DNA from: an uncultured Dongia sp.
GTDB lineage: Bacteria; Pseudomonadota; Alphaproteobacteria; Dongiales; Dongiaceae
Assembly (NCBI RefSeq): GCF_936916975.1
Contig: NZ_CAKZGO010000020.1
Coordinates: 1-64,000, forward strand
Reading direction: 5' to 3'
DNA length: 64,000 bases
A program made the position numbers and the translations under genes. The number at the start of each line of letters is the position of its first letter. Position 1 is the stretch's first letter. Below the pieces are notes generated by a model. The model was not told the origin of the DNA and made no database searches. It saw only the letters and a program-made list of their open reading frames with translations. Of the stretch, positions 1 through 64,000 are shown one piece after another.

Positions 1-124
1 ATCAACCCGTGGGTCACCATTTTTTTGTTTGGGTGCTATATTGAGTATTTTTGTTCTTTAAGTTTGGGGGGGGGGGTTTATTTTAATATCCCGGCCGCTT
101 CTTTTTTTTGTGATATAGTCAGCC
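1..124. other. AT-rich leader at the window edge
   Basis: These bases precede the first gene and look unlike the rest of the window. They are AT-rich and contain homopolymers: T7 at 20-26, G11 at 66-76 and T8 at 102-109. No ribosome binding site is evident before the first ATG at 125. A binding-protein gene would be expected just upstream of the permease, but nothing here reads as its 3' end with confidence. The composition suggests low-quality sequence at a contig end, although a real AT-rich spacer cannot be excluded. Confidence 0.5.
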
Positions 125-1135
125 ATGGTCCGTTTTCTCCTGACCCGCGCCAGCCTGGTCATCCCGACCTTTCTCGGGATCGTTTTCCTGGCGTTCATCC
201 TGATCCGCCTGGTCCCCGGCGACCCCGTCGAAGTGCGCGTCGGCGAACGCGGCATCTCCCCCGAACGCCACGCCCAATTGCTGCACGACATGGGTCTGGA
301 CCGGCCGCTTTATGTCCAATTCGCCGACTATGTCGGCGGTGTGCTGCAAGGCGACCTTGGTACCTCGATCATCACCCATCGACCGGTACTGGACGAATTC
401 CTGGCCCTGTTTCCGGCCACGTTGGAACTGTCCTTCTTCGCGATGCTGCTGGCGCTCAGCGTCGGCCTGCCCGCCGGCATCATCGCCGCGGTAAAACGCG
501 GTTCAGCTTTCGATCACGTCATCATGGGGGCGTCCCTCACCGGCTATTCGATGCCGATCTTCTGGTGGGGCCTGCTCCTCATTCTCACTTTCTCGGTCGG
601 TCTCGGCTGGACCCCGGTCTCGGGCCGGATCGGCAACGACTTCTTCTTTGAAGGCACCTCCGGCTTCATGATCTACGACGCCTTCATGAGCGACGAAGAA
701 GGCGCCCTTACCTCCGCCCTCTCCCATCTCATCCTGCCCACCATTGTGCTGGGCACCATTCCCTTGGCCGTGATCGCGCGCATGACACGCTCCGCCATGC
801 TGGAAGTGCTGGGCGAAGATTACATCCGCACTGCCCGCGCCAAGGGTCTGTCCACCTGGCGTGTGGTCGGCATCCACGCGCTGCGCAACGCGCTCATCCC
901 GGTGGTCACCGTGATCGGCCTGCAGGTCGGCGTGCTCATGGCTGGTGCCGTGCTGACGGAAACGACTTTCTCGTGGCCCGGCATCGGCAAATGGCTCGTG
1001 GAGAGCATCAATCGCCGCGACTATCCCGCCTTGCAGGGCGGCGTCTTGCTCATCGCCAGCCTGGTGATGGCGATCAATCTCGGGGTCGATCTGCTCTACG
1101 GATTCCTCAACCCCCGCATCCGGCACAAGCGTTGA
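125..1135 (+). CDS. Peptide-type ABC transporter permease (DppB family)
   Basis: Inner-membrane permease of a peptide/nickel-type ABC importer, 336 residues, the usual length for the family. The N-terminus is the family's TM1 (about residues 5-27) ending in the conserved LVPGDP, followed by a periplasmic segment and five further hydrophobic segments. The cytoplasmic EAA loop that docks on the ATPase lies at about 230-260 and contains RTARAKGL and LRNALIPV. It is the first of four genes transcribed together; the next permease follows after 10 bases. The periplasmic binding protein, usually first in such operons, is not in the window, so the substrate (dipeptide, oligopeptide, opine or similar) cannot be named. 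The start has no clear Shine-Dalgarno, but the reading frame matches the family from residue 1. Confidence 0.9.
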   Translation: MVRFLLTRASLVIPTFLGIVFLAFILIRLVPGDPVEVRVGERGISPERHAQLLHDMGLDRPLYVQFADYVGGVLQGDLGTSIITHRPVLDEFLALFPATLELSFFAMLLALSVGLPAGIIAAVKRGSAFDHVIMGASLTGYSMPIFWWGLLLILTFSVGLGWTPVSGRIGNDFFFEGTSGFMIYDAFMSDEEGALTSALSHLILPTIVLGTIPLAVIARMTRSAMLEVLGEDYIRTARAKGLSTWRVVGIHALRNALIPVVTVIGLQVGVLMAGAVLTETTFSWPGIGKWLVESINRRDYPALQGGVLLIASLVMAINLGVDLLYGFLNPRIRHKR

Positions 1136-1145
1136 GGGCCATCAG

Positions 1146-2063
1146 ATGACCACCGCACCCGCGACCGCACCTGCGCCCAATAAAGTCGTCTCACCCAAAG
1201 TCGTGTCACCCCGGCGCGAGATATGGCTCTCCATGCGCGCCAACAAGGGCGCCATGGCCGGCCTTGTCGTCATCGTGTTCCTGATCCTGATCGCCATCTT
1301 TGCCGATATCGTGGCGCCCTACAGTCCAGTCGAGCAATTCCGCGAGAATTTCCTGCAGCCGCCGGCCTGGGCCGAGGGTGGCTCCTGGGCCTTCCCGCTC
1401 GGCACCGACGATGTCGGCCGCGACATGCTCTCGCGCATCATTCACGGCGCCAGGCTCTCACTCATCATCGGCTGCATCGTCGTCACCATCTCGCTGGCGC
1501 TGGGCATCTTCTTCGGCCTGATGTCCGGCTTCTTCAAAGGTGTCGTCGACATCGCCATCATGCGCTTCATGGACATCATCCTGTCGATCCCGAGCCTGCT
1601 TCTCTCGATCGTCATCGTGGCGATCATGGGCAAGCCCGATATCGCCAAGGCGATGATCGCCATCGCCATCACCTATGTGCCGCATTACGCGCGCCTTGCC
1701 CGTGCTGCAGTGCTGACCGAACTCTCCAAGGATTACGTGACCGCGTCGCGTGTTGCCGGCGCCTCCACCAAGCGCCTCATGCTCAACACCGTGCTGCCGA
1801 ATTGCATGGCGCCGCTGATCGTGCAGGCGACCTTGAGCTTCTCGACCGCCATCCTCGATGCGGCGGCTCTGGGCTTCCTCGGCCTTGGTGCGCAGGCGCC
1901 GACGCCGGAATGGGGCACCATGCTGGCCGACAGTCTCAAATTCCTGCAGCGCGCCCCATGGGTCGTGACCTTCCCGGGTCTTGCCATCCTCATTACGGTG
2001 CTGGCCTTCAACCTCATGGGCGACGGGCTGCGCGATGCGCTTGATCCGAAGCTGAAGCGCTAA
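1146..2063 (+). CDS. Peptide-type ABC transporter permease (DppC family)
   Basis: Second inner-membrane permease of the importer, 305 residues. It has the OppC/DppC N-terminal cytoplasmic tail, TM1 at about residues 35-57, the family motif [14 protein letters not shown] (about 81-94), then five more membrane segments. The EAA loop at about 193-220 includes [12 protein letters not shown]. The tail repeats a VVSPK unit ([10 protein letters not shown]), a small duplication in a region of low constraint. It would pair with the upstream DppB-type protein to form the translocation pore. The downstream ATPase gene starts 11 bases after the stop. Confidence 0.9.
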
Positions 2064-2074
2064 GGCGGCAAACC

Positions 2075-3090
2075 ATGGCACTTCTCGAAATCCGCAATCT
2101 GTCGGTCCAGTTCCAAACCCATAGCGGCCCGTTCCGCGCGGTCGATGGCATCGATCTCGACCTCGACAAGGGTGAGCTTCTCGGCGTGGTCGGTGAATCC
2201 GGCTCCGGCAAGAGCGTCACCATGCTGGCCGTGATGGGCCTCATTCCCTGGCCCGGCAAGGTCACCGCCGACCGCATGATGTTCGACGGCGTCGATCTCC
2301 TCGGCCTGAAGCCGGCCGCGCGCCGCAAGATCGTCGGCAAGGACATTGCCATGATCTTCCAGGAGCCGATGACCAGCCTCAACCCCTGTTTCACCGTTGG
2401 CTACCAGATCATGGAGACGCTACAGGTGCATGAGGGAGGCTCACGCCGCGAGCGTCGCGACCGTACCGTGCAGCTCCTCGAACAGGTCGGCATTCCGGCG
2501 GCAAGTACGCGGCTCGATTCCTTCCCGCACCAGCTCTCCGGCGGCATGTGTCAGCGCGTCATGATCGCCATGGCGATCGCCTGCAATCCGCGCCTGCTCA
2601 TCGCCGACGAACCGACGACGGCGCTTGATGTCACCATCCAGGCGCAGATCCTCGATCTCCTCGTCAATCTGCAGCGCGAGCGCGGCATGGCACTGGTGCT
2701 GATCACCCATGACATGGGTGTCGTCGCTGAGACAGCCGAACGCGTCATGGTGATGTATGCCAGCCAGCAGGTCGAAGAGCAGAAGGCCGCCGACCTCTTC
2801 GCCAATCCGCATCACCCCTATACCGCAGCCCTTCTCGAAGCCCTGCCGGAACGCAGTGTCGGCAAGCGGCGCCTCTCCACCATTCCCGGTGTCGTGCCCG
2901 GCATTCTCGATCGCCCCACGGGCTGCGTTTTCAATCCGCGCTGCAGCTTTGCCGATGCGCGCTGCCGGGCCGAACAGCCGGCCTTCATCAGCCACGCCTC
3001 GCTTACCGCAACCGGTGGCCGCGTGCGGTGTCACTATCCGCTCGAAGGTGGCGTTCCCACCAACCGTCCGTCATCGCAGGAGGTCGCATA

Positions 3091-3091
<1 letters not shown>
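2075..3091 (+). CDS. Peptide-type ABC transporter ATP-binding protein (DppD family)
   Basis: First of two ATPases energising the importer, 338 residues. Visible motifs: Walker A GESGSGKS at 40-47, Q-loop in [10 protein letters not shown] near 95-104, signature LSGGMCQR at 154-161, Walker B LLIADEPT at 174-181 and switch histidine in THD at 211-213. The C-terminal oligopeptide/dipeptide extension has the cysteines C284, C290 and C297 in a GCVFNPRC context, a hallmark of this subfamily (some members bind an iron-sulfur cluster there). The signature has cysteine where arginine is more common. Its TAA overlaps the ATG of the next gene by one base, implying translational coupling. Confidence 0.92.
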
Positions 3092-4122
<1,031 letters not shown>

Positions 4123-4689
4123 GGGCGTGCGGCGGCAAAAGCGAAGCTCGAACGAATAAAATCGAACATATTTTCCACAAAAAATGACTACTGCATTTGG
4201 ATATCGGCCGGTATGGACGCGCAAAAATGTGGCAATTTAGGTCTTCGAATCGTCATTTTTGATCGTCCCCAGCTTCGCCGGACGTGAAATCGGCGATTTC
4301 CTAGGAAAGATTGCCAGAAACACGCAGCTACATGCGGCATTTATGTCACGGTGTTGTCAGACTTGCGTAAGGACCCTGCCGGACTCGTCTTTCACTCTTA
4401 AAATACGTGTGTTATCAAAGCGCACGGGTTGGCCGAGCCGAGTCCGCCGCAGCTCTGTTTGAGGCGGCAACTAACGGTCGGTTAAGTTTTCAGCGTAACA
4501 ATGTGACTGCGACGATGTGGCCTTGCTGCACTGTCCGGGGTTCCTGCGTGACGCTGATGACTTGGGACCAGCACGTTCAAGTTTCGCGGCCGGGGACAAC
4601 GGAGGCCGCATCGGGGGACGGTGCAACGGTTCGCTAGAAGAGCAGATCAACTTTTCGAAACCGGGCTACCGGAAAGGGTTAGGGGTTCT
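4123..4689. other. Intergenic region upstream of mlaA
   Basis: This 567-base gap separates the importer operon from mlaA. The first half (4140-4270) is AT-rich, with several A/T tracts around 4165-4185, 4222-4235 and 4253-4260. Short open frames exist on the plus strand (4259-4462 and 4407-4637), but they have no convincing ribosome binding sites and no recognisable product. The region probably holds the mlaA promoter, but I could not pick a convincing -35/-10 pair. Confidence 0.4.
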
Positions 4690-5577
4690 ATGTTTAACGT
4701 CATGAATTTCACGAAGAAGACGCTGGCTGTCACCTCGGTGGCGCTCGGTTTGCTCGCTGCCGGTTGCGCGACGGCGCCCGATCCCAGCGACGAAGCCGCC
4801 GTGCAGGCATTCAACGAGGCGAATGACCCGCTGGAGCCGATGAACCGCTACTTCTTCGAGGTCAACCACGGTCTCGACGAACTGCTGGTGAAGCCGTTCG
4901 CCGGTTACTACAACATCGCCCTGCCGGCTCCGGCCAAGGACGGTATCCGCAATTTCCTGCGCAACCTGCATGCACCGGTCATTCTCGCCAATGACCTGTT
5001 CCAGGGCGAAGGTGGCCGTGCCGGCACGACTGCCGCGCGCTTTGCCATCAACACCACCCTGGGCGTCGGCGGCATTCTGGATGCGGCCAGCTGGTTCGGT
5101 CTCAACTACCACGACGAAGATTTCGGCCAGACCCTCGCGGTCTGGGGCTCGGGCGAGGGCATTTATCTGCACCTCCCGCTTATGGGCCCCAGCAATCCGC
5201 GTGACGCCGGCGGCAAGCTGGTCGATTACGTCTTGGATCCGCTCACCTGGGTCGGCTACGTCTATAACGTCTCCTGGATCAACACGACCCGCTTCATGGT
5301 CGAGGGCATCGACACGCGCGCCCGCAACCTCGAGACGATCGCCGAACTGCAAAAGGGCTCGGTCGACTTCTATGCGACGATCCGCAGCCTCTATCGCCAG
5401 CACCGCAACGACGCCATCGCCAATGGCGAGGATCCGGAAGCGGCGCTGAGCAAGCTCACCAATGACGAGATGATCCCGGAAGACGGCGCCGAACTGCCGG
5501 CCGTGTTCCTGCCCGTGGCGCCCTCGGCTCAAACCCAGCAGCCGGCCAGCGACGACCAGCTCTCGGAGGCCTACTGA
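4690..5577 (+). CDS. mlaA: MlaA (VacJ) family outer-membrane lipoprotein
   Basis: MlaA sits in the inner leaflet of the outer membrane and removes misplaced phospholipid from the outer leaflet, passing it to periplasmic MlaC. From the ATG at 4690 (AGGGG just upstream) it has 295 residues, about 50 more than the E. coli protein. It begins with a lipoprotein signal ending in the lipobox LAAGC, lipidation cysteine at 26. The family core starts at NDPLEPMNRYFFEVN (about 46-60) and continues through a typical NLHAPVILANDLFQG segment and the LPLMGPSNPRD region. The extra length is a C-terminal tail of about 60 residues rich in E, P, A and Q. The MlaC-like gene follows after 5 bases. Confidence 0.93.
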   Translation: MFNVMNFTKKTLAVTSVALGLLAAGCATAPDPSDEAAVQAFNEANDPLEPMNRYFFEVNHGLDELLVKPFAGYYNIALPAPAKDGIRNFLRNLHAPVILANDLFQGEGGRAGTTAARFAINTTLGVGGILDAASWFGLNYHDEDFGQTLAVWGSGEGIYLHLPLMGPSNPRDAGGKLVDYVLDPLTWVGYVYNVSWINTTRFMVEGIDTRARNLETIAELQKGSVDFYATIRSLYRQHRNDAIANGEDPEAALSKLTNDEMIPEDGAELPAVFLPVAPSAQTQQPASDDQLSEAY

Positions 5578-5582
5578 CTTCC

Positions 5583-6182
5583 ATGCTGACGCGTAGAACA
5601 TTTGTGACGGCGGCGGCAATTGCCCCCGCCGGTTCCGCCATCAACCCCGTGGCACGCGCCGATCAGGCCAGCCAGGGGGCATTCATCGGCTCGCTCTCGC
5701 AGCAGGCGATCACCGAACTGACGTCGGCAACGACCGACAAGGAACGCGCAGCGAAGCTGCTGCCGATCCTGCAAAAGTATTTCGACATGCCGAAGCTGGC
5801 CAAGCATACGCTTGGGCTCTACTGGAAGCGTGCGACGCCGGAAGAACAAACGGCCTATGTTGCCGTGTTCACCGAATATATGAGCGCCGTCTACGGCAAG
5901 CGTTTCGCCGAATATTCCGGCCAGTCGCTCGCCGTTCAAAAAGTGCGCGAGACCGGCGAGACCTCGACCGTCTTCACCATCGTCAAGGGCGCCCAGGGCG
6001 AACCCCGTGTCGACTGGGACGTGAACACCGCCGGCGGCAACAACACCATCACCGACGTCCGGGTCGAAGGCCTGAGCCTTGCGGAAACCCACCGCCAGGA
6101 ATTTGCCTCGGTCATCAGCTCGAACGGCGGCAAGGTCCAGGCTCTCATCGACATTCTGAAAAAGAAGGTCGCCTCGATCTAG
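5583..6182 (+). CDS. mlaC: MlaC/Ttg2D-like periplasmic phospholipid-binding protein
   Basis: This 199-residue exported protein belongs to the MlaC (Ttg2D) family, which ferries phospholipids between MlaA and the inner-membrane MlaFEDB complex. Residues 1-26 form a signal with a twin arginine (RR at 4-5, TRRTF) ending near VARADQ; this looks more like a Tat than a Sec signal. The core has the family pattern KYFDMPKLAKHTLG (about 62-75), then YWKRATPEEQ and a C-terminal stretch with FASVISSNGGKVQALI. The first codon is 5 bases after mlaA. No mlaF, mlaE, mlaD or mlaB gene is adjacent. The family call is firm; the Mla role rests on the pairing with mlaA. Confidence 0.88.
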   Translation: MLTRRTFVTAAAIAPAGSAINPVARADQASQGAFIGSLSQQAITELTSATTDKERAAKLLPILQKYFDMPKLAKHTLGLYWKRATPEEQTAYVAVFTEYMSAVYGKRFAEYSGQSLAVQKVRETGETSTVFTIVKGAQGEPRVDWDVNTAGGNNTITDVRVEGLSLAETHRQEFASVISSNGGKVQALIDILKKKVASI

Positions 6183-6212
6183 CTCACCGCGCATTGTCGA
6201 TAGCGTCATCCT

Positions 6213-6247
6213 CCCCGCCGCCCGCAAGGTCGGCGGGGATTTCGTTT
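6213..6247 (+). terminator. Rho-independent terminator after mlaAC
   Basis: An eight-base perfect stem CCCCGCCG (6213-6220) / CGGCGGGG (6231-6238) with a ten-base loop is followed by ATTTCGTTT. It lies 30 bases after the mlaC stop and fits an intrinsic terminator, although the T tract is interrupted. Confidence 0.65.
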
Positions 6248-6314
6248 GCGGCTTGCTGCGATGCCGTGCAATCGCCGACACTGCCGCTTCCGCGCTTAAC
6301 CCGAGAGCTGACCC

Positions 6315-7391
6315 ATGCCTGCCCATCCATCCGTCATCGTCATCGGCGCCGGCATCATCGGCGCCTCGATTGCCTATCACCTGGTGCGACGTGGCGCCCG
6401 GGTCACCGTTCTGGATGCCGGCGAACCGGGCGGTATCGCGACGCGCAACTCCTGGGCCTGGATCAATGCCAGCTGGGGCAATCCGGAACCCTATTTCCGG
6501 CTACGCATCCGCTCGATGGCCGAATGGCGCAGGCTCGCAGCGGATGTGCCGGCACTCGACGTGCAATGGTCGGGCGGCCTGCTATGGGACCTGCCCCGGG
6601 CCGAGCTTGAGGAATACGCGACAGGCCACGCGGCTTGGGGTTATGGCATTGGCGTCATCGATCGCCCCGAAGCCATGCGGCTCGAGCCCGCTTTGGCGTT
6701 TCCGCCGGACCACGCCGTCTATGTTGCCGGCGAAGGTGCCGTCGATCCGCTGGCGTCAGCGCTGGCTCTGCTCCAAGCGGCGCGGGTGCTTGGCGCCGTT
6801 CTGCAGGCACCGATCCGCGTGCAATCTCTCGCGGTCACCGCCGGCCGCGTCACCGGCGTCGTCACGGACCGCGGCGCGATGACGGCCGATACCATCATCG
6901 TCGCTGCCGGCGCAGAAACCGCGCCACTGGCGGCGACGGCCGGCGTCGTTGTGCCGATGAGCACACCGCCCGGCCTCCTGGTGGTCACCAAGCCGCACGC
7001 GAAGCTCTTGAATGGTTTGGTGATGGGGCCGGACATGCATATCCGGCAAATGGCGGATGGAAGTCTCATCGCCGGCACGGATTTCGGTGGTTCGGATCCG
7101 GGCACAGATGCCGCCGCGACGGCGGCCGACGTCTTCACCGGTTTGCAACGCATGTTGCGCGGCGGCGACGGCCTGGCGTTCGATCACTTCAAGATCGGCT
7201 ATCGACCGATGCCGGCGGACGGCTTCCCGATCGTGGGACCCGTCGCCACGGCACCTGGCCTCTATCTGGCCGTCACCCATTCAGGCATCACGCTTGCCCC
7301 CGCCCTCGGTCGCTTCGCCACCGAGGAGATCCTGGATGGCCGGCGCGATCCATTGCTGACCCCTTACGGCTGGGATCGGTTCGCCACCTGA
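6315..7391 (+). CDS. FAD-dependent oxidoreductase, D-amino acid/glycine oxidase family
   Basis: Flavoenzyme of the DAO fold, 358 residues. It opens with the dinucleotide-binding motif VIGAGIIGASIAYHL (G11, G13, G16) and an acidic residue at the end of the second strand (VTVLDAGE). The C-terminus has the second FAD-contacting glycine region of DAO enzymes, near GYRPMPADGFPIVGP, ending with a THSGITLAP segment. Such enzymes oxidise D-amino acids, glycine, sarcosine or other secondary amines; nothing here fixes the substrate. It may belong to one of the amino-acid or peptide pathways that dominate the window. It stands alone between the terminator after mlaC and the small minus-strand ORF that overlaps its 3' end. 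Confidence 0.85.
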   Translation: MPAHPSVIVIGAGIIGASIAYHLVRRGARVTVLDAGEPGGIATRNSWAWINASWGNPEPYFRLRIRSMAEWRRLAADVPALDVQWSGGLLWDLPRAELEEYATGHAAWGYGIGVIDRPEAMRLEPALAFPPDHAVYVAGEGAVDPLASALALLQAARVLGAVLQAPIRVQSLAVTAGRVTGVVTDRGAMTADTIIVAAGAETAPLAATAGVVVPMSTPPGLLVVTKPHAKLLNGLVMGPDMHIRQMADGSLIAGTDFGGSDPGTDAAATAADVFTGLQRMLRGGDGLAFDHFKIGYRPMPADGFPIVGPVATAPGLYLAVTHSGITLAPALGRFATEEILDGRRDPLLTPYGWDRFAT

Positions 7392-7519
7392 GCACCCACC
7401 AGCGCCTTCGGCAACCAGCTTGGCTTGGTGCCGGTCGATGCCATGTACCAAAGCGTCGACATCATGATGATGCTCTGCAGCGCCACGATACCAATACATG
7501 CCAGGGCGATTGTTTGCAT
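7364..7519 (-). CDS. Putative 51-residue single-pass membrane protein
   Basis: On the minus strand an ATG at 7519 opens a 51-codon frame ending in TAA at 7364-7366. Residues 4-27 are strongly hydrophobic (ALACIGIVALQ, then IIMM, ending LWYM), followed by a short polar tail with GTKPSWLPKALVG. An AGAGAGGGA-like purine stretch sits 9-15 bases upstream of the ATG, inside an AT-rich leader that could carry a promoter. The last 28 bases overlap the 3' end of the flavoenzyme gene in antisense. It resembles the small inner-membrane proteins that modulate larger complexes, but I do not recognise a family. The ribosome binding site plus the clean transmembrane helix make it more likely real than chance. 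Confidence 0.5.
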   Translation of the reverse strand: MQTIALACIGIVALQSIIMMSTLWYMASTGTKPSWLPKALVGAQVANRSQP

Positions 7520-7905
7520 TTTATATAATCCCTCTCTAGTTGTGTCTGCCCCATGATGTGAGAATGCGAATTAATGAAACATTAAAATCGCTGTGACCTC
7601 GCATCGCACCATGAAAACTTCTTGAGATTGATATACGTGAATGTGCGTGGCGATCAGAAGCGCACGCTTTGTAGGGCGCGAATGATGGCGTTGACATGCA
7701 GCTTCCTGCGAATCGCGCGGTATGGAATCGCCAATCGAATACGGCGCGCCTCTGACACGCGCGCGCAGATTTCCCGTGCTATCAGGAAACCTCACTGCGG
7801 CGGGTGATCTTCGCTTGCACCTCAGGGTGGCAGCTTATAGTTTCGGTCCCAAGCGCTCTTAATCATATTATCTTACAAAAGCGCAATTGGGAGGTAGTAG
7901 AACGG
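7520..7905. other. Intergenic region between small ORF and ABC operon
   Basis: This stretch holds the leader of the small minus-strand ORF and the promoter side of the sugar-type ABC operon. The segment 7840-7905 is AT-rich, with a TATTAT hexamer at 7866-7871 and the half-palindrome AAGCGCT at 7851-7857, reminiscent of LacI-family operators but incomplete. A minus-strand frame at 7654-7791 faintly resembles the end of a LuxR-type helix-turn-helix (IARE, later RKLHVN), but the spacing is wrong and the frame is closed by stops. No confident gene. Confidence 0.35.
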
Positions 7906-8964
7906 ATGGCCGCAGTCGGAATCCGCGACGTGCGCAAGGCCTTTGGGCCGGCGCAAATTCTTCATGGTGTGTCGATCGATATCGCGGATGGCGAATTCGT
8001 CATCCTGGTGGGGCCGTCCGGTTGCGGCAAATCCACCCTGCTCCGCATGATCGCGGGGCTGGAGAGCATCACCACGGGCGACATCTCGATCGGCGGCCGC
8101 GTGGTCAACGACGTGCCGCCCAAGGAACGCGACATCGCCATGGTGTTCCAGAACTATGCGCTCTATCCGCATATGACGGTGGCCGACAATATGGGCTTCT
8201 CGCTGAAGCTCAAGAAGGCGCCCAGCACCGAAATCAGCACGCGCGTGAACAAGGCTGCGGATATCCTCGGCCTCACACCCTATCTCGACCGTTACCCCCG
8301 CCAGCTTTCCGGCGGACAGCGGCAGCGCGTCGCCATGGGCCGCGCCATCGTGCGCGATCCGCAGGTCTTCCTGTTCGACGAGCCGCTCTCCAACCTTGAT
8401 GCCAAGCTCCGCGTCGCCATGCGCGCGGAAGTCAAGGAACTGCACCAGCGCCTCAAGACCACCACGGTCTATGTCACCCATGACCAGATCGAAGCCATGA
8501 CCATGGCCGACAAGATCGTCGTCATGCATGACGGCAAGGTGGAGCAGATCGGCCAGCCGCTCGAGCTTTATGATCGCCCGCGCAATCGTTTCGTGGCCGG
8601 CTTCATCGGCTCGCCGGCGATGAACTTCATCCCCGGCCACATTGATGCCGGCCCGGTACTGACGGGTGCCGGCGGCCTCAGCATGGCGCTCGGCGCCGAG
8701 GCCACGCAGCACCAGGGTCGCGACGTGACGCTTGGCGTGCGCCCGGAACATCTCACCCTCGGTGAGGGCGGCTTTACCGCCGAGGTCGTGGTGGTGGAGC
8801 CGACCGGCTCTGAAGTACAGGTCAATGCGCGCTTGCCCGGCGGCGAGGAAATCGTCGCCGTCTTCCGCGAGCGCCACATGTTCAAGCCCGGCGAAAAGAT
8901 CGGGCTGAAGCCGCAACCGGGACTCATGCATCTCTTCGATGCGCAGTCCGGCGAGCGCATCTAG
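7906..8964 (+). CDS. CUT1-type ABC transporter ATP-binding protein (UgpC/MalK family)
   Basis: ATPase of a carbohydrate- or polyol-type importer, 352 residues from the ATG at 7906, preceded by GGGAGGT. Motifs: Walker [10 protein letters not shown] at 36-44, Q-loop [10 protein letters not shown] at 81-90, signature LSGGQRQR at 134-141, Walker B FLFDEP at 155-160, then the D-loop SNLDAKLR. After residue 235 comes the regulatory C-terminal domain (MalK/UgpC type, TOBE fold), starting near [10 protein letters not shown] and including LGVRPEHL. Such ATPases often serve several permease pairs. Here the gene leads the operon ATPase, binding protein, permease, permease. Substrates of the family include maltose, glycerol-3-phosphate, sorbitol and trehalose; the sequence does not decide. 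Confidence 0.93.
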
Positions 8965-9040
8965 CGTCGCTGACTTTCGGAGTGGGGAAAACCGAAGATC
9001 GTCAGACAGAAGAAACGAACCCAGACGGAGGATTAGGACC

Positions 9041-10354
9041 ATGAGTTTTACCAGACGCGATATTTTGAAGACCACGGCCGGGATCGGCGCCGCCAGCATG
9101 GCGCCGTCCTTGCTCGGCGGTCGCAAGGCATTTGCCCAGGATCTCAGCTACAAGCCGGAAGAAGGCGCAAGCTTGCGTCTGCTGCGCTGGTCGCCCTTCG
9201 TCAAGGGTGACGAGGAAGCCTGGCTCGCCAACACCAAGAAATTCACCGAAGCGACCGGCGTCGAAGTCCGCGTCGACAAGGAAAGCTGGGAAGACATCCG
9301 ACCCAAGGCTGCGGTGGCTGCCAATGTCGGCTCCGGCCCCGACCTCATGATGGTCTGGTTCGATGACCCCCATCAATATCCCGACAAACTCCTCGACGTG
9401 ACCGAGCTTGCGGACTATCTCGGCAACAAATACGGCGGCTGGCATCAGGGCCCGAAGGATTACGCCTCGCGCGACGGCAAGTTCATCGGCCTGCCCACCG
9501 CCACCATCGGCAACGCCATCGTCTATCGCGAAAGCTGGGTCAAGGCCGCGGGCTGGTCGGAATTCCCGACCAAGACCGACGACTTCCTGGAACTGTGCAA
9601 GGCGATGCAGAAGAGTGGCCATCCGGTCGGATTCACCCATGGCCATGGCGTCGGCGACGGCAACAACTACGCCCACTGGCTGCTGTGGAGCCATGGCGGC
9701 CAGATGGTCGATGCCCAGGGCAACTGCACCATCAACAGCCCGGAGACCATGAAGGCGATCGAATACGCCCAACAGCTCTACAAGACCTTCATTCCGGGCA
9801 CCGAGGGCTGGCTCGACGTCAACAACAACCGCGCCTTCCTCGCCGGTGAATTGTCGGTCATCGCCAACGGCATCTCGGCCTATTACACGCCGAAGAATGA
9901 TCCGGCCCAGGCCGAAATCGCTGCCGATATCCGCACCTGCCCCCTGCCGATCGGGCCGGTGGGCAAGTCGATCGAGCTCTACCAAGTCACCAGCTCGGTC
10001 ATCTTCAAATACACCAAGTACCCGAACGCGGCGCGCGAGTATCTGCGCTTCATGTTCGAGCAGGCGCAGATGGACAACTGGATCCAGGGCTCGTCCGGCT
10101 ATTGCTGCCAGACATTGAAAGCCTACGATGCCAACCCGGTGTGGACCTCGGACCGCAACTACGCACCCTATGCCAAGGCCTCGGCGACGTTGCGGCCGAA
10201 CGGCTATGCCGGCCCGCTGGGCTATGCCTCGGCAGCGGTGATGGCCGATTACGTGTTGGTCGATCTGTTCGCAGAATCCGTGACCGGCGCCGCCACCCCG
10301 GCGGAAGCGATCGAGAAGGCCGAGAAGCGCATCAACCGCTACTACCGCGTCTGA
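9041..10354 (+). CDS. Extracellular solute-binding protein, CUT1 family (Tat signal)
   Basis: Periplasmic substrate receptor of the importer, 437 residues from the ATG at 9041 (GACGGAGGA upstream). Residues 1-32 look like a Tat signal: TRRDILK at 4-10, a hydrophobic stretch, and AFA just before a QD start. Tat export suggests folding before translocation. The mature part follows the family-1 binding-protein layout: LRLLRWSPF near the start, VRVDKESWEDI, GSGPDLMMVWFDDP, and the conserved FLAGELSVIANG region where the hinge crosses. Three cysteines near the C-terminus (TC, CC) are unusual in this family and could form a disulfide. A hairpin follows directly, so this gene may be transcribed more than the permeases after it. 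Confidence 0.92.
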   Translation: MSFTRRDILKTTAGIGAASMAPSLLGGRKAFAQDLSYKPEEGASLRLLRWSPFVKGDEEAWLANTKKFTEATGVEVRVDKESWEDIRPKAAVAANVGSGPDLMMVWFDDPHQYPDKLLDVTELADYLGNKYGGWHQGPKDYASRDGKFIGLPTATIGNAIVYRESWVKAAGWSEFPTKTDDFLELCKAMQKSGHPVGFTHGHGVGDGNNYAHWLLWSHGGQMVDAQGNCTINSPETMKAIEYAQQLYKTFIPGTEGWLDVNNNRAFLAGELSVIANGISAYYTPKNDPAQAEIAADIRTCPLPIGPVGKSIELYQVTSSVIFKYTKYPNAAREYLRFMFEQAQMDNWIQGSSGYCCQTLKAYDANPVWTSDRNYAPYAKASATLRPNGYAGPLGYASAAVMADYVLVDLFAESVTGAATPAEAIEKAEKRINRYYRV

Positions 10355-10364
10355 CGCGTCGCAC

Positions 10365-10412
10365 GCGACTGGTGGCGCCCTCTCGTATTGGGCCCACCAG
10401 TCGCTTCTTTTT
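10365..10412 (+). terminator. Intra-operon hairpin (attenuating terminator) after the binding-protein gene
   Basis: An 11-base perfect stem GCGACTGGTGG (10365-10375) / CCACCAGTCGC (10394-10404) is followed by TTCTTTTT. It starts 10 bases after the stop of the binding-protein gene and ends 18 bases before the first permease ATG. It looks like an intrinsic terminator or mRNA-stabilising hairpin inside the operon, the classic way to make binding protein in excess over permeases. Confidence 0.75.
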
Positions 10413-10429
10413 CCTGACCGGAAGTCTCC

Positions 10430-11371
10430 ATGGCCTCAGCCGATACCATTCCCGGAACCCGCCACCGCTCAATCCTTGCCCGCATCGGCGAGAGCCGCGG
10501 TGCGCTTGGCTTCCTCTTCATGCTACCGGCCGCGATTCTGCTGCTGCTGTTCCTCACCTATCCGCTGGGCCTCGGCATCTGGCTCGGCTTCACCGATGAG
10601 CGGATCGGCCGCGCCGGCATCTTCATCGGCCTTGAGAACTACGAATACCTGCTCGACGACAGCGTATTCTGGCTCTCGGTCTACAACACCGTGCTCTACA
10701 CCACGGTGGCTTCGGTGCTGAAATTTGCGCTTGGCCTGTGGCTCGCCTTGCTGCTCAACGAGAATTTGCCGTTCAAGGCCTTCTTCCGCGCCATCGTGCT
10801 GCTGCCCTGGGTCGTGCCGACCGTGCTCTCCGCCATCGCCTTCTGGTGGATCTACGATGCACAGTTCTCGATCGTCTCCTGGGTGCTGATCGATTGGGGC
10901 ATCATCGACCAGCCGATCAATTTCCTCGGCGATCCCAACAATGCGCGCGCCTCGGTCATCGCCGCCAATGTCTGGCGCGGGATTCCCTTCGTCGCGATCA
11001 CGCTGCTCGCCGGTCTGCAGACCATCCCGCCCTCGCTCTATGAAGCGGCGACGCTTGACGGTGCCGGCTCCTGGCAGCGCTTCCGCTTCGTCACCTTTCC
11101 ACTTCTGACACCGATCATCGCCATCGTGATGACCTTCTCGGTCCTCTTCACCTTCACTGATTTCCAGTTGATCTATGTGCTGACCCGTGGCGGTCCGGTG
11201 AACGCCACGCATCTGATGGCGACGCTCAGCTTCCAGCGCGGCATATCCGGTGGCAATCTCGGCGAAGGGGCAGCCATCGCCGTCGCCATGATCCCGTTCC
11301 TGCTGGCTGCAATCCTGTTCAGCTTCTTCGGCCTGCAACGCCGCCGCTGGCAACAAGGCGGGGGTGAGTGA
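10430..11371 (+). CDS. CUT1-type ABC transporter permease (MalF/UgpA family)
   Basis: Inner-membrane permease of the carbohydrate-type importer, 313 residues with six predicted membrane segments; the first is at about 30-50 (FLFMLPAAILLLLFLTYPL). The EAA loop at about 203-228 reads YEAATLDGAGSWQRF and contacts the MalK-like ATPase. The domain order and the length match MalF-type proteins without the large periplasmic loop of E. coli MalF. The gene lies 18 bases after the hairpin behind the binding-protein gene, and its TGA overlaps the ATG of the second permease. Confidence 0.92.
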   Translation: MASADTIPGTRHRSILARIGESRGALGFLFMLPAAILLLLFLTYPLGLGIWLGFTDERIGRAGIFIGLENYEYLLDDSVFWLSVYNTVLYTTVASVLKFALGLWLALLLNENLPFKAFFRAIVLLPWVVPTVLSAIAFWWIYDAQFSIVSWVLIDWGIIDQPINFLGDPNNARASVIAANVWRGIPFVAITLLAGLQTIPPSLYEAATLDGAGSWQRFRFVTFPLLTPIIAIVMTFSVLFTFTDFQLIYVLTRGGPVNATHLMATLSFQRGISGGNLGEGAAIAVAMIPFLLAAILFSFFGLQRRRWQQGGGE

Positions 11372-12276
11372 TGGCCGGAGCCAAGGCATTTACCAAGATG
11401 GGCAGCGTCAAAACCGGCGACGATGGCGGGATGAACTATCTCAACAGCCTGCCGCGCCGTCTCGTCACCGTCTATCTACCGCTCGCGGTCTTCGTCTTCG
11501 TCCTGCTGTTCCCGTTCTATTGGATGGCGATCACCGCGGTGAAGCCGAACCAGGAACTGACCGATTACAAGAATTTCAGTCCGTTCTGGGTGGTGGAACC
11601 GACTCTCGATCACATCAAGTATCTGCTGTTCGATACGTCCTATCCGGGCTGGCTGTGGAACACCGTCATCATCTCGGTGGTGGCGACCGTCCTGTCACTG
11701 GCAGCCTCGGTCTTTGCCGCCTATGCGATCGAGCGCCTGCGTTTCCAGGGCGCGCGGCAGGTGGGTCTCGGCATCTTCATGGCCTATCTGGTGCCGCCCT
11801 CGATCCTGTTCATCCCGCTTGCGGTGATGGTGTTCAATCTCGGCCTCTACGACACCAAGTTTGCGCTCATCCTCACCTACCCCACCTTCCTCATTCCGTT
11901 CTGCACCTGGCTGCTGATGGGCTATTTCCGCTCGATTCCCTATGAGCTTGAGGAATGCGCCCTCATCGACGGCGCCACGCGCTGGCAGATCCTGACGCGG
12001 ATCGTGCTGCCCTTGGCGGTGCCCGGCCTCATCTCCGCCGGCATCTTCGCCTTCACCCTGTCCTGGAACGAGTTCATCTACGCCCTCACCTTCATCCAGT
12101 CATCGGAGAACAAGACTGTCCCGGTCGGTGTCCTCACCGAACTGGTGCGCTCCGACGTCTATGAATGGGGCTCGCTGATGGCAGGCGCGCTTATCGGCTC
12201 GCTGCCGGTGGTGATCCTCTATTCCTTCTTCGTGGAGCACTACGTCTCGTCGATGACGGGCGCCGTGAAGGAATAA
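11371..12276 (+). CDS. CUT1-type ABC transporter permease (MalG/UgpE family)
   Basis: Partner permease, 301 residues from the ATG at 11371, which overlaps the stop of the previous gene (TGATG); a GTG three bases upstream is an alternative. The protein starts with about 25 polar residues not usual in the family, so an internal start at MNYLNSLP (about residue 21) is also possible. Six membrane segments follow, then the EAA loop LEECALIDGATRWQI at about 191-205. The C-terminal segment LSWNEFIYALTF is a MalG hallmark. The gene ends the operon; the convergent MarR gene starts 7 bases on. Confidence 0.92.
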   Translation: MAGAKAFTKMGSVKTGDDGGMNYLNSLPRRLVTVYLPLAVFVFVLLFPFYWMAITAVKPNQELTDYKNFSPFWVVEPTLDHIKYLLFDTSYPGWLWNTVIISVVATVLSLAASVFAAYAIERLRFQGARQVGLGIFMAYLVPPSILFIPLAVMVFNLGLYDTKFALILTYPTFLIPFCTWLLMGYFRSIPYELEECALIDGATRWQILTRIVLPLAVPGLISAGIFAFTLSWNEFIYALTFIQSSENKTVPVGVLTELVRSDVYEWGSLMAGALIGSLPVVILYSFFVEHYVSSMTGAVKE

Positions 12277-12283
12277 GCGCGCC

Positions 12284-12778
12284 TCACGACAGCGCGATGA
12301 GGTCTTTGCGCAATCGGTCCGGTGATCCGCTCGGCAACTGTGCCTCGACCAGCGCGTGATGGTGCTGCCAGATCGGCACCGCCTTGGCCAGCAACCGCTT
12401 TCCCGCCGGGGTCAGCTTCAGTAGCCGGCTGCGCTTGTCATCGGGATCGACGCTGACCGCCACAAGCTTGCGCCGTTCCAGCGGTTTCAGTGCCGCGGTC
12501 AAGGTCGTGCGGTCCATTGCCAGAACCTGCGCGACCGAGCCCATGCCGGCCGGCGCCGGCCGGTTCAAGGACATCAGCAGAGAGAACTGGCCGTTGGTCA
12601 GATCAAGCGGCCGAAGCGCATCATCAAAGCGCCGCGCCAAGGCACGCGCCGCCCGCTGCACATGCAGGCAGAGGCAGCAATCGCGCACATGCAGAGTTGT
12701 GCTAAAAGGCACCTCGCCAGCCAGGAGGAGCGAAGATTCCTCCGGATCGGCGATCGCACGCGCTCGTGTTTTTGACAT
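12284..12778 (-). CDS. MarR family transcriptional regulator with an N-terminal cysteine cluster
   Basis: Winged-helix regulator, 164 residues. The MarR fold is clear: an N-terminal dimerisation helix (about 31-55), recognition helix in DRTTLTAALKPLERRKLV (about 89-106), and the wing DPDDKRSR at 111-118 followed by LTPAGKRLL. Cysteines 34, 35 and 37 (RDCCLCLH) sit at the start of the dimer helix, where OhrR-type regulators carry their redox-sensing cysteine. A thiol or electrophile sensor is therefore plausible. A perfect 12-base palindrome lies 12 bases upstream of its start codon, as expected for autorepression. It is convergent with the ABC operon and divergent from the PAS_5 gene. Confidence 0.88.
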   Translation of the reverse strand: MSKTRARAIADPEESSLLLAGEVPFSTTLHVRDCCLCLHVQRAARALARRFDDALRPLDLTNGQFSLLMSLNRPAPAGMGSVAQVLAMDRTTLTAALKPLERRKLVAVSVDPDDKRSRLLKLTPAGKRLLAKAVPIWQHHHALVEAQLPSGSPDRLRKDLIALS

Positions 12779-12789
12779 AGTGACATAAT

Positions 12790-12801
12790 GTTGATATCAA
12801 C
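12790..12801. promoter_or_regulatory. Candidate MarR operator palindrome
   Basis: GTTGATATCAAC is a perfect 12-base palindrome located 12 bases upstream of the marR-like start codon (minus strand). The sequence TTGATATCAA fits the TTGA-N-TCAA shape common among MarR-family operators. Binding here would cover the likely promoter or translation start and give negative autoregulation. It is based on position and symmetry only. Confidence 0.5.
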
Positions 12802-12931
12802 CTTTCATGTCAAGCAATTTATCCGGATCTTGGAGAAGCTGCTGCGCATAAACTGACCTGACATCGCCCGAATAACTGGGCTTGGGCCTGGCCCTTGCGG
12901 ACGGGGCGTCACCTTGCCAAGATCGCAGGCG

Positions 12932-13504
12932 ATGACTCCCGCCAGCGACAGCGCCCCAGGCTACCCGCGCACCACCGACATGGCCGAGATGGCGCGCCGC
13001 TGCTATCCCGACACGCTCGGCTTCTACCGCTATTGGGACAGCAAGCGCGTCAATCCGGACGGCAGCCGGCGCCGCATGCCGCCCCGCAGCGCCATCGATC
13101 CCCTGGAGATGAAACGCTGGCTGCCTTTCCTGCAATTGATCGAGGTGCATGAAGGGGTCGGCGACCCGCCGCAGCGCAGCCTCGTCTATCGCCTGGTCGG
13201 CCAGTCCGAGGTCGCGGTGCGGGGCTTCAACCCGACCGGCCGCACCGTCGCCGACTGCGCCATCGGCAAGGAAAGCTCCGACCCCATGGGCAATTACAAC
13301 CTCGTCATCGACGGCCGCACGCCGGTCTATGACTGGTCGAAGATCCCGCATCCCAGCGGCTTCGACGGCGGTGGCTTCCTGGCCAGCCAGGAATGCATCC
13401 TGCTGCCGCTTTCCGACGATGACGACCACGTCAACATGGTCATCACCTACGGCAAGGTGCTCTCCAGCCTCGAGGGTACGGGGCCAAGACAGCCCCTCCT
13501 GTGA
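12932..13504 (+). CDS. PAS domain protein (PAS_5 family)
   Basis: Small soluble protein, 190 residues from the ATG at 12932; a TTG 18 bases upstream is an alternative start. It is a single PAS_5 domain, a family frequent in Rhodospirillales and other alphaproteobacteria. Diagnostic stretches are FYRYWDSKR near the start, PPRSAIDPLEMKRWLPFLQLIE, RLVGQSEVAVRGFNPTGRT, and the C-terminal LLPLSDDDDHVNMVITYG. No output domain is attached, so any signal would be passed to a partner. It is divergent from the MarR gene and upstream of a GNAT gene. Confidence 0.85.
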   Translation: MTPASDSAPGYPRTTDMAEMARRCYPDTLGFYRYWDSKRVNPDGSRRRMPPRSAIDPLEMKRWLPFLQLIEVHEGVGDPPQRSLVYRLVGQSEVAVRGFNPTGRTVADCAIGKESSDPMGNYNLVIDGRTPVYDWSKIPHPSGFDGGGFLASQECILLPLSDDDDHVNMVITYGKVLSSLEGTGPRQPLL

Positions 13505-13571
13505 TCCAGTTCACAGCTGGCCGCCCCCCGATCCGTCATGCTCGCGGAAATGCAGATATGGGGACGCGCTC

Positions 13572-14420
13572 ATGACTCTCATCCAGGCTCTCTCGTTGCC
13601 GTCGATCCCGACGCTCACCACGCTCCGCCTCACCCTCGACGCCTTCACCAGCGCCGACATCCCGGCGCTGGCAGCGATCCTCGCCGAGCCGGAGGTGACG
13701 AGGACCATCACCGCCAATGCCTCGACACCGACGCGCTGCCGCAAGGCCGCGGCGCACCGCATCGACTGGCATAACCGGAGCTGGGAGAGTCACGGCTACG
13801 GCGTCTGGGCGATCCGCGTCCGCGACGATCGCACCGGCGACAATCACACCGGCACCGCCGGTGCGCTCATCGGCTGGTGCGGCTTCACCGAGCCCGATAT
13901 CGGCAACGACCCGGAAATTCTCTACGGCCTCGCTCCGCAATATTGGGGCAAAGGCCTGGCGCAGGAAGCGGCGATCGCCGCCATCACCTGGCTCTTTGGC
14001 AAGGCCGGGCGCCCGCGCCATAGCGGCATCTCCGCCGTGGTCTTCGGCCGCCTCAACCCGGCTTCGCTGACGCTGGCGGGCAAGCTCGGCTTCGAGCGCA
14101 TGGGCCGCATGACCATGGCCAACTTTCTGCCCGACCGCGACCTCGCCAAGGAAGTGCTCGATTACGAGCTGTGGCGGCTGGAGAAGGCGCCGCTGCACGA
14201 TGCCCTGTCACTGTTGTTCCAGACCGCGTTCAAGGCCGGCCAGATCGCCAGCCTGAATGTCGGCGATGTGCGCGAGATCGAGCAGGCCCTGTGCGACGCC
14301 GCCTGCCGCCGCAGCGATCTCGGCGACATGGACCCGGCCGAAAGCCGCATGCGAATCCGCATCGCCTATTGGGAAGGCCTCGCCGATCCTTATCTAGACT
14401 GGCTGCATCGCAGCCGCTGA
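13572..14420 (+). CDS. GNAT family N-acetyltransferase with C-terminal extension
   Basis: Acetyl-CoA-dependent N-acetyltransferase of the RimJ/RimL-like group, 282 residues from the ATG at 13572. The fold starts with LTTLRLTLDAFTSADIPAL and has the acetyl-CoA binding motif QYWGKGLA at 123-130, followed by the NPASLTLAGKLGFERMG segment typical of this group. The acetyltransferase part ends near 195. The remaining roughly 85 residues form an extra, probably helical domain with FKAGQIASLNVGDV and a charged tail; I do not recognise it. The substrate cannot be predicted. Confidence 0.82.
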   Translation: MTLIQALSLPSIPTLTTLRLTLDAFTSADIPALAAILAEPEVTRTITANASTPTRCRKAAAHRIDWHNRSWESHGYGVWAIRVRDDRTGDNHTGTAGALIGWCGFTEPDIGNDPEILYGLAPQYWGKGLAQEAAIAAITWLFGKAGRPRHSGISAVVFGRLNPASLTLAGKLGFERMGRMTMANFLPDRDLAKEVLDYELWRLEKAPLHDALSLLFQTAFKAGQIASLNVGDVREIEQALCDAACRRSDLGDMDPAESRMRIRIAYWEGLADPYLDWLHRSR

Positions 14421-14486
14421 AATCGATCCACTGGGCACCCCGCTGCGTAAAGAGGAGAGAAATCCAGCGAGGCACGCAGCCATACC

Positions 14487-14882
14487 ATGACCATCACCCC
14501 CCTCTATGCCGGCCCCTTGGCGCTGCTGTACCTGATCCTCACCTTACGCGTGATCGGCCGCCGCCGTACGCTGCTCATCGGCCTCGGCGATGGCGGCGAT
14601 GCCGACCTCGCCCGCCGCATCCGCGTCGCCGCCAATTGCGGCGAGTATGTGCCGCTGGCGCTCGTCCTTATGGCCCTGGTGGAAATACAAGGAGCGCCCC
14701 ACTGGCTCCTCCACCTCATCGGCACGTTGTTAATCTCCGGCCGCCTTTTGCACGCCTATGGCGTCAGCCAATCCCCAGAAGACTACCGCTACCGCAGCAC
14801 CGGCATGGTCCTCACCATCTCAGCCCTGGTCGCCGCGATGACCGGCACGTTCACGCTGGGCGTGGTGCAAGCGCTGGGGTGA
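14487..14882 (+). CDS. MAPEG family membrane protein
   Basis: Integral membrane protein of the MAPEG superfamily (YecN-like branch), 131 residues with four hydrophobic segments. Conserved features are RVIGRRRTLLIGLGDG near 22-37, then RRIRVAANCGEYVPLAL near 44-60, where the family has its R-x-x-N-x-E-Y/N motif, and the C-terminal LLISGRLLHAYG. Eukaryotic MAPEG proteins are glutathione transferases or peroxidases of lipids; the function of bacterial YecN-like members is largely unknown. The gene stands alone between the GNAT gene and a repeat-rich spacer. Confidence 0.87.
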   Translation: MTITPLYAGPLALLYLILTLRVIGRRRTLLIGLGDGGDADLARRIRVAANCGEYVPLALVLMALVEIQGAPHWLLHLIGTLLISGRLLHAYGVSQSPEDYRYRSTGMVLTISALVAAMTGTFTLGVVQALG

Positions 14883-14900
14883 TCGGATTTCTCGCTCTTA

Positions 14901-15104
14901 TCCCCTCCCCCTTCAGGCGTAGTCGGGCCAGGGTGGAGGGCCACAACTGAAAACTCTTGCCCCCGGCACCTCATCCCCTCTCCCCTTGCGGGAGAGGGTA
15001 AGGGTGAGGGGTATGCTTGCGACTGAAGGCTCCCTCAAACCTCCCTCACCGTCATGATCCGCCGTCGGCGAAGGCCGACATTCGTCGGCTGCGGCGGACC
15101 ACCC
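14901..15104. repeat. Intergenic palindromic repeat cluster
   Basis: The 322-base gap 14883-15204 holds three palindromic elements and no gene. At 14901-14940 a CCCCTCCCCCTT block pairs loosely with GGGTGGAGGG. At 14971-15012 CCCTCTCCCC-TTGC-GGGAGAGGG is followed by TAAGGGTGAGGGG, the same element seen at 32301-32337 and 58988-59027. At 15052-15101 the hairpin GTCGGCGAAGGCCGAC (15064-15079) lies inside longer dyad symmetry and recurs at 32239-32254 and 39530-39545. These look like REP-type intergenic repeats. Confidence 0.65.
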
Positions 15105-15204
15105 ACGAGTTTCCTTCCGTCCGCTCACCATTGAAATTTGCTTTCCTCGCCCGCCCACAACCGCGTTAACATCCCCACCGCAACGGGAAGGGGAAACAAC
15201 AACC

Positions 15205-15675
15205 GTGGATTTCGATCTCAGTACTGTACTCGATCCGATGGGCTACCTACCGATGGGCTGGCTCGGATGGACAATGCAGCTCTTGCCGGCCGCATTCGGT
15301 ATCTGGAGCGAACGTTCCGGCGAGCGCTTTGCGCGCGGCGCCTATCTGATCTCGCTTATCTTGCGCGCGATCGGCCTGTGGCTGTTGGGCGCCCTCGTCC
15401 TTTACATCATGGGCTATCTCATATTCAACCACGACCCGGCAAGCAACATACCAGCACTCGACGCCTCTTGGCTCGTCACCGCTGGGATGCTTCTCTCAGC
15501 CTTCGGCAGTATCGTTATGATCCGCCCCCTCATCTGGCGTCTGCGCGATGCCGGCATAGACAAGAAGTGGGCCTATATCGCTGTATTGCCCTATCTCGAT
15601 TTTATTATGTATCTGGGCTTGATCTTCTATCCCCCCAGCCGTGTCCCGGCACCGGTCGATGTGGAGGTGTTTTAG
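15205..15675 (+). CDS. Small integral membrane protein (DUF805-like)
   Basis: A 156-residue protein opening with GTG at 15205 and a GGGAAGGGGA Shine-Dalgarno region. It has about four membrane segments (near 22-32, 48-72, 88-105, 126-145). The motif IWRLRDAGIDKKWAY near 111-125 resembles the signature that follows the third helix in DUF805 proteins, which is why I suggest that family, but the match is partial. The function is unknown. It is followed after 3 bases by a small secreted protein gene, so the two may be co-expressed. Confidence 0.65.
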   Translation: MDFDLSTVLDPMGYLPMGWLGWTMQLLPAAFGIWSERSGERFARGAYLISLILRAIGLWLLGALVLYIMGYLIFNHDPASNIPALDASWLVTAGMLLSAFGSIVMIRPLIWRLRDAGIDKKWAYIAVLPYLDFIMYLGLIFYPPSRVPAPVDVEVF

Positions 15676-15678
15676 GAA

Positions 15679-16002
15679 ATGCGGAAGCAAGGATCGAACC
15701 TCCGCGTAACCCGCGCCATCGCGACCGTGCTCATGGCTTGCCTCCTCGCCGCCGTCGCACAACCTGGCTTTGCCGATGAGCCGCCGAAGCAATCCCTGAC
15801 ACCCCTCCCAAGCCTCAACACCGTCGAAGAATGCCAACGCGCCGACCTCAGCCGCAATTACGGCAAGACCTTCCGTTTCCATCACGGTGAATGCTGGGCC
15901 GACGTCAGCATCAATGAAAACGGGAATGTCACCAGCTTCATCCCGGAAGATGAAGACGCCTGCCGGAAAGCGCTGAAGGTGGGCTGCGGCTGGGTGGATT
16001 AA
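15679..16002 (+). CDS. Small secreted protein of unknown function
   Basis: A 107-residue protein with an N-terminal signal peptide (hydrophobic core about 12-28, cleavage near PGFADE). The mature part of about 75 residues has three cysteines (VEEC, GEC, DAC) plus a fourth near the end (GCGW), consistent with two disulfides in a small periplasmic domain. I do not recognise a family. It lies 3 bases after the membrane-protein gene. The stop is followed by a short G/C-rich inverted repeat (16040-16074). Confidence 0.6.
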   Translation: MRKQGSNLRVTRAIATVLMACLLAAVAQPGFADEPPKQSLTPLPSLNTVEECQRADLSRNYGKTFRFHHGECWADVSINENGNVTSFIPEDEDACRKALKVGCGWVD

Positions 16003-16114
16003 GATCTCAACATCGCGAATTCCACCTGAATCGATCCAGTCCCCTCCCCCTGAAGGTGGAGGGCGGGAGTGAGAGACGATCTATCCCCGATAGCCGACGC
16101 AAGCGCCCGATGGC

Positions 16115-16777
16115 TTATTGCGGGACCGCATAGAGGAAGCTGCGGCCGGGCAGTTTACTGAGCCTTGCATTGAGGTCCTTCGTGAGCGCCGGGTCGTAGT
16201 AATAGGTCATGGAATTTTTCGTTGCGTCGATCACATGAGCCCCGCTTTGCCAGGTCGATACCGGCTCCGGCGCGGCGCCTGACATCATCGCCACAAATGC
16301 TCGACTGCCGGCCTTCGGCTGGCCAAGTTTCGCGGTGAGGCCCTGCAAAAGCTTTGACTCATCCTTCTTGCGATTGGGATAGACCGCGATCTGAGCAAGG
16401 CGCTGCCCACCGTCCGCCAAGCTGATGAAAGGCAACCAGAGGGTGGCATCCGCCCCATCTAGGCGCACCAGTGCGGGCGCCCAATAACTGGGATTCATCG
16501 GATCAGGCTCGACGATCGTGCAGGTGAGGACGCCCACCGACGCTTCCTTAGCGACATCCGATTTCATTAATCCGACCATGTGATCGGCCAGCCCCGGCTC
16601 GTCGAGGCAGCCAATGCGCCGCTTGGGATTCACCTCAGTGCCGGGCGCCGGCAAAGCACGTGCCTCGGCCAATGTCATTCCCGGCCTCAATCCGGCTACA
16701 TCAAACGCTTGCGCACTGGTTGTGATACCAGCAAGCATCAACAACGCTGCCGAAACAGATCGCAGCACAATCGACAT
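16115..16777 (-). CDS. Secreted protein of unknown function
   Basis: A 220-residue exported protein from the ATG at 16777, chosen because a signal peptide starts exactly there (MSIVLRSVSAALLMLAGI, cleavage near AQAFD); a TTG at 16891 would add an unlikely leader. The mature N-terminus FDVAGLRPGMTLAEARAL resembles the short motif of periplasmic proteins in which a GM-x-x-xEA segment begins an SmpA/BLF-like fold. The rest has two cysteines (IGCLDE, VLTC) and a C-terminal KDLNARLSKLPG. I cannot assign a function. It is convergent with the preceding two genes. Confidence 0.65.
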   Translation of the reverse strand: MSIVLRSVSAALLMLAGITTSAQAFDVAGLRPGMTLAEARALPAPGTEVNPKRRIGCLDEPGLADHMVGLMKSDVAKEASVGVLTCTIVEPDPMNPSYWAPALVRLDGADATLWLPFISLADGGQRLAQIAVYPNRKKDESKLLQGLTAKLGQPKAGSRAFVAMMSGAAPEPVSTWQSGAHVIDATKNSMTYYYDPALTKDLNARLSKLPGRSFLYAVPQ

Positions 16778-16911
16778 CGAAACTCCTTTGTGTGGAAGGA
16801 CAGCCACGGTAGGCTGCCATTTGGACGAGAAATTTTCTATCCGCCATACCAGTTTGGCGTCGGTCAATTCGACTGTCAACTCCGGGGCCAACTCACCTCA
16901 GCGCAGCGCCC

Positions 16912-17023
16912 AAACAAAAAGCGCGGCCGGTTTTCCGGGCCGCGCTTTCTGCATTCTCAACCAGTCTTAAACTAGCGCGGGACCTGTCCCACGCTGAGCA
17001 TCAGCTCAGGCGACTTTCGCCGC
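16912..17023 (-). repeat. Copy A of a duplicated gabT 3' end with terminators
   Basis: This 112-base block matches 17557-17671 almost base for base. Both contain a GCGCGGCC/GGCCGCGC hairpin beside an A-run, the spacer CTCAACCAGT, a second hairpin around CGGGACCTGTCCC, and a segment that on the minus strand ends in codons for AAKVA followed by TGA. In copy B these are the true last codons of gabT. In copy A they follow no gene, so it is a stranded duplicate lying just after the stop of the small secreted-protein gene. Confidence 0.75.
16916..16948 (-). terminator. Rho-independent terminator of the small secreted-protein gene
   Basis: Read on the minus strand, the stem AAAGCGCGGCC / GGCCGCGCTTT (loop CGGAAAACC) is followed by a T-run (A-run at 16916-16920 on the plus strand). 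It lies about 110 bases after the stop of the gene at 17061-17375 and is part of duplicated block A. Confidence 0.7.
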
Positions 17024-17060
17024 TCTGCGGTTGTTCGCTGCCGACCCGTTCGCGTCTCGC

Positions 17061-17375
17061 TTACGGCGCCCAGTTGCGGCGCATTTCGTTGCGGTGATCT
17101 GACAACCGTTTCTCGGCCTGGCCGCGGTTCGCGTCAGCGTTGGCCACATCAGCCGTGGGAAGTTCCGCGGTCGTCTCCAGGATCAGTGGGCCGGTCTGAG
17201 ACTGGCTGGCGGCGCTTTGCTCCAGCGCCTCGTCATTGGCGTTCTGGGCCTTCAACTGCGTGACGGTCACCAGCGCATTGATGCCGTCGGCAGCAGCCGG
17301 TGCGGCATGCAGCGCCAGGGTGCCCAGCGAGAGGGCGATGGCGAGGGTGCTGGAAAGTGTTGATGTGCGTGACAT
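17061..17375 (-). CDS. Small exported protein of unknown function
   Basis: A 104-residue protein with a clear signal peptide (residues 1-30, LAIALSLGTLALHAAPAAA, cleavage near ADG). The mature part of about 74 residues is polar and rich in Ala, Gln and Asn (VTQLKAQNANDEALEQ, then ASQSQTGPL), likely helical or partly disordered, with a basic C-terminus (HRNEMRRNW). AAGGAGATAG lies before the ATG, a strong ribosome binding site. I do not recognise a family. The stop is followed by duplicated block A with its terminator. Confidence 0.65.
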   Translation of the reverse strand: MSRTSTLSSTLAIALSLGTLALHAAPAAADGINALVTVTQLKAQNANDEALEQSAASQSQTGPLILETTAELPTADVANADANRGQAEKRLSDHRNEMRRNWAP

Positions 17376-17512
17376 GGCCTATCTCCTTGAACCTTGTGGA
17401 ACCGGGATGGACGATCAACTGAGGACGAGTTGCGCATGGCGTCCCCACCGTTCAAGTCGGGTCGCGCGCGGTTGTGCGCGGCATCACGCTGAGACAGTAA
17501 AGTCGGACAAAG

Positions 17513-17553
17513 GTCCCCCTCACCCCAACCCCTCTCCCGCGAGGGGCGAGGGG
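17513..17553. repeat. CCCTCTCC-type palindromic intergenic repeat
   Basis: The sequence around CCCCTCTCCCGCGAGGGGCGAGGGG forms a GC-rich hairpin and belongs to the CCCTCTCC/GGAGAGGG family also seen at 14971, 32301 and 58988-59103. It lies between the small exported protein gene and gabT. Confidence 0.6.
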
Positions 17554-17556
17554 CTT

Positions 17557-17671
17557 AAACAAAAAGCGCGGCCGGTTTCCCGGGCCGCGCTTTCTGCAGT
17601 CTCAACCAGTATTAACTTAGCGCGGGACCTGTCCCGCGCTAAGCGTAAGCCGCTCAGGCAACCTTCGCCGC
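17557..17671 (-). repeat. Copy B of the duplicated gabT 3' end with terminators
   Basis: Parent copy of the duplicated block: it includes the last codons of gabT (AAKVA, stop at 17654-17656), a perfect GCGCGGGAC-CT-GTCCCGCGC hairpin at 17620-17639 and the GCGCGGCC hairpin at 17566-17590. Copy A lies about 645 bases to the left in the same orientation, with differences spread along it, so the duplication is not recent. Confidence 0.75.
17561..17593 (-). terminator. Rho-independent terminator of gabT
   Basis: On the minus strand the stem AAAGCGCGGCC / GGCCGCGCTTT is followed by TTTTTG (A-run at 17561-17565 on the plus strand). It lies about 60 bases after the gabT stop. A second perfect hairpin at 17620-17639 precedes it. 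Confidence 0.75.
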
Positions 17672-18955
17672 CCCTTCGATCGCTTGCGCCATCGTCTTTT
17701 CGAGGATGTCGAAGCCTTCGTTGATGAGCGCCTCTTCCGCCACCAGCGGCATGAGGAAGCGGAGCGTGTTGGCGTTGACACCGCAGCTGAGCAGGATGAG
17801 GCCGTTCTCGCCGGCCTTCTGGGTGATCGCCTTGGTGAGGTCGGCGTCGGGCGACCCATCTGCCTTCACCACGTCGCAGGCAACCATGGCGCCAAGGCCG
17901 CGGATGCCGTCGATGCGGTTGCCAAACGAGTTGCGCTTCTTCATGTCGTTGAGGCGCTCCTTCATCTGCTTGCCGATGACGTTGGCGCGCTCAATGAGGT
18001 TTTCCTCTTCCATGACATCGAGGACCGCATTGGCCGCAGCACAGCCGATGGGCGACCCGCCATAGGTGCCCCCTAAGCCACCGGCCGCGGGGCCGTCCAT
18101 GATCTCGGCCTTGCCGATGACGCCGGAGAGCGGGAAGCCGCCGGCCAATGACTTTGCGACCGTGATCATGTCGGCTTCGATGCCGCTATGCTCATGGGCG
18201 AACATCTTGCCGGTGCGTGCGAAACCGGTCTGGATTTCGTCGACGATGAACATGATGCCGTGCTTGGTGCAGATCTCGCGCAGGGCGCGCATGAATTCGA
18301 ACGGCACCACGTTGAAGCCGCCCTCGCCCTGCACCGGCTCGATGATGATGGCCGCCACATTGTCCGGGCCGATATCGGCCTTGAACATGGTCTCGAGGAT
18401 CTTCAGGGATTGCGCGCCACCGTCATTGAGGGCGGGGTCCGGGAACGGCACATGGAACACGTCCGAGGGGAACGGGCCGAAGCCGGTCTTGTAGGGAGCG
18501 ACCTTGCCGGTCAGCGCCATCCCCATCAGCGTGCGGCCGTGAAAGGCGCCGGAGAAAGCGATGATGCCGCTGCGCTTGGTATAGGAGCGGGCGATCTTGA
18601 CCGCGTTCTCGACCGCTTCCGCGCCGGTGGTGAGGAAAATGGTCTTCTTCGGCGTATTGCCGGGCGCCAGCTTGTTGAGACGCTCGGCGAGGCGGATATA
18701 GCTCTCATACGGGTTTACCTGGAAGCAGGTGTGGCTGAACTTGTCGAGCTGATCCTTCACCGCCTTGATGATCTTCGGATGGCCGTGGCCGGTGTTCATG
18801 ACGGCGATGCCGCCCGCGAAATCGATATGGCGCTTGCCCTCGACATCGGTGATCTCGGCGCCTTTCGCGCTCTCGGCATAGATCGCATAGGCGTTGCCGA
18901 CACCCCGTGGCACGGCCGCCACGCGGCGCTGCTGCAGATTCGCATTCGACGTCAT
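17654..18955 (-). CDS. gabT: 4-aminobutyrate aminotransferase
   Basis: PLP-dependent class III aminotransferase that moves the amino group of 4-aminobutyrate to 2-oxoglutarate, giving succinate semialdehyde and glutamate. At 433 residues it has the usual GabT length. Key features: LTTGAEAVENAVKIAR (108-123) for the phosphate site, GAFHGRT at 136-142, IVDEIQTG with the PLP-pyridine aspartate D239, and the Schiff-base lysine K268 in TVAKSLAGGFPLSG. The sequence follows GabT closely, though close relatives act on 5-aminovalerate. The ATG at 18955 has AGAGGGATATC before it. No succinate-semialdehyde dehydrogenase is adjacent. Confidence 0.92.
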   Translation of the reverse strand: MTSNANLQQRRVAAVPRGVGNAYAIYAESAKGAEITDVEGKRHIDFAGGIAVMNTGHGHPKIIKAVKDQLDKFSHTCFQVNPYESYIRLAERLNKLAPGNTPKKTIFLTTGAEAVENAVKIARSYTKRSGIIAFSGAFHGRTLMGMALTGKVAPYKTGFGPFPSDVFHVPFPDPALNDGGAQSLKILETMFKADIGPDNVAAIIIEPVQGEGGFNVVPFEFMRALREICTKHGIMFIVDEIQTGFARTGKMFAHEHSGIEADMITVAKSLAGGFPLSGVIGKAEIMDGPAAGGLGGTYGGSPIGCAAANAVLDVMEEENLIERANVIGKQMKERLNDMKKRNSFGNRIDGIRGLGAMVACDVVKADGSPDADLTKAITQKAGENGLILLSCGVNANTLRFLMPLVAEEALINEGFDILEKTMAQAIEGAAKVA

Positions 18956-19162
18956 GTGATATCCCTCTTCATGATCTGGGCGCGCTGATCCGGGCGCCTT
19001 TTGGAAGTCGGGCGGGACTATATCTCAGGTCACGCACGCGCCGAAACCCCGCGCCTCGCAGGGCTGGGGTGCCGCGGATTCATCGCTGGGAAATAAAATT
19101 ACTCGAGAGGAAAGAACGGCCGCTCGGGCTGATCGCAGACGTTACCCCAACAAAAGATTGGG

Positions 19163-19342
19163 CTAACCGCGCATCCGGCGCATCACGTCGGTCATGGTCT
19201 GGGAACCGGCAGCATCGCGCAGCTGGCGGTCGAGCGCCTGGCGCGCCTGGACCTCAGATAGCGGATTCGTGACGCGAATGGGGATCAATTGCGGCGCCGG
19301 ATTGCCCGCGAGGAGGTCGATTAACCATTGGCCGATGTTCAT
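19163..19342 (-). CDS. Putative 59-residue protein
   Basis: A minus-strand frame from the ATG at 19342 to TAG at 19163-19165 encodes 59 residues. GGGAGGGTGTC immediately precedes the ATG, an excellent ribosome binding site. The protein starts MNIGQWLIDLLAGNP, continues with PIRVTNPLSEVQARQALDRQ and ends in a basic MRRMRG. It looks like a short amphipathic helical protein; I do not recognise a family. It lies between gabT and another small gene, all on the minus strand. The ribosome site and codon pattern support it as real. Confidence 0.55.
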   Translation of the reverse strand: MNIGQWLIDLLAGNPAPQLIPIRVTNPLSEVQARQALDRQLRDAAGSQTMTDVMRRMRG

Positions 19343-19414
19343 GACACCCTCCCGATCCTGGGTTCAACACTGAACCAGGGTACGGGATGGGCGTTAATGA
19401 AGTCTGAAAGGACT

Positions 19415-19636
19415 TTAAGCGGCGCGGACGAGGTCGCGGCGCGGCTGGCCGGTCACTTCGAACTCATGGGCGGTCAGCCCACGGATCATCTGGTTGCCTT
19501 CCAGCATCGCGTCATATTCCTCGACGTAACGCCGAACGTTCCAGCAACGACCCGAGATGTAACCGCGCAAACCGTTCTTCAAACGGATCGGCGTGGTGAG
19601 TTCAAGAACGTCGTCGAATTCATATCTGCTACGCAT
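19415..19636 (-). CDS. Small protein of unknown function (73 residues)
   Basis: From the ATG at 19636 this gene encodes 73 residues; an upstream in-frame TTG at 19660 is less likely. The sequence MRSRYEFDDVLELTTPIRLK, then GLRGYISGRCWNVRRYVEEYD and LTAHEFEVTGQPRRDL, looks like a compact alpha/beta protein with conserved-looking aromatic and charged residues rather than a random frame. I do not recognise a family. Gene order on the minus strand is liuE, this gene, the 59-residue gene, gabT, with gaps of about 70-210 bases. Confidence 0.5.
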   Translation of the reverse strand: MRSRYEFDDVLELTTPIRLKNGLRGYISGRCWNVRRYVEEYDAMLEGNQMIRGLTAHEFEVTGQPRRDLVRAA

Positions 19637-19760
19637 GATCTTAACCAACCTTTTGTGCAAGTGGTGACCGGAGACTCCGGCGAAACAACTTGCTTAGACA
19701 GATATGCTTAGATTCCATAAATGACGAGTGACGGCAATCACCAATCGCGTGATAGCGCGT

Positions 19761-20678
19761 TTAAGCCTGTGATTTCTGCTGTTTCTGCCAAAGTGCGCGC
19801 GAGACGCGCGCATTCGGTTCGCGACCGATGTGATGCAGAACACGCCAGCCGGCGGCTGCAAGTTGGTCGAGATCGATTCCGGTTTCGATCTTCATGCCGT
19901 TAAGCATAAAGACGACATCCTCGGTGGCCACATTGCCGGTCGCACCCTTGGCATAGGGACAGCCGCCGAGACCCGCCACCGACGAATCGATGACGCTGAT
20001 GCCCATCTCAAGAGCCGCGAGGAGATTGGCCAGGGCCTGGCCATAGGTGTCATGGAAATGGGCGGCGAGCTGCGGGATCGGCACATGGCCCGCCACCGCC
20101 TCGATCATCCGCCTTGTGGCCAGTGGCGTGCCTACGCCGATGGTGTCGCCCAGCGAGATCTCGTAACAGCCCATCTCCATCAAGGACTTAGCGACCCCCG
20201 TCACGGCAACTGGCGCAATTTCCCCCTCATAAGGGCAGCCCAGCACGCAGGAAACATAGCCGCGGACCGGGATATTGAGTTCCCTGGCCCGCGCCATCAC
20301 CGGCCAGAACCGTTCCAGGCTCTCGGCAATCGAGCAATTCGTGTTCGCTTTCGAAAAACTTTCCGAGGCGGCGGCGAACACCGCGACTTCGTGGGCGCCG
20401 GCAGCGATCGCGGCCTCCAGTCCCTGCAGGTTCGGCACCAGCACAGGGTATCGCTTCGCCGGATCGCGCGTGAGGCCCGCCAGCACCGCCGCCGAATCCG
20501 CCATCTGCGGCACCCATTTCGGCGAGACGAAGGCACCGGCCTCAATCTCCGACAATCCGGCGGCAGCGAGGTCTTCGATCAGTTGGATCTTTACGGCGGT
20601 CGACACCGCGACCTTCTCGTTCTGCAACCCGTCGCGCGGGCCCACCTCGACGATGCGGACTTTCGCTGGCAGGCTCAT
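19761..20678 (-). CDS. liuE: Hydroxymethylglutaryl-CoA lyase
   Basis: Cleaves 3-hydroxy-3-methylglutaryl-CoA to acetoacetate and acetyl-CoA, the last step of leucine degradation. At 305 residues it has the bacterial length. Visible features: [10 protein letters not shown] at 12-21, metal-binding HFHDT at 207-211, and the family signature [19 protein letters not shown] with catalytic C240. The start overlaps the stop of the biotin-carboxylase gene by four bases (ATGA), so the two are translationally coupled. Its position at the end of liuB-liuC-liuD-liuE fixes the pathway. Confidence 0.95.
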
Positions 20679-22663
20679 GTCGCCACCATGGGATCGGCAT
20701 CGATGCGGAGAAGCTCCGCCCCTTCCACCACCTGGTCGCCGGGACTGACCAGGATGGCCGCGACCTTGCCGGCAATGTCGGCGGCAAGGTTGTGCTCCAT
20801 CTTCATCGCTTCCAGGCGCAGCACGATCTGCCCTGGCGCCACCGCGTCACCAAGCGCTGCCTGGACCGCGACGATACGCCCCGGCATCGGTGCTGCGACC
20901 ACGCTGGTCCGGGCGCCGCCCAGATCCTTGCGCACAGGCGGCCGGCCGAAGGTGCCCAGCGCCCGCACCCGCCAGCGATCGGCGCCGATCTGCAGCCAGC
21001 GGGTCCCGCCATCGGCATGCAGATGCGCCGTCACTTGGGCGCCGGCGATCTCCACCGTGAGGGCGTGCTCGTCTCGGGAGATGAGGCGCAGATGCTGAGC
21101 CTCGCACAGCCAGCCATCCGGCCGGGTCTGCAGCAAGACGGTGTGATCCTCGCCGCCGATCTCAAAATGCCATTCCAGCGGCACCGGCCCGCCCAGCCGC
21201 CAATTGTCGCTGGCGGCCCAGGGCGACGGATCGTTGGTCGTAAGATGAAGTTGCTCACCCAAAGCCAGGATCGCCCAGGCGGTATCGTCGAGCGGCGTCG
21301 GCGCCAGAAGCTCAGCCGCATGATCCGCGATAAAGCCGGTATCGATCCGGCCGGCGCGGAAATCGGCATGCGCGCTGGCCCGCGCCAGGAGATCGAGATT
21401 GCTGGCGATGCCGGCCAGGCGCGTCGCCTGCAAGGCGGCCGTGAGGCGCGTCACGGCCTCATGGCGATCAGCGCCGGATGCAATGAGCTTGCCCAGCAAC
21501 GAATCATAATGGCTGCCGATCTCGCTCCCCTCAACGATGCCGGCGTCTAGGCGCAGGCCCGGGCCTTGCGGCACCTGCCAGTCCAGGATCGGCCCGGTTT
21601 CCGGCCGGAAATCGCGGGCGGGATCTTCAGCACAGATGCGTGCCTCGATCGCATGGCCGCAAAGTTCGATCTGGTTTTGCGCGCGTGGCAGCTTTTCGCC
21701 GGCCGCGACACGCAGCTGCCATTCGACCAGATCGAGACCCGTCACCATCTCGGTCACCGGATGCTCGACCTGGAGCCGCGTGTTCATTTCCATGAAATAG
21801 AAGTTGTCGAGATTGTCCGCCTCGGCGATGAACTCAATCGTGCCGGCGCCGACATAGTCGATCGCCTTGGCTGCGGCGATGGCGGCATCCGTCATCCGCT
21901 TGCGCGTGGCATCGGTGAGACCAGGTGCCGGCGCCTCCTCGATCACCTTCTGATGCCGCCGCTGCAAGGAGCAGTCCCGTTCATAAAGATGCACCACCTG
22001 GCCATGCGTGTCGGCAAAGACCTGGACCTCGATATGGCGCGGGCGGGTGAGATATTTTTCGATCAGCACCGCGGCATCGCCAAAGGCCGATTGCGCCTCG
22101 CGCCGCGCCGAGGCGAGAGCTTCAGACAGATCCTCCGCCCGCTCGACGCGCCGCATGCCGCGACCGCCGCCACCCATCACCGCCTTGATCAACACCGGAT
22201 AGCCGATCTTGGCCGCCGCCTTGGTGAGCGTCGCATCATCCTGCGCCTCACCCTCATAGCCCGGCACGACGGGCACGCCAGCCTTGCGTATCAGGACCTT
22301 GGCCGCATCCTTGGCACCCATCGCCTGGATAGCCTTCGCCGGCGGGCCGATGAAGGCGAGGCCGGCTTTTGTCACCGCCTCGGCAAAGCCGGCGTTCTCG
22401 GAAAGGAAGCCGTAGCCGGGATGGATCGCTTCTGCGCCAACGTCCTTCGCGGCGGCGATGATGCGCGCGCTATTGAGATAACTGTCGCGCGCTGGCGCCG
22501 GGCCGATCAGGATCGCTTCATCGGCAAGGCTCACATGCCGCGCTTGGGCATCGGCCTCGGAATAGACCGCCACCGTCGCGATCCCCATCTGCCGAGCTGT
22601 CGCCATGACCCGGCAGGCGATTTCACCGCGATTGGCAATGAGGATCTTGCTGAACATCGACAT
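20675..22663 (-). CDS. liuD: Methylcrotonyl-CoA carboxylase, biotin-containing alpha subunit
   Basis: Biotin carboxylase and biotin carrier subunit that carboxylates 3-methylcrotonyl-CoA together with the beta subunit. From the ATG at 22663 it has 662 residues. The N-terminal biotin carboxylase domain starts [17 protein letters not shown] and has the ATP-grasp glycine loop [10 protein letters not shown] (about 165-174). The middle is the BT linker region; the C-terminus holds the biotinyl site EAMKMEH with acceptor lysine K621. Assignment to methylcrotonyl-CoA rather than acetyl- or propionyl-CoA rests mainly on the neighbouring liu genes. The start overlaps the stop of liuC (TGATG). Confidence 0.94.
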
Positions 22664-23445
22664 CAATCCTTGCGCCAGGCCGGCGTGCGTTTTTCGAGGA
22701 AGGCGGTAAGCCCCTCCTTTCCTTCCGCACTGGCGCGGCGTTTGGCGATGCGCTCGGCCGTGCCGTCGATGACCTCGCGGCCCAGCGGGCGCGATGCCAC
22801 GAACTGCACCAACTCCTTGGCTTCCGCCATCGCCTCGGGCGCATTCTCCAGCAGCTGCTTGGTGAGCGTTGCGACGGCCGTGTCCAACTCGGCCGCCGGC
22901 ACGACATCGCTCAGCAAGCCCAGGCGCTGCGCTTCAACGGCACCAAACTTGGCGCCGCTCAGGAACAACCGCTTGGCGGCATTGACGCCGATGGCGCGGA
23001 TGATATGCGGACTGATCACCGCCGGAATGAGGCCGAGCTTCACCTCTGAGAGCACGAATTCGGCAGTGGGTGCCGCCACCGCAAAGTCGCAGGCCGAGAC
23101 GATGCCGATCCCGCCGCCATAGGCCGGACCGTTCACCACGCAGATCGTGGGCACGGTCATGAAGGCGATCTTCTCGAACAGGCCGGCAAGGCGCTTGGCG
23201 TCGGCGATATTGCTGGCGGCATCATATTCCGCCATCCGCCGCATCCAGTTGATATCGGCACCGGCGCAGAAGCTCAGCCCCCGCGCGCGGATCTGCAGCA
23301 CGCGGATGTGCCTGTCAGCCGCGACCTGGTCGAGTGCTGCATGAAACTCGTCGATCATGGCGATGTCGAGCGCGTTATGGCGTTCCGGCCGGTTGATGAC
23401 GATGCTGGCGACGCGCCCGGATTTTTCGATCTCGATATCGCTCAT
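22663..23445 (-). CDS. liuC: Methylglutaconyl-CoA hydratase (enoyl-CoA hydratase family)
   Basis: Crotonase-fold enzyme of 260 residues, expected to hydrate 3-methylglutaconyl-CoA to HMG-CoA between the carboxylase and the lyase. The oxyanion-hole segments are GLSFCAGADINWMRRM (about 56-71) and NGPAYGGGIGIVSACD (about 105-120). The C-terminal extension ends in EGLTAFLEKRTPAW, the usual tail of this group. The precise substrate cannot be read from the fold, but the position between liuB and liuD makes the leucine pathway role strong. It starts 12 bases after the liuB stop. Confidence 0.9.
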   Translation of the reverse strand: MSDIEIEKSGRVASIVINRPERHNALDIAMIDEFHAALDQVAADRHIRVLQIRARGLSFCAGADINWMRRMAEYDAASNIADAKRLAGLFEKIAFMTVPTICVVNGPAYGGGIGIVSACDFAVAAPTAEFVLSEVKLGLIPAVISPHIIRAIGVNAAKRLFLSGAKFGAVEAQRLGLLSDVVPAAELDTAVATLTKQLLENAPEAMAEAKELVQFVASRPLGREVIDGTAERIAKRRASAEGKEGLTAFLEKRTPAWRKD

Positions 23446-23457
23446 GTCTTGTCCTGC

Positions 23458-25065
23458 TCACATGCGGAAGAGGCCGAACCGGGTTTCCGGAATCGGCTGT
23501 TGCAATGCTGCTTCGAGGCTGAGGCCCAGCACGCGGCGCGTGTCGGCCGGCGCAATGATGCCGTCATCCCACAGTCTGGCCGACGCATAATAAGGATGTC
23601 CCTGCGTCTCATATTGATCGCGGATCGGCTGCTTGAAACTTTCCTCCTCGGCCGCCGACCAGGTCTCGCCCTTGGCGGCGAAGTTATCGCGCTTCACTTG
23701 CGCCAGGACCGAGGCCGCCTGTTCGCCGCCCATCACCGAGATGCGAGCATTGGGCCACATGAACAGAAAGCGCGGACTGAACGCGCGGCCGCACATGCCG
23801 TAATTGCCGGCGCCGAACGAACCGCCGATGATGACGGTGAGCTTCGGGACGGCAACGGTCGACACGGCGGTCACCAGCTTGGCACCATCCTTGGCGATGC
23901 CGCCGGCCTCGTATTTCTTCCCCACCATGAAGCCGGTGATGTTCTGCAGGAACACCAACGGAATGCGGCGCTGGCCGCAAAGCTCAACGAAATGCGTGCC
24001 CTTCAGCGCCGATTCCGAAAACAGGATGCCGTTATTGGCGATGATGCCGACCTGATGACCATAGAGATGGGCAAAGCCGCAGACCAGCGTCTCGCCGTAA
24101 TGCTGCTTGAACTCGTCGAACAGCGACCCGTCGACCAGCCGCGCAATGACATCTCGCACATCATAGGGCTTGCGCGCATCGGTCGGCACGATGGCGCCGA
24201 GTTCGGAGGGGTCGTAAAGCGGCTCCAGCACGGCACGTTGCGGCGCGTTGGCGGGTGCGGCGGCGCCAAGCCTGCCGACAATGCCGCGGCAGCGCTCAAG
24301 CGCGTCCCAATCGCTGTCAGCCAGATGATCCACCACGCCGGAACGGCGCGCATGCAGATCGCCACCACCCAGATCCTCGGCGGTCACTTCCTCACCGGTG
24401 GCGGCCTTCACCAAGGGCGGCCCGCCGAGGAAGATGGTGCCCTGGTTGCGCACGATGATGCTTTCATCCGACATCGCTGGCACATAGGCGCCACCCGCCG
24501 TGCAGGATCCCATCACCACCGCGATCTGCGCGATGCCGCGGGCCGACATGTTCGCCTGGTTGAAGAAGATGCGGCCGAAATGATCGCGGTCGGGAAAGAC
24601 CTGGTCCTGGTTGGGCAGATTGGCGCCGCCGGAATCCACCAGATAGATGCAGGGCAGGCCGTTCTCCGCCGCGATCTCCTGCGCGCGCAGATGCTTCTTC
24701 ACTGTGATGGGATAGTAGGTGCCGCCCTTCACGGTCGCATCGTTGCAGACGATGACGCAGAGCCGGCCGGCGACACGGCCGATGCCGGTGACAAGGCCAG
24801 CCGCCGGCACATTGTCGGCATAAACGCCATGTGCTGCGAGACTGGAGAGTTCGAGGAACGGCGTACCGGGATCGAGCAGGCGCTGAATGCGCTCCCGCGG
24901 CAGCAGCTTGCCCCGCGACATGTGACGCTTGCGCGCCTCCGCCCCGCCGCCTTCGTTGATCACGGCCAGCAGCCGGTCGAGATCGGCGACGAGTGCCGCC
25001 ATCGCGGCAGCATTGGCCTGGCGCGTTTGGTCCTGCGCATTCAGGGCCGACTTCAAGACGGGCAT
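23458..25065 (-). CDS. liuB: Methylcrotonyl-CoA carboxylase, beta (carboxyltransferase) subunit
   Basis: Carboxyltransferase subunit, 535 residues, transferring CO2 from biotin to 3-methylcrotonyl-CoA. The two crotonase-like halves are visible: [15 protein letters not shown]-type N-terminal motif (about 62-76), [13 protein letters not shown] (about 140-152), [17 protein letters not shown] (about 186-202), and in the second half [20 protein letters not shown] and [26 protein letters not shown] is characteristic of the methylcrotonyl-type rather than the propionyl-type enzyme. GGGAGGA precedes the ATG. It is the first gene of the four-gene operon; no isovaleryl-CoA dehydrogenase or liuR regulator sits next to it. 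Confidence 0.95.
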
Positions 25066-25444
25066 CCGAGTTCCTCCCAGATCGCTTCTGCGACGATCCT
25101 TGGCTGGTCGATCAGCGCTACGATACAGGGCGCTTTGCGACGCGTCATCCTCCGCCCGCGCGATTCATGCAACGCGGCGCGAACCTCAGAAAATTTCGGT
25201 TTCCACCTCGCCGGATTGGCATTGTTGCCGACGCGACGAAGGGAGCGGCATTTTCTTGTCCTGCCATTGCGGAGGGGTAGCAGGCAGAACCTGGCAACAG
25301 GTCAGACTCGAGCTTGCCCAAGCCAATCCCCGCTTTTCGCTCATTTTCCGGCCTGCCAGGTGGGCGTTTCAGGGGCCAGGGTAAAGAGTTGTTAATCCTG
25401 CCTGCCTAGGATCACGGCTTGCAGCGGAGAAAAGTGCGGCGAGC
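25066..25444. other. Divergent promoter region liuB / histidine kinase
   Basis: This 379-base gap separates two divergent units and must hold both promoters. The liuB side starts with a strong Shine-Dalgarno (minus strand). The kinase side has GGAGAAAAG about 12 bases before its ATG. I see no clear sigma-70 hexamer pair, no hairpin of note and no gene; minus-strand open frames reaching in from 25872 and 26635 are shadows of the kinase gene. Confidence 0.4.
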
Positions 25445-27745
25445 ATGGGCGATAGCGGCGTCGAAACTGAGCGGAATACAGGTAGCAGGGCCTTGCGAAA
25501 CGCGGATTCGCGGCGCGGCGCCGTGGGTCGGTCGATGCCTGCGGAGTCCGGTAGGGCGCTGCGCAATCTCTCCTCGCTCTGGACGACGCCGGTCAGCAAT
25601 CCGGCGCTCCTGATTGCTACCTTGACCGTGATCGCAGCCCTGGCCATTGCCTCCGTCGTGGCAACGATGCTGGAGGCGGCAGAGTCGATCACGTCGCCCT
25701 TGCCGATCCTGATCCTGCTCCTCTCCATGCTGGCGGGCCTTGCCGTGTTTCGTCTGGCTCGTGCCGGCAGGACCGCCATGGAAGCGCAGCGCCGCGTGGT
25801 CGATGCGGGATTTGAGGCGGCAGATGCAATCGTCATCCTGCGCACCGCCGATGGTCGGTTGCTGCAGGCCAACGCCGTGGCCGAGCGCGTGTCCGGTTAC
25901 AGCAGCGCTGAACTCGCCAAGCCTCAGATCTGGCAAACCACTTTTCTGCCCGACGACCTTGCTGCCGAGATGGCCATCGAGGCCGAAGCCCTCAAAGGCG
26001 ACCGGCCGGTGTTTCGCGAAGGCTCGTGGATCGCCAAATCCGGCCGGCGTCATCTGGTCCGCTGGTCCAACGTCGCCCTGCAGCAGCCCGGCCAAACGCC
26101 CGTCCTGCTGAAGGTTGGGCTCGACCTCACCGAATTGCGGCGCAGCGAAATGGGTCTGCTGCGGAACGAGACCTATCTGCGCCTCGCACACCGTATGGCG
26201 AAGCTCTGTCACTGGTATTGGCGCCCCGACGGGGAAGAATGGCACCTCAATCCCACGAATTCGCGCGGTCATTACACCTATTCGGACGAGGTCGAGGATC
26301 TTTTCGGTTACAGGCCGGAAGAATTGCCGAACCAGGGTGACCCGTTCGCCAAGATGATCGCCCATCCCGGCGACGAGGAATCCTTGCGCGATCAGTATGC
26401 AAGGTTTCGGGTCGGCGCCCATGACAGCTATACAATCGAGTACCGGGCCATCCATCGCAGTGGACGCCTGCTCTACATCCGCGAGACCGGCGAGCGCCAG
26501 CGCAATGATGTGGGCGACATCGTGCAGATTGCCGGCACCTTTCAGGACGTCACGGAGACGCGTGCCTCGGAACGCAGCCTGCAACGGGCGCAGGCGGAAT
26601 TGCGGCGTTCCTTGCGCATGTCCGGCCTGTGCCATTGGTCATGGCAATTGTCGCTGGACAGTGCTGACGGTATGCCCGGCATCTATCAGTCGTCAGGCGA
26701 CACGGCAGACCTCCTCGGCCTCGCGGCAGAGGATGTGGAGCTTGACGACCGTGACTGGCACCGGCAGGTCGTCCACCCGGAGGACGCCGATTGGACCTGG
26801 CAGCGTTATGAGGAGTTCCGCCACGGATCGGCGCCGACCCTCGTTCAGGAATACCGCATCAACTCGCGCTATAAGGGCCTCCGCTATGTGCGCTCCATCT
26901 GCGAGAAGACCTTCGATGCCAACGGGCGCCTGATCGAGATCAGCGGGGCATTGCAGGACATCACCGAGCAGCGCCAGCGCGAGCTGGAGCTACTCAAGGC
27001 GAAGAACGCAGCGGAGATCGGCAACCGCTCGAAGACCGAGTTTCTCGCCAATATGAGCCATGAACTGCGTACGCCGTTGAACGCCGTCATCGGGTTCTCG
27101 CAGGTCATCCGCGACCAGCATTTCGGCGACGCACCGGCACGCTATTCGACCTATGCCGCCGATATCCACAAGAGCGGGCAGATGCTCCTCAAGCTGATCG
27201 GCGATGTCCTCGACATGTCGAAACTGGAAGCCGGCAAGGTTGAAATCTACGAGGAACAGGTCGATCTCGGCAGTGTCGCCGAGGATTGCCTCCGGATGCT
27301 GCAGGCCCGTGCTGAGGAGGGTCAGGTACGTATCGAGCGCAACTTTGCCAGCGACCTGCCGCCGCTCCTGGCCGATGCCCGCGCGGTGACGCAGGTACTG
27401 CTCAACATCCTCACTAATGCCATCAAATTCTCACCGCCGGATCGGGTGATCTATCTATCGGCACGGATCGGCGATGGTGGCGATATGCTGGTCGTCATTC
27501 GCGATACCGGCATCGGCATGTCGAAGGAAGCCATGCAGCATCTGTTCTCGGCCTTCCATCAGGCCGACGCCACCATCAGCCGTCGCTTCGGCGGGACGGG
27601 CCTGGGTCTTGCCATCAGCAAACGGCTGATGGAGTTGCATGGTGGGTCGATCGACCTCAGCAGCGAGCCGGATCTTGGCACGCGCGTGGTGCTGCGTTTC
27701 CCGGCAGCACGGGTCGGCCAGCGCGCTCGCACGCCGGCTGTTTGA
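25445..27745 (+). CDS. Membrane-bound PAS sensor histidine kinase
   Basis: Sensor kinase of 766 residues. Two membrane helices lie near 53-74 and 85-104 with almost no periplasmic loop between them, so sensing is probably cytoplasmic or within the membrane. Three PAS domains follow (about 115-240, 260-375, 395-505); the second and third carry PAC-type ends (AGTFQDVTETRAS and SGALQDITEQRQR). The HisKA domain has the phospho-acceptor H539 in NMSHELRTPLNAV; ATPase motifs are NAIKFS, DTGIGM and GGTGLGLAISK. The DHp region (ADIHKSGQMLLKLIGDVLDM) resembles the DivJ/PleC kinases of alphaproteobacteria. No response regulator is nearby. It is convergent with the caspase-like gene. Confidence 0.93.
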   Translation: MGDSGVETERNTGSRALRNADSRRGAVGRSMPAESGRALRNLSSLWTTPVSNPALLIATLTVIAALAIASVVATMLEAAESITSPLPILILLLSMLAGLAVFRLARAGRTAMEAQRRVVDAGFEAADAIVILRTADGRLLQANAVAERVSGYSSAELAKPQIWQTTFLPDDLAAEMAIEAEALKGDRPVFREGSWIAKSGRRHLVRWSNVALQQPGQTPVLLKVGLDLTELRRSEMGLLRNETYLRLAHRMAKLCHWYWRPDGEEWHLNPTNSRGHYTYSDEVEDLFGYRPEELPNQGDPFAKMIAHPGDEESLRDQYARFRVGAHDSYTIEYRAIHRSGRLLYIRETGERQRNDVGDIVQIAGTFQDVTETRASERSLQRAQAELRRSLRMSGLCHWSWQLSLDSADGMPGIYQSSGDTADLLGLAAEDVELDDRDWHRQVVHPEDADWTWQRYEEFRHGSAPTLVQEYRINSRYKGLRYVRSICEKTFDANGRLIEISGALQDITEQRQRELELLKAKNAAEIGNRSKTEFLANMSHELRTPLNAVIGFSQVIRDQHFGDAPARYSTYAADIHKSGQMLLKLIGDVLDMSKLEAGKVEIYEEQVDLGSVAEDCLRMLQARAEEGQVRIERNFASDLPPLLADARAVTQVLLNILTNAIKFSPPDRVIYLSARIGDGGDMLVVIRDTGIGMSKEAMQHLFSAFHQADATISRRFGGTGLGLAISKRLMELHGGSIDLSSEPDLGTRVVLRFPAARVGQRARTPAV

Positions 27746-27766
27746 TCAACGCGATCTAACCGACGC

Positions 27767-29128
27767 TTACTGCGCAGCGAGCGTGAAGGGGTGCTTTTCG
27801 TTGTCGCGCGCATAGATGATGACGCATTCCTGCTTTGCCTGGCCCTTGCACTTCTGCAAAGCGCGCTTTTGCGGATAGCGGGAATCCATGTTCTCCGGGA
27901 TGCCTTTCTTGCCCGCGACGCAGAGCGTCGTTTCCATGCAGATGAACGTGGCGCCCACCGTGCCGTCGGGCGAGACAGCAAAGGCGCCGTTGCGGTGCTG
28001 CAGTTCGCTGAGATACCCCTTGATCATGCCGCTCACCTTGGATGAGAGCTGGATGGGGCCATTGGGGTCGCTCGGTACGGCAGGTGTCTCCGGGGGGAGT
28101 GCCGCGACCTGTGCCGCCGGTGCCGAGGCGACAGGCTCCGGTGCCGCGACGGCGACCTTTGGAACGGCGGTTTCCGTGCTGCGCTCGGCGACCTTGGGCG
28201 GTGTCGTGCGGAGGCGTGACGCCCGGGAACGAGCGAGATCGGCATGGGCACCGTCCGGAAAGCGCGCCAGATAGGCGTCGAACTCACTGGGATCGGTGCT
28301 GCCCTTGACGTCTTCCCAGAAGGCTTCCTCGGCGTTCGACGCAGCAGTCTTGGCCGCCACCCCCGGCTGGAAATAGAAGGCACCGGTCAGCGATGAAGAA
28401 TCCCAAGGCACCTGAGTAGCTTCGGTCTTGCCCATCACACGGACGCGGACGTTGCGAAACGCTTCCTCAATGGCAATGCCCGGCTTGCCGAGTTCCTCCG
28501 CGATGGCCGCAGTGTACGGCGAGTTCTTGCCCTCACCATCGGCGGCAACGTCGCCTGGGCCCGTCGAATAGCCGATAAAGGTACCGGTCGGCGCATCCAT
28601 GCGGGCCAAACCTCGGGTCGACGAGCGCATGCTGCGCGCGAGCGGATTGTTCCGACAAGCGTCAAGGAGGACAATGTTCACACCGACGCCAGCATATTCC
28701 ATCTGTTTGAGGACCGCGTCGGCGGAGATGGCTTCCATGTCGACATCTGCCTCGGTGGCTATCGCTGCATTGGTCGGGATGAGATAGTTGACGCCGTCGA
28801 CCTGAACACCGTGCCCGGCATAAAAGAAGAGGCCGACGGCGGTAGGACCTGCAGCGGATAGTTTTTGGCCGAACTCCGAAATCGCACGCTTCATCGCCTT
28901 CTGGTCGCCGTTGACGAGCTTGGTCACCTGGAAACCGAGACTGCTCAAGCGCTCGGCCATCAGATTGGCGTCATTGGGCGGGTTGACGAGGCTGCCGATC
29001 TCCTGGCCGTACTTGCCGTTGCCGACGACCAGGGCGAGGCGCGGCTCGGCCATGGCAGACCCGCCGACGAGGAAGACACTCGTCAGGAACAGGGCCGCCG
29101 CCAGGATTTTCGATCGAACATGTGTCAT
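27767..29128 (-). CDS. Secreted caspase-like (peptidase C14) protein
   Basis: Metacaspase/paracaspase-type cysteine protease of 453 residues from the ATG at 29128, where a signal peptide begins (cleavage near SAMAEP, about 27-28). The p20 domain (about 30-265) has the catalytic His106 in FYAGHGVQ and Cys158 in LLDACRNNP. A linker rich in Ala, Pro and Val (about 335-385) leads to a C-terminal domain of roughly 70 residues with four cysteines (ICMETTLC, KCKGQAKQEC) that ends in VIIYARDN. That tail could be a disulfide-bonded sensor or anchoring domain. Bacterial orthocaspases cleave after basic residues and have been linked to stress and cell death; the role here is not known. Confidence 0.9.
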   Translation of the reverse strand: MTHVRSKILAAALFLTSVFLVGGSAMAEPRLALVVGNGKYGQEIGSLVNPPNDANLMAERLSSLGFQVTKLVNGDQKAMKRAISEFGQKLSAAGPTAVGLFFYAGHGVQVDGVNYLIPTNAAIATEADVDMEAISADAVLKQMEYAGVGVNIVLLDACRNNPLARSMRSSTRGLARMDAPTGTFIGYSTGPGDVAADGEGKNSPYTAAIAEELGKPGIAIEEAFRNVRVRVMGKTEATQVPWDSSSLTGAFYFQPGVAAKTAASNAEEAFWEDVKGSTDPSEFDAYLARFPDGAHADLARSRASRLRTTPPKVAERSTETAVPKVAVAAPEPVASAPAAQVAALPPETPAVPSDPNGPIQLSSKVSGMIKGYLSELQHRNGAFAVSPDGTVGATFICMETTLCVAGKKGIPENMDSRYPQKRALQKCKGQAKQECVIIYARDNEKHPFTLAAQ

Positions 29129-29483
29129 GTCGGTCAATGTAACGCGATTGAGGACGAAACGGCAGTGCGCTAGCGCACACTCATTGCCAAAGGTCGCTAA
29201 AGTCTCCGAAAGCGCAGAAAGTCGCGAAAGCGTCACTTTGACTAAAACACACAGTATTTAGTCATAGGATCTGGGTCCGTCCGTTGATCTAGTGATTATG
29301 TTGCATTTTAGTTAAAAAAATTCCGTTAGAAATCATACCCCTAGATGTGCTTCTTGCCAAATTAGGTTGACTTTAACCATTCCGCGACTTTAGCTTTCCA
29401 CTATCGGGGCTAAACGGGGGGATCTGTGAAGGGTATAGGTGCGTCAAAGCGTGTAGGGCGCCCGGATATTCGTAGCAGACGTG
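29129..29483. other. AT-rich divergent promoter region caspase / DUF2336
   Basis: A 355-base gap, clearly more AT-rich than its surroundings between about 29230 and 29400. On the plus side TTGACT at 29367-29372 is followed after 18 bases by TAGCTT, a weak sigma-70-like pair that could serve the DUF2336 operon. The minus side presumably drives the caspase-like gene. No gene is seen in it. Confidence 0.4.
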
Positions 29484-30623
29484 ATGGCGAACGACGGCAT
29501 TGATGGCGAACAGCTGCTGGCATTAGCGCGGCTCCGGTCCGACGAAGGACGGGCCGAGTTGTTTGCCGTCATCGGCGATCTGTTTCACGATCGCAGCGAT
29601 GTGCTGAGCGCGCAGGAACGCGCCCTGATGCTCGACATCCTGGAAAAATTGATGCGCGACGTGGCGCGCGAGGTGCGACGCAAGCTCGCCCTGCGCCTCG
29701 CCGATGCGCCCGGCCTGCCACACGAGCTTGCCGTCATGCTGGCCAATGACGAGATCGACGTGGCGACACCGATCCTGCTGCGTTCGTCCGTGTTGCAGGA
29801 TGTCGACCTCATCGAGGTCATTCGCCATCGCTCGCGCCAGCATATCCTGACCGTCGCCATGCGCCGCGATCTGAGCAGCACGCTCAGCGAGACCCTGATC
29901 GAGACCGGTGACCGCGACGTCATCCGCACACTCCTGGAGAACCAGGACGCCAATATTTCGCGCACCACGCTGGCTTATCTTGTCGAGCAGTCGAAGGTCG
30001 TCGACGAGTTCCAGGAACCGCTGGTCCGCCGCCGCGATCTGCCCAAGGAGCTCGGGCGACGCATGGTGCATTGGGTCGCCGCCGCCTTGCGCCAGGCCCT
30101 GCTCGACCGTTTTGCCATCGACCCCAATGCCTTGGACGATCGCCTGGAGCCGGTGGTGCAGGAGGAGATCATTCAGGTGACGGCGGAAATCGAAGCCGAC
30201 AGCGCCGCCGATGTCCTGTCACGTGCCTTGGGCGCGCAGCGCCAGCTGACCCCGCGCCTGCTGCTGCAGACCCTGCGCAAGGGCGAGGTGCAATTGTTCG
30301 AGGCGATGTTCGCCGAAATGAGCGGGCTGCGCCTCAAGCTGGTGACGCGCCTTGTCTACGAGCCAGGTGGCCAGGGGCTCGCGGTCGCCGCGCGCGGCAT
30401 GGGCCTCAACCGCGAGGAATTCGCAACCATCTTCCTGCTGACCCGGCGGGCTCGCGCCGGTCAGGCAGGCTTCGCCCCGGCCGAACTGGGCCGGGCCCTT
30501 GAATTCTTCGACCGCCTGACGCATGCGGCGGCCGAAACCGTGCTCACCCGCTGGCGTCGCGACCCTGACTATCTGTTCGCCATCCGCTCCATCGAAGAAG
30601 GGCAGGAGAAGAAACGCGCATGA
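29484..30623 (+). CDS. DUF2336 domain protein (first of two)
   Basis: Soluble, largely helical protein of 379 residues from the ATG at 29484. It belongs to DUF2336, an alphaproteobacterial family of HEAT-like helical repeats; here the helices carry LADAPGLPHELAVMLANDEIDVATPIL (about 73-99 in short pieces), a typical Asp/Glu-rich repeat. The second half includes ALGAQRQLTPRLLLQTLRKG, MSGLRLKLVTRLVYE and a C-terminal LGRALEFFDRLTHAA. Its stop overlaps the start of the histidine kinase gene (ATGA), so both are made together. A second DUF2336 gene lies on the other side of the kinase. The function is unknown; a kinase partner or scaffold is suggested by the arrangement. Confidence 0.88.
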   Translation: MANDGIDGEQLLALARLRSDEGRAELFAVIGDLFHDRSDVLSAQERALMLDILEKLMRDVAREVRRKLALRLADAPGLPHELAVMLANDEIDVATPILLRSSVLQDVDLIEVIRHRSRQHILTVAMRRDLSSTLSETLIETGDRDVIRTLLENQDANISRTTLAYLVEQSKVVDEFQEPLVRRRDLPKELGRRMVHWVAAALRQALLDRFAIDPNALDDRLEPVVQEEIIQVTAEIEADSAADVLSRALGAQRQLTPRLLLQTLRKGEVQLFEAMFAEMSGLRLKLVTRLVYEPGGQGLAVAARGMGLNREEFATIFLLTRRARAGQAGFAPAELGRALEFFDRLTHAAAETVLTRWRRDPDYLFAIRSIEEGQEKKRA

Positions 30624-32200
30624 ACAAAGTCACGCCCCTGGCACCCAGTTTTTCACAGACCACGGTCATGGTCGCGACGCAGCGCGCCAATCCGGCCAAT
30701 GAAGCAGCACCCTCGCCGGCGCGCCTCAACGACCTTTTCCGGCAGGAACTGCTCGAATTCGGCCCGGCCATGATGATGTGCGACCCGAAGGGCGCGCTCA
30801 CCTGGGCCAACGCATCCTGCCGGCGCATCAGCGAGACCCGCGTCGACGGCGGCACCATCGGCGAACGCCTGCGCCTCGCGGAAATCGCCGAGGAAATCGA
30901 TTTCCGCCGCACCACCGTGTTCCGCGACTGGGATTTCTCCGCCGGCGGCGCTGTCCAGCGTCTGCGCGCGCGCTTCGAACCGATGACTGAGCCCAATGGC
31001 ACGCTGACCGGTTTCGGTGGCATGCTGACCCTGCTGCAGGATGGAAGGAACAGCCAGGACGAGACGGCTGTCGCCCTCGACCGGCATATGGATTTCATCC
31101 GCCTCTCTTCCGATTGGATGTGGGAGACCGATGCGGCACTTAACCTCCGCCTTGTGACACAGCGGGTCGTGGGCGCCTTGGGCATGGTGCCGCAGCAGCT
31201 GATTGGCCGGAATCTCCTCGATTTGGTGGCGTCAGAAGCGCTGCGCAGCAATCTGCAGCGGCGCCTCACCAAGCTCTCCCCCTTTCGCGACCTTCCCTTT
31301 GATGCCGAAGATGCCACCGGCAAGCGCAAGCTGTTCCTGATGAGCGCGCTGCCGGTGTTCGATCCGGTGACCGGCGCGCTGTCCGGCTATCGCGGCTCGG
31401 CCTCCGACATCACCGAGCTCACCCGGCGCGAGGAAAATCTCCGCGCCGCCAAGGAAACGGCCGAGACCGCCAATCGCGCGAAGAGCCAGTTCCTCGCCAA
31501 TATGAGCCATGAGCTGATGACTCCGCTCAATGCCGTGATCGGCTTTGCCGACGTCATGCGCATGGGCTTGCTGGGGCCGATCGAGAACCCTGAATATCGC
31601 AGCTATGTGCGCGACATCCATGGCAGTGCCGTCAATCTCATGGGCATCATCAACGACATCCTCGATGTCTCGCGCATCGAGAACGGCCAGGCCGAGATCA
31701 ACGAGAGCGCCTGCAATATCGAGGAACTGTTCGATTCAGTAGCGCGTCTCATCCAGGACCGGCTGCAGGCACAAGGGCTAGCGCTCACCATCGACCTGCC
31801 GGCACGCCTGCCGCGGGTCCATGCCGACAAGCGCAAGCTGAAGCAGATCCTGGCCAACCTCCTCGCCAATGCGGTGAAGTTCACGCCGCGCGGCGGTCGC
31901 ATCACACTCGGTGCCGGCATGACCCGCGCCGGCGATCTGCAGCTCAGCGTCACCGACACCGGTATCGGCATCGCCGCCCATGACATGGACCGGGTGATGC
32001 ATCCCTTCTCGCAGGCAGATAGCGGCCTCAACCGCAAATATGAAGGCACCGGCCTCGGCCTCACCTTGTCGCTGGGCCTCGCGCGCCTCCATGGCGGCGA
32101 TCTGCGCCTCGAAAGCACCCTCGGCGAAGGCACCCGCGCCATCGTCACGCTCCCCAGCAGCCGCGTGATCGACGGAAGCCATCTGACGCCGGTGAAGTAA
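30620..32200 (+). CDS. Soluble PAS sensor histidine kinase
   Basis: Cytoplasmic histidine kinase of 526 residues without membrane segments. Residues 45-145 form a degenerate PAS domain (FGPAMMMCDPKGALTWANAS), 160-275 a second one ending in SGYRGSASDITELTRRE. The HisKA region has the phospho-acceptor H297 in NMSHELMTPLNAV; the usual HELRTP arginine is methionine. The DHp helix (MGLLGPIENPEYRSYV, then INDILDVSRIENG) resembles DivJ/PleC-type kinases. ATPase motifs: NAVKFTPRGG, DTGIGI, GTGLGLTLSLGLARLHGG. It is co-translated with the upstream DUF2336 gene, and no response regulator is encoded nearby. Confidence 0.93.
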   Translation: MNKVTPLAPSFSQTTVMVATQRANPANEAAPSPARLNDLFRQELLEFGPAMMMCDPKGALTWANASCRRISETRVDGGTIGERLRLAEIAEEIDFRRTTVFRDWDFSAGGAVQRLRARFEPMTEPNGTLTGFGGMLTLLQDGRNSQDETAVALDRHMDFIRLSSDWMWETDAALNLRLVTQRVVGALGMVPQQLIGRNLLDLVASEALRSNLQRRLTKLSPFRDLPFDAEDATGKRKLFLMSALPVFDPVTGALSGYRGSASDITELTRREENLRAAKETAETANRAKSQFLANMSHELMTPLNAVIGFADVMRMGLLGPIENPEYRSYVRDIHGSAVNLMGIINDILDVSRIENGQAEINESACNIEELFDSVARLIQDRLQAQGLALTIDLPARLPRVHADKRKLKQILANLLANAVKFTPRGGRITLGAGMTRAGDLQLSVTDTGIGIAAHDMDRVMHPFSQADSGLNRKYEGTGLGLTLSLGLARLHGGDLRLESTLGEGTRAIVTLPSSRVIDGSHLTPVK

Positions 32201-32203
32201 GTC

Positions 32204-32345
32204 CCCCTCTCCCCGACCCTCCCCCACCGCCGACGAATGTCGGCCTTCGCCGACTGCGGGGGGAGGGAGTAGTCCGCCACAACCACCTCGCTATAGTTCC
32301 CTCTCCCCCACGTGGGAGAGGGTTAGGGAGAGGGGGTGGAACGAC
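32204..32345. repeat. Palindromic repeat cluster between kinase and second DUF2336 gene
   Basis: Two repeat elements fill this spacer. The first has GTCGGCCTTCGCCGAC at 32239-32254 within a longer dyad (CCGCCGACGAATG... ), an inverted copy of the element at 15064-15079. The second, from 32301, is CCCTCTCCCCCACGTGGGAGAGGG followed by AGGGAGAGGGGGTGGAACGAC, the same tail as at 59021-59036. They could form terminators after the kinase gene. Confidence 0.65.
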
Positions 32346-32441
32346 TAGACTCACCATCCCCATCAGAGCAAAAACTTTACCCGCCCCTAGCCCGCGGGTT
32401 ACCAATGGGGCTCATCTCCGTTGAGTCGGGAGCGGGTGGGC

Positions 32442-33620
32442 GTGAGCGAAGGCTTCGACCTCAAGGAACTGGCCCTGGTGGCCCGCGACAAGTCGCCGGA
32501 AGGGCGCTCGCGGATGTTTGCCTTGCTGGCGCGCCTGTTCTGGCGGCGCGGCTCGATCATGAAACCCAAGGAACGGGTCATGCTGGCCGAGATCCTCCGC
32601 CTGCTGCGACCCAAGACCCTGCGCGACGCCCGCATGGAGCTCGCCTATGAGATGGCGGGGTCCACGCTGGCCGAACCGGACCTGCTGAAAGTCTTCGCCG
32701 AGGACGAGATCGAGGTCGCCTCCCCGGTCCTCTTTGCCACCAACCGGCTGGAGCCCAGCGATCTGATCAGTATCATCGAGGCGAAGGGCGCCGACCACGC
32801 CGCCACCATCGCCAAGCGCAAGGGACCGACCATTGCGGTCGTCGATGCCCTGGCGCGGCTGGAGGAGCCGGAGATCCTGCGGGGGCTGCTGGCCAATGCC
32901 GAGGCACCCTTCTCCATCCCCGCCTTGTCGGCCGCCGCCCTGGTGGCGATGACCGATGTGGAGTTGCAGGCGCTGGTGGCCGACCGGCGCGAACTGCCGG
33001 AGAGCCTTGCCGAAGACATGATGACCTGGGCGGACCCCGCCGTGTGCGAGACGCTCAACCAGCGCTTCCTGTTCGATGCCATGGCAGCTTCGCCGCAGCG
33101 TCCGGTCTATGGCCAGAAGGCGCAGCCGATGCCGCCGGCCGACAGCATCGCCATCGCTGCGGAAGAGGAGGCGCCCGAACCGGCACCGGGCGAGATCGAA
33201 CTGACGCCGGCCTCGATGATCAGCGCCTTGCGCAGCGGCAACCTCGCCTTGTTCCAGGCGCAGATGGCGCATTTGGCCAATCTGCGCATGGGATTGGTGC
33301 GCAAGTTGATGAGCGAGAATGGCGGCGACAGCATCGCCCTCATCGCCCGCGCGATCGGCCTGCGGCGGGATGAGTTCGCGCAGATCTATCTGCTGGCGCG
33401 CAAGCTGAAGACCAAGGCCGCCGGTGTCGGTGCGGCCGATCTCGGCCAGGCGCTCGATTTCTTCGACCGCACGGAAGTCTCGCAGGCCAGCACCATCATC
33501 GCCCGCTGGCGCCGCGAATCGGCGCGTGACGCCGTCACCGAAAGCGACGATGCAGCGCCGACAGCGCTCGACGAGACCCCACCGGTGGCGCCATCCGAAG
33601 CAACGACGGAAACAGTTTGA
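32442..33620 (+). CDS. DUF2336 domain protein (second of two)
   Basis: Paralogue of the protein at 29484-30623, 392 residues from the GTG at 32442; a TTG 21 bases upstream is an alternative. The layout is the same: an N-terminal FDLKELALVARDKSPEGRS block, EDEIEVASPVLFATNRLEP in place of NDEIDVATPILL, and the C-terminal IGLRRDEFAQIYLLARKLK followed by LGQALDFFDRTEVSQ. It differs by a longer acidic and proline-rich insert (about 235-260) and an acidic tail with PTALDETPPVAPSE. It lies 240 bases downstream of the kinase on the same strand. Confidence 0.87.
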   Translation: MSEGFDLKELALVARDKSPEGRSRMFALLARLFWRRGSIMKPKERVMLAEILRLLRPKTLRDARMELAYEMAGSTLAEPDLLKVFAEDEIEVASPVLFATNRLEPSDLISIIEAKGADHAATIAKRKGPTIAVVDALARLEEPEILRGLLANAEAPFSIPALSAAALVAMTDVELQALVADRRELPESLAEDMMTWADPAVCETLNQRFLFDAMAASPQRPVYGQKAQPMPPADSIAIAAEEEAPEPAPGEIELTPASMISALRSGNLALFQAQMAHLANLRMGLVRKLMSENGGDSIALIARAIGLRRDEFAQIYLLARKLKTKAAGVGAADLGQALDFFDRTEVSQASTIIARWRRESARDAVTESDDAAPTALDETPPVAPSEATTETV

Positions 33621-33992
33621 CCGTCACCTCATGCTCCGGTGCGTGTCGTACAAGCGTTTACCAATTGCACCGATGTCCGCTGCCACCGGCGGTCCGGCTG
33701 CACAGCGTCGCCCTGACCGGCGAAGTGCCGGGAGCCGCGCGCAGATCGCCAGAGATGCGCTCCGCCCTACACAGGGAAACGCTCCGACATTGAGAACAAA
33801 AGCAGCCCTGGTAAAGATCGCTGACGGCGCAGAAACCTGCATGAAATCAGCTAAATCTATTGAACCATAACAATTGTTGAAGAAAGATGACGCCAGCTGA
33901 GTGCCAAGGGTCGGCGGCAGACAAGAATAACGTCTTGCCGATAATTGCCCTGCCCGCATTCGAGCTTCGAATGACAGAGGAGGTTACAAAAA
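33621..33992. other. Intergenic region upstream of the oligopeptide ABC operon
   Basis: A 372-base gap with no recognisable gene. A possible sigma-70-like promoter is TTGAAC at 33860-33865 and AAAGAT at 33883-33888 (17-base spacer), which would give a leader of about 100 bases before the binding-protein ATG at 33993. AGAGGAGG lies about 12 bases before that ATG. Short open frames here are shadows of neighbouring coding sequence or lack a start signal. Confidence 0.35.
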
Positions 33993-35585
33993 ATGAAGAA
34001 CGTATTTAGGAAACTGACGCTGCCGGCTTTGGCGGTCGCAGCGTTGATGGCGAGCACCTCGCTCGTCCAGGCCGAGATGGTGTTCCATCGCGGCAATGGC
34101 GCCGAACCGGAAACCATCAACCCGCATAAATCGACCGGCGTTACCGAAGCCAATATCGAAGCCGATATCTTCGAAGGCCTGACCACCTACGCGCCGAATG
34201 GCGACATCATTCCGGGCGCTGCCGAGAGCTGGGAGATCAGCGATGACGGCAAGACCTATACCTTCAAGCTGCGCCAGAACGCCAAATGGTCGAATGGCGA
34301 TCCGGTAACCGCCGCCGACTTCGTGTTCGGCTTCCAGGACGCCGTGAACCCCGAGACCGCTGCCGATTACGCGCCGATCCTCGACGTCATCGTGAATGCC
34401 ACCGCCATTCGCAAGGCCGAAGAGAAAGACTTCTCCAAGCTCGGCGCCACCGCGGTCGACGACCATACGCTGAAGATCGAACTCACCGGACCGACGCCCT
34501 ATTTCCTCGGCCTGCTGCGCCACCCGATCGCCTATCCGGTGCACAAGGCGACCGTCGAGAAGTTCAAGGACGATTGGACAAAGCCCGGCAACATCGTCAG
34601 CAACGGTGCGTATCAGCTGACCGAGTGGACGCCGCAGGCATCGCTGACCTACGTCAAGAACCCGAACTATTGGGACGCCGCCAATGTGAAGGTCGACAAG
34701 GTCGTCATGTACCCGACCGAGGATCTGGCCGAAGAGTTGAAGCGCTTCAAGGCCGGCGAATTGCAGGCGACCTATGACGCGCCGTCCGAGCAGATCCCGG
34801 ATCTCGAAGCCAATTTCAAGGATGAGTTCAAGAACACGCCCTATCTTGGCACCTATTATTACGTCATCAACCTGACCCGCGAACCGCTGGGTGCGCAACC
34901 CGATCTCCGCAAGGCGCTCTCGCTGGGCGTCAATCGCGAGATCCTGGTTTCCAAGATCACGCAAGGCGGCGAAGCCCCGGCCTATTCCTGGGAACCGCCG
35001 ATGACGAACTACAAGCAGGCCTTCGTCGACTTCAAGGACATGCCGCAGGCGCAGCGCCTTGAGGAAGCCAAGGCCCTGCTGGAGAAGCATGGCTACAATA
35101 AGGGCAACCCGCTGAAGGTCGAACTGCTCTACAACACCAGCGAAAACCACAAGAAGATCGCTGTCGCGGTGCAGAGCATGTGGAAGCAGATCGGCGTCGA
35201 AGCAACACTCCGTAACGAAGAGTGGAAGGTCTATCTGGAAACGCGTGACAAGAAGCAGTTCGACGTCGCCCGTGCCGCCTGGATCGCCGACTATGACGAT
35301 CCCATCAACTTCGCCGACATGTTCCTGTCGGATGCCGGCGAGCGCAACGATGCCGGGTACAACAACCCGAAATACGACGAACTCGTGAAGGCGACTGGCA
35401 CGGAAACCGACCCGGCCAAGCGCATGCAGATGTTCCATGACGCGGAACAACTGTTCCTCAACGACAATGCCATGATTCCGATCTATCACTACACGTCGCA
35501 GCACATGGTCTCGACCAAGGTGGCCGGCTGGGAATACAACATTCTCGACTTCCACCTCGCGCGCTTTATCTCCATCGCGGAGTAA
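33993..35585 (+). CDS. Oligopeptide ABC transporter substrate-binding protein (OppA family)
   Basis: Periplasmic peptide receptor of 530 residues. Residues 1-27 form a Sec signal (LPALAVAALMASTSLVQA, cleavage before EMVFHRG). The mature protein follows the family: GNGAEPETINPHKSTG at the start, DIFEGLTTYAPNGDIIPGAAESWEIS (in parts), FKLRQNAKWSNGDPVTAADFV, NPNYWDAANVKVDKVV and near the end YDDPINFADMFLSDAG. This set of motifs is typical of E. coli OppA and MppA rather than DppA. A hairpin directly after the stop separates it from the permease genes. A strong ribosome site (AGAGGAGG) precedes the ATG. Confidence 0.95.
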   Translation: MKNVFRKLTLPALAVAALMASTSLVQAEMVFHRGNGAEPETINPHKSTGVTEANIEADIFEGLTTYAPNGDIIPGAAESWEISDDGKTYTFKLRQNAKWSNGDPVTAADFVFGFQDAVNPETAADYAPILDVIVNATAIRKAEEKDFSKLGATAVDDHTLKIELTGPTPYFLGLLRHPIAYPVHKATVEKFKDDWTKPGNIVSNGAYQLTEWTPQASLTYVKNPNYWDAANVKVDKVVMYPTEDLAEELKRFKAGELQATYDAPSEQIPDLEANFKDEFKNTPYLGTYYYVINLTREPLGAQPDLRKALSLGVNREILVSKITQGGEAPAYSWEPPMTNYKQAFVDFKDMPQAQRLEEAKALLEKHGYNKGNPLKVELLYNTSENHKKIAVAVQSMWKQIGVEATLRNEEWKVYLETRDKKQFDVARAAWIADYDDPINFADMFLSDAGERNDAGYNNPKYDELVKATGTETDPAKRMQMFHDAEQLFLNDNAMIPIYHYTSQHMVSTKVAGWEYNILDFHLARFISIAE

Positions 35586-35599
35586 GATTGCGTGAACGG

Positions 35600-35634
35600 C
35601 GACCCGGTGGCATCATGTCACCGGGTCGTTTTTA
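35600..35634 (+). terminator. Intra-operon hairpin after the oppA-like gene
   Basis: A 10-base perfect stem CGACCCGGTG (35600-35609) / CACCGGGTCG (35619-35628) followed by TTTTTATT. It begins 15 bases after the binding-protein stop and precedes the permease ATG by 53 bases. It probably terminates part of the transcripts so that binding protein exceeds permease. Confidence 0.8.
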
Positions 35635-35686
35635 TTGACCCTGTTCGCCTCGGCACCGTTATTCGGCACCGATGGGAGGCGGCTGT

Positions 35687-36604
35687 ATGCTGAATTACAC
35701 GATCAGGCGTCTATTGGGCGCCATCCCCACGCTGTTCATCATCGTCGCGGTGTCGTTCTTCATGGTGCGCATGGCGCCAGGCGGCCCGTTCGACAAGGAA
35801 CGCAAGGTTCCGGCCGAGGTCGAGGCCAAGCTGATGGAGCAGTATCACCTCGACGAGCCGCTGCCGCAGCAGTTCGCCCGCTATATCGGCAATCTCGTCC
35901 AAGGCGATTTCGGCCCATCGTTCAAATATAAGGACTTCACCGTTTCCGAATTGATCTGGCTGGGCTTCCCAACCTCGCTCGCCTTGGGTCTGTCGGCCAT
36001 TGCCATTGCCGTCCTCATCGGAGTGACACTCGGCATTTTCGCTGCCTTGCGACAGAACACTTGGATCGACTATCTAGGTGTCGGCACCGCGATGCTGGGT
36101 ATTGCCGTCCCCAATTTTGTCATTGCTCCCATCATGACATTGGTCTTCGGTCTGATGCTGCATTGGGTCCCGGTCGGCGGCTGGGGCAAGCCGTCCAACT
36201 GGGTCCTGCCCATCATTGCGCTCGCCATCCCGCAGATCGCCGCCTTCACGCGCCTCACCCGCGCCAGCATGCTGGAAGTCCTGCGCAGTAATTTCGTCCG
36301 CACCGCGCGCGCCAAGGGCCTGCCGGAATACATTACCCTCACGCGCCACGCCATCCGCGCGGCACTCATGCCGGTTGTCTCCTATATGGGTCCGGCCATC
36401 GCCAACATCGTGACCGGCTCAGTGATCATTGAGCAGATCTTCGGCATTCCCGGCATCGGCCGCTATTTCGTCCAGGGCGCCATCAACCGTGACTATACCC
36501 TGGTCCTCGGCGTCACCGTCCTGTTCGGCGCCCTCGTCATTCTCTGCAATCTGCTAGCCGATATCTGCTACGGCCTGCTAGATCCCAAGGTGCGCTATGA
36601 CTGA
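35687..36604 (+). CDS. Oligopeptide ABC transporter permease (OppB family)
   Basis: First inner-membrane permease of the complete peptide importer, 305 residues from the ATG at 35687, preceded by GGGAGGCGGC; the in-frame ATG at 35672 has no ribosome site. TM1 at about 9-29 ends in MAPGGPF, the OppB version of the family motif. The EAA loop at about 204-230 contains RTARAKGLPEYI and IRAALMPVVSY, and the C-terminal helices end in LLADICYGLLDPKVRYD. The stop overlaps the start of the next permease by 8 bases. Confidence 0.95.
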   Translation: MLNYTIRRLLGAIPTLFIIVAVSFFMVRMAPGGPFDKERKVPAEVEAKLMEQYHLDEPLPQQFARYIGNLVQGDFGPSFKYKDFTVSELIWLGFPTSLALGLSAIAIAVLIGVTLGIFAALRQNTWIDYLGVGTAMLGIAVPNFVIAPIMTLVFGLMLHWVPVGGWGKPSNWVLPIIALAIPQIAAFTRLTRASMLEVLRSNFVRTARAKGLPEYITLTRHAIRAALMPVVSYMGPAIANIVTGSVIIEQIFGIPGIGRYFVQGAINRDYTLVLGVTVLFGALVILCNLLADICYGLLDPKVRYD

Positions 36605-37514
36605 CCTGTCCATCGCGGTGACGAGGCCTGAGGTCAAAGGGCGCAGCCTGTGGGCAGACGCCCGCCGCCGCTTCATGCACAACAAGGCTGCCGTGGTTGG
36701 GTTGATCATTCTGTCTTTTGTGACCTTGATGTGCATCGGGGCACCTTATCTTGGTCTGCACGACCCGGAAGAAGTCGACTGGAGTTTGGAGCAGCTCAGC
36801 ATCCCGCCCAATTTTGAATTGGGGTACTATTTCGGCACTGATCAGAACGGCCGAGATCTCTTTGTGCGTACTCTTTACGGCGGTCAGGTATCCCTCTTCG
36901 TTGGCTTCGTCGCAACGATGGTCAGCCTTCTCATCGGGACATTGTGGGGTGCCACAGCAGGTTTCCTCGGCGGGCGCACGGACGGCGCGATGATGCGCAT
37001 CGTGGACATTTTCTATTCCCTGCCTTTCATCTTCTTCGTCATCCTGCTTTCCGCGACACTGGGGCCGCAGGCCAGGCAGTTCTTCGGCAGCGATATGGTC
37101 CTCATCTATCTTGCCATCGGCGCGGTCAGCTGGCTCGACATGGCCCGCATCGTGCGTGGCCAGACGATCAGCATTCGCCGCAAGGAGTTCATCGAGGCGG
37201 CCCATGCCAGCGGTGTTTCGAACTGGCGTATTATCACGCGGCACATCATCCCCAATTGCCTAGGGCCGGTGGTCGTCTACATGACCCTGACCGTGCCCGC
37301 CGTCATTCTGACGGAGAGTTTTCTCTCCTTCCTTGGCATGGGTGTCCAGGAGCCGAATTCCTCATGGGGTATGCTCATCAGCGAAGGCGCCAAATCGATG
37401 GACATCGCACCTTGGGCGGTCGTCTTCCCCAGCGCTGTCATGGTGGTGACACTGCTCGCCCTCAACTTCGTCGGTGACGGTCTGCGCGATGCGCTCGACC
37501 CCAAAGATCGCTAA
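36597..37514 (+). CDS. Oligopeptide ABC transporter permease (OppC family)
   Basis: Second permease, 305 residues. Family marks are RFMHNKAAVVGLIILSF at TM1 (about 22-38), FGTDQNGRDLFVRTLYGG (about 80-97), the DIFYSLPFIFFVILL helix and the EAA loop at about 192-220 with EFIEAAHASGVSNWRI. It overlaps the oppB-type gene by 8 bases, so translation is coupled. Base composition from 36690 to 37100 is a little lower in GC at third positions than in its neighbours, which may be chance. The ATPase genes follow after 11 bases. Confidence 0.95.
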   Translation: MTDLSIAVTRPEVKGRSLWADARRRFMHNKAAVVGLIILSFVTLMCIGAPYLGLHDPEEVDWSLEQLSIPPNFELGYYFGTDQNGRDLFVRTLYGGQVSLFVGFVATMVSLLIGTLWGATAGFLGGRTDGAMMRIVDIFYSLPFIFFVILLSATLGPQARQFFGSDMVLIYLAIGAVSWLDMARIVRGQTISIRRKEFIEAAHASGVSNWRIITRHIIPNCLGPVVVYMTLTVPAVILTESFLSFLGMGVQEPNSSWGMLISEGAKSMDIAPWAVVFPSAVMVVTLLALNFVGDGLRDALDPKDR

Positions 37515-37525
37515 GGGGTCAGCGC

Positions 37526-38514
<989 letters not shown>

Positions 38515-38518
<4 letters not shown>

Positions 38519-39507
38519 GCGCGCCCTTGCTCTCCGTCAACGACTTGAAGGTCCACTTCGATGTCGGCCGCAAGGGCCTGTTCGGCGGCGGTTCATCCGC
38601 CATCGTCAAGGCCGTCGACGGTGTCTCTTTCGATCTGAAACCGGGTGAGACCCTGGGCCTGGTCGGCGAATCCGGTTGCGGCAAGTCGACGCTCGGCCGC
38701 GCGATTCTGCGCCTGCTGCCCTTGCAGGGCGGCCGCACGGTGTGGCTGGGGCAGGATCTCTCCAAGCTCGAGCCGAATGCGATGCGCAATCTGCGCCGCG
38801 AAATGCAGATCATTTTCCAGGACCCGCTTGCCAGCCTCAACCCGCGCATGACCGTAGGCCAGATCATCGCCGAGCCGATGACGACCTTCCAGCCGAACCT
38901 GAAGCCCGCTGAGGTGAAGGACAAGGTCAAGGCGATGATGGCCAAGGTCGGCCTGCTGCCCAACCAGCTCAACCGCTATCCGCATGAATTCTCCGGCGGG
39001 CAATGCCAGCGCATCGGCATCGCGCGCGCCATCATCAACAATCCGCGCCTCATCGTCTGCGACGAGCCGGTCTCGGCGCTCGATGTCTCGATCCAGGCGC
39101 AGATCGTCAATCTGCTGATGGATCTGCAGCAGGAGATGGGCATGTCGCTCATCTTCATCTCGCACAATCTCGCCATCGTGCGGCATATCAGCCACCGGGT
39201 GATGGTGCTCTATCTCGGCAAGGTGATGGAAATCGCCGACCGGGATTCGCTCTACACCAACCCGCTGCATCCCTATACGCAGGCGCTGAATTCCGCGGTG
39301 CCGGTGCCGGATCCCGATATCGAGCAGAACAAGGCGCGCATCGTCTTGAAGGGCGATCTCCCCTCGCCACTCAATCCGCCGAGCGGCTGCCCCTTCCGCA
39401 CCCGCTGCCCCAAGGCCACCGAAATCTGCGCGCAGGTGATGCCGGACCTGGTCTCAGCCGGCCGCGACCACATGGTGGCCTGCCACCATGCCGGGCCGAT
39501 TGCATAG
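38515..39507 (+). CDS. Oligopeptide ABC transporter ATP-binding protein (OppF family)
   Basis: Second ATPase, 330 residues, completing the five-gene operon. Walker A GESGCGKST at 51-59, Q-loop FQDPLASLNPRM near 98-109, signature FSGGQCQR, Walker B LIVCDEPVSALDVS, and the C-terminal SGCPFRTRCPKATEIC. The insertion GRKGLFGGGSSAI between strand 1 and Walker A is typical of OppF. The signature carries Cys where Arg is usual, matching the change in the DppD-type ATPase at 2075-3091. The operon ends here; a hairpin at 39529-39546 lies between it and the convergent gapR. Confidence 0.95.
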
Positions 39508-39528
39508 TCGTCATTGTGCAATCGTCTT

Positions 39529-39546
39529 GGTCGGCGAAGGCCGACC
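39529..39546. terminator. Hairpin between convergent opp operon and gapR
   Basis: GGTCGG / CCGACC (39529-39534, 39541-39546) with loop CGAAGG forms a stable hairpin in the 52 bases between two convergent genes, so it could end transcription from both sides, although T-runs are missing. The core GTCGGCGAAGGCCGAC is the same as in the repeats at 15064-15079 and 32239-32254. Confidence 0.5.
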
Positions 39547-39559
39547 ATGACGAAAGAGC

Positions 39560-39820
39560 TTAAGCCACCATCCCAACCGCGCGCATGTAGATGTCGAGCA
39601 GTTCTTCCTGCTCGGCGCGGTCGTTGGGTTCCATTTTGCGGAGGCGGATGATCTGCCGCATGATCTTGACGTCGAAGCCGGTGCCCTTGGCCTCGGCATA
39701 GACTTCCTTCACATCATTGGCGATGGCAGCCTTTTCCTCTTCGAGGCGCTCAATGCGCTCGATGAAGGATTTGAGGTGGTCAGCAGCAATGCCACCGGTT
39801 TCGGCACCTGAATCGGCCAT
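39560..39820 (-). CDS. gapR: GapR family DNA-binding protein (DUF2312)
   Basis: An 86-residue protein of the DUF2312 family. In Caulobacter the member GapR is a nucleoid-associated protein that clamps overtwisted DNA ahead of replication and transcription forks and stimulates topoisomerases. The sequence shows the family's long N-terminal coiled helix (LKSFIERIERLEEEKAAI), the conserved VYAEAKGTGFDVK turn, and MRQIIRLRKM followed by EEELLDIYM-like acidic residues. The length matches. Its gene is convergent with the opp operon. The start at 39820 has AAGGAGACTTCCCC just upstream. Confidence 0.93.
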   Translation of the reverse strand: MADSGAETGGIAADHLKSFIERIERLEEEKAAIANDVKEVYAEAKGTGFDVKIMRQIIRLRKMEPNDRAEQEELLDIYMRAVGMVA

Positions 39821-40005
39821 GGGGAAGTCTCCTTGAAGCGTAACGTCGAGTCGCGCGGGACTCTATCTGCGGGACCCAGCGCCCACAAGGCGCACCGGCC
39901 TGTGGATAACGGGGATAACGGGGCCATCTTGAAGTGGTCACGGGTTCAAGGCAGAGTGCCGCCGCCACAGCTGTGGCATTTCTGCCGCCACCTTCCGGAA
40001 CCCAG

Positions 40006-40884
40006 ATGCCAATCCTCCATATCGCGATGGCCGTGTTCATCCAGATCCTCTGGGGCCCGATCTACACGCTGGCGAAACCGGCGGTCGGAAACTGGTTCCC
40101 GCCGGTGCTGCTGGTCGCCATCATCTACATCATCGTGGCTGGGCTGCTGACGCCGTTCTACCCGAAAGCCAAGACGCCGCGGAAAACTCTGTTCCTCCTT
40201 GCCTTCTTCGGCGGCACCTTGCAGAGCACCGCGGTCTATTACGCGCTGATGCTGCTGCCCGCCTCGACCGCTGTCCTCTTGATGCAGCTCTCCGTGCCGA
40301 TCGCGATCATCGCCTCCTGGGTGCTGGGCCGCGACAAGCCGAATTTCAAGAACGGGTTCGGCGCACTGCTCTGCCTGGTGGGCGTGGCCGTGGTGATCGG
40401 CAAGCCGGACGCGACCTCGGACTATCTCGGCATCCTCGCCATGCTGATCTGCGTCACCTCCTGGGCCACCACCCAGGCCTTCATTCCGATCGTCGCCAAG
40501 GACCACGGGACTGCGCTCTACGCCGCCATCGCGCGTTATGCGGCGCCGCAGATGATCGTCATGGCACTCCTGGTCGAGGGGCAGAACCTGCTGCCGGCCA
40601 TCGCCGCCATCCCGTTTCAGGGCTGGCTCGGCGTCATCGGCATTGCCGCCTTCGGTTTCGCCCTGCCCTATTCGATCTGGTACTGGCTGTTGATGCGCCA
40701 CCGCATCGATGAACTGACGCCCTTCACCCTGCTGATGCCCGTCTTCGGCGTCGCCACGGCAACCTGGCAGCTGGGCGAGAAACTCTCGGAAGGGCTGGTG
40801 CTCGGCGGTAGCATCATCCTCGCCGGCCTTGCCATCGTGGTCTGGCGTTGGAAGCCGAAGGCGGAGCCGATCCCGCCGGCCTGA
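40006..40884 (+). CDS. EamA/DMT family transporter
   Basis: Inner-membrane protein of the drug/metabolite transporter superfamily, 292 residues with about ten hydrophobic segments, in two EamA halves. The start at 40006 (MPILHIAMAVFIQILWG) is chosen because it opens directly into the first helix; longer in-frame starts add a polar leader. Typical family features are LWGPIYTLAKPAVGNWFPP at the first half and AFGFALPYSIWYWLLMRHRID in the second. Such proteins export amino acids, nucleosides or metabolites; the substrate is unknown. The gene is divergent from gapR across 185 bases. Confidence 0.9.
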   Translation: MPILHIAMAVFIQILWGPIYTLAKPAVGNWFPPVLLVAIIYIIVAGLLTPFYPKAKTPRKTLFLLAFFGGTLQSTAVYYALMLLPASTAVLLMQLSVPIAIIASWVLGRDKPNFKNGFGALLCLVGVAVVIGKPDATSDYLGILAMLICVTSWATTQAFIPIVAKDHGTALYAAIARYAAPQMIVMALLVEGQNLLPAIAAIPFQGWLGVIGIAAFGFALPYSIWYWLLMRHRIDELTPFTLLMPVFGVATATWQLGEKLSEGLVLGGSIILAGLAIVVWRWKPKAEPIPPA

Positions 40885-40919
40885 GAATGTCCTCCGCCGC
40901 ACTGCAACCAGCGGCGCTT

Positions 40920-40939
40920 TGATTAATCATATTAATCAT
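40920..40939. promoter_or_regulatory. Tandem ATTAATCAT repeat upstream of the chemoreceptor unit
   Basis: ATTAATCAT occurs twice without gap (40922-40930 and 40931-40939), and TGATTAATCA at 40920-40929 is itself a palindrome. The site lies 55-85 bases upstream of the start codons of the small gene that precedes the chemoreceptor and is markedly AT-rich in a GC-rich surrounding. It could be a regulator binding site, but no regulator can be named. Confidence 0.35.
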
Positions 40940-40993
40940 GTCTTCGTAACCGCCGCCTAATCTGCGGGCCACGCGCGATTTTATTCGTTTGCG

Positions 40994-41338
40994 ATGGATG
41001 CCAGCATGCAATCTCACTCCCCGACATGGCTTTGCTTCCTGCCGGCGCTTACCCTGTCCTTCTGCGGGGTCGGCGTCTTGGCTGCGGTGCAGGCAACACC
41101 CGTGGCGAAAGCTGCCGAACCGGTCGCGGTGTTTGCGTTCGGTGGCGATGCGCTTGGCGCCGTGATCGATGCCGGCGGGCGCATGATCGGCCCCGGCGGC
41201 TTTCCAGGATCCATCATCGCCATCGGCGACACGCCTGATTTTGCCGACCGGCTCTATGCTGCCGGCGCCAGTCTGGTTCTCCGTGCCAGCGACAGAATCG
41301 GCTGCACCACAGCCACCTTGCCAGGAACGACATCATGA
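40994..41338 (+). CDS. Small exported or membrane-anchored protein preceding an MCP
   Basis: A 114-residue protein (110 if the ATG at 41006 is used). A hydrophobic stretch [19 protein letters not shown] (about 13-31) looks like a signal anchor or signal peptide. The rest has [19 protein letters not shown], then [13 protein letters not shown] and [17 protein letters not shown], an alpha/beta pattern rich in Gly and Ala. I do not recognise a named family. The stop overlaps the chemoreceptor start by 4 bases (ATGA), so it is translated together with the receptor and may be its partner. Confidence 0.65.
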
Positions 41339-42789
41339 ACACGATTGACACTCTGCGCGCCAAGGTGGCACGCATCCTCGCCGTCTATATCTGCCTGCAT
41401 GTGCCGGTGGTGGCGCTCCTCGAATGGCTGGTCGGCGGTGGCCTGGGTTGGCTCTCCGCCATCGCCCTGGTACTGGCGGTGGTCTCCGCGGCCTTCACCT
41501 TCATGAGCACGGGGACCAGCTCGCAGCTGTTCCTCTCCTCCGCCCTCATGCTGATGATCGCCCTCATCGTGGCGTCCATGGACGGGCATCCGTGGCAGAT
41601 CGACATCCATATGTATTTCTTCGCCTCGCTCGCCATGCTGACGGCGTTCTGCGATTGGCGCGCGATCCTGGCGGGTACCGTCACCATCGCGCTCCATCAT
41701 CTGCTGCTCAATTTCGTCCTGCCGGAAATGGTCTTCCCCGGCGGCGGCGACTTCTTCCGCGTCGTCTTGCATGCGGTGATCGTGCTCATTGAGGCAGGCG
41801 TCCTCATCTGGGTCTCGCAATACCTCGCCAGTGCCTTGTCCAACGCAGCGGCAGCGCTGGGTGAAGCGCAAGTGGCCCGCCAGCAGGCGGAACATGCGGC
41901 CGTGCAGGAGCGCGAAACCGAAGCGCGGGCAAAGTCGGAACAGCGCGCGGTCCTGGGGCGCGTCGCCAGCGATTTCGAGCGCGCGGTACAATCGGTGATC
42001 AACGAGGTCACGACCCGTACCGGCCAGGCAGCGAGCCTTGCCAACGGCATGACCCGCGTCGCCCGTGACAATGCCGCCAAGGCAGCGCAGGCAGCGGAAG
42101 CCTCGGGCGCCACGACCGGCGATGCCCAGGCGATCGCGGCAGCCGCCGAGGAGTTGACGGCCTCCGTCTCCGAAATCCAGCGCCAGGCGCAGCGCTCCAA
42201 CGAGATCACCGCCCGTGCCGTCGAGCAGGCCAGCGTCACCTCGTCATCGGTCGCGGAGCTGACCACCGCCGCGCAGAAGATCGGCGACATCATCCATCTC
42301 ATCAACGATATCGCGAGCCAGACCAATCTGCTGGCGCTGAATGCCACGATCGAGGCCGCGCGCGCCGGTGAGGCCGGCAAGGGCTTTGCCGTGGTGGCGG
42401 GCGAGGTGAAATCGCTCGCTGGCCAAACCGCAAAGGCGACCGAGGAGATCTCGGCACAGATTAATGCCATCCAAGCCGCGACCGGTAAATCGGCCGAGGC
42501 GATCCGCAGCATCAGCGGCATCATCGGCGAAATCAGCGGCATCGCCCAGGAGATCAGCTCCTCGGTCGAGCAGCAGAATCAGGCGACGCGGGAGATCGCG
42601 ACCTCTGCGCAAAGCGTCTCGCAACGCACCGGCGAAACCACCGAGATCATCAGCAGCGTGCAGGTCGTGGCGAACGATACCGGCACAACGGCCACCGAAG
42701 TCTCCTCCGCGGTGCAAAGCCTGGTCGCGCAATCGACGCATCTCCAGACCGAGGTCCGCAACTTCCTGCAATCCCTGCCGACGGATTAA
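41335..42789 (+). CDS. Methyl-accepting chemotaxis protein with polytopic membrane domain
   Basis: Chemoreceptor of 484 residues. Instead of two helices flanking a periplasmic sensor, residues 1-165 hold about six hydrophobic segments with very short loops ([19 protein letters not shown], then [16 protein letters not shown] and others). No HAMP domain is apparent; a coiled coil (about 165-205, [18 protein letters not shown]) joins it to the signalling domain. The hairpin tip is [20 protein letters not shown] followed by [18 protein letters not shown], the conserved CheA/CheW contact. Sensing is probably of membrane state or a hydrophobic signal, or through the small protein encoded just upstream. 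No che genes are nearby. Confidence 0.92.
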
Positions 42790-43085
42790 TCTTTCGGCTT
42801 GTTCTGCTCGAACGCGGCCTTCTTGTCGGGCGACGCCTCGGCCTGGTGCTTGGCCTTCCAGACGTCATAGGGCATGCCGTAGACGATCTCGCGTGCGGCC
42901 GGGTCGGTCACCGCGACGCCGCGTTCTTCCGACGCCTCGCGATACCAGCGCGACAGGCAGTTGCGGCAGAAGCCGGCAAGATTCATCATGTCGATGTTCT
43001 GTACGTCGGTGCGCTCCTGCAGGTGCTGCACCAGGCGGCGGAAGGCCGCCGCTTCAAGCTCGGTCTTGGTCTTGTCGTCCATCAT
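42786..43085 (-). CDS. DUF1244 family protein
   Basis: A 99-residue protein of the DUF1244 family, common in alpha- and gammaproteobacteria and of unknown function. The conserved core is visible: [19 protein letters not shown] (about 12-30), the cysteine-containing [16 protein letters not shown] (36-51) and [16 protein letters not shown] (66-81). CRNC suggests metal or redox chemistry. A basic and acidic tail ends the protein ([12 protein letters not shown]). An ATG at 43082 is an alternative start; AAGGA precedes. It is downstream of the ligase gene by 10 bases and overlaps the chemoreceptor stop by 4 bases from the opposite side. Confidence 0.88.
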
Positions 43086-43095
43086 CTCGTTCCTT

Positions 43096-44223
43096 CTAGA
43101 AGCGCGTTGTTTCCGCGATCAGCCCGTCGACCACCTGCATGAGCGCCGCGCGGGCATCAAGGCCGGATTTGATGGCGGCAGTATAGACCGCCACCTGCCG
43201 ATGCGCACTGGTACCGCGCGCCAGGATTTCGCGGGTATGGGCCAGTTCCGCGGTGCAGCCGAAGAACTGCGCGTCCTCCTGCAGCAGATCGATCATCTCC
43301 TCGATGAGATCGCGCATCGGCACGATGCAGCCCTTGCCGAAATCGACCAGGCCCTCGTCAATGCCATAGCGCTGCGCCCGCCAGCGGTTCTCGTTGACCA
43401 ACATGGCGGAATAGCGCCGCCAGCGCTGGTTGCCGCGGCGCAGGCGATAGAGCATGCGCAGGATGCAGCGATACATGGCAGCGATCGCCAGCGTGTCCTC
43501 GAGCGAGGTGCAGGCGTCCGCAATGCGCATCTCCAGCGTCGGAAACCGCGCCGAGGGGCGCAGATCCCACCACAATTTACTGCCGTCCTCGATGAGGCCG
43601 GCGCTGATCAGCACGTCGAGATGGCGCTGGTATTCGCCAAAGGAATCGAAAATCTCCGGCAGACCCGTGCGCGGCAATTCGTTGAACACCGCCAGGCGAT
43701 ATGATTTGAGCCCGGTATCGGCGCCGCGCCAGAACGGCGATGAGGTCGAGAGCGCCAGGAGATGCGGCAGGAAATAGCTCGCCTGGCTCATGAGGTCGAT
43801 GCGCAGCTCCGGGTCCTCGATCCCGACATGGACATGCATCCCGCAGATGAGCAAACGCCGCACCGGGCCGCCGATGTCGCGTGCCAGCGCGTTGTAGCGC
43901 TCCTTGTCGGTATGCTTCTGCCCGCCCCAATCGGCGAAGGGATGGGTCGAGGCAGCAACGATGGCAAGGCCGTGCCGGCCGGTGATCTCGGAGAGCGTCG
44001 TGCGGAACCTTCGCAGCTGCTCCCGCGCCTCGCCCAATGTCTGGCAGATGCCGGTGCCGATCTCGATCTGCGAGCGCATGAATTCCGGGCTGACATGGAC
44101 GCCGAGCAGGTCATGCGCTTCCTCGAACAAGGCGCGCGGCGGATCGGCCACCAGATCGCGGCTGGCCCGGTCGACCAGGAGATACTCCTCCTCAACTCCG
44201 AGCGTGAAAGCTGGTTCGCTCAT
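43096..44223 (-). CDS. Glutamate-cysteine ligase-like carboxylate-amine ligase (YbdK/GCS2)
   Basis: Carboxylate-amine ligase of the GCS2 family (YbdK type), 375 residues. Features: FTLGVEEEYLLVDRAS at the start, QIEIGTGICQTLGEAR (about 51-66), STHPFADW, the metal/ATP region CGMHVHVGIEDPELR (about 127-141), and ARFPTLEMRIADACTSLED in the C-terminal half. E. coli YbdK has weak glutamate-cysteine ligase activity; the natural substrates are unclear. It follows the N-formylglutamate amidohydrolase gene with a four-base overlap (ATGA), an arrangement that suggests linked reactions on glutamate-like compounds. Confidence 0.9.
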   Translation of the reverse strand: MSEPAFTLGVEEEYLLVDRASRDLVADPPRALFEEAHDLLGVHVSPEFMRSQIEIGTGICQTLGEAREQLRRFRTTLSEITGRHGLAIVAASTHPFADWGGQKHTDKERYNALARDIGGPVRRLLICGMHVHVGIEDPELRIDLMSQASYFLPHLLALSTSSPFWRGADTGLKSYRLAVFNELPRTGLPEIFDSFGEYQRHLDVLISAGLIEDGSKLWWDLRPSARFPTLEMRIADACTSLEDTLAIAAMYRCILRMLYRLRRGNQRWRRYSAMLVNENRWRAQRYGIDEGLVDFGKGCIVPMRDLIEEMIDLLQEDAQFFGCTAELAHTREILARGTSAHRQVAVYTAAIKSGLDARAALMQVVDGLIAETTRF

Positions 44224-45041
44224 GTAGCCTTGGCGGGCGAATAGAACACGGTGGGATCGGCGAGCAGGCCCTTCAACGTGCCCTCCAGCTTCGCCGTCCA
44301 GCGCGAGATGCCGGCCTCGTCGCTGATGAGGTCCTGGCGGATTTCGATGAGCGCATGGGGCAGGCTCATCTCCTCGGCATGGGCGATGATCGAGAAGCCA
44401 TGTTCGTCACGGCCGGAGTAAGGCTCGTTATCACCCACCGTGACATTGGGCAGTTGCGTGAGACGCGCCATCAACGGCACCGGCAAGCGTGGATCGCGGT
44501 TCCACAGCACCCCGAAATGCCAAGGGCGCTGGAAGCCGTTCATGACCGGCGTGAAGCTGTGCAGCGACAGGATCGCGGGCAGGACGCCACCGGCCAGCTT
44601 CGCCTTGATCAGCTTGTCGACAGCGATGTGATAGGGGCGGAAGATCTCCTGCGCCCGCTGCGCCCGCGCCTTCGCATCTAGGCCGGCATTGCCGGGAATA
44701 TAGGTGCGATCGGATTCCTGGGCGATCGAGGTCGGGTCGTCGAGCCGGCGATTGCAGTCGATCACCAGGCGCGAATAATTCGCCATGGCGCAGGGTGCAT
44801 CGAGATTGCGCGACAGGATGGCGGCCACCCCGGCGATGCCGATATCCCAGGCAATGTGCTGGTCAAGCTCGGCCTGGGACAGTCCCAGATTGCCGAGTTT
44901 GCGCGGGAACGCCCGGCCGGCATGATCACAGAACAGGATGAGCGGCGCCTTGCCCGTTTCGTTGAGCAACGTGAAGGGCGGCGGATCGGCGGGACCCAGC
45001 AGCCTGTCGTTGTAGTAGTCGGTCGAGCTGAATTGCGACAT
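44220..45041 (-). CDS. N-formylglutamate amidohydrolase family protein
   Basis: Zinc amidohydrolase of the FGase (HutG-like) family, 273 residues from the ATG at 45041; in-frame codons further upstream would add an unconserved leader. Typical motifs: LILFCDHAGRAFPRKL (about 34-49, with the metal-binding HAG), LVIDCNRRLDDPTSI, AILSLHSFTPVMNG and the C-terminal ALIEIRQDLI. The family hydrolyses N-formylglutamate to glutamate and formate, or related acyl-glutamates. No other hut genes are present, so histidine degradation is not supported by context. It is first in an operon with the GCS2 ligase and DUF1244 protein. Confidence 0.88.
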   Translation of the reverse strand: MSQFSSTDYYNDRLLGPADPPPFTLLNETGKAPLILFCDHAGRAFPRKLGNLGLSQAELDQHIAWDIGIAGVAAILSRNLDAPCAMANYSRLVIDCNRRLDDPTSIAQESDRTYIPGNAGLDAKARAQRAQEIFRPYHIAVDKLIKAKLAGGVLPAILSLHSFTPVMNGFQRPWHFGVLWNRDPRLPVPLMARLTQLPNVTVGDNEPYSGRDEHGFSIIAHAEEMSLPHALIEIRQDLISDEAGISRWTAKLEGTLKGLLADPTVFYSPAKAT

Positions 45042-45261
45042 GGCCTCGTCAATGGTCTTGGTGCAAAGGGGGTGGCTGGACGGCGCCGGGCTAGCATAGA
45101 AGAGGCCAACGCGCCTGTCATCAAGGCGGCACCCAGCGGGGCTCCGCGCCGCATAAGGGCACAAATGCGTCGCGGCTTTGCTTGACCTCGGCGCGGCGGG
45201 CTTTCTACTGTCTGCCGGACAAGATCGGGGAAAACCCCGCGATCAGGGGAACACCGGGGCC

Positions 45262-46521
45262 ATGACTGAAACCGAGCTGCTGAAGCGGATGTTTGCCGCC
45301 GCCATCGCCGCGGTCGATCCGCTGCAGATCCTCAAGCCCCACCTGCCGGCTAAGCCGAAGGGCCGCACCATCGTCGTCGGCGCCGGCAAGGCCGCCGCTG
45401 CCATGGCGAAAGCCGTCGAGGCCGCCTGGTCCGGCGAGGTGGATGGCCTGGTGGTGACGCGCTACCAGCACGGTCTGCCCTGCCGCTCGATCGAGGTGGT
45501 CGAGGCAGCACACCCCGTGCCGGATGAGAAAGGCCAGCAGGCGGCGCGGCGCATCCTGGAAAAGGTCCAGGGCCTCAGCGCCGACGATCTGGTGCTGTGC
45601 CTCATCTCCGGCGGCGGCTCCGCCCTCCTCGCCATTCCCGGCGACGGCCTGACCCTCGCCGACAAGCAGATGGTCAACAAGGCGCTGCTGAAATCCGGCG
45701 CCAATATTGCCGAGATGAACTGCGTGCGGAAGCATCTCTCGGCCATCAAGGGCGGGCGCCTCGCTGCCGCCGCCTATCCGGCCAAGGTCGTGAGCCTGCT
45801 CATCTCCGACGTCCCCGGCGACGATCCCTCCGTGATCGGCTCCGGCCCGACGGTCGCCGACCCCTCGACCCGCGAGGACGCCATCGCCGTCTTCGCGAAA
45901 TACGGCATCGAAATGCCGCCCGCCGTGAAGGCCTATCTCAATAGCCCCGCTTGCGAAACGCCCAAACCCGGCGATCCGCGCCTCGCCTCCGTCGAGACCC
46001 GCATGCTGGGCACGCCGCAACACGCCCTCGACGCCGCCGCCAAAGTGGCGCTAGCTGCCGGCTACACCCCGCTCATTCTGGGTGATCTCGAGGGCGAGGC
46101 GCGGGATGTGGCCCTGGTCCATGCCGGCATCGCGCGCCAGATCGCGCGTCACGGCCAGCCGGCGGCAGCGCCTGTCGCCCTCATTTCCGGCGGCGAAACG
46201 ACGGTCACCGTGCGCGGCAAGGGTCGCGGCGGGCGCAATGCGGAGTTCCTGCTGGCCCTCTGCGTGGCGCTGGGCGGTCATAAGGGCATATATGCCGCGG
46301 CCGGCGACACCGACGGCATCGATGGCACCGAGGATAATGCCGGCGCGGTTCTGACACCTGATAGTATAGCCCGCGCCGCCGATAAGGGCTTGAGTGCCAA
46401 GGCCTTACTGGCCGACAATGACGGCTATGGATTCTTCTCGGCCCTGGGGGACCTCATCGTCACGGGACCGACACGAACCAACGTCAATGATATCCGCGTC
46501 ATCCTGATCAATAAGGCATAA
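45262..46521 (+). CDS. Glycerate 2-kinase (MOFRL/GckA-type)
   Basis: Kinase phosphorylating D-glycerate to 2-phosphoglycerate, 419 residues from the ATG at 45262. The family was once annotated as hydroxypyruvate reductase (TtuD). The N-terminal domain has KGRTIVVGAGKAAAAMAKA (about 33-51) and LISGGGSALL (about 115-124). The C-terminal MOFRL domain shows GKGRGGRNAEFLLA and GDTDGIDGTEDNAGA. Pyruvate kinase follows after only 3 bases, and 2-phosphoglycerate is two steps from its substrate PEP, so the pair forms a glycerate-to-pyruvate branch. The divergent neighbour is the N-formylglutamate amidohydrolase gene. Confidence 0.92.
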   Translation: MTETELLKRMFAAAIAAVDPLQILKPHLPAKPKGRTIVVGAGKAAAAMAKAVEAAWSGEVDGLVVTRYQHGLPCRSIEVVEAAHPVPDEKGQQAARRILEKVQGLSADDLVLCLISGGGSALLAIPGDGLTLADKQMVNKALLKSGANIAEMNCVRKHLSAIKGGRLAAAAYPAKVVSLLISDVPGDDPSVIGSGPTVADPSTREDAIAVFAKYGIEMPPAVKAYLNSPACETPKPGDPRLASVETRMLGTPQHALDAAAKVALAAGYTPLILGDLEGEARDVALVHAGIARQIARHGQPAAAPVALISGGETTVTVRGKGRGGRNAEFLLALCVALGGHKGIYAAAGDTDGIDGTEDNAGAVLTPDSIARAADKGLSAKALLADNDGYGFFSALGDLIVTGPTRTNVNDIRVILINKA

Positions 46522-46524
46522 CCC

Positions 46525-47943
46525 ATGAGACGTCAGCGTAAGGCCAAGATCGTCGCCACCCTCGGCCCCTCCAGCTCCAGCGAGGCCGAGATCGAGGCGC
46601 TGTTCCTGGCCGGGGTGGATGTGTTCCGCCTCAATTTCTCCCATGGCAGCCATGCCGACCACAAGAAGCGCTACGACATCATCCGCTATATCGAGCAGGC
46701 GACCAAGCGGCCGATCGCGGTGCTGGTCGATCTGCAGGGGCCGAAACTGCGTGTCGGCCAGTTCAAGGAAGGCTCGGTGACGCTGACCGCGGGGCAGAAA
46801 TTCCGCTTCGACCTCGACCCCACCTTGGGCGACCAGAACCGGGCGCCCCTGCCGCATCCCGAAATCCTCTCGGCCCTGAAGCCCGGCGTCACCTTGCTGC
46901 TCGATGACGGCAAGCTGCGCATGCGCGTGAAGAAGGCCAGCAAGGATGCGGCCGAATGCGAGGTCGAGATCGGCGGCAAGCTCTCCGACCGCAAGGGCGT
47001 CAATGTGCCGGACGTCGTGCTGCCCTTGTCGCCGCTCACCAAGAAAGACCATGCCGATCTCATCTTCGCGCTCGATCTCGGCGCCGATTGGATCGCCCTC
47101 TCCTTCGTGCAGCGGCCGGAAGACGTGGCCGAAGCCCGCAAGCTCATCCAGGGCCGCGCCCGCATCATCTCGAAGCTGGAGAAGCCGGCCGCCATTGAGC
47201 GGCTGGATGAGATCGTCGAACTGTCGGATGCCGTGATGGTGGCGCGCGGCGATCTTGGCGTCGAAATGCCGGCCGAAGACGTGCCCAGTCTGCAGAAGCG
47301 CATCATCGCCGCCTGCCGCCTCGCGGGTAAACCCGTCGTGGTGGCAACGCAGATGCTGGATTCCATGGTCAATGCCCCGACGCCGACCCGTGCCGAGGCG
47401 TCTGACGTCGCAACCGCCGTCTATGACGGCGCCGATGCGGTGATGCTCTCGGCGGAAACCGCCAGCGGCCAGTTCCCGCTGGAATCGGTTGCCATGATGA
47501 ACCGCATCGCCGAACGCGTCGAACGCGATCCCTTCTACCGCCGCATCCTCGAAGCGCAGCGCCTCGACCATGCCGCGACGGAATCGGATGCGATCAGCCA
47601 GGCCGCGGCCCAGGTCGCCCACACGCTGTCGGCAGCAGCCATCGTCACTTATACGACCTCCGGCTCCACGGGCCTGCGCATGGCGCGCGAGCGGCCGGAA
47701 GTGCCGATCATGTGTCTCACCTCGAAGCTGCAGACGGCGCGCAACATGGCGCTGGTCTGGGGCACGCATTGCGTCGTGACGGCAGACCTCAAGCGTTTTT
47801 CGGAAATGGCCGACAAGGCCTGCCGCCTCGCCTTGCGCGAAGGCTTCGCCAAGGCCGGCGAACGCATCGTGGTGACGGCCGGTGTACCGCTCGGCACGCC
47901 AGGCTCCACGAACATTCTACGCGTCGCCTGGGTCGAGGAGTAA
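46525..47943 (+). CDS. pyk: Pyruvate kinase
   Basis: Converts phosphoenolpyruvate and ADP to pyruvate and ATP. At 472 residues it is close to the usual bacterial length. Visible motifs: KIVATLGPSS (8-17), VFRLNFSHG (about 33-41), LVDLQGPKLRVG, the PEP/metal site around ISKLEKPAAIE with MVARGDLGVE (about 239-248), and VATQMLDSMVNAPTPTRAE (about 272-290). The C-terminal domain has TTSGSTGLRMARERPEV and GTTNI-like PGSTNILRV at the end. It starts 3 bases after the glycerate kinase stop and likely shares its transcript. Confidence 0.96.
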   Translation: MRRQRKAKIVATLGPSSSSEAEIEALFLAGVDVFRLNFSHGSHADHKKRYDIIRYIEQATKRPIAVLVDLQGPKLRVGQFKEGSVTLTAGQKFRFDLDPTLGDQNRAPLPHPEILSALKPGVTLLLDDGKLRMRVKKASKDAAECEVEIGGKLSDRKGVNVPDVVLPLSPLTKKDHADLIFALDLGADWIALSFVQRPEDVAEARKLIQGRARIISKLEKPAAIERLDEIVELSDAVMVARGDLGVEMPAEDVPSLQKRIIAACRLAGKPVVVATQMLDSMVNAPTPTRAEASDVATAVYDGADAVMLSAETASGQFPLESVAMMNRIAERVERDPFYRRILEAQRLDHAATESDAISQAAAQVAHTLSAAAIVTYTTSGSTGLRMARERPEVPIMCLTSKLQTARNMALVWGTHCVVTADLKRFSEMADKACRLALREGFAKAGERIVVTAGVPLGTPGSTNILRVAWVEE

Positions 47944-48206
47944 GACGGCGACGCGCTTCTGATCCTTCGCCCGCGTAGTGGATTGCATTAGGATTTGGCA
48001 TCCATGCGCGCAGCTCCAGTCGGCCGACACAATAGCGAAGAGCGGTAGGACAACCCCCAGCAGCTCGTCTAACGGACATGGCGTCGAGTCCGTGCCCAGG
48101 CGACGATCCAACGCGGAATTCGGCCCGAAGGAGACCTGACATTCCACCGGGTTCTGCGCCTGTGCAGGCTGTTGCCAACCAGCTGGGGGTCAACTATACA
48201 CTCGCG

Positions 48207-48890
48207 ATGATGCTGCCTCATATGCCAGCCGCCGTGATCTTCGACATGGACGGGCTCATTTTCGATACGGAAACACTCTATCAAGAGGCGTTTCTGGCGG
48301 CAGCCGCCGCCGGGGGTCACGACCTGCCGACCGCGGTCATACAAGGCACCATCGGCGTGCCTTGGGCCCGGAGCCGCGCATTGCTTCTGGAACAGATGGG
48401 GTCAGATTTTCCCATAGACCAATATTTCGCACAGATGGTCGGCCATTTCGAGTTGCTGGCCGCCACGCAGCTCCGGCTGAAGCCCGGCGTCGTCGAACTT
48501 CTCGACTTTCTTGACCAACTCGAAATGCCACGATGTATCGCGACGTCGTCGGCCCACTCGACGGTGCAGAGCCATCTCTCCGCCCATGGCTTGGCCGACC
48601 GTTTCCATGCGGTCATCGGACACGGCGATTATGTCACCGGCAAACCCTCACCCGATCCGTTCCTGACGGCTGCGCAACGCCTCGGTGTGGACGCCGCGCG
48701 GTGCCTGGCTCTGGAAGATTCCCACAACGGAGTCCGCGCCGCATCATCTGCCGGCATGATGACTTTGATGATTCCCGATCTTCTTAGCCCAACGCCAGAA
48801 ATCCGATCCCTCTGCACAGGCGTTGTCAACGACCTGCATGCCGTCCGCGCACTCATCCTGTCCGCGGCGGCCACGGTCATCACTGGGTGA
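48207..48890 (+). CDS. HAD family hydrolase (beta-phosphoglucomutase-like)
   Basis: HAD-superfamily phosphatase of subclass I, 227 residues from the ATG at 48207; a start at 48222 (MPAAVIFDMDG) is also possible. The four motifs are clear: nucleophile in VIFDMDGLIFDTE, the threonine/serine motif in CIATSSAHS, lysine in VTGKPSPDPF, and the acidic pair in CLALEDSHNGVRAA. The helical cap (about 20-90) is of the beta-phosphoglucomutase/phosphoglycolate type. DMDGLIFDTE favours a sugar-phosphate phosphatase, but the substrate is not known. No convincing ribosome binding site was seen. It is convergent with a second HAD gene. Confidence 0.87.
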   Translation: MMLPHMPAAVIFDMDGLIFDTETLYQEAFLAAAAAGGHDLPTAVIQGTIGVPWARSRALLLEQMGSDFPIDQYFAQMVGHFELLAATQLRLKPGVVELLDFLDQLEMPRCIATSSAHSTVQSHLSAHGLADRFHAVIGHGDYVTGKPSPDPFLTAAQRLGVDAARCLALEDSHNGVRAASSAGMMTLMIPDLLSPTPEIRSLCTGVVNDLHAVRALILSAAATVITG

Positions 48891-48969
48891 CGGATTCTAC
48901 CCAATGGCACCAAAGGCGAGGAACGGGCATTAGGTCGCTTGCTTACACGTGACGGCGGCAGCCACGGAA

Positions 48970-49632
48970 CTACCTCTCATTCAACATCGCGAACACCGTC
49001 CGGGCGAGATCGACCGGTGACTCCACCAATTGGTCCGCGCCGGCCGTTTCAAGTTCCTCTCGGCTGCCATAGCCCCAGAGGACGCCAAGCCCGCGCATGC
49101 CGACCGCCTGGGCGCCGGCGATATCATGCCGGCGATCGCCAACCATCAAGCAGTGAGACGGCGAAAGATCATGCTTGGCCAGAATATGGGCAAGCAGTTC
49201 CGGCTTGTGATCCAGCTCGCCGCTCGGCACCGAGCCATGGATGCCATCGAAGTATGTGGAAAACTTCAGATGATCGAGGATGCTATTGGCGAACACCGCC
49301 CGTTTTGAGGTCGCGAGATAGATCGACAATCCGGCCCGCTTCATCTCTTCCAGGGCTTCGCCAATGCCCGGATAAGGCACGCTGCCGAGATACCCGCTAT
49401 CACCGTAATGCTGGCGATAGGCCGTGACGGCGTCATCCACTCTGTCATCGCCATATGACTGCAGCAAGGCTTGCAGAATTTCGTCGAGCGGCGGCCCGAT
49501 GAAGCGCCGTATATCGAGACCTTCATCCGGCTCATGCCCCAGCGCGCGCAGCGCCGCAAGGCAGCTTGCCAGAATGCCTGGATAGGAATCGATCAGGGTG
49601 CCGTCGAGATCGAGAAGAACCGTGTGATTCAT
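48970..49632 (-). CDS. HAD family hydrolase (phosphoglycolate phosphatase-like)
   Basis: HAD phosphatase of 220 residues from the ATG at 49632; the in-frame extension upstream lacks family sequence. Motif I is VLLDLDGTLIDSYPG (5-19), motif II LATSKRA (about 105-111), motif III in HKPELLAHILA, motif IV MVGDRRHDIAGAQ (about 159-171). The pattern DLDGTLIDS, GDRxHD and the size fit the Gph/YfbT-like group; close relatives hydrolyse phosphoglycolate or 5'-nucleotides. The reading direction is opposite to the HAD gene at 48207, and the two are not close paralogues by motif detail. Confidence 0.88.
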   Translation of the reverse strand: MNHTVLLDLDGTLIDSYPGILASCLAALRALGHEPDEGLDIRRFIGPPLDEILQALLQSYGDDRVDDAVTAYRQHYGDSGYLGSVPYPGIGEALEEMKRAGLSIYLATSKRAVFANSILDHLKFSTYFDGIHGSVPSGELDHKPELLAHILAKHDLSPSHCLMVGDRRHDIAGAQAVGMRGLGVLWGYGSREELETAGADQLVESPVDLARTVFAMLNER

Positions 49633-49681
49633 GATCCGAAGGTAGCAGCCAAAAGCAAACGAGGACAAGGTCGTTTGGTTT

Positions 49682-49939
49682 TTACTTCGGGTCGATCGCA
49701 ACAGGGGCCGCGTCTGGCTTCATCTTCAGTCTATTGGTGCGGTCGCGACGATTTGAACGGCCCCCAAATCGCAGCCAGCGCAGGCATCCCCGCGCGCACG
49801 CATTGAAGAAAGCGGCAATCGCCTTCTGCCGCTCTGCCGATGCCCGACGCCGAATTCGCGCCCGGAACCGTGCCTGCTGCGCGGGACTGAGTTGCACATA
49901 ATCGCGCAGCTGCGCGTCATAATCCTCGATATCGCCCAT
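49682..49939 (-). CDS. Small basic protein of unknown function
   Basis: An 85-residue protein with GCGGAGATC before its ATG. The N-terminus is acidic (MGDIEDYDAQLRDYVQLSP), the middle strongly basic and helical (ARFRARIRRRASAERQKA), followed by an amphipathic stretch FFNACARGCLRWLRFGG and a basic tail. It could bind nucleic acid or a membrane surface. I do not recognise the family, though short Arg-rich proteins of this type are common next to regulators in alphaproteobacteria. It is divergent from the LysR gene with 105 bases between starts. Confidence 0.55.
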   Translation of the reverse strand: MGDIEDYDAQLRDYVQLSPAQQARFRARIRRRASAERQKAIAAFFNACARGCLRWLRFGGRSNRRDRTNRLKMKPDAAPVAIDPK

Positions 49940-50016
49940 GCCGATCTCCGCTTGGCGTGACGATCGCGCCCAAGTGAAATTTAGCTCTGGTCGACATTCA
50001 TAAAAAATGATTAATT

Positions 50017-50030
50017 ATGATCCAAATCAT
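50017..50030. promoter_or_regulatory. Candidate LysR-type operator
   Basis: ATGAT-CCAA-ATCAT at 50017-50030 is a perfect inverted repeat inside an AT-rich stretch (50000-50030), ending 14 bases upstream of the LysR start codon. Autoregulating LysR proteins commonly bind such sites between divergent genes. The support is symmetry and position only. Confidence 0.4.
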
Positions 50031-50044
50031 CTTGCAGTGAGATT

Positions 50045-50947
50045 ATGGATTTGACCGATCTGGCCATTTTCCGGACCGTAGTAGAAGCTGGCGGAATCAC
50101 GCGGGCCGCTGAAAAGCTGCATCGGGTCCAATCCAACATCACCACCCGGATTCGCCTGCTGGAGGAGGATCTTGGAACGCAACTTTTCCTGCGGCAGGGA
50201 AAGAAACTGCATGTTTCACCCGCCGGCAGGATTTTACTGGACTACGCCAACCGGCTCCTCGCTCTCGCGGAGGAAACACGCGATGCTGTGCAGGACCACG
50301 TCCCACGCGGGCTGCTGCGGCTGGGTGCCATGGAAAGCACGGCCGCCGTCCGACTACCGGTTCCGCTAAGCCTCTATCATCGTCGCTTTCCAGCGGTATC
50401 GCTGGAATTGCAAACCGGCAATTCGGAGCAGCTGGTGAGCCTCGTCCTCGCCGGGGCGCTTGACGCTGCCTTGGTCGCTGAGCCGATCGCGACGGCGCCG
50501 TTCGATCTGTTGCCGATCTATGACGAGGAATTGGTGATCGCGGCCGCGGCGAGGCATCCCTCGATCAGGGCGCCGGGTTCCGGTGCACCGGCCACGATCC
50601 TGGCCTTCGAATCAGGCTGCCCCCACCGCAAGCGGCTGGAGGATTGGTTCGCCCGCGCCGGACATCGTCCGGCGCGCATTGTCGAGATGTCGTCCTATCA
50701 CGCGATGCTCGGATGCATTGCCGCCGGCATGGGGATGGCGCTCTTGCCGCGGGCTGTCCTCGACACCTTCCCGGAGAAGGGGCATGTCAGCATCCATCCC
50801 CTGCCGCCAGGCTACAACTACGCACGCACCTTGCTGATCTGGCGCAAGGGATTGCACTCGCCCAAGATCGCGGCGCTGGCAAAGATCCTGATTGAGACGA
50901 AACCGGTGACCATGGCCAGGAGGCAGCGCCGAGCGGGCAAAGCCTAG
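50045..50947 (+). CDS. LysR family transcriptional regulator
   Basis: DNA-binding regulator of 300 residues. The N-terminal winged helix-turn-helix (1-60) has LAIFRTVVEAGGITRAAEKL, QSNITTRIRLLEEDLGTQLF and the RQGKKLHVSPAG ending, as in the family. The C-terminal effector domain shows GAMESTAAVRLPVPLSLYH, the first-strand and helix pattern of the periplasmic-binding-like fold. The protein ends in a basic tail (MARRQRRAGKA). The likely target is its own promoter and the divergent small gene, based on the inverted repeat between them. It is convergent with the SnoaL-like gene, overlapping 4 bases. Confidence 0.92.
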   Translation: MDLTDLAIFRTVVEAGGITRAAEKLHRVQSNITTRIRLLEEDLGTQLFLRQGKKLHVSPAGRILLDYANRLLALAEETRDAVQDHVPRGLLRLGAMESTAAVRLPVPLSLYHRRFPAVSLELQTGNSEQLVSLVLAGALDAALVAEPIATAPFDLLPIYDEELVIAAAARHPSIRAPGSGAPATILAFESGCPHRKRLEDWFARAGHRPARIVEMSSYHAMLGCIAAGMGMALLPRAVLDTFPEKGHVSIHPLPPGYNYARTLLIWRKGLHSPKIAALAKILIETKPVTMARRQRRAGKA

Positions 50948-51396
50948 GCCAGCAGTGCGCGCAACTCCGCCGTCATCTTCGCGGCGAGTTCCGGCCGGCC
51001 GTGAAAGGCTGCCGGCGTGTTATGGAACAGCTCGATCCGCCAGCCATTATGCTGGTGCCGCGCGACCAGCGACTGGACCGCGTTGAGCGACGGATCGATA
51101 TCGCTTGCCCCGCGCGGCACCATGCCGGCAATGGCGCGCAGCAGCACGACATCGGCGGACAGCAACCGCACCTCGCGGATTTTCGCGACGTAGGTCGGCG
51201 TCGGATGGTTGGCGAAGATCGGGTGCAGATGCACCTCGATCTCGGACCGACCGTCGATAGCGCTGCCATCGAAACCGACGATACTGCCCTCGCCCGTGAA
51301 CAAAGCGGCAAAGCCCAGCGCATCCTGCCGATCCCAGCGATCAAGCAGCTGGCGATAGAGCATGCGCACGGCAATGTCGGGCAGATTGTCGGTCAT
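50944..51396 (-). CDS. SnoaL-like (SgcJ/EcaC) family protein
   Basis: NTF2-like cone-fold protein of 150 residues, SgcJ/EcaC oxidoreductase family. The pattern LLDRWDRQDALGFAALFT (about 18-35), EGSIVGFDGSAIDGRSEIEVHL, and the conserved DVVLLRAIAGMVPRGAS and WRIELFHNTPAAFHGRPE fit it well. Members have been annotated as enzymes of antibiotic pathways, but most occur alone with unknown substrate. The FHNTPAAFHGRPE ending is characteristic. It lies 51 bases downstream of the DUF2339 gene on the same strand. Confidence 0.87.
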   Translation of the reverse strand: MTDNLPDIAVRMLYRQLLDRWDRQDALGFAALFTGEGSIVGFDGSAIDGRSEIEVHLHPIFANHPTPTYVAKIREVRLLSADVVLLRAIAGMVPRGASDIDPSLNAVQSLVARHQHNGWRIELFHNTPAAFHGRPELAAKMTAELRALLA

Positions 51397-51447
51397 GGCG
51401 ATATTCTAGGGCTGGAAAAATCCCCAGGGCAACGCTTGGATATCCGA

Positions 51448-54102
51448 CTATGCCTTCACCTTGAACAGAATCCGCTGATAGAGATAGCCGATGCCGATGA
51501 GGGCGATGCCGAGGCCGAGGAACGACGCCACGCGGTAAAGCCCGGTGAGGTCGGAAGCGTCGATCAGCCCCACCTTCAACACGGTGAGCAACACCACCGC
51601 CGCCGACGCATAGCGCAGGGCCTGCGAGCGCATCTTCACGCCGAGCCCCAACAGTGCCACGCCATAGAGCGTCCAGGCGGCGGAATAACCATATAGCTCG
51701 GCATCCGTGCTGCTGTGGCTCCAGAATTCGATGATCCCGCCTTGCGCCAGCTGGCGCACCCACAACGTCACACAGACAAAGCCGAGGAACAGGCCATATA
51801 CCCCCGCGATGCGATAGCCGATGACGCCCTTTTTTCCTAGCTCGGTACGCCGCATCAAGGTGCCGGCGAGGGCCAGCAACAGCAGACATGGCACGCCATA
51901 GACCAGCGCGATCCGGTTGAGGAACGGCGTCTCGCCGACATAGATCGTGTTGAACATCGGATGATCGAAGAACAGCGGGAACGCCAGCAGCCACAGGCCG
52001 GCGATGCCGGCTACGACCAAAGCTGCGTCATAGAGCACCGGCGATTTGCGACGGTCCCCGATGACGAGCAGCAGATGCGCCACCACCAGCCAGGCAATGG
52101 CCTGCACGCCATGGGCCGGGAAATCCGGCGTCGGCACATCGATATGCGCATAGAAGTGATCGATCTCCAGGCCAAGGAGACCGAAGCCCAGGGCCGCCGC
52201 CACAACCTGCAGCACGCGGCGCAGCTTCTGTTCCGACGTCTCGGTGAGGAGATAGGCCGTGGCGACGAAGCCCATGAGCGGGATGCCAAGACCATAGAGC
52301 AGCCAGTTGAAGATCAACGTCTCACCGGCCGGGAAACCCGAATACCAGATGCCGCCGAGGACCAGAGCCGCACCGACCCAGATCGCGCGGCGCAACCAGT
52401 TGAGGTCCAGGCGGTTGGCGACCCAGGCAATGAGCGGCAGTTCGAACGACCAGGCGATGGCGATCCAGGATTTCTCGAGCTGCATCGGAATAGCAATGGC
52501 GATGAAGCCGGACACAGCCAGGCAATGCAGCGCAAACGCACCGACATACTGCGCATCCTGGCGGCGCAGCGCATCCAACCGCTGCGCCAGCACCATGTGG
52601 ATGGCGGCCAGACCCACTGCCAGGATCGGCCAGGAGATCAGGAACTCCTGATGGCGCAGCTGCAGATAAGCGCCGCCGAAGACGAATCCCGATCCCAAGG
52701 TTGAGAGCGCTGCCCAGTGTGTCGGATATTTGGCACCATGGGCGAAATACCAGCCGCCGAACAACAGGGCACCGCCGAAGACGAGGCCGACGATGATCAG
52801 CTCGAAGCTGCGATCGATGGCGACCAAATTGAGGTAGTCCCAGCTCGTCGCCGGCCACAGCGCGTAGGCGATGATCATGATCGCCGCACCGATGAAGGCC
52901 GGCACATCCTCCGCCGTCCAGCGCCGCGCGGCGGTGAGATGGCTCCCCATCAGCAGCAGCGCGAAGAACCAGTTCATCACCGCGTAATCGGTCGCATTGA
53001 GGAGGAGCGCCATCAGCCCGAAGCAGGCGATCGAGGTACCGCGCGTGGTCCACAGCATCTCCTCTGAGCGGAGCGCGCCACCGCGCGATTCCAGCGCCCA
53101 GATCGATGTCCAGGATGTCGCAATGAGGAACAGCGGAATAGCATAACTGCCGGCCATCTCGTGATCGACCGCGATGATCGAGAGCACAAAGGCCGCCCAC
53201 AGCAACCCGCCGCCATTGGCGATCGCCGCCTGATACCACCAGCCGCGCTGCTTGAGGAGCACGAGGGCGCCCCATTGCAGCAGATAGAGGAAGCCGAACA
53301 GCACCGGCAGATTGGGCTCGCCGGAGGAAACGAAGAGCGGTGTGAGGAAGCCGCCGGCAAGGCCCACCAACCCAACGAACGGCCCGTCGCGCAAGGCGAG
53401 CGCAATGGCGGCGAAGGTGAGCGCTGCCAGCAAGATGAAGGCGAAGGCCGGGGGCAGCAAGTCGTAGAGCGCAGTCCCTGCAAAGAGGGCGGCATAGAGC
53501 ACGGCCATCGAGGCCGCGGTCAGCGCCTGGCCCAGATTGTTGGAGCGCGTGCGCATCCATTGCGCCACACCCAGCAGCACGAAGCCGAACAGGATGCCGA
53601 GGCTCACGCGCACGCCCGGCGACAGCCAGCCCTGCTCGATCGAATACTTCACCAGGAAGATGCCGGCAAAGGCCAGCGCCACACCACCCAGCCAGCCATA
53701 GATCCGGCCGCCGAGACGGCCTTCGAAATCCTTCGTCTCAGCCGTCGGCTGCGGTATCGGCTGCGGTTCTGCCGCTGCCTCGACAAATGCCGCATCGGCA
53801 ACTTCCGCCGCTTCCGGTTCCGGGATCACGGGTTCAACGATCACGGGTTCGGGCATTGCCGGCGCCGCGACCGGCGTCTCGGTAACCGGCGTAGGCTCAC
53901 CCGCCACCTTGGCAACCAATCCATCGCGCTTCAGCACCGCCAGTTCCTGACGCAGCGCCTGCACCTCCCGGTCAAGGCGCAGGCCCCGGCGCCAGGTGAT
54001 GAAGGAGATGATCGGCATGATGAAGAAGGCGTAGCCGCCCAAAGGAAGGCCGATCAGCCAGAGCAGGGCAAAGAAAAGTTCTTCCATGGGAGTGGGCGCC
54101 AT
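51448..54102 (-). CDS. Large polytopic membrane protein (DUF2339)
   Basis: An 884-residue membrane protein of the DUF2339 family, found mostly in Proteobacteria and of unknown function. Residues 5-28 form a first membrane helix, 35-57 a short coiled coil (RGLRLDREVQALRQELAVL), 60-125 a low-complexity stretch rich in Pro, Glu, Ala and Val, and from 130 on there are well over twenty predicted helices (start of the family core at FEGRLGGRIYGWLGGVALA). Composition is rich in Trp, Phe and Leu. No catalytic motif is visible. A second in-frame ATG at 54087 could also serve as start. It follows the Sel1 gene by 87 bases and may share its transcript. Confidence 0.9.
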   Translation of the reverse strand: MAPTPMEELFFALLWLIGLPLGGYAFFIMPIISFITWRRGLRLDREVQALRQELAVLKRDGLVAKVAGEPTPVTETPVAAPAMPEPVIVEPVIPEPEAAEVADAAFVEAAAEPQPIPQPTAETKDFEGRLGGRIYGWLGGVALAFAGIFLVKYSIEQGWLSPGVRVSLGILFGFVLLGVAQWMRTRSNNLGQALTAASMAVLYAALFAGTALYDLLPPAFAFILLAALTFAAIALALRDGPFVGLVGLAGGFLTPLFVSSGEPNLPVLFGFLYLLQWGALVLLKQRGWWYQAAIANGGGLLWAAFVLSIIAVDHEMAGSYAIPLFLIATSWTSIWALESRGGALRSEEMLWTTRGTSIACFGLMALLLNATDYAVMNWFFALLLMGSHLTAARRWTAEDVPAFIGAAIMIIAYALWPATSWDYLNLVAIDRSFELIIVGLVFGGALLFGGWYFAHGAKYPTHWAALSTLGSGFVFGGAYLQLRHQEFLISWPILAVGLAAIHMVLAQRLDALRRQDAQYVGAFALHCLAVSGFIAIAIPMQLEKSWIAIAWSFELPLIAWVANRLDLNWLRRAIWVGAALVLGGIWYSGFPAGETLIFNWLLYGLGIPLMGFVATAYLLTETSEQKLRRVLQVVAAALGFGLLGLEIDHFYAHIDVPTPDFPAHGVQAIAWLVVAHLLLVIGDRRKSPVLYDAALVVAGIAGLWLLAFPLFFDHPMFNTIYVGETPFLNRIALVYGVPCLLLLALAGTLMRRTELGKKGVIGYRIAGVYGLFLGFVCVTLWVRQLAQGGIIEFWSHSSTDAELYGYSAAWTLYGVALLGLGVKMRSQALRYASAAVVLLTVLKVGLIDASDLTGLYRVASFLGLGIALIGIGYLYQRILFKVKA

Positions 54103-54189
54103 TCAATGTCATCGGGTGGGAGCAGGTTAGCACAACGCCGCAGCACCATCGGCGCTGCAACGCGAGACTGATTCACATCGCAGGAAGGA

Positions 54190-54768
54190 TCAGTTGGACG
54201 GCTGCCAGCTGGCGACCAGCGCCTGGGCGCGGGCCTTTTCCTCCGGCGTCATCTGGTTGGCCAGGATACTGGTCATCTCCTGGCCTTCCGGATCGCCTTG
54301 CTTCGCACTCAGCGCTGCATAGAGGAAGCTTTGTGCCAGATCCTTCGGGACACCCTGGCCGTGATAGAAGCGCTGCGCCATGAAGCGCTGCGATTGGCGC
54401 ACATTCTGGTTGGCAGCCTTGAGCAGCCAGTAGGACGCCTTCATCTCGTCCTGCGGAACGCCGGTGCCGGTCGCATAGAGCGCGCCGATCTGGGCGCGGG
54501 CGCGGGCATTGCCGCCCCCCGCCGCCTTCTCCAGCCAGATCGCGGCCTGCGCCGGATTGGCGGGCACGCCCAGCCCATCCAGATACATCTGTCCGACGGC
54601 CGCCTGCGCCGAGGCCTGGCCGGCTGCGGCCAAGGGCATGAACTCTGCCATGGCAGTCGCATAGTCGCCGGCCTGATAGGCCTTGAGGCCGGCATTGCCG
54701 TCGGCCAAAGCCAACGGCGTGCCGAGCAGAAGGACTGCGATACCTGCCGCGAAACGACGCCCCATCAT
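54190..54768 (-). CDS. Secreted Sel1-like repeat protein
   Basis: A 192-residue protein with a signal peptide (1-22, cleavage after LALA) and Sel1-type TPR-like helical repeats. Repeats are recognisable as GLKAYQAGDYATAMAEFMPL, AQAAVGQMYLDGLGVPANPAQ, ARAQIGALYATGTGVPQDEMK and AQRFYHGQGVPKDLAQSF. Such proteins act as periplasmic adaptors. Its ATG overlaps the stop of the L,D-transpeptidase gene by 4 bases (ATGA), so the two are co-translated and the Sel1 protein probably works with the transpeptidase on peptidoglycan. Confidence 0.9.
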   Translation of the reverse strand: MMGRRFAAGIAVLLLGTPLALADGNAGLKAYQAGDYATAMAEFMPLAAAGQASAQAAVGQMYLDGLGVPANPAQAAIWLEKAAGGGNARARAQIGALYATGTGVPQDEMKASYWLLKAANQNVRQSQRFMAQRFYHGQGVPKDLAQSFLYAALSAKQGDPEGQEMTSILANQMTPEEKARAQALVASWQPSN

Positions 54769-56561
54769 TTACCCTTATCCTCATTGAGGACCGGGCCCGC
54801 TGAGGGCGCGCTCATCTTGGTGACGTCGCCCGACGCCAGCAATTGCTGGGTGACGCCCTCCGGCAGGCTGGGCAGATCGTCATAGCCATAGGCATCCTTG
54901 CGGAACTGCATGACGCCGTCCTCATCGACCCAGGCGGTCATGTAGGTGATATGAACCGGCAGCGGATTCTTCAACTTCACCAGCGTGGTCTTGGCGGATT
55001 TGAGCACGCTGTCGATGCGCTCGGCCGGCCATTCCGGATCGTCCTTCAACACGAACTTGGCAAGATCGATCGGCGTTTGCGTGCGCACGCAGCCGGAGCT
55101 GAAGAAGCGGTCCTGCTTCTCGAACAGCTTCACCGTCGGCGTGCCATGCAGGAACACCGCATGATCGTTGACGAAGTCGAACTTCACCGGACCCAGCGCG
55201 TTCTCCGGCCCCGGCGCCTGGCGCAGGGTGTAGGGGAAATTGCCAGGGCCTACCGAATGCCAGTCGATGGCATTGGGGCTCACCACATTGCCGCTGCGGT
55301 CATAGATGGTGAAGCCCTTGGCCTCGAGGAAGCCCGGGTTGGCGCGTTCGCGCTTCACCTCGTCGATGGCGGCAATCTTGGCCGGCGCCGTCCAATCGGG
55401 GTTGAGCTTAACGGTATGAATGACCGAAGACAGCGTCGGCGATTTACGCTGCAGCTTGCCGAAGATGGCCTTGGTGTAGAAGGTCACCCGGCCGTCCTCG
55501 ATCACCTTCACTTCCTGCGACGGAATGTTGGCGATGAGATGGCGCGGCTCGAACTTCACCCCCTCCTCGCGCATGCGCTCCAGGTTGAGAAGAATCTGCC
55601 GCACGCGGTCTTCCGCGCTGACATTCATCTCCTCGATGGTGCGGCCGCCGATGACGCCATCATCGTTGAGGCCGTGATTGCGCTGGAACAACTCCACCGC
55701 TGCCAGCAACTTCGGGTCATAAAAATCTCCGGTGACGGCATCGGCCGCCGCCAATTCGCCGCTGGCGACAAGCCGCGCCCGGATCGCCTGCACGGCGGAA
55801 TCCGACTTGCCCGGTTCGACCTTCTTCACCGCCGGCACTTCCGGCCAACCACCGCGCTCGAACAGCGCAACTTGCGTCGGCAGATAGTTTGCCATGGCCC
55901 AGAAGCGGTAATAGGTCGGCAGTTCCTCGTCGAGGAGCGCGGTGATGGCGGTGATCGCCTCGGTGGGCGTACCGCTCAGCGCATCGCTCTGCGCCTCGGC
56001 GACCTTGGCCAGCACCTTGGCACCGCGTTCGTCAGCATGCCCAAGATAGGTGGTGGCGTCGACTGCCGTGCCCACGAAGGCCGCCGCGAGGATCGCCTCG
56101 GCAAAGGCCTGGTTGGCCGGCGTGGTCGGCACGGCAACAGCCGCGACCGCCGCCTGCACTTGTGCCGGCACTTTGAGGCCGGCCGCCACCGCCATCGGCA
56201 GGCGATCTCGGAATTTCTGGCCCATCTCGGAAAGGCCGGTCGGCGTCGTGAACAGCGGCATGCCGCCCGTCTCGGCATAGAAACTGAGAAGGCCGGTCCA
56301 ATCTACGCCCAACCCGTCGAACAGCGGGTCCTTCGCCAATTCGGTGAGGGCGGAATCAAGCTCGGCCAGTGGCAACAGGGCCGGCGTGACCTCGCTGCCC
56401 CCCGTAGCACCCGGCGTACCAGCGGGCGGAATGCCGGCCGGCACCGAGGGCGGCGCGCCCGTCACATCCTGCCGTTCCGCCCAGGCGGGCTGGCTCACGG
56501 CAACAGCAAAGCTCACGGCCAGCAGCGCGGCCGGAATCAGTGATTTGGTCCAACGCGTCAT
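54765..56561 (-). CDS. L,D-transpeptidase of the YcbB (LdtD) type
   Basis: Periplasmic peptidoglycan cross-linking enzyme of 598 residues, making 3-3 cross-links. From the ATG at 56561 it has a signal peptide (LIPAALLAVSFAVAV, cleavage after AWA); the ATG at 56579 is an alternative. A proline/glycine-rich segment is followed by a helical scaffold, a peptidoglycan-binding unit with LLAAVELFQRNHGLNDDGVIG and the YkuD catalytic domain. Catalytic residues are His472 in FLHGTP and Cys491 in SSGCVRTQTP, spaced as in the family. A disordered tail follows. It is coupled to the Sel1 gene. Confidence 0.93.
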   Translation of the reverse strand: MTRWTKSLIPAALLAVSFAVAVSQPAWAERQDVTGAPPSVPAGIPPAGTPGATGGSEVTPALLPLAELDSALTELAKDPLFDGLGVDWTGLLSFYAETGGMPLFTTPTGLSEMGQKFRDRLPMAVAAGLKVPAQVQAAVAAVAVPTTPANQAFAEAILAAAFVGTAVDATTYLGHADERGAKVLAKVAEAQSDALSGTPTEAITAITALLDEELPTYYRFWAMANYLPTQVALFERGGWPEVPAVKKVEPGKSDSAVQAIRARLVASGELAAADAVTGDFYDPKLLAAVELFQRNHGLNDDGVIGGRTIEEMNVSAEDRVRQILLNLERMREEGVKFEPRHLIANIPSQEVKVIEDGRVTFYTKAIFGKLQRKSPTLSSVIHTVKLNPDWTAPAKIAAIDEVKRERANPGFLEAKGFTIYDRSGNVVSPNAIDWHSVGPGNFPYTLRQAPGPENALGPVKFDFVNDHAVFLHGTPTVKLFEKQDRFFSSGCVRTQTPIDLAKFVLKDDPEWPAERIDSVLKSAKTTLVKLKNPLPVHITYMTAWVDEDGVMQFRKDAYGYDDLPSLPEGVTQQLLASGDVTKMSAPSAGPVLNEDKGK

Positions 56562-56745
56562 TTCAACTTCATCCCACATTACGTCATGTGCGCGGGGTTT
56601 CCCGGCACCCTGTCGTCCCCCGCTATATATAAGCAGTCATGGGGTGTCACCGCCAGTCCCGCGACCTTGTGATGCGGGTCACGCGGAACAGTGGCGAATG
56701 GGCCGAAAAGCAGCCCGACTCAGGCCTTTTTGCCTAAATCTCCGG

Positions 56746-58827
56746 CTAGCGATGGGCCAAAGCGGGCCGCCCAAAGGCCGTGGCCGAAATCTGCGATTCC
56801 ATGAAGATCTTGAGGCCGCCGGCCTGCTCGAACACCTTGTCGGCGCGTTCATGGTTGAGCTCGATATCGACCGCACCCGCTTTCTTGGCCATGTCGCCGG
56901 CTTCCGTCGCCGCCACGTCGCGGGCAAAGGCGGCCGCCACCTCGAGATCGACAAAGTCCTTCAAGCCGCTCGGCAGATGCGCACGGAAGACACCCTCGGT
57001 CGGCTGGGTGATGGTGATGGCGACGCGCTGCATGACACCGCCGGCCACCGCCCCCACCGCATTCGAGACATCGGCATGCGGTGGGATGATGAGCTCGGTG
57101 CGCAGGCGCCGCGCAATCTCGCCGTAATAGCTGCCGACCGGTGCGCCGATCGCCACCAGCGGGAAGTTGAGCTTCAACGCGACATCGATGAGCGCTGCCG
57201 AACTTTGATCATGACTGATCGAACGATCGACCAGATAGCGCCCGAGTGTCCCCCAATGATGCGTGTCGATGCCGGCCTGTTCGGCGATGGCGGTGTCCAG
57301 GATCACGCGCGCCGATTGCAGCACGACCTGTTCGACGATGATGCCGGCCAACTCCTGGCCAGTCTTCGGCGGCACCCAGCCGGCAAAGGAGGCGCGGCGC
57401 AGAAACAGCTCGGCGCCGATCTCGGCAGCTTCCACGCACCAGCTCGTCTGCCGGCCCAGCACATGCGCGGCATCCGAAGGTGTCAGGCCGCTGATGATGA
57501 CGAGGCCGCGATCAACGAGGCGCGCCAGATGGCGGCCGATGGCCGGGCTGAAGACGAGGTCGGCCAGCGCCACCGGGCCGTCGCCCAGCGCCTCCCACAC
57601 TTTCATCTGACCCTCGCTCAAACCTTCGGCGCCGGTATCGAGCGGGCGCTGGCGCAAGGCGAACTGGCCGCGATAGGCCATCATGTCCTCATTGGCCAAT
57701 TGCGCGCGCAGGGTATCAAGGGTCTTGGGGTAAAGATGTGCGAGCAGGCTCAGCGCCACGACGCGCCGCGGCCCCACCATGAAGCCGTGATGCTCATCGA
57801 TGCGCACTTCGCTGTCGCCGCCCAGGCCATAGGTATGCACGGCCACCGCCTCGACCATGGTGCGCCAGCCACCGACCACCGCACCTTCCTTGTTGAGCAC
57901 CGGCCGGCCATGACGCAGCATGGCGATGTCGGTCGTGGTGCCACCCATGTCGGACACCATCACCGTATCGGCGCCCGACAGATGCCGCGCACCCACCAGG
58001 CTGGCGGCAGGTCCGGACAAAATGGTTTCGACCGGGCAGGTCAACGCCACCTGCTGGTCGATGAGCGACCCGTCGCCCTTCACCACCATCAGCGGCGCGT
58101 TGATGCCCTGTTCGGCCAGCAATCCGCTGACGGCACGGATGAGCTGCTGCAATTGCGGAATGAGCCGCGCATTCAACGCCACAGTCAGCGCACGGCGCGG
58201 CGCGTCGAGTTTCGACGTCAGTTCATGGCCGCAGCTCACCGGCTTGTCGGTGAGGTCGCGGATCATCTGCCGGACGGCGATTTCATGGGATGGATTGCGC
58301 ACCGAGAAATAGCCGGAGACGGCAAAGGCCGCGACCTTCGGCGCATGCGTCACGATCGCAGCACGGATGGCTTCGATATCGAGCGGCGCCTGCTCGTCGC
58401 CGGTCGGCTTGTGACCACCGGTCGCAAACACCACCGGGTCCGACCCCAGCGCCTGCTTGAGGCCGGCGCGCTCCAGCGCCTTCGCATCGTAGCCCAGCAG
58501 GATCAGGCAGATCGGCGCACCATGCCCTTCGACGATGGCATTGGTGGCCAGCGTGGTCGACATCGAGACCAGCGCAATGTCGGACGGCTTCACACCCTCC
58601 GGCAAGCGCGGCAACACAGCCTCGATGGCACCTTTGAGACCGATCGCCAGATCATGTTTGGTGGTCAAGGATTTTGCCGTCGCCAATACACCCCCATGTA
58701 CCAGCGGGCTTTCAGCGGCAGACCCGCCGCCATGGGTGGCAATCCCATGATTCGCAATCTTCGCCTGATCAAACAACACGGCATCGGTATAGGTACCGCC
58801 GGTATCCAGGCCGAGCAGAATGGGCAC
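56746..58827 (-). CDS. Hydantoinase/oxoprolinase family protein (HyuA type)
   Basis: ATP-dependent amidohydrolase subunit of 693 residues, ASKHA fold. The N-terminal phosphate loop is LGLDTGGTYTDAVLFD (5-20). Other marks are SMSTTLATNAIVEGHGAPI (about 88-106), ILSGPAASLVGARHLSGAD (about 268-286) and VSDMGGTTTDIAML, the second phosphate loop (about 289-302). The family includes N-methylhydantoinase A, 5-oxoprolinase alpha and acetone carboxylase subunits. It lacks the usual HyuB partner next door, which matters because HyuA and HyuB normally act together. Candidate substrates are hydantoins or 5-oxoproline. Confidence 0.87.
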   Translation of the reverse strand: MPILLGLDTGGTYTDAVLFDQAKIANHGIATHGGGSAAESPLVHGGVLATAKSLTTKHDLAIGLKGAIEAVLPRLPEGVKPSDIALVSMSTTLATNAIVEGHGAPICLILLGYDAKALERAGLKQALGSDPVVFATGGHKPTGDEQAPLDIEAIRAAIVTHAPKVAAFAVSGYFSVRNPSHEIAVRQMIRDLTDKPVSCGHELTSKLDAPRRALTVALNARLIPQLQQLIRAVSGLLAEQGINAPLMVVKGDGSLIDQQVALTCPVETILSGPAASLVGARHLSGADTVMVSDMGGTTTDIAMLRHGRPVLNKEGAVVGGWRTMVEAVAVHTYGLGGDSEVRIDEHHGFMVGPRRVVALSLLAHLYPKTLDTLRAQLANEDMMAYRGQFALRQRPLDTGAEGLSEGQMKVWEALGDGPVALADLVFSPAIGRHLARLVDRGLVIISGLTPSDAAHVLGRQTSWCVEAAEIGAELFLRRASFAGWVPPKTGQELAGIIVEQVVLQSARVILDTAIAEQAGIDTHHWGTLGRYLVDRSISHDQSSAALIDVALKLNFPLVAIGAPVGSYYGEIARRLRTELIIPPHADVSNAVGAVAGGVMQRVAITITQPTEGVFRAHLPSGLKDFVDLEVAAAFARDVAATEAGDMAKKAGAVDIELNHERADKVFEQAGGLKIFMESQISATAFGRPALAHR

Positions 58828-58987
58828 GATATTTCCTCGTAAACTTGAGCGGATTGGTCAGATTTGGCCCCGATATGGCGGCATCTGACCGATGCGGTCA
58901 AGCGGTCCAGCGGCAAAATTCGGCGGATTTCACCGGCAAACTGGCGTTCGTTCCCTGACAGACCCTGATCCGCAGCCCAGCGCCCTC

Positions 58988-59103
58988 ATTCCCTCTCCCC
59001 TCGCGGGAGAGGGTCAGGGTGAGGGGGTGGAACGACCGGACTCGCTGATAGACCCCCTCACCCGCTCGCTTTGCTCGCCACCCTCTCCCGCGAGGGGAGA
59101 GGG
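58988..59103. repeat. Inverted pair of CCCTCTCC repeats
   Basis: Left arm: a CCCTCTCCCC-TCGC-GGGAGAGGG hairpin at 58991-59012 followed by TCAGGGTGAGGGGGT and GGAACGAC. Right arm, reading in: ACCCCCTCACCCGCT... CCCTCTCCCGCGAGGGGAGAGGG up to 59103. The arms are reverse complements over about 35 bases around a middle ending GGACTCGCTGATAG. The whole could fold into a large stem. The element and its GGTGGAACGAC tail recur at 32301-32345. Confidence 0.65.
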
Positions 59104-59150
59104 TTCAACCGCGCCCTAAATTTGCTCCGTAATTGCCGCATCTCTAATCC

Positions 59151-59180
59151 GTCATCCCCGGGCGAAGACCCGGGGATGAC
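59151..59180. repeat. Perfect REP-like hairpin
   Basis: GTCATCCCCGGG-CGAAGA-CCCGGGGATGAC: a 12-base perfect stem with a six-base loop. Elements of this shape are common between genes in alphaproteobacterial genomes. No T-run follows, so it is more likely a repeat than a terminator. Confidence 0.7.
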
Positions 59181-59354
59181 GTCATATAAAATGCCAAGTA
59201 CGATTGCCCTGCCTATGATACGGGTGCGGGCGATGGTCTGACCGCGTAGAGTGTTCAGCGACGGACCTATCAGGTGATTCGGGCGGGGGGACGAGCCGGC
59301 CGACTAAACCGGTCCGCGTGCCGTGATCTATGCGCCAATTTGGGGGTCGGCTTG

Positions 59355-60767
59355 ATGATGTTCACTCGCTTGCGACGGCAGTTCCGTGCCGAACCGGCAC
59401 GATACCACCACCGTGCCAACCCGTCCCGACATATCGTCCCGCTGCTGCTCGCCATAGGCCTTTCATTCATCATTGGACTGTCGGAGATACATCCAGCCCA
59501 CGCCGAAACCGCCGATGGCCTGCCGGAAACGGACACTGTCACCTATGACCAGGTGCTGGGCGACCCCGACAATATCGAGCTCAGCTATCGCTATGCGATC
59601 AGCCAGATCCGCAAGGCAGATCTGCTCGGGGCCTCGGCAACCCTCGACCGGTTGATCCTGCTGGCACCCAAGGAACCCAACATCCGGGCGCTGCGCGCGA
59701 TCGTGCTCTATCGCCTCGACAATCTCCGGGAAGCGGAAAAGGAATTTGCCGATCTGCTGACGCTCGACCTCGACCCGGCCTTGCGCAGCGGCATCGAGCG
59801 CTATGCCGCCGAGCTTGACCGGCGCGACCAGCAGACGCGGATGAGCCTGCTCACCAGCATCGGCTATCAGTATGACACCAATCGCGCAGGCGCCCCTGAA
59901 GCGGGCCAGGTGCGCACTTTCCTCGGCACCTTCGACCTCGAAGGCGAAGGCCGCGAGGAAGACGACCACAGCATGACCGGCCTTATCCGGCTCGGCATCG
60001 AGCATGACCTCGCGACGCAGAACCGCAACACGTTGTTCGGATCGCTGACCGCCTATGGCGCCGACCAGTTCCAGCTCGACGATTTCGACACGGTCGACCT
60101 CGGCGCCCAGGCCGGCGGTCGGTTTGAATTCGGCGCCGTCTTCCTGACGCCCACGATCAATTACGATCATCTGTTCCTGGGCGGCGACAGCTATGTCGAC
60201 AGCATCGGTACCAGCCTGCGCGCAGATCTCCGCGTCAACGATCCGATCAATCTGTGGATCAAGGGCGATATGACCTGGATCGATTACGACAATACCGAGA
60301 TGTATCCGACCGGCGACCTGCAGTCGGGCGGCGATGTCGGCATCACGGTCGGTGCCGATTTTTACATCGGCACGGATCAGCGCCTGACAGTGAGTGCCAC
60401 GCATCACGGCTTCAATTCGGACCAGGACTGGGAAAGCTTCGTCGGCGAGCGGCTCAACATCAACCATACCTGGCTGATCGGCGGCGGCGCCTTCCTGCTC
60501 ACCGATCTGTTCGGCGAATATGACAATTACGACATGGCCGACCCGATTACGGGCGAGACCGAGCGCGATGACTGGATCTACCGCGCGCGCTTGACGCTGG
60601 GCGTGCCGGTGCAGACCTTATTCGGCGCCGAGGAATGGCCGACCTTGCTCGATGGCCTCACCCTATCGGTCTATGGCGAGTATTACCGGGCGGAGTCCAA
60701 CATCACGAATTACGAATACGAAAATGCGCGCGGTGGCCTGACCATCAGCAAGCGCTGGGAGTTCTAA
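59355..60767 (+). CDS. TPR plus outer-membrane beta-barrel protein (Slam-like architecture)
   Basis: A 470-residue exported protein from the ATG at 59355; earlier in-frame codons lack a ribosome site. The N-terminus has a long polar lead, a hydrophobic core (about 28-46, VPLLLAIGLSFIIGL) and likely cleavage near PAHAETA. Residues about 65-150 are helical TPR-like repeats (KADLLGASATLDRLILLAP, LRAIVLYRLDNLREAEKEF). From about 155 to the end alternating strands form a barrel (SLLTSIGYQYDTN, GLTISKRWEF) and the last residue is Phe, the usual outer-membrane barrel signature. Periplasmic TPRs on a barrel are the layout of Slam/DUF560 translocators, which move lipoproteins or secreted cargo to the surface. 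The family assignment is from architecture only; two FecR-domain genes follow. Confidence 0.8.
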   Translation: MMFTRLRRQFRAEPARYHHRANPSRHIVPLLLAIGLSFIIGLSEIHPAHAETADGLPETDTVTYDQVLGDPDNIELSYRYAISQIRKADLLGASATLDRLILLAPKEPNIRALRAIVLYRLDNLREAEKEFADLLTLDLDPALRSGIERYAAELDRRDQQTRMSLLTSIGYQYDTNRAGAPEAGQVRTFLGTFDLEGEGREEDDHSMTGLIRLGIEHDLATQNRNTLFGSLTAYGADQFQLDDFDTVDLGAQAGGRFEFGAVFLTPTINYDHLFLGGDSYVDSIGTSLRADLRVNDPINLWIKGDMTWIDYDNTEMYPTGDLQSGGDVGITVGADFYIGTDQRLTVSATHHGFNSDQDWESFVGERLNINHTWLIGGGAFLLTDLFGEYDNYDMADPITGETERDDWIYRARLTLGVPVQTLFGAEEWPTLLDGLTLSVYGEYYRAESNITNYEYENARGGLTISKRWEF

Positions 60768-60806
60768 GCGAACTGAAAATCTTATCTGTGTTGAGGAGAA
60801 GCTGAC

Positions 60807-62063
60807 ATGCGATCCACACGACAGATTTTGCAGCTTGGTGCGATCGGGGCCTTCTTCCCCGGCCTTATTACCTCCGGTGTCATTTTCCCTGGCTTGGCCA
60901 GCGCGGACATTGGCGCACCGGCCGGTGTCGCGGGTGCCGTTTCCGGCAGTGTCGGGCTGGTCTCGCCGGCCAAGGCGATCGCCGAACCGGTTGCGGTCAA
61001 TTCCGGCGATGGCATCGTCATGGGCGATGGCCTCACCACCGGTGCCGAATCCCGGCTGCAGGTCATGCTGCTGGATGAATCGGCGATCACGCTCGGCCCG
61101 GACGCGCAGCTCACCATCGATGAATTCGTCTATGATCCGGCCAACACCAACGCCAATGCCTTGAGCGCCAGCCTGGCCAAGGGCGCCTTCCGCCTGGTGA
61201 CCGGCGCCATCGCACGGCGCAATCCCGACAGCACGACGCTCCGTCTGCCCAACGCCGTCCTCACCATTCGCGGCACCACCGTGATCGGCGCCTGTGCCGC
61301 CACCTGTGTTGTGGCACTCGCCGGCAGCGGTGATGAAAACACTGTCGGCAAGAAGCCGAGCGTGGTGACACTGAAATCCGGCAAGACTGAAGTGGTGCTG
61401 AAACGCGCCGGCTATTACGTCGAAATCGGTGCCGACGGATCGATCAGCGCGCCGCGCGAACTGACTGAAGCGGTCGAGGCGAAATTTGCCAGCCTGTTCG
61501 TGCCCGTGAACGCGCCCGGCGATATCGGCCTGCGCGACGGCGTCGCCGGCCCCGATGGCCGCGCGATCATCCTGGCCTCCGGCCAGCCGGCACAGGATGG
61601 TACGCCACTTGCCCGCGATCAGCGTGATTTCGACTTGGCCGACCGGCTTGATGGCACTGACACATTCGAGGCGACCAGCAATCTGCCGGTCAACCAGGTG
61701 CGCTATTTTACCGATACCGTGCCGATCAGCTTCGCGGGCGCGTCGGGTGGTGGCAATTACGGCATCGACTATTCGCTCAATCTGGCTGAGCGCAGCTTTG
61801 CCGGTAATCTCCTGCTCAATTGCGCCACCTGCTCAGCCGGCACCTTCACCACCACGATCCCATTGCTGGTCAGCCCCTTCGAGAACGGCTTCCATCTGGT
61901 CGAGAGCGGTTCCGTGCTCGACCTCACGGTGGCGGGTGACACCTTCAACATCGATTATGTGATAGGACCCAACAATATCAGCGCCGTGGTGCAATACGAT
62001 GCTGATGGAGCGGGCGCCACGGCGCCGTCAGTGGGCGCCGGCACGGCGCCGAAAGTGCCATGA
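60807..62063 (+). CDS. Secreted FecR-domain protein (first tandem copy)
   Basis: A 418-residue exported protein with a signal peptide (hydrophobic about 12-32, cleavage near LASADI). After a short AGVAGAVSGSVGLVSPAKA repeat-like stretch (about 38-56) comes a FecR domain: VNSGDGIVMGDGLTTGAES, LQVMLLDESAITLGPDAQL, IDEFVYDP. Unlike FecR anti-sigma factors there is no cytoplasmic helix, so this is a free periplasmic or surface protein. A Cys pair follows (GACAATCVVA). The C-terminal 120 residues are beta-rich with GIDYSLNLAERSFAGNLLL and an extra pair (NCATCSAG), ending in a Gly/Pro-rich tail. The ATG has GAGGAGAAG before it and lies 39 bases after the barrel gene. Confidence 0.82.
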   Translation: MRSTRQILQLGAIGAFFPGLITSGVIFPGLASADIGAPAGVAGAVSGSVGLVSPAKAIAEPVAVNSGDGIVMGDGLTTGAESRLQVMLLDESAITLGPDAQLTIDEFVYDPANTNANALSASLAKGAFRLVTGAIARRNPDSTTLRLPNAVLTIRGTTVIGACAATCVVALAGSGDENTVGKKPSVVTLKSGKTEVVLKRAGYYVEIGADGSISAPRELTEAVEAKFASLFVPVNAPGDIGLRDGVAGPDGRAIILASGQPAQDGTPLARDQRDFDLADRLDGTDTFEATSNLPVNQVRYFTDTVPISFAGASGGGNYGIDYSLNLAERSFAGNLLLNCATCSAGTFTTTIPLLVSPFENGFHLVESGSVLDLTVAGDTFNIDYVIGPNNISAVVQYDADGAGATAPSVGAGTAPKVP

Positions 62064-62172
62064 TGTCGGGCGCATGAGCTGAAGGCGGGACTTACGGACT
62101 TGCCCAAATCGGCCGCTTCGGGCCATGCTGCACCTAGACGGCCGGCCGACCCGCCTTCGAGGAGTTTCTAAG

Positions 62173-63390
62173 ATGCCCCGCAGCAGATATCTACTACCAT
62201 TGGGCGCCATCCTGGCACTCGCAATGCCGGGTGCGGCTTGGGCAGTGGGCGAGCCGGCCGGCGTGGCCGGCGCCGTTTCCGGTGCGGTCGGGCTCGTCTC
62301 GCCGGCAAAGCAGATCGCCTCGCCGGTCGCGGTCAATTCAGGGGACGGCATCGTCATGGGCGATGGCCTCTCGACCGGTGCGGATTCGCGGCTGCAGGTC
62401 ATGCTGCTGGATGAATCAGCCATTACCTTGGGACCGGATGCGCAGATCACCATCGATGAATTCGTCTATGACCCAGCCAACACCAACACGAACGCCTTGA
62501 GCGCCAGCCTGGCCAAGGGCGCCTTCCGCCTGGTGACCGGCGCCATTGCGCGCCAGAACCCAGAAGGCACGGCGCTCACCTTGCCAAATGCGGTGTTGAC
62601 CATCCGTGGCACCACCGTGATCGGCGCCTGTGCCGCCACCTGTTTCGTGGCCCTGGCCGGCAGCGGCGATGCCAACACCGCGGGCAAGAAGCCCAGCGAA
62701 GTGACGCTGAAATCGCCTAAGAACGAAGTCGTGCTGAAGCGCACCGGCTATTATGTCGAGATCGGCGCCGACGGTGTCATCAGCGAGCCGCGCAAACTGA
62801 CCGATGACATCGACGCAAAATTCGCCAGCCTGTTCGTACCCGTCACGGGAGCGGTGGGCTCACCGGGGAGTTTCCGGCCCGACGGCAGCAGCATCCTGGG
62901 CCAGACCGGGCAGCCGACGCAGGACGGCAACCCGCTCGCCATCAACCAGCGCACCTTTGAGAACGCCGACCAGCTCGACGGCAACGACACGTTCGAGGTG
63001 ACCAGCAACCTGCCCTCCGCCAAGATCGACTATGCCAGCGGCGCCATCGGCTTCGCCGGTGGCTCGGGCGATGGCGATTACTACATCAACTACACGCTCG
63101 ACCTCGCCGCGCGCAGTTTCGACGGCAGCCTGACCATCGACCATCAGGACGAAGGCTTCGTCAGCACCATTCCGCTGGCCGCCAATCCCTATGCCGGCAG
63201 TCTCAGTCTGGTCGATTCGGGCTCGGTGCCCGGCGCCTTGCTATCCAGCGCCGCCAATCCCAATGCGGTCTTCAACCTTAACTACACGATCAGCCAGAGC
63301 GGCATCGACACCAGCTTCCAGTATGACGAAGACGGTCCGCTGACTGCTCCACCCTCCACCGGTTCCGGTGTCGCACCAGCCGTTCCCTAA
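62173..63390 (+). CDS. Secreted FecR-domain protein (second tandem copy)
   Basis: Paralogue of the preceding gene, 405 residues from the ATG at 62173 (GAGGAGTTTC upstream). Signal peptide 1-25 (LLPLGAILALAMPGAAWA). The FecR half is nearly identical to the first copy in both protein and DNA (VNSGDGIVMGDGLSTGADS, LQVMLLDESAITLGPDAQI). The C-terminal half has diverged but keeps the pattern YINYTLDLAARSFDGSLTI, IPLAANPYAGSLSLVDSGS and a GSGVAPAVP end. It lacks the second Cys pair of the first copy. The repeated FYD-strand layout of the last domain resembles small lipocalin-like or TbpB-type barrels. It probably arose by tandem duplication. Confidence 0.82.
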   Translation: MPRSRYLLPLGAILALAMPGAAWAVGEPAGVAGAVSGAVGLVSPAKQIASPVAVNSGDGIVMGDGLSTGADSRLQVMLLDESAITLGPDAQITIDEFVYDPANTNTNALSASLAKGAFRLVTGAIARQNPEGTALTLPNAVLTIRGTTVIGACAATCFVALAGSGDANTAGKKPSEVTLKSPKNEVVLKRTGYYVEIGADGVISEPRKLTDDIDAKFASLFVPVTGAVGSPGSFRPDGSSILGQTGQPTQDGNPLAINQRTFENADQLDGNDTFEVTSNLPSAKIDYASGAIGFAGGSGDGDYYINYTLDLAARSFDGSLTIDHQDEGFVSTIPLAANPYAGSLSLVDSGSVPGALLSSAANPNAVFNLNYTISQSGIDTSFQYDEDGPLTAPPSTGSGVAPAVP

Positions 63391-63407
63391 AACAATCAGG
63401 ATTGATC

Positions 63408-64000
63408 ATGCGTGATTTCCACCAGCCCGGCCGCTCGGCCATCTATGCGAGCGACGGTGCCGCTGCGACCTCCCACCCGCTGGCCACTGCCGCCGCCCTC
63501 GAATGTTTGAAAGCCGGCGGCAACGCGATCGATGCCGCGATCACGGCGTCTGCCGTGCTGGCGGTGGTGGAACCCGCCATGACCGGCATCGGCGGTGATT
63601 GCTTCGTGCTGCTCTCCAAGGGCGGCAGCGACGACATCATCGCCTATAACGGCAATGGTGCTGCTCCCCTGAAGGCCGAGCCCGGCTATTTCCAGGAACG
63701 GGGCCTGACCGAGATCGCGCCCGATTCCGTGCATGCGGTCACCATTCCCGGCGCCATCGAGGCCTGGTGCCGCCTGGCGGCCGATCACGGCACCTACGGC
63801 ATCGACCGCCTGCTGCGTCCGGCCATCCATTATGCCGAGGCAGGCTTCCCGGTGGCCCCCCGCGTCGCCCATGACTGGGTCCAGGAGGAAGAGAAGCTGC
63901 GGCGCGATCCGGCAGCGGCGGCCAGCTACCTCATCGGCGGCCAGGCGCCCAAGATCGGCGACAAGGTCCGTCTGCCTTTGCTGGCCCGGACCCTGCGCGA
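63408..64000 (+). CDS. Gamma-glutamyltransferase, N-terminal part (cut by window edge)
   Basis: The frame opens at the ATG at 63408 (CAGGA upstream) and stays open to the window end, giving the first 197 residues. It matches the start of gamma-glutamyltransferase/gamma-glutamyl hydrolase proteins: AIYASDGAAATSHPLATAAA (12-31), LKAGGNAIDAAITASAVL (34-51), EPAMTGIGGDCFVLL (55-69) and the VTIPGAIEAWC segment. These are Ntn hydrolases processed at a threonine further on, outside the window. No signal peptide is present at the start, so it may be cytoplasmic or the acylase-like type. A nearby HyuA-type gene could handle 5-oxoproline, the product of gamma-glutamyl turnover. Confidence 0.9.
   Translation, partial: MRDFHQPGRSAIYASDGAAATSHPLATAAALECLKAGGNAIDAAITASAVLAVVEPAMTGIGGDCFVLLSKGGSDDIIAYNGNGAAPLKAEPGYFQERGLTEIAPDSVHAVTIPGAIEAWCRLAADHGTYGIDRLLRPAIHYAEAGFPVAPRVAHDWVQEEEKLRRDPAAAASYLIGGQAPKIGDKVRLPLLARTLR

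Follow-up and report, generated by a model that had tools for sequence, protein, structure and literature searches.

Gene Content of the Dongia Locus

The window, which is the whole stretch of DNA analysed, comprises 64,000 nucleotides from an uncultured Dongia sp. and contains three genes that follow each other on the forward (+) strand. The first (59355-60767 in the ORF list) codes for a barrel protein of 470 aa with a C-terminal Phe. It begins with an N-terminal signal region (59355..59504, +) for which cleavage near AHA-E was read by eye. A predicted periplasmic TPR region follows (residues ~62-159; 59538..59831, +). Here, TPR models (TPR_9/TPR_19) match below the Pfam cut-off, as HrpB1_HrpK does in this protein, and AlphaFold produces confident helices (residues 61-150, block pLDDT 77-86). 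The remainder, which ends with the C-terminal Phe (residues 160-470; 59832..60764, +), is the putative outer-membrane barrel and carries the motif ESNITNYEYEN...KRWEF close to its C-terminus.

The second gene (60807..62063, +) codes for FecR-domain protein 1 (418 aa), and the third (62173..63390, +) codes for its paralog, FecR-domain protein 2 (405 aa), with 63% sequence identity between the two. The FecR domains (protein 1: residues 76-159, 61032..61283; protein 2: residues 66-149, 62368..62619; both +) are assigned by Pfam hmmscan (PF04773, 31.3 and 30.7 bits, cut-off 24). Protein 1 has a Sec-type signal, and no lipobox was found in the signal of either protein upon inspection by eye. Each protein has a beta-rich C-terminal domain that extends from an SNLP motif to the end (61677..62060 and 63004..63387, both +). 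The intergenic gaps are 39 bases (barrel gene to the first FecR gene) and 109 bases (between the two FecR genes), and GAGGAG is found upstream of the start codon of both FecR genes. The original prediction of a same-strand trio with short gaps, in which two secreted proteins have an N-terminal FecR domain, is thus borne out, the secretion signals having been assigned by sequence.

The flanking genes that were tested code for a hydantoinase/oxoprolinase and an L,D-transpeptidase, and the downstream flank is a gamma-glutamyltranspeptidase according to a Dongia relative. Four members of the genus have a barrel gene with 66-77% identity and a FecR gene behind each. A metagenome-assembled genome of Dongia mobilis has a C-terminal piece of the barrel gene (85% identity), also with FecR behind. 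Because the barrel gene is kept in relatives with FecR behind it, this gene order is not due to chance. The two FecR proteins are thus encoded next to their candidate exporter, and the gene pairing is conserved.

Relationship of the Barrel Protein to Slam

The outer-membrane protein of type 11 secretion (Slam, DUF560) is a 14-stranded barrel with a periplasmic TPR domain, and the original prediction had recognized a Slam layout in the TPR-like helices and C-terminal barrel of the Dongia protein. PF04575 (SlipAM) does not match the Dongia barrel protein in hmmscan at E-values up to 1. PF04575 is also not found in this genome, but the same search found none in the control genomes either. The profile comparisons do reveal a relationship. 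The barrel family matches proteins with a PF04575 hit over the full length (profile-profile comparison, E 2.6e-47), TPR to TPR (E 1e-17), and barrel to barrel (hhalign, 30 PF04575-hit proteins, E 1.6e-33, 285 columns). The barrel-only controls gave 7.6e-4 upon reversal and 0.047 or worse for three column permutations. When only the nine strongest Slam rows were used, the family barrel still matched (E 9.6e-19), but the clade of the Dongia barrel itself (7 rows) reached no more than E 7.8e-6 against strict Slam proteins.

Against unrelated barrels, the family barrel scored E 6.5e-6 (BBP2_2) and 0.02 (PgaA). Generic barrel likeness is not negligible because the Slam barrel set also matches these two (BBP2_2: 1.8e-9; PgaA: 2.7e-6). 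Nevertheless, these controls speak against generic likeness as the whole cause, although its contribution is not zero. The profile evidence supports the barrel protein as a distant relative of Slam/DUF560 within the same superfamily. Of the predicted layout, the superfamily homology thus stands for both TPR and barrel, while direct membership in PF04575 does not. Slam proteins (SlipAM, PF04575, plus TPR_Slam, PF24575) and the family share the N-terminal TPR region, a barrel of about 290 residues, an adjacent partner gene and the C-terminal strand motif SN..Y.Y......F. Unlike Slam, the Dongia barrel is below Pfam detection, and the partner in the family is of the FecR type, usually downstream and often linked to CHASE2.

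Structure prediction was informative only for the TPR helices. The mean pLDDT of the barrel protein is 42.9 (below 50 in the barrel part), and that of the FecR protein is 29.7, with a shallow alignment in both cases (Dongia and one relative locus). Since the models are unusable outside the TPR region, the strand patterns of the barrel and FecR proteins rest on sequence. A search of solved structures with a 16-row profile listed 60 sequences, all but two of which match in the TPR region; these two match barrel positions 395-416 at chance level (E 1.4 and 3.4). Among named plasmids, the Dongia barrel as query has no match, and a relative as query has three.

FecR Genes as Neighbors across Genomes

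Of 385 sampled genomes from the class to which Dongia belongs, 85 are hit by the profile of the barrel family with an E-value of 1e-15 or lower. The class survey is based on 80 fetched loci of the 98 matched places listed (the other 18 are outside the count), with 65 being family-like and 15 Slam-like. A FecR gene is encoded within 4 kb in 47 of the 65 family-like loci vs 0 of the 15 Slam-like loci (Fisher p 1.6e-7). In 41 of the 65, it is directly downstream on the same strand, and 18 lack a FecR neighbor. The first fetched set (L031-L050, 20 loci; L031 and L009 are apparently one contig, and only L031 was counted) includes 19 barrel-containing loci, and 16 of these have FecR within 4 kb. The complete set of 135 barrel rows, which includes loci chosen for score, has FecR within 4 kb in 69/91 family-like and 14/44 Slam-like rows, so that the linkage is not limited to the family-like side. 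When the FecR label is mapped onto a tree of 130 barrels, 12 changes are required (mean of 39.0 upon shuffling, with none of 500 shuffles as low). The sampled genomes are not fully independent, as several share a family and there are near-copy loci (e.g., L138/L139).

Loci of this analysis served to build the models for FecR, CHASE2 and TbpB-type domains; Pfam confirms the FecR domain in 34/34 and 29/30 of the partners submitted. The neighbor scan covered 50 genes picked from 130 listed. Among 12 genomes having a barrel gene without FecR neighbor, 11 code for FecR proteins elsewhere, and 10 of 20 hand-picked places of this kind code for FecR combined with a TbpB-type end. An exporter that handles more than one cargo would lead one to expect such remote proteins. 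The expectation that cargo is encoded beside its translocator and that the trio recurs in other genomes is confirmed insofar as FecR is a regular neighbor. This pairing was not found in the type 11 literature that was searched.

C-Terminal Domains of the FecR Partners

Of 89 FecR partners, 22 are shorter than 350 aa; the 67 with 350 aa or more were tested. A TbpB-type C-terminus was detected in 25 of these 67 by leave-one-out HMM (threshold E 1e-3; reversed: 1/67). A second model was built from six cargo proteins without a match to the FecR model. L064, L066 and L069 were left out because they belong to FecR fusions (L263, L264 and L266), and L067 because its N-terminus is cut off. This model matches 18 of the 67 (reversed: 0), and it also matches L263-L266 (E 1.6e-6, 1.9e-6, 1.8e-9 and 2.6e-14). 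In the class survey, it detects a TbpB-type neighbor in 6 of the 15 Slam-like loci. Profile matches to the six cargo proteins were obtained for the ends of the long FecR partners (E 2.3e-12) and for six distant ends (E 2.7e-9).

The clearest case is L266 from another genome, where a single protein of 570 aa has a FecR domain (51.7 bits) and TbpB_B_D (30.3, cut-off 26). Its neighbor matches SlipAM (60.0, cut-off 22) and TPR_Slam (40.4, cut-off 35.2). By Pfam, TbpB_B_D was found in 2/34 and 6/30 FecR partners, and FHBP_C in 1 and 6, counted at E up to 0.05 and mostly or all below cut-off. The NCBI model for “Slam-dependent surface lipoprotein” matches 1 of 34 (E 3.3e-9). FecR partners with TbpB-type ends reach 600-1632 aa. 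Several partners end in Pro/Gly-rich tails; in these, and in the 22 of 89 that are shorter than 350 aa, no cargo domain is visible.

For the Dongia pair itself, the result is less clear. The C-termini match an intermediate C-terminal group weakly (E 1.4e-4 and 4.7e-5 along the chain), the first value applying to protein 1 and the same profile having been used for protein 2. The TbpB-type HMMs miss the C-terminus of protein 1 (E 1.9, 1.4 and 3.2), and for protein 2 none is below 1e-3 (E 0.19, 0.2 and 0.0067). Profile matches of the Dongia C-termini are at the level of their reversed controls, both for ten cargo ends (E 0.03, reversed 0.048) and for the six cleaned cargo proteins (E 0.13, reversed 0.052). 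The chain of matches weakly suggests that the Dongia proteins may have a TbpB-type C-terminus. The predicted TbpB-like domains are therefore found in relatives (25/67, with L266 above the Pfam cut-offs), but direct HMMs miss them in the Dongia pair.

Type 11 cargo is typically lipid-anchored, and non-lipidated cargo has also been described. Many FecR partners share the C-terminal barrel domain of such cargo (TbpB_B_D, slam_lipo), although direct models do not detect this type in the Dongia pair. Unlike type 11 cargo, the partners have an N-terminal FecR domain and mostly lack a lipobox, 8 of 89 being picked up by a crude pattern.

Probable Export and Alternative Functions

Barrel homology to Slam, FecR pairing over many genera, TbpB-type ends in many partners and, in relatives, frequent CHASE2 linkage have been computed. 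We infer translocation itself and its application to the two FecR proteins from Dongia. On balance, we consider it probable that the Dongia locus is a divergent, FecR-partnered export cassette of type 11 (Slam/DUF560 superfamily) with FecR-domain cargo. The barrel protein would be inserted into the outer membrane and would extend its TPR part into the periplasm. Both FecR proteins would cross the inner membrane via Sec and would have no lipid anchor. They might be recognized through the C-terminal beta domain, the FecR domain or both, and would then be passed to, or displayed at, the cell surface. The original prediction of such a cassette thus retains the barrel homology and the regular FecR neighbors; the TbpB-type match of the C-termini of the Dongia pair is weak and indirect, and direct PF04575 membership is not borne out. 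If the export reading is true, type 11 secretion would reach beyond TbpB-type lipoproteins and concern a large number of genomes, and a group of FecR-domain proteins would have a candidate role other than as sigma regulators. An outer-membrane exporter, its cargo and a cAMP or phosphorelay sensor might then also make up one pathway.

The original prediction did not include the CHASE2 linkage, which is seen in about half of the family-like loci.

In the class survey, a CHASE2 gene is within 5 kb in 31/65 family-like vs 0/15 Slam-like loci (39/91 vs 8/44 over all 135 barrel rows). Signaling is therefore the main rival to export, or else an added role. The Slam-like barrel would sense the outside and signal via its TPR region to periplasmic FecR proteins and on to an inner-membrane CHASE2 adenylate cyclase or histidine kinase, and no protein would be exported. 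On plasmids from Shinella and Paracoccus, such as pAMI5 of Paracoccus aminophilus, the genes for barrel, FecR protein and cyclase are consecutive (CHASE2 is Pfam-confirmed for Shinella). The available excerpts of several reports describe comparable cases: a Campylobacterota cluster with CHASE2 cyclase, phosphodiesterase, FecR and TPR proteins (PMC9239204), a Burkholderia combination of LysM-FecR and CHASE2 kinase (PMC5192318), and the Sinorhizobium meliloti cyclases CyaK and CyaD1/D2, which carry CHASE2 (PMC13001267) and need the outer-membrane barrel NsrA (PMC7529298). CHASE2, FecR and TPR genes are likewise adjacent in many family relatives. The likeness to the Campylobacterota cluster concerns the kinds of gene; its TPR protein is not called a Slam-like barrel in the available part of that report (PMC9239204). 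The Dongia locus differs in having no CHASE2 gene beside it; the five CHASE2 genes of the genome are on other contigs. FecR proteins of 600-1632 aa with TbpB-type ends would be unexpected for a mere periplasmic relay. According to the excerpts, the S. meliloti FecR gene smc02177 is dispensable for plant-signal perception (PMC5498481), and the NsrA barrel is at residues 600-1200, which makes that protein larger than the Dongia barrel protein (PMC7529298). The linkage as such fits signaling as well as export, and we regard signaling without export as possible but rather unlikely.

A porin or nutrient channel, with which the FecR proteins would associate in the periplasm in a structural or regulatory role, would agree with the missing PF04575 match and with the gamma-glutamyltranspeptidase and hydantoinase/oxoprolinase genes that adjoin the locus in the Dongia group. 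We consider it improbable, since similarity to Slam over the full length of TPR and barrel is well above that to other barrels, and FecR proteins of relatives have cargo-type C-termini; a simple porin is rejected on these grounds. The FecR domain is also present in FecI-FecR-type regulators, so that its name and occurrence may suggest a classical FecI-FecR-FecA sigma-factor system. By eye, however, the N-terminus of both Dongia proteins is a cleavable-type signal and not a cytoplasmic anti-sigma part. There is no adjacent gene for a sigma factor or a TonB receptor, and the flanking genes have the other functions listed above. FecI-FecR regulation, contradicted by the gene neighborhood, is rejected as extremely improbable.

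It is tempting to speculate that export and sensing are combined, even if this elaboration appears unlikely to us. In such a non-lipidated type 11 display, the C-terminal barrel would lead the FecR protein out, while the FecR domain would act as a periplasmic retention plug that replaces the lipid anchor. A linked CHASE2 protein would receive a report of display or ligand, and Dongia would have a minimal form without sensor gene.

Neither an RTX nor a type I export signature was noticed in the Dongia FecR proteins. With 18.6 and 18.3 bits, they score, like L327, below the cut-off (50) of the LapA-type retention module (NF033682), to which the likeness consists of matches in 9 of 34 FecR partners (best E 2e-7).

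Gene arrangement

At the level of the family, taken here as the homologues of the barrel protein in the window, a divergent, FecR-partnered branch of the type 11 (T11SS) superfamily is well supported. The window carries its three genes on the same strand (59355-63390). The first encodes a protein of 470 residues with a signal, TPR helices, about 310 residues of barrel-like sequence and a C-terminal Phe. The products of the other two are FecR-domain proteins, 418 and 405 residues long, that are 63% identical, have export signals and, by eye, are devoid of a lipobox. The original observation of a TPR-barrel gene followed by two tandem FecR-domain genes is confirmed by the ORFs and by Pfam matches to PF04773 over the cut-off. 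The FecR gene duplication is shared with a Dongia mobilis MAG, whose locus is the closest named one and places the window in the Dongia group, while the other genus members fetched have a single FecR copy in the stretch.

In the D. mobilis MAG (L009:4774-6156, L031:8781-10163; apparently one contig), a stop splits the barrel gene, either by genuine loss or by assembly error, and the two FecR reading frames are intact. In the window, the opposite strand carries a hydantoinase/oxoprolinase gene upstream (56746-58827), and the intergenic region 5' of the barrel gene (about 58990-59105) contains inverted REP-like repeats (CCCTCTCCC...GGGAGAGGG), seen by eye only. In Dongia-group loci (window 63402-64000; L031-L036), a gamma-glutamyltranspeptidase gene appears 3' of the FecR genes, as called by Pfam on L032 only and by ORF place or start in the others. 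In two sister-genus loci (L036, L037), an opposite-strand alpha/beta-hydrolase gene separates the barrel gene from the FecR genes.

Relation of the barrel to Slam

A Slam-type translocator had been predicted. A direct Pfam search with the window protein gave no Slam match, so that this claim, and the corresponding check of its barrel, hold only as a distant relation found by profile-profile comparison. A family alignment (window protein plus 15 homologues, identity down to 20%) was compared with a Slam reference of 30 PF04575-matching proteins from a phylum sample, in which 49 of 299 genomes had matches, 42 of them over the cut-off. Whole proteins aligned over 383 columns (E 2.6e-47), the family barrel alone matched with E 1.6e-33, and the 7-row barrel alignment of the clade that includes the window protein (the Dongia group with a sister genus) reached E 7.8e-21. 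When only the nine strongest Slam rows were used, the E values weakened to 9.6e-19 (family) and 7.8e-6 (clade). Reversed profiles gave E 7.6e-4 (family) and 0.2 (clade), permuted ones 0.047 or worse. The unrelated barrels BBP2_2 and PgaA gave E 6.5e-6 and 0.02 against the family, 0.15 and 0.2 against the clade, and 1.8e-9 and 2.7e-6 against the Slam set itself. The comparison places the family, as judged from sequence, in the Slam superfamily as a distant member.

Pairing of barrel and FecR genes

In a first survey, 20 of 61 genomes had the barrel, and FecR lay within 4 kb in 16 of 19 barrel-holding loci (20 fetched). When the whole class was searched with the profile, 85 of 385 genomes gave matches at E 1e-15 or better; 80 of the 98 listed places were fetched anew and split by the higher-scoring profile into 65 family-like and 15 Slam-like loci. 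The proposed pairing was borne out: FecR was found within 4 kb in 47/65 family-like versus 0/15 Slam-like loci (p 1.6e-7), and in 41 of the former it came next after the barrel gene, on the same strand and no more than 200 bases away. Neighbours with a TbpB-type end, the C-terminal barrel domain typical of type 11 cargo, showed the opposite distribution (1/65 versus 6/15; above 20 bits with a cleaned model from six cargo proteins without FecR domain). With 12 FecR matches across the 5.48 Mb of the window's genome, a chance FecR in an 8-kb stretch is expected at roughly 2%. On a tree of 130 barrels, made by a quick method and with warnings for several long branches and for unusual compositions, the FecR label required 12 changes (shuffled mean 39.0; none of 500 shuffles as low), and the window protein falls inside FecR-linked sets.

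Beyond the class survey, FecR also occurs beside Slam-like barrels, in 14 of 44 Slam-like rows when all loci, picked ones included, are counted and in 9 of 20 further fetched PF04575 loci. One stretch (L113, G272:C1:57000-76000) has a pair of Slam-like barrel genes together with three FecR genes, one of which codes for 1152 aa with a TbpB-type domain at the end.

That 18 family-like loci have no FecR neighbour argues against a fixed unit of barrel and FecR. FecR genes were found elsewhere in 11 of 12 such genomes checked. Among 20 such FecR places, chosen as mostly longer ones, 10 had a TbpB-type end by the model built here; others resembled large repeat adhesins or lacked a recognisable end. 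A single exporter serving several dispersed cargoes explains this more readily than a receptor pair would, which is only suggestive because FecR genes are common.

C-terminal ends of the FecR partners

The 89 FecR partner ORFs range from 149 to 1632 aa. Among the 67 of at least 350 aa, a TbpB-type end was detected in 25 by a leave-one-out model, which omits the query's own locus and close copies (one reversed end passes), and in 18 by the six-cargo model (reversed, none). The ends of long partners matched the six cargo proteins (E 2.3e-12; reversed 0.018), those of an intermediate group with shorter ends matched the long ones (E 3.9e-6; enlarged group 4.7e-5), and those of the window group matched the enlarged intermediate group (E 1.4e-4; reversed 0.16). 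In direct comparison, the window group's ends did not match cargo ends, and TbpB-type models missed the individual window proteins. The predicted cargo-type C-termini apply to many relatives, and to the window proteins only weakly and via intermediates.

The clearest single case is a 570-584 aa protein from four genomes of one genus (L263-L266) that fuses the FecR domain to a TbpB-type end, still matched on recheck with the cleaned cargo model. Its gene adjoins a barrel gene that exceeded the PF04575 cut-off in the phylum sample, and a CHASE2 gene lies alongside. For L266, Pfam scores every domain above its cut-off; for L263 and L265 it gives FecR and SlipAM (PF04575), with TbpB_B_D not found at E up to 0.01.

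Signalling genes and proposed function

CHASE2 was detected in 14 of 50 scanned neighbour genes and, in the class survey, within 5 kb of 31/65 family-like versus 0/15 Slam-like loci. Consecutive barrel, FecR and cyclase genes are found on plasmids from Shinella sp. H4-D48 and from Paracoccus aminophilus; CHASE2 was confirmed by Pfam for the Shinella cyclase, and TbpB_B_D matched the FecR protein of Paracoccus with 22.1 bits, below the cut-off of 26. On a plasmid from Azospirillum thermophilum, the barrel and FecR genes occur with no cyclase in the stretch.

The signalling neighbourhood has prior art, since a Campylobacterota cluster of CHASE2 cyclase, phosphodiesterase, FecR protein and TPR protein is published (PMC9239204). 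In the accessible main text of the literature searched, no description was found of its TPR partner as a Slam-type barrel, nor of FecR as a domain of type 11 cargo. The word FecR is absent from the accessible main text of two papers on type 11 secretion, one from 2021 (PMC8406197) and one from 2025 (PMC12282271), the latter of which analysed two of ten clusters. A Lysobacter paper reports a FecR-family regulator within a transferrin-receptor gene group.

The most likely function of the window's barrel, which we consider probable, is export of the two FecR proteins encoded beside it. A trans-envelope signalling role is the main rival or companion to export; the family's CHASE2 linkage points to it, and the window locus has no CHASE2 nearby, with five CHASE2 genes elsewhere in the same genome. 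It is tempting to speculate, as a bold and rather unlikely addition to export, that the FecR domain might be a periplasmic retention and reporting plug replacing the lipid anchor. This is suggested by the lack of a lipobox in most partners (a crude pattern matches 8/89), by weak similarity to the LapA retention module in 9 of 34 partners and by the CHASE2 linkage.

Elsewhere in the window's genome (L135, G000:C5:66000-78000), positions 5675-8299 hold a FecR gene and, immediately behind it, a CHASE2 gene, with no barrel match in the stretch. FecR-model matches in L322, L325 and L327 lie within giant repeat proteins (VCBS, RTX-like models), and that of L325 adjoins a divergent CHASE2 gene.
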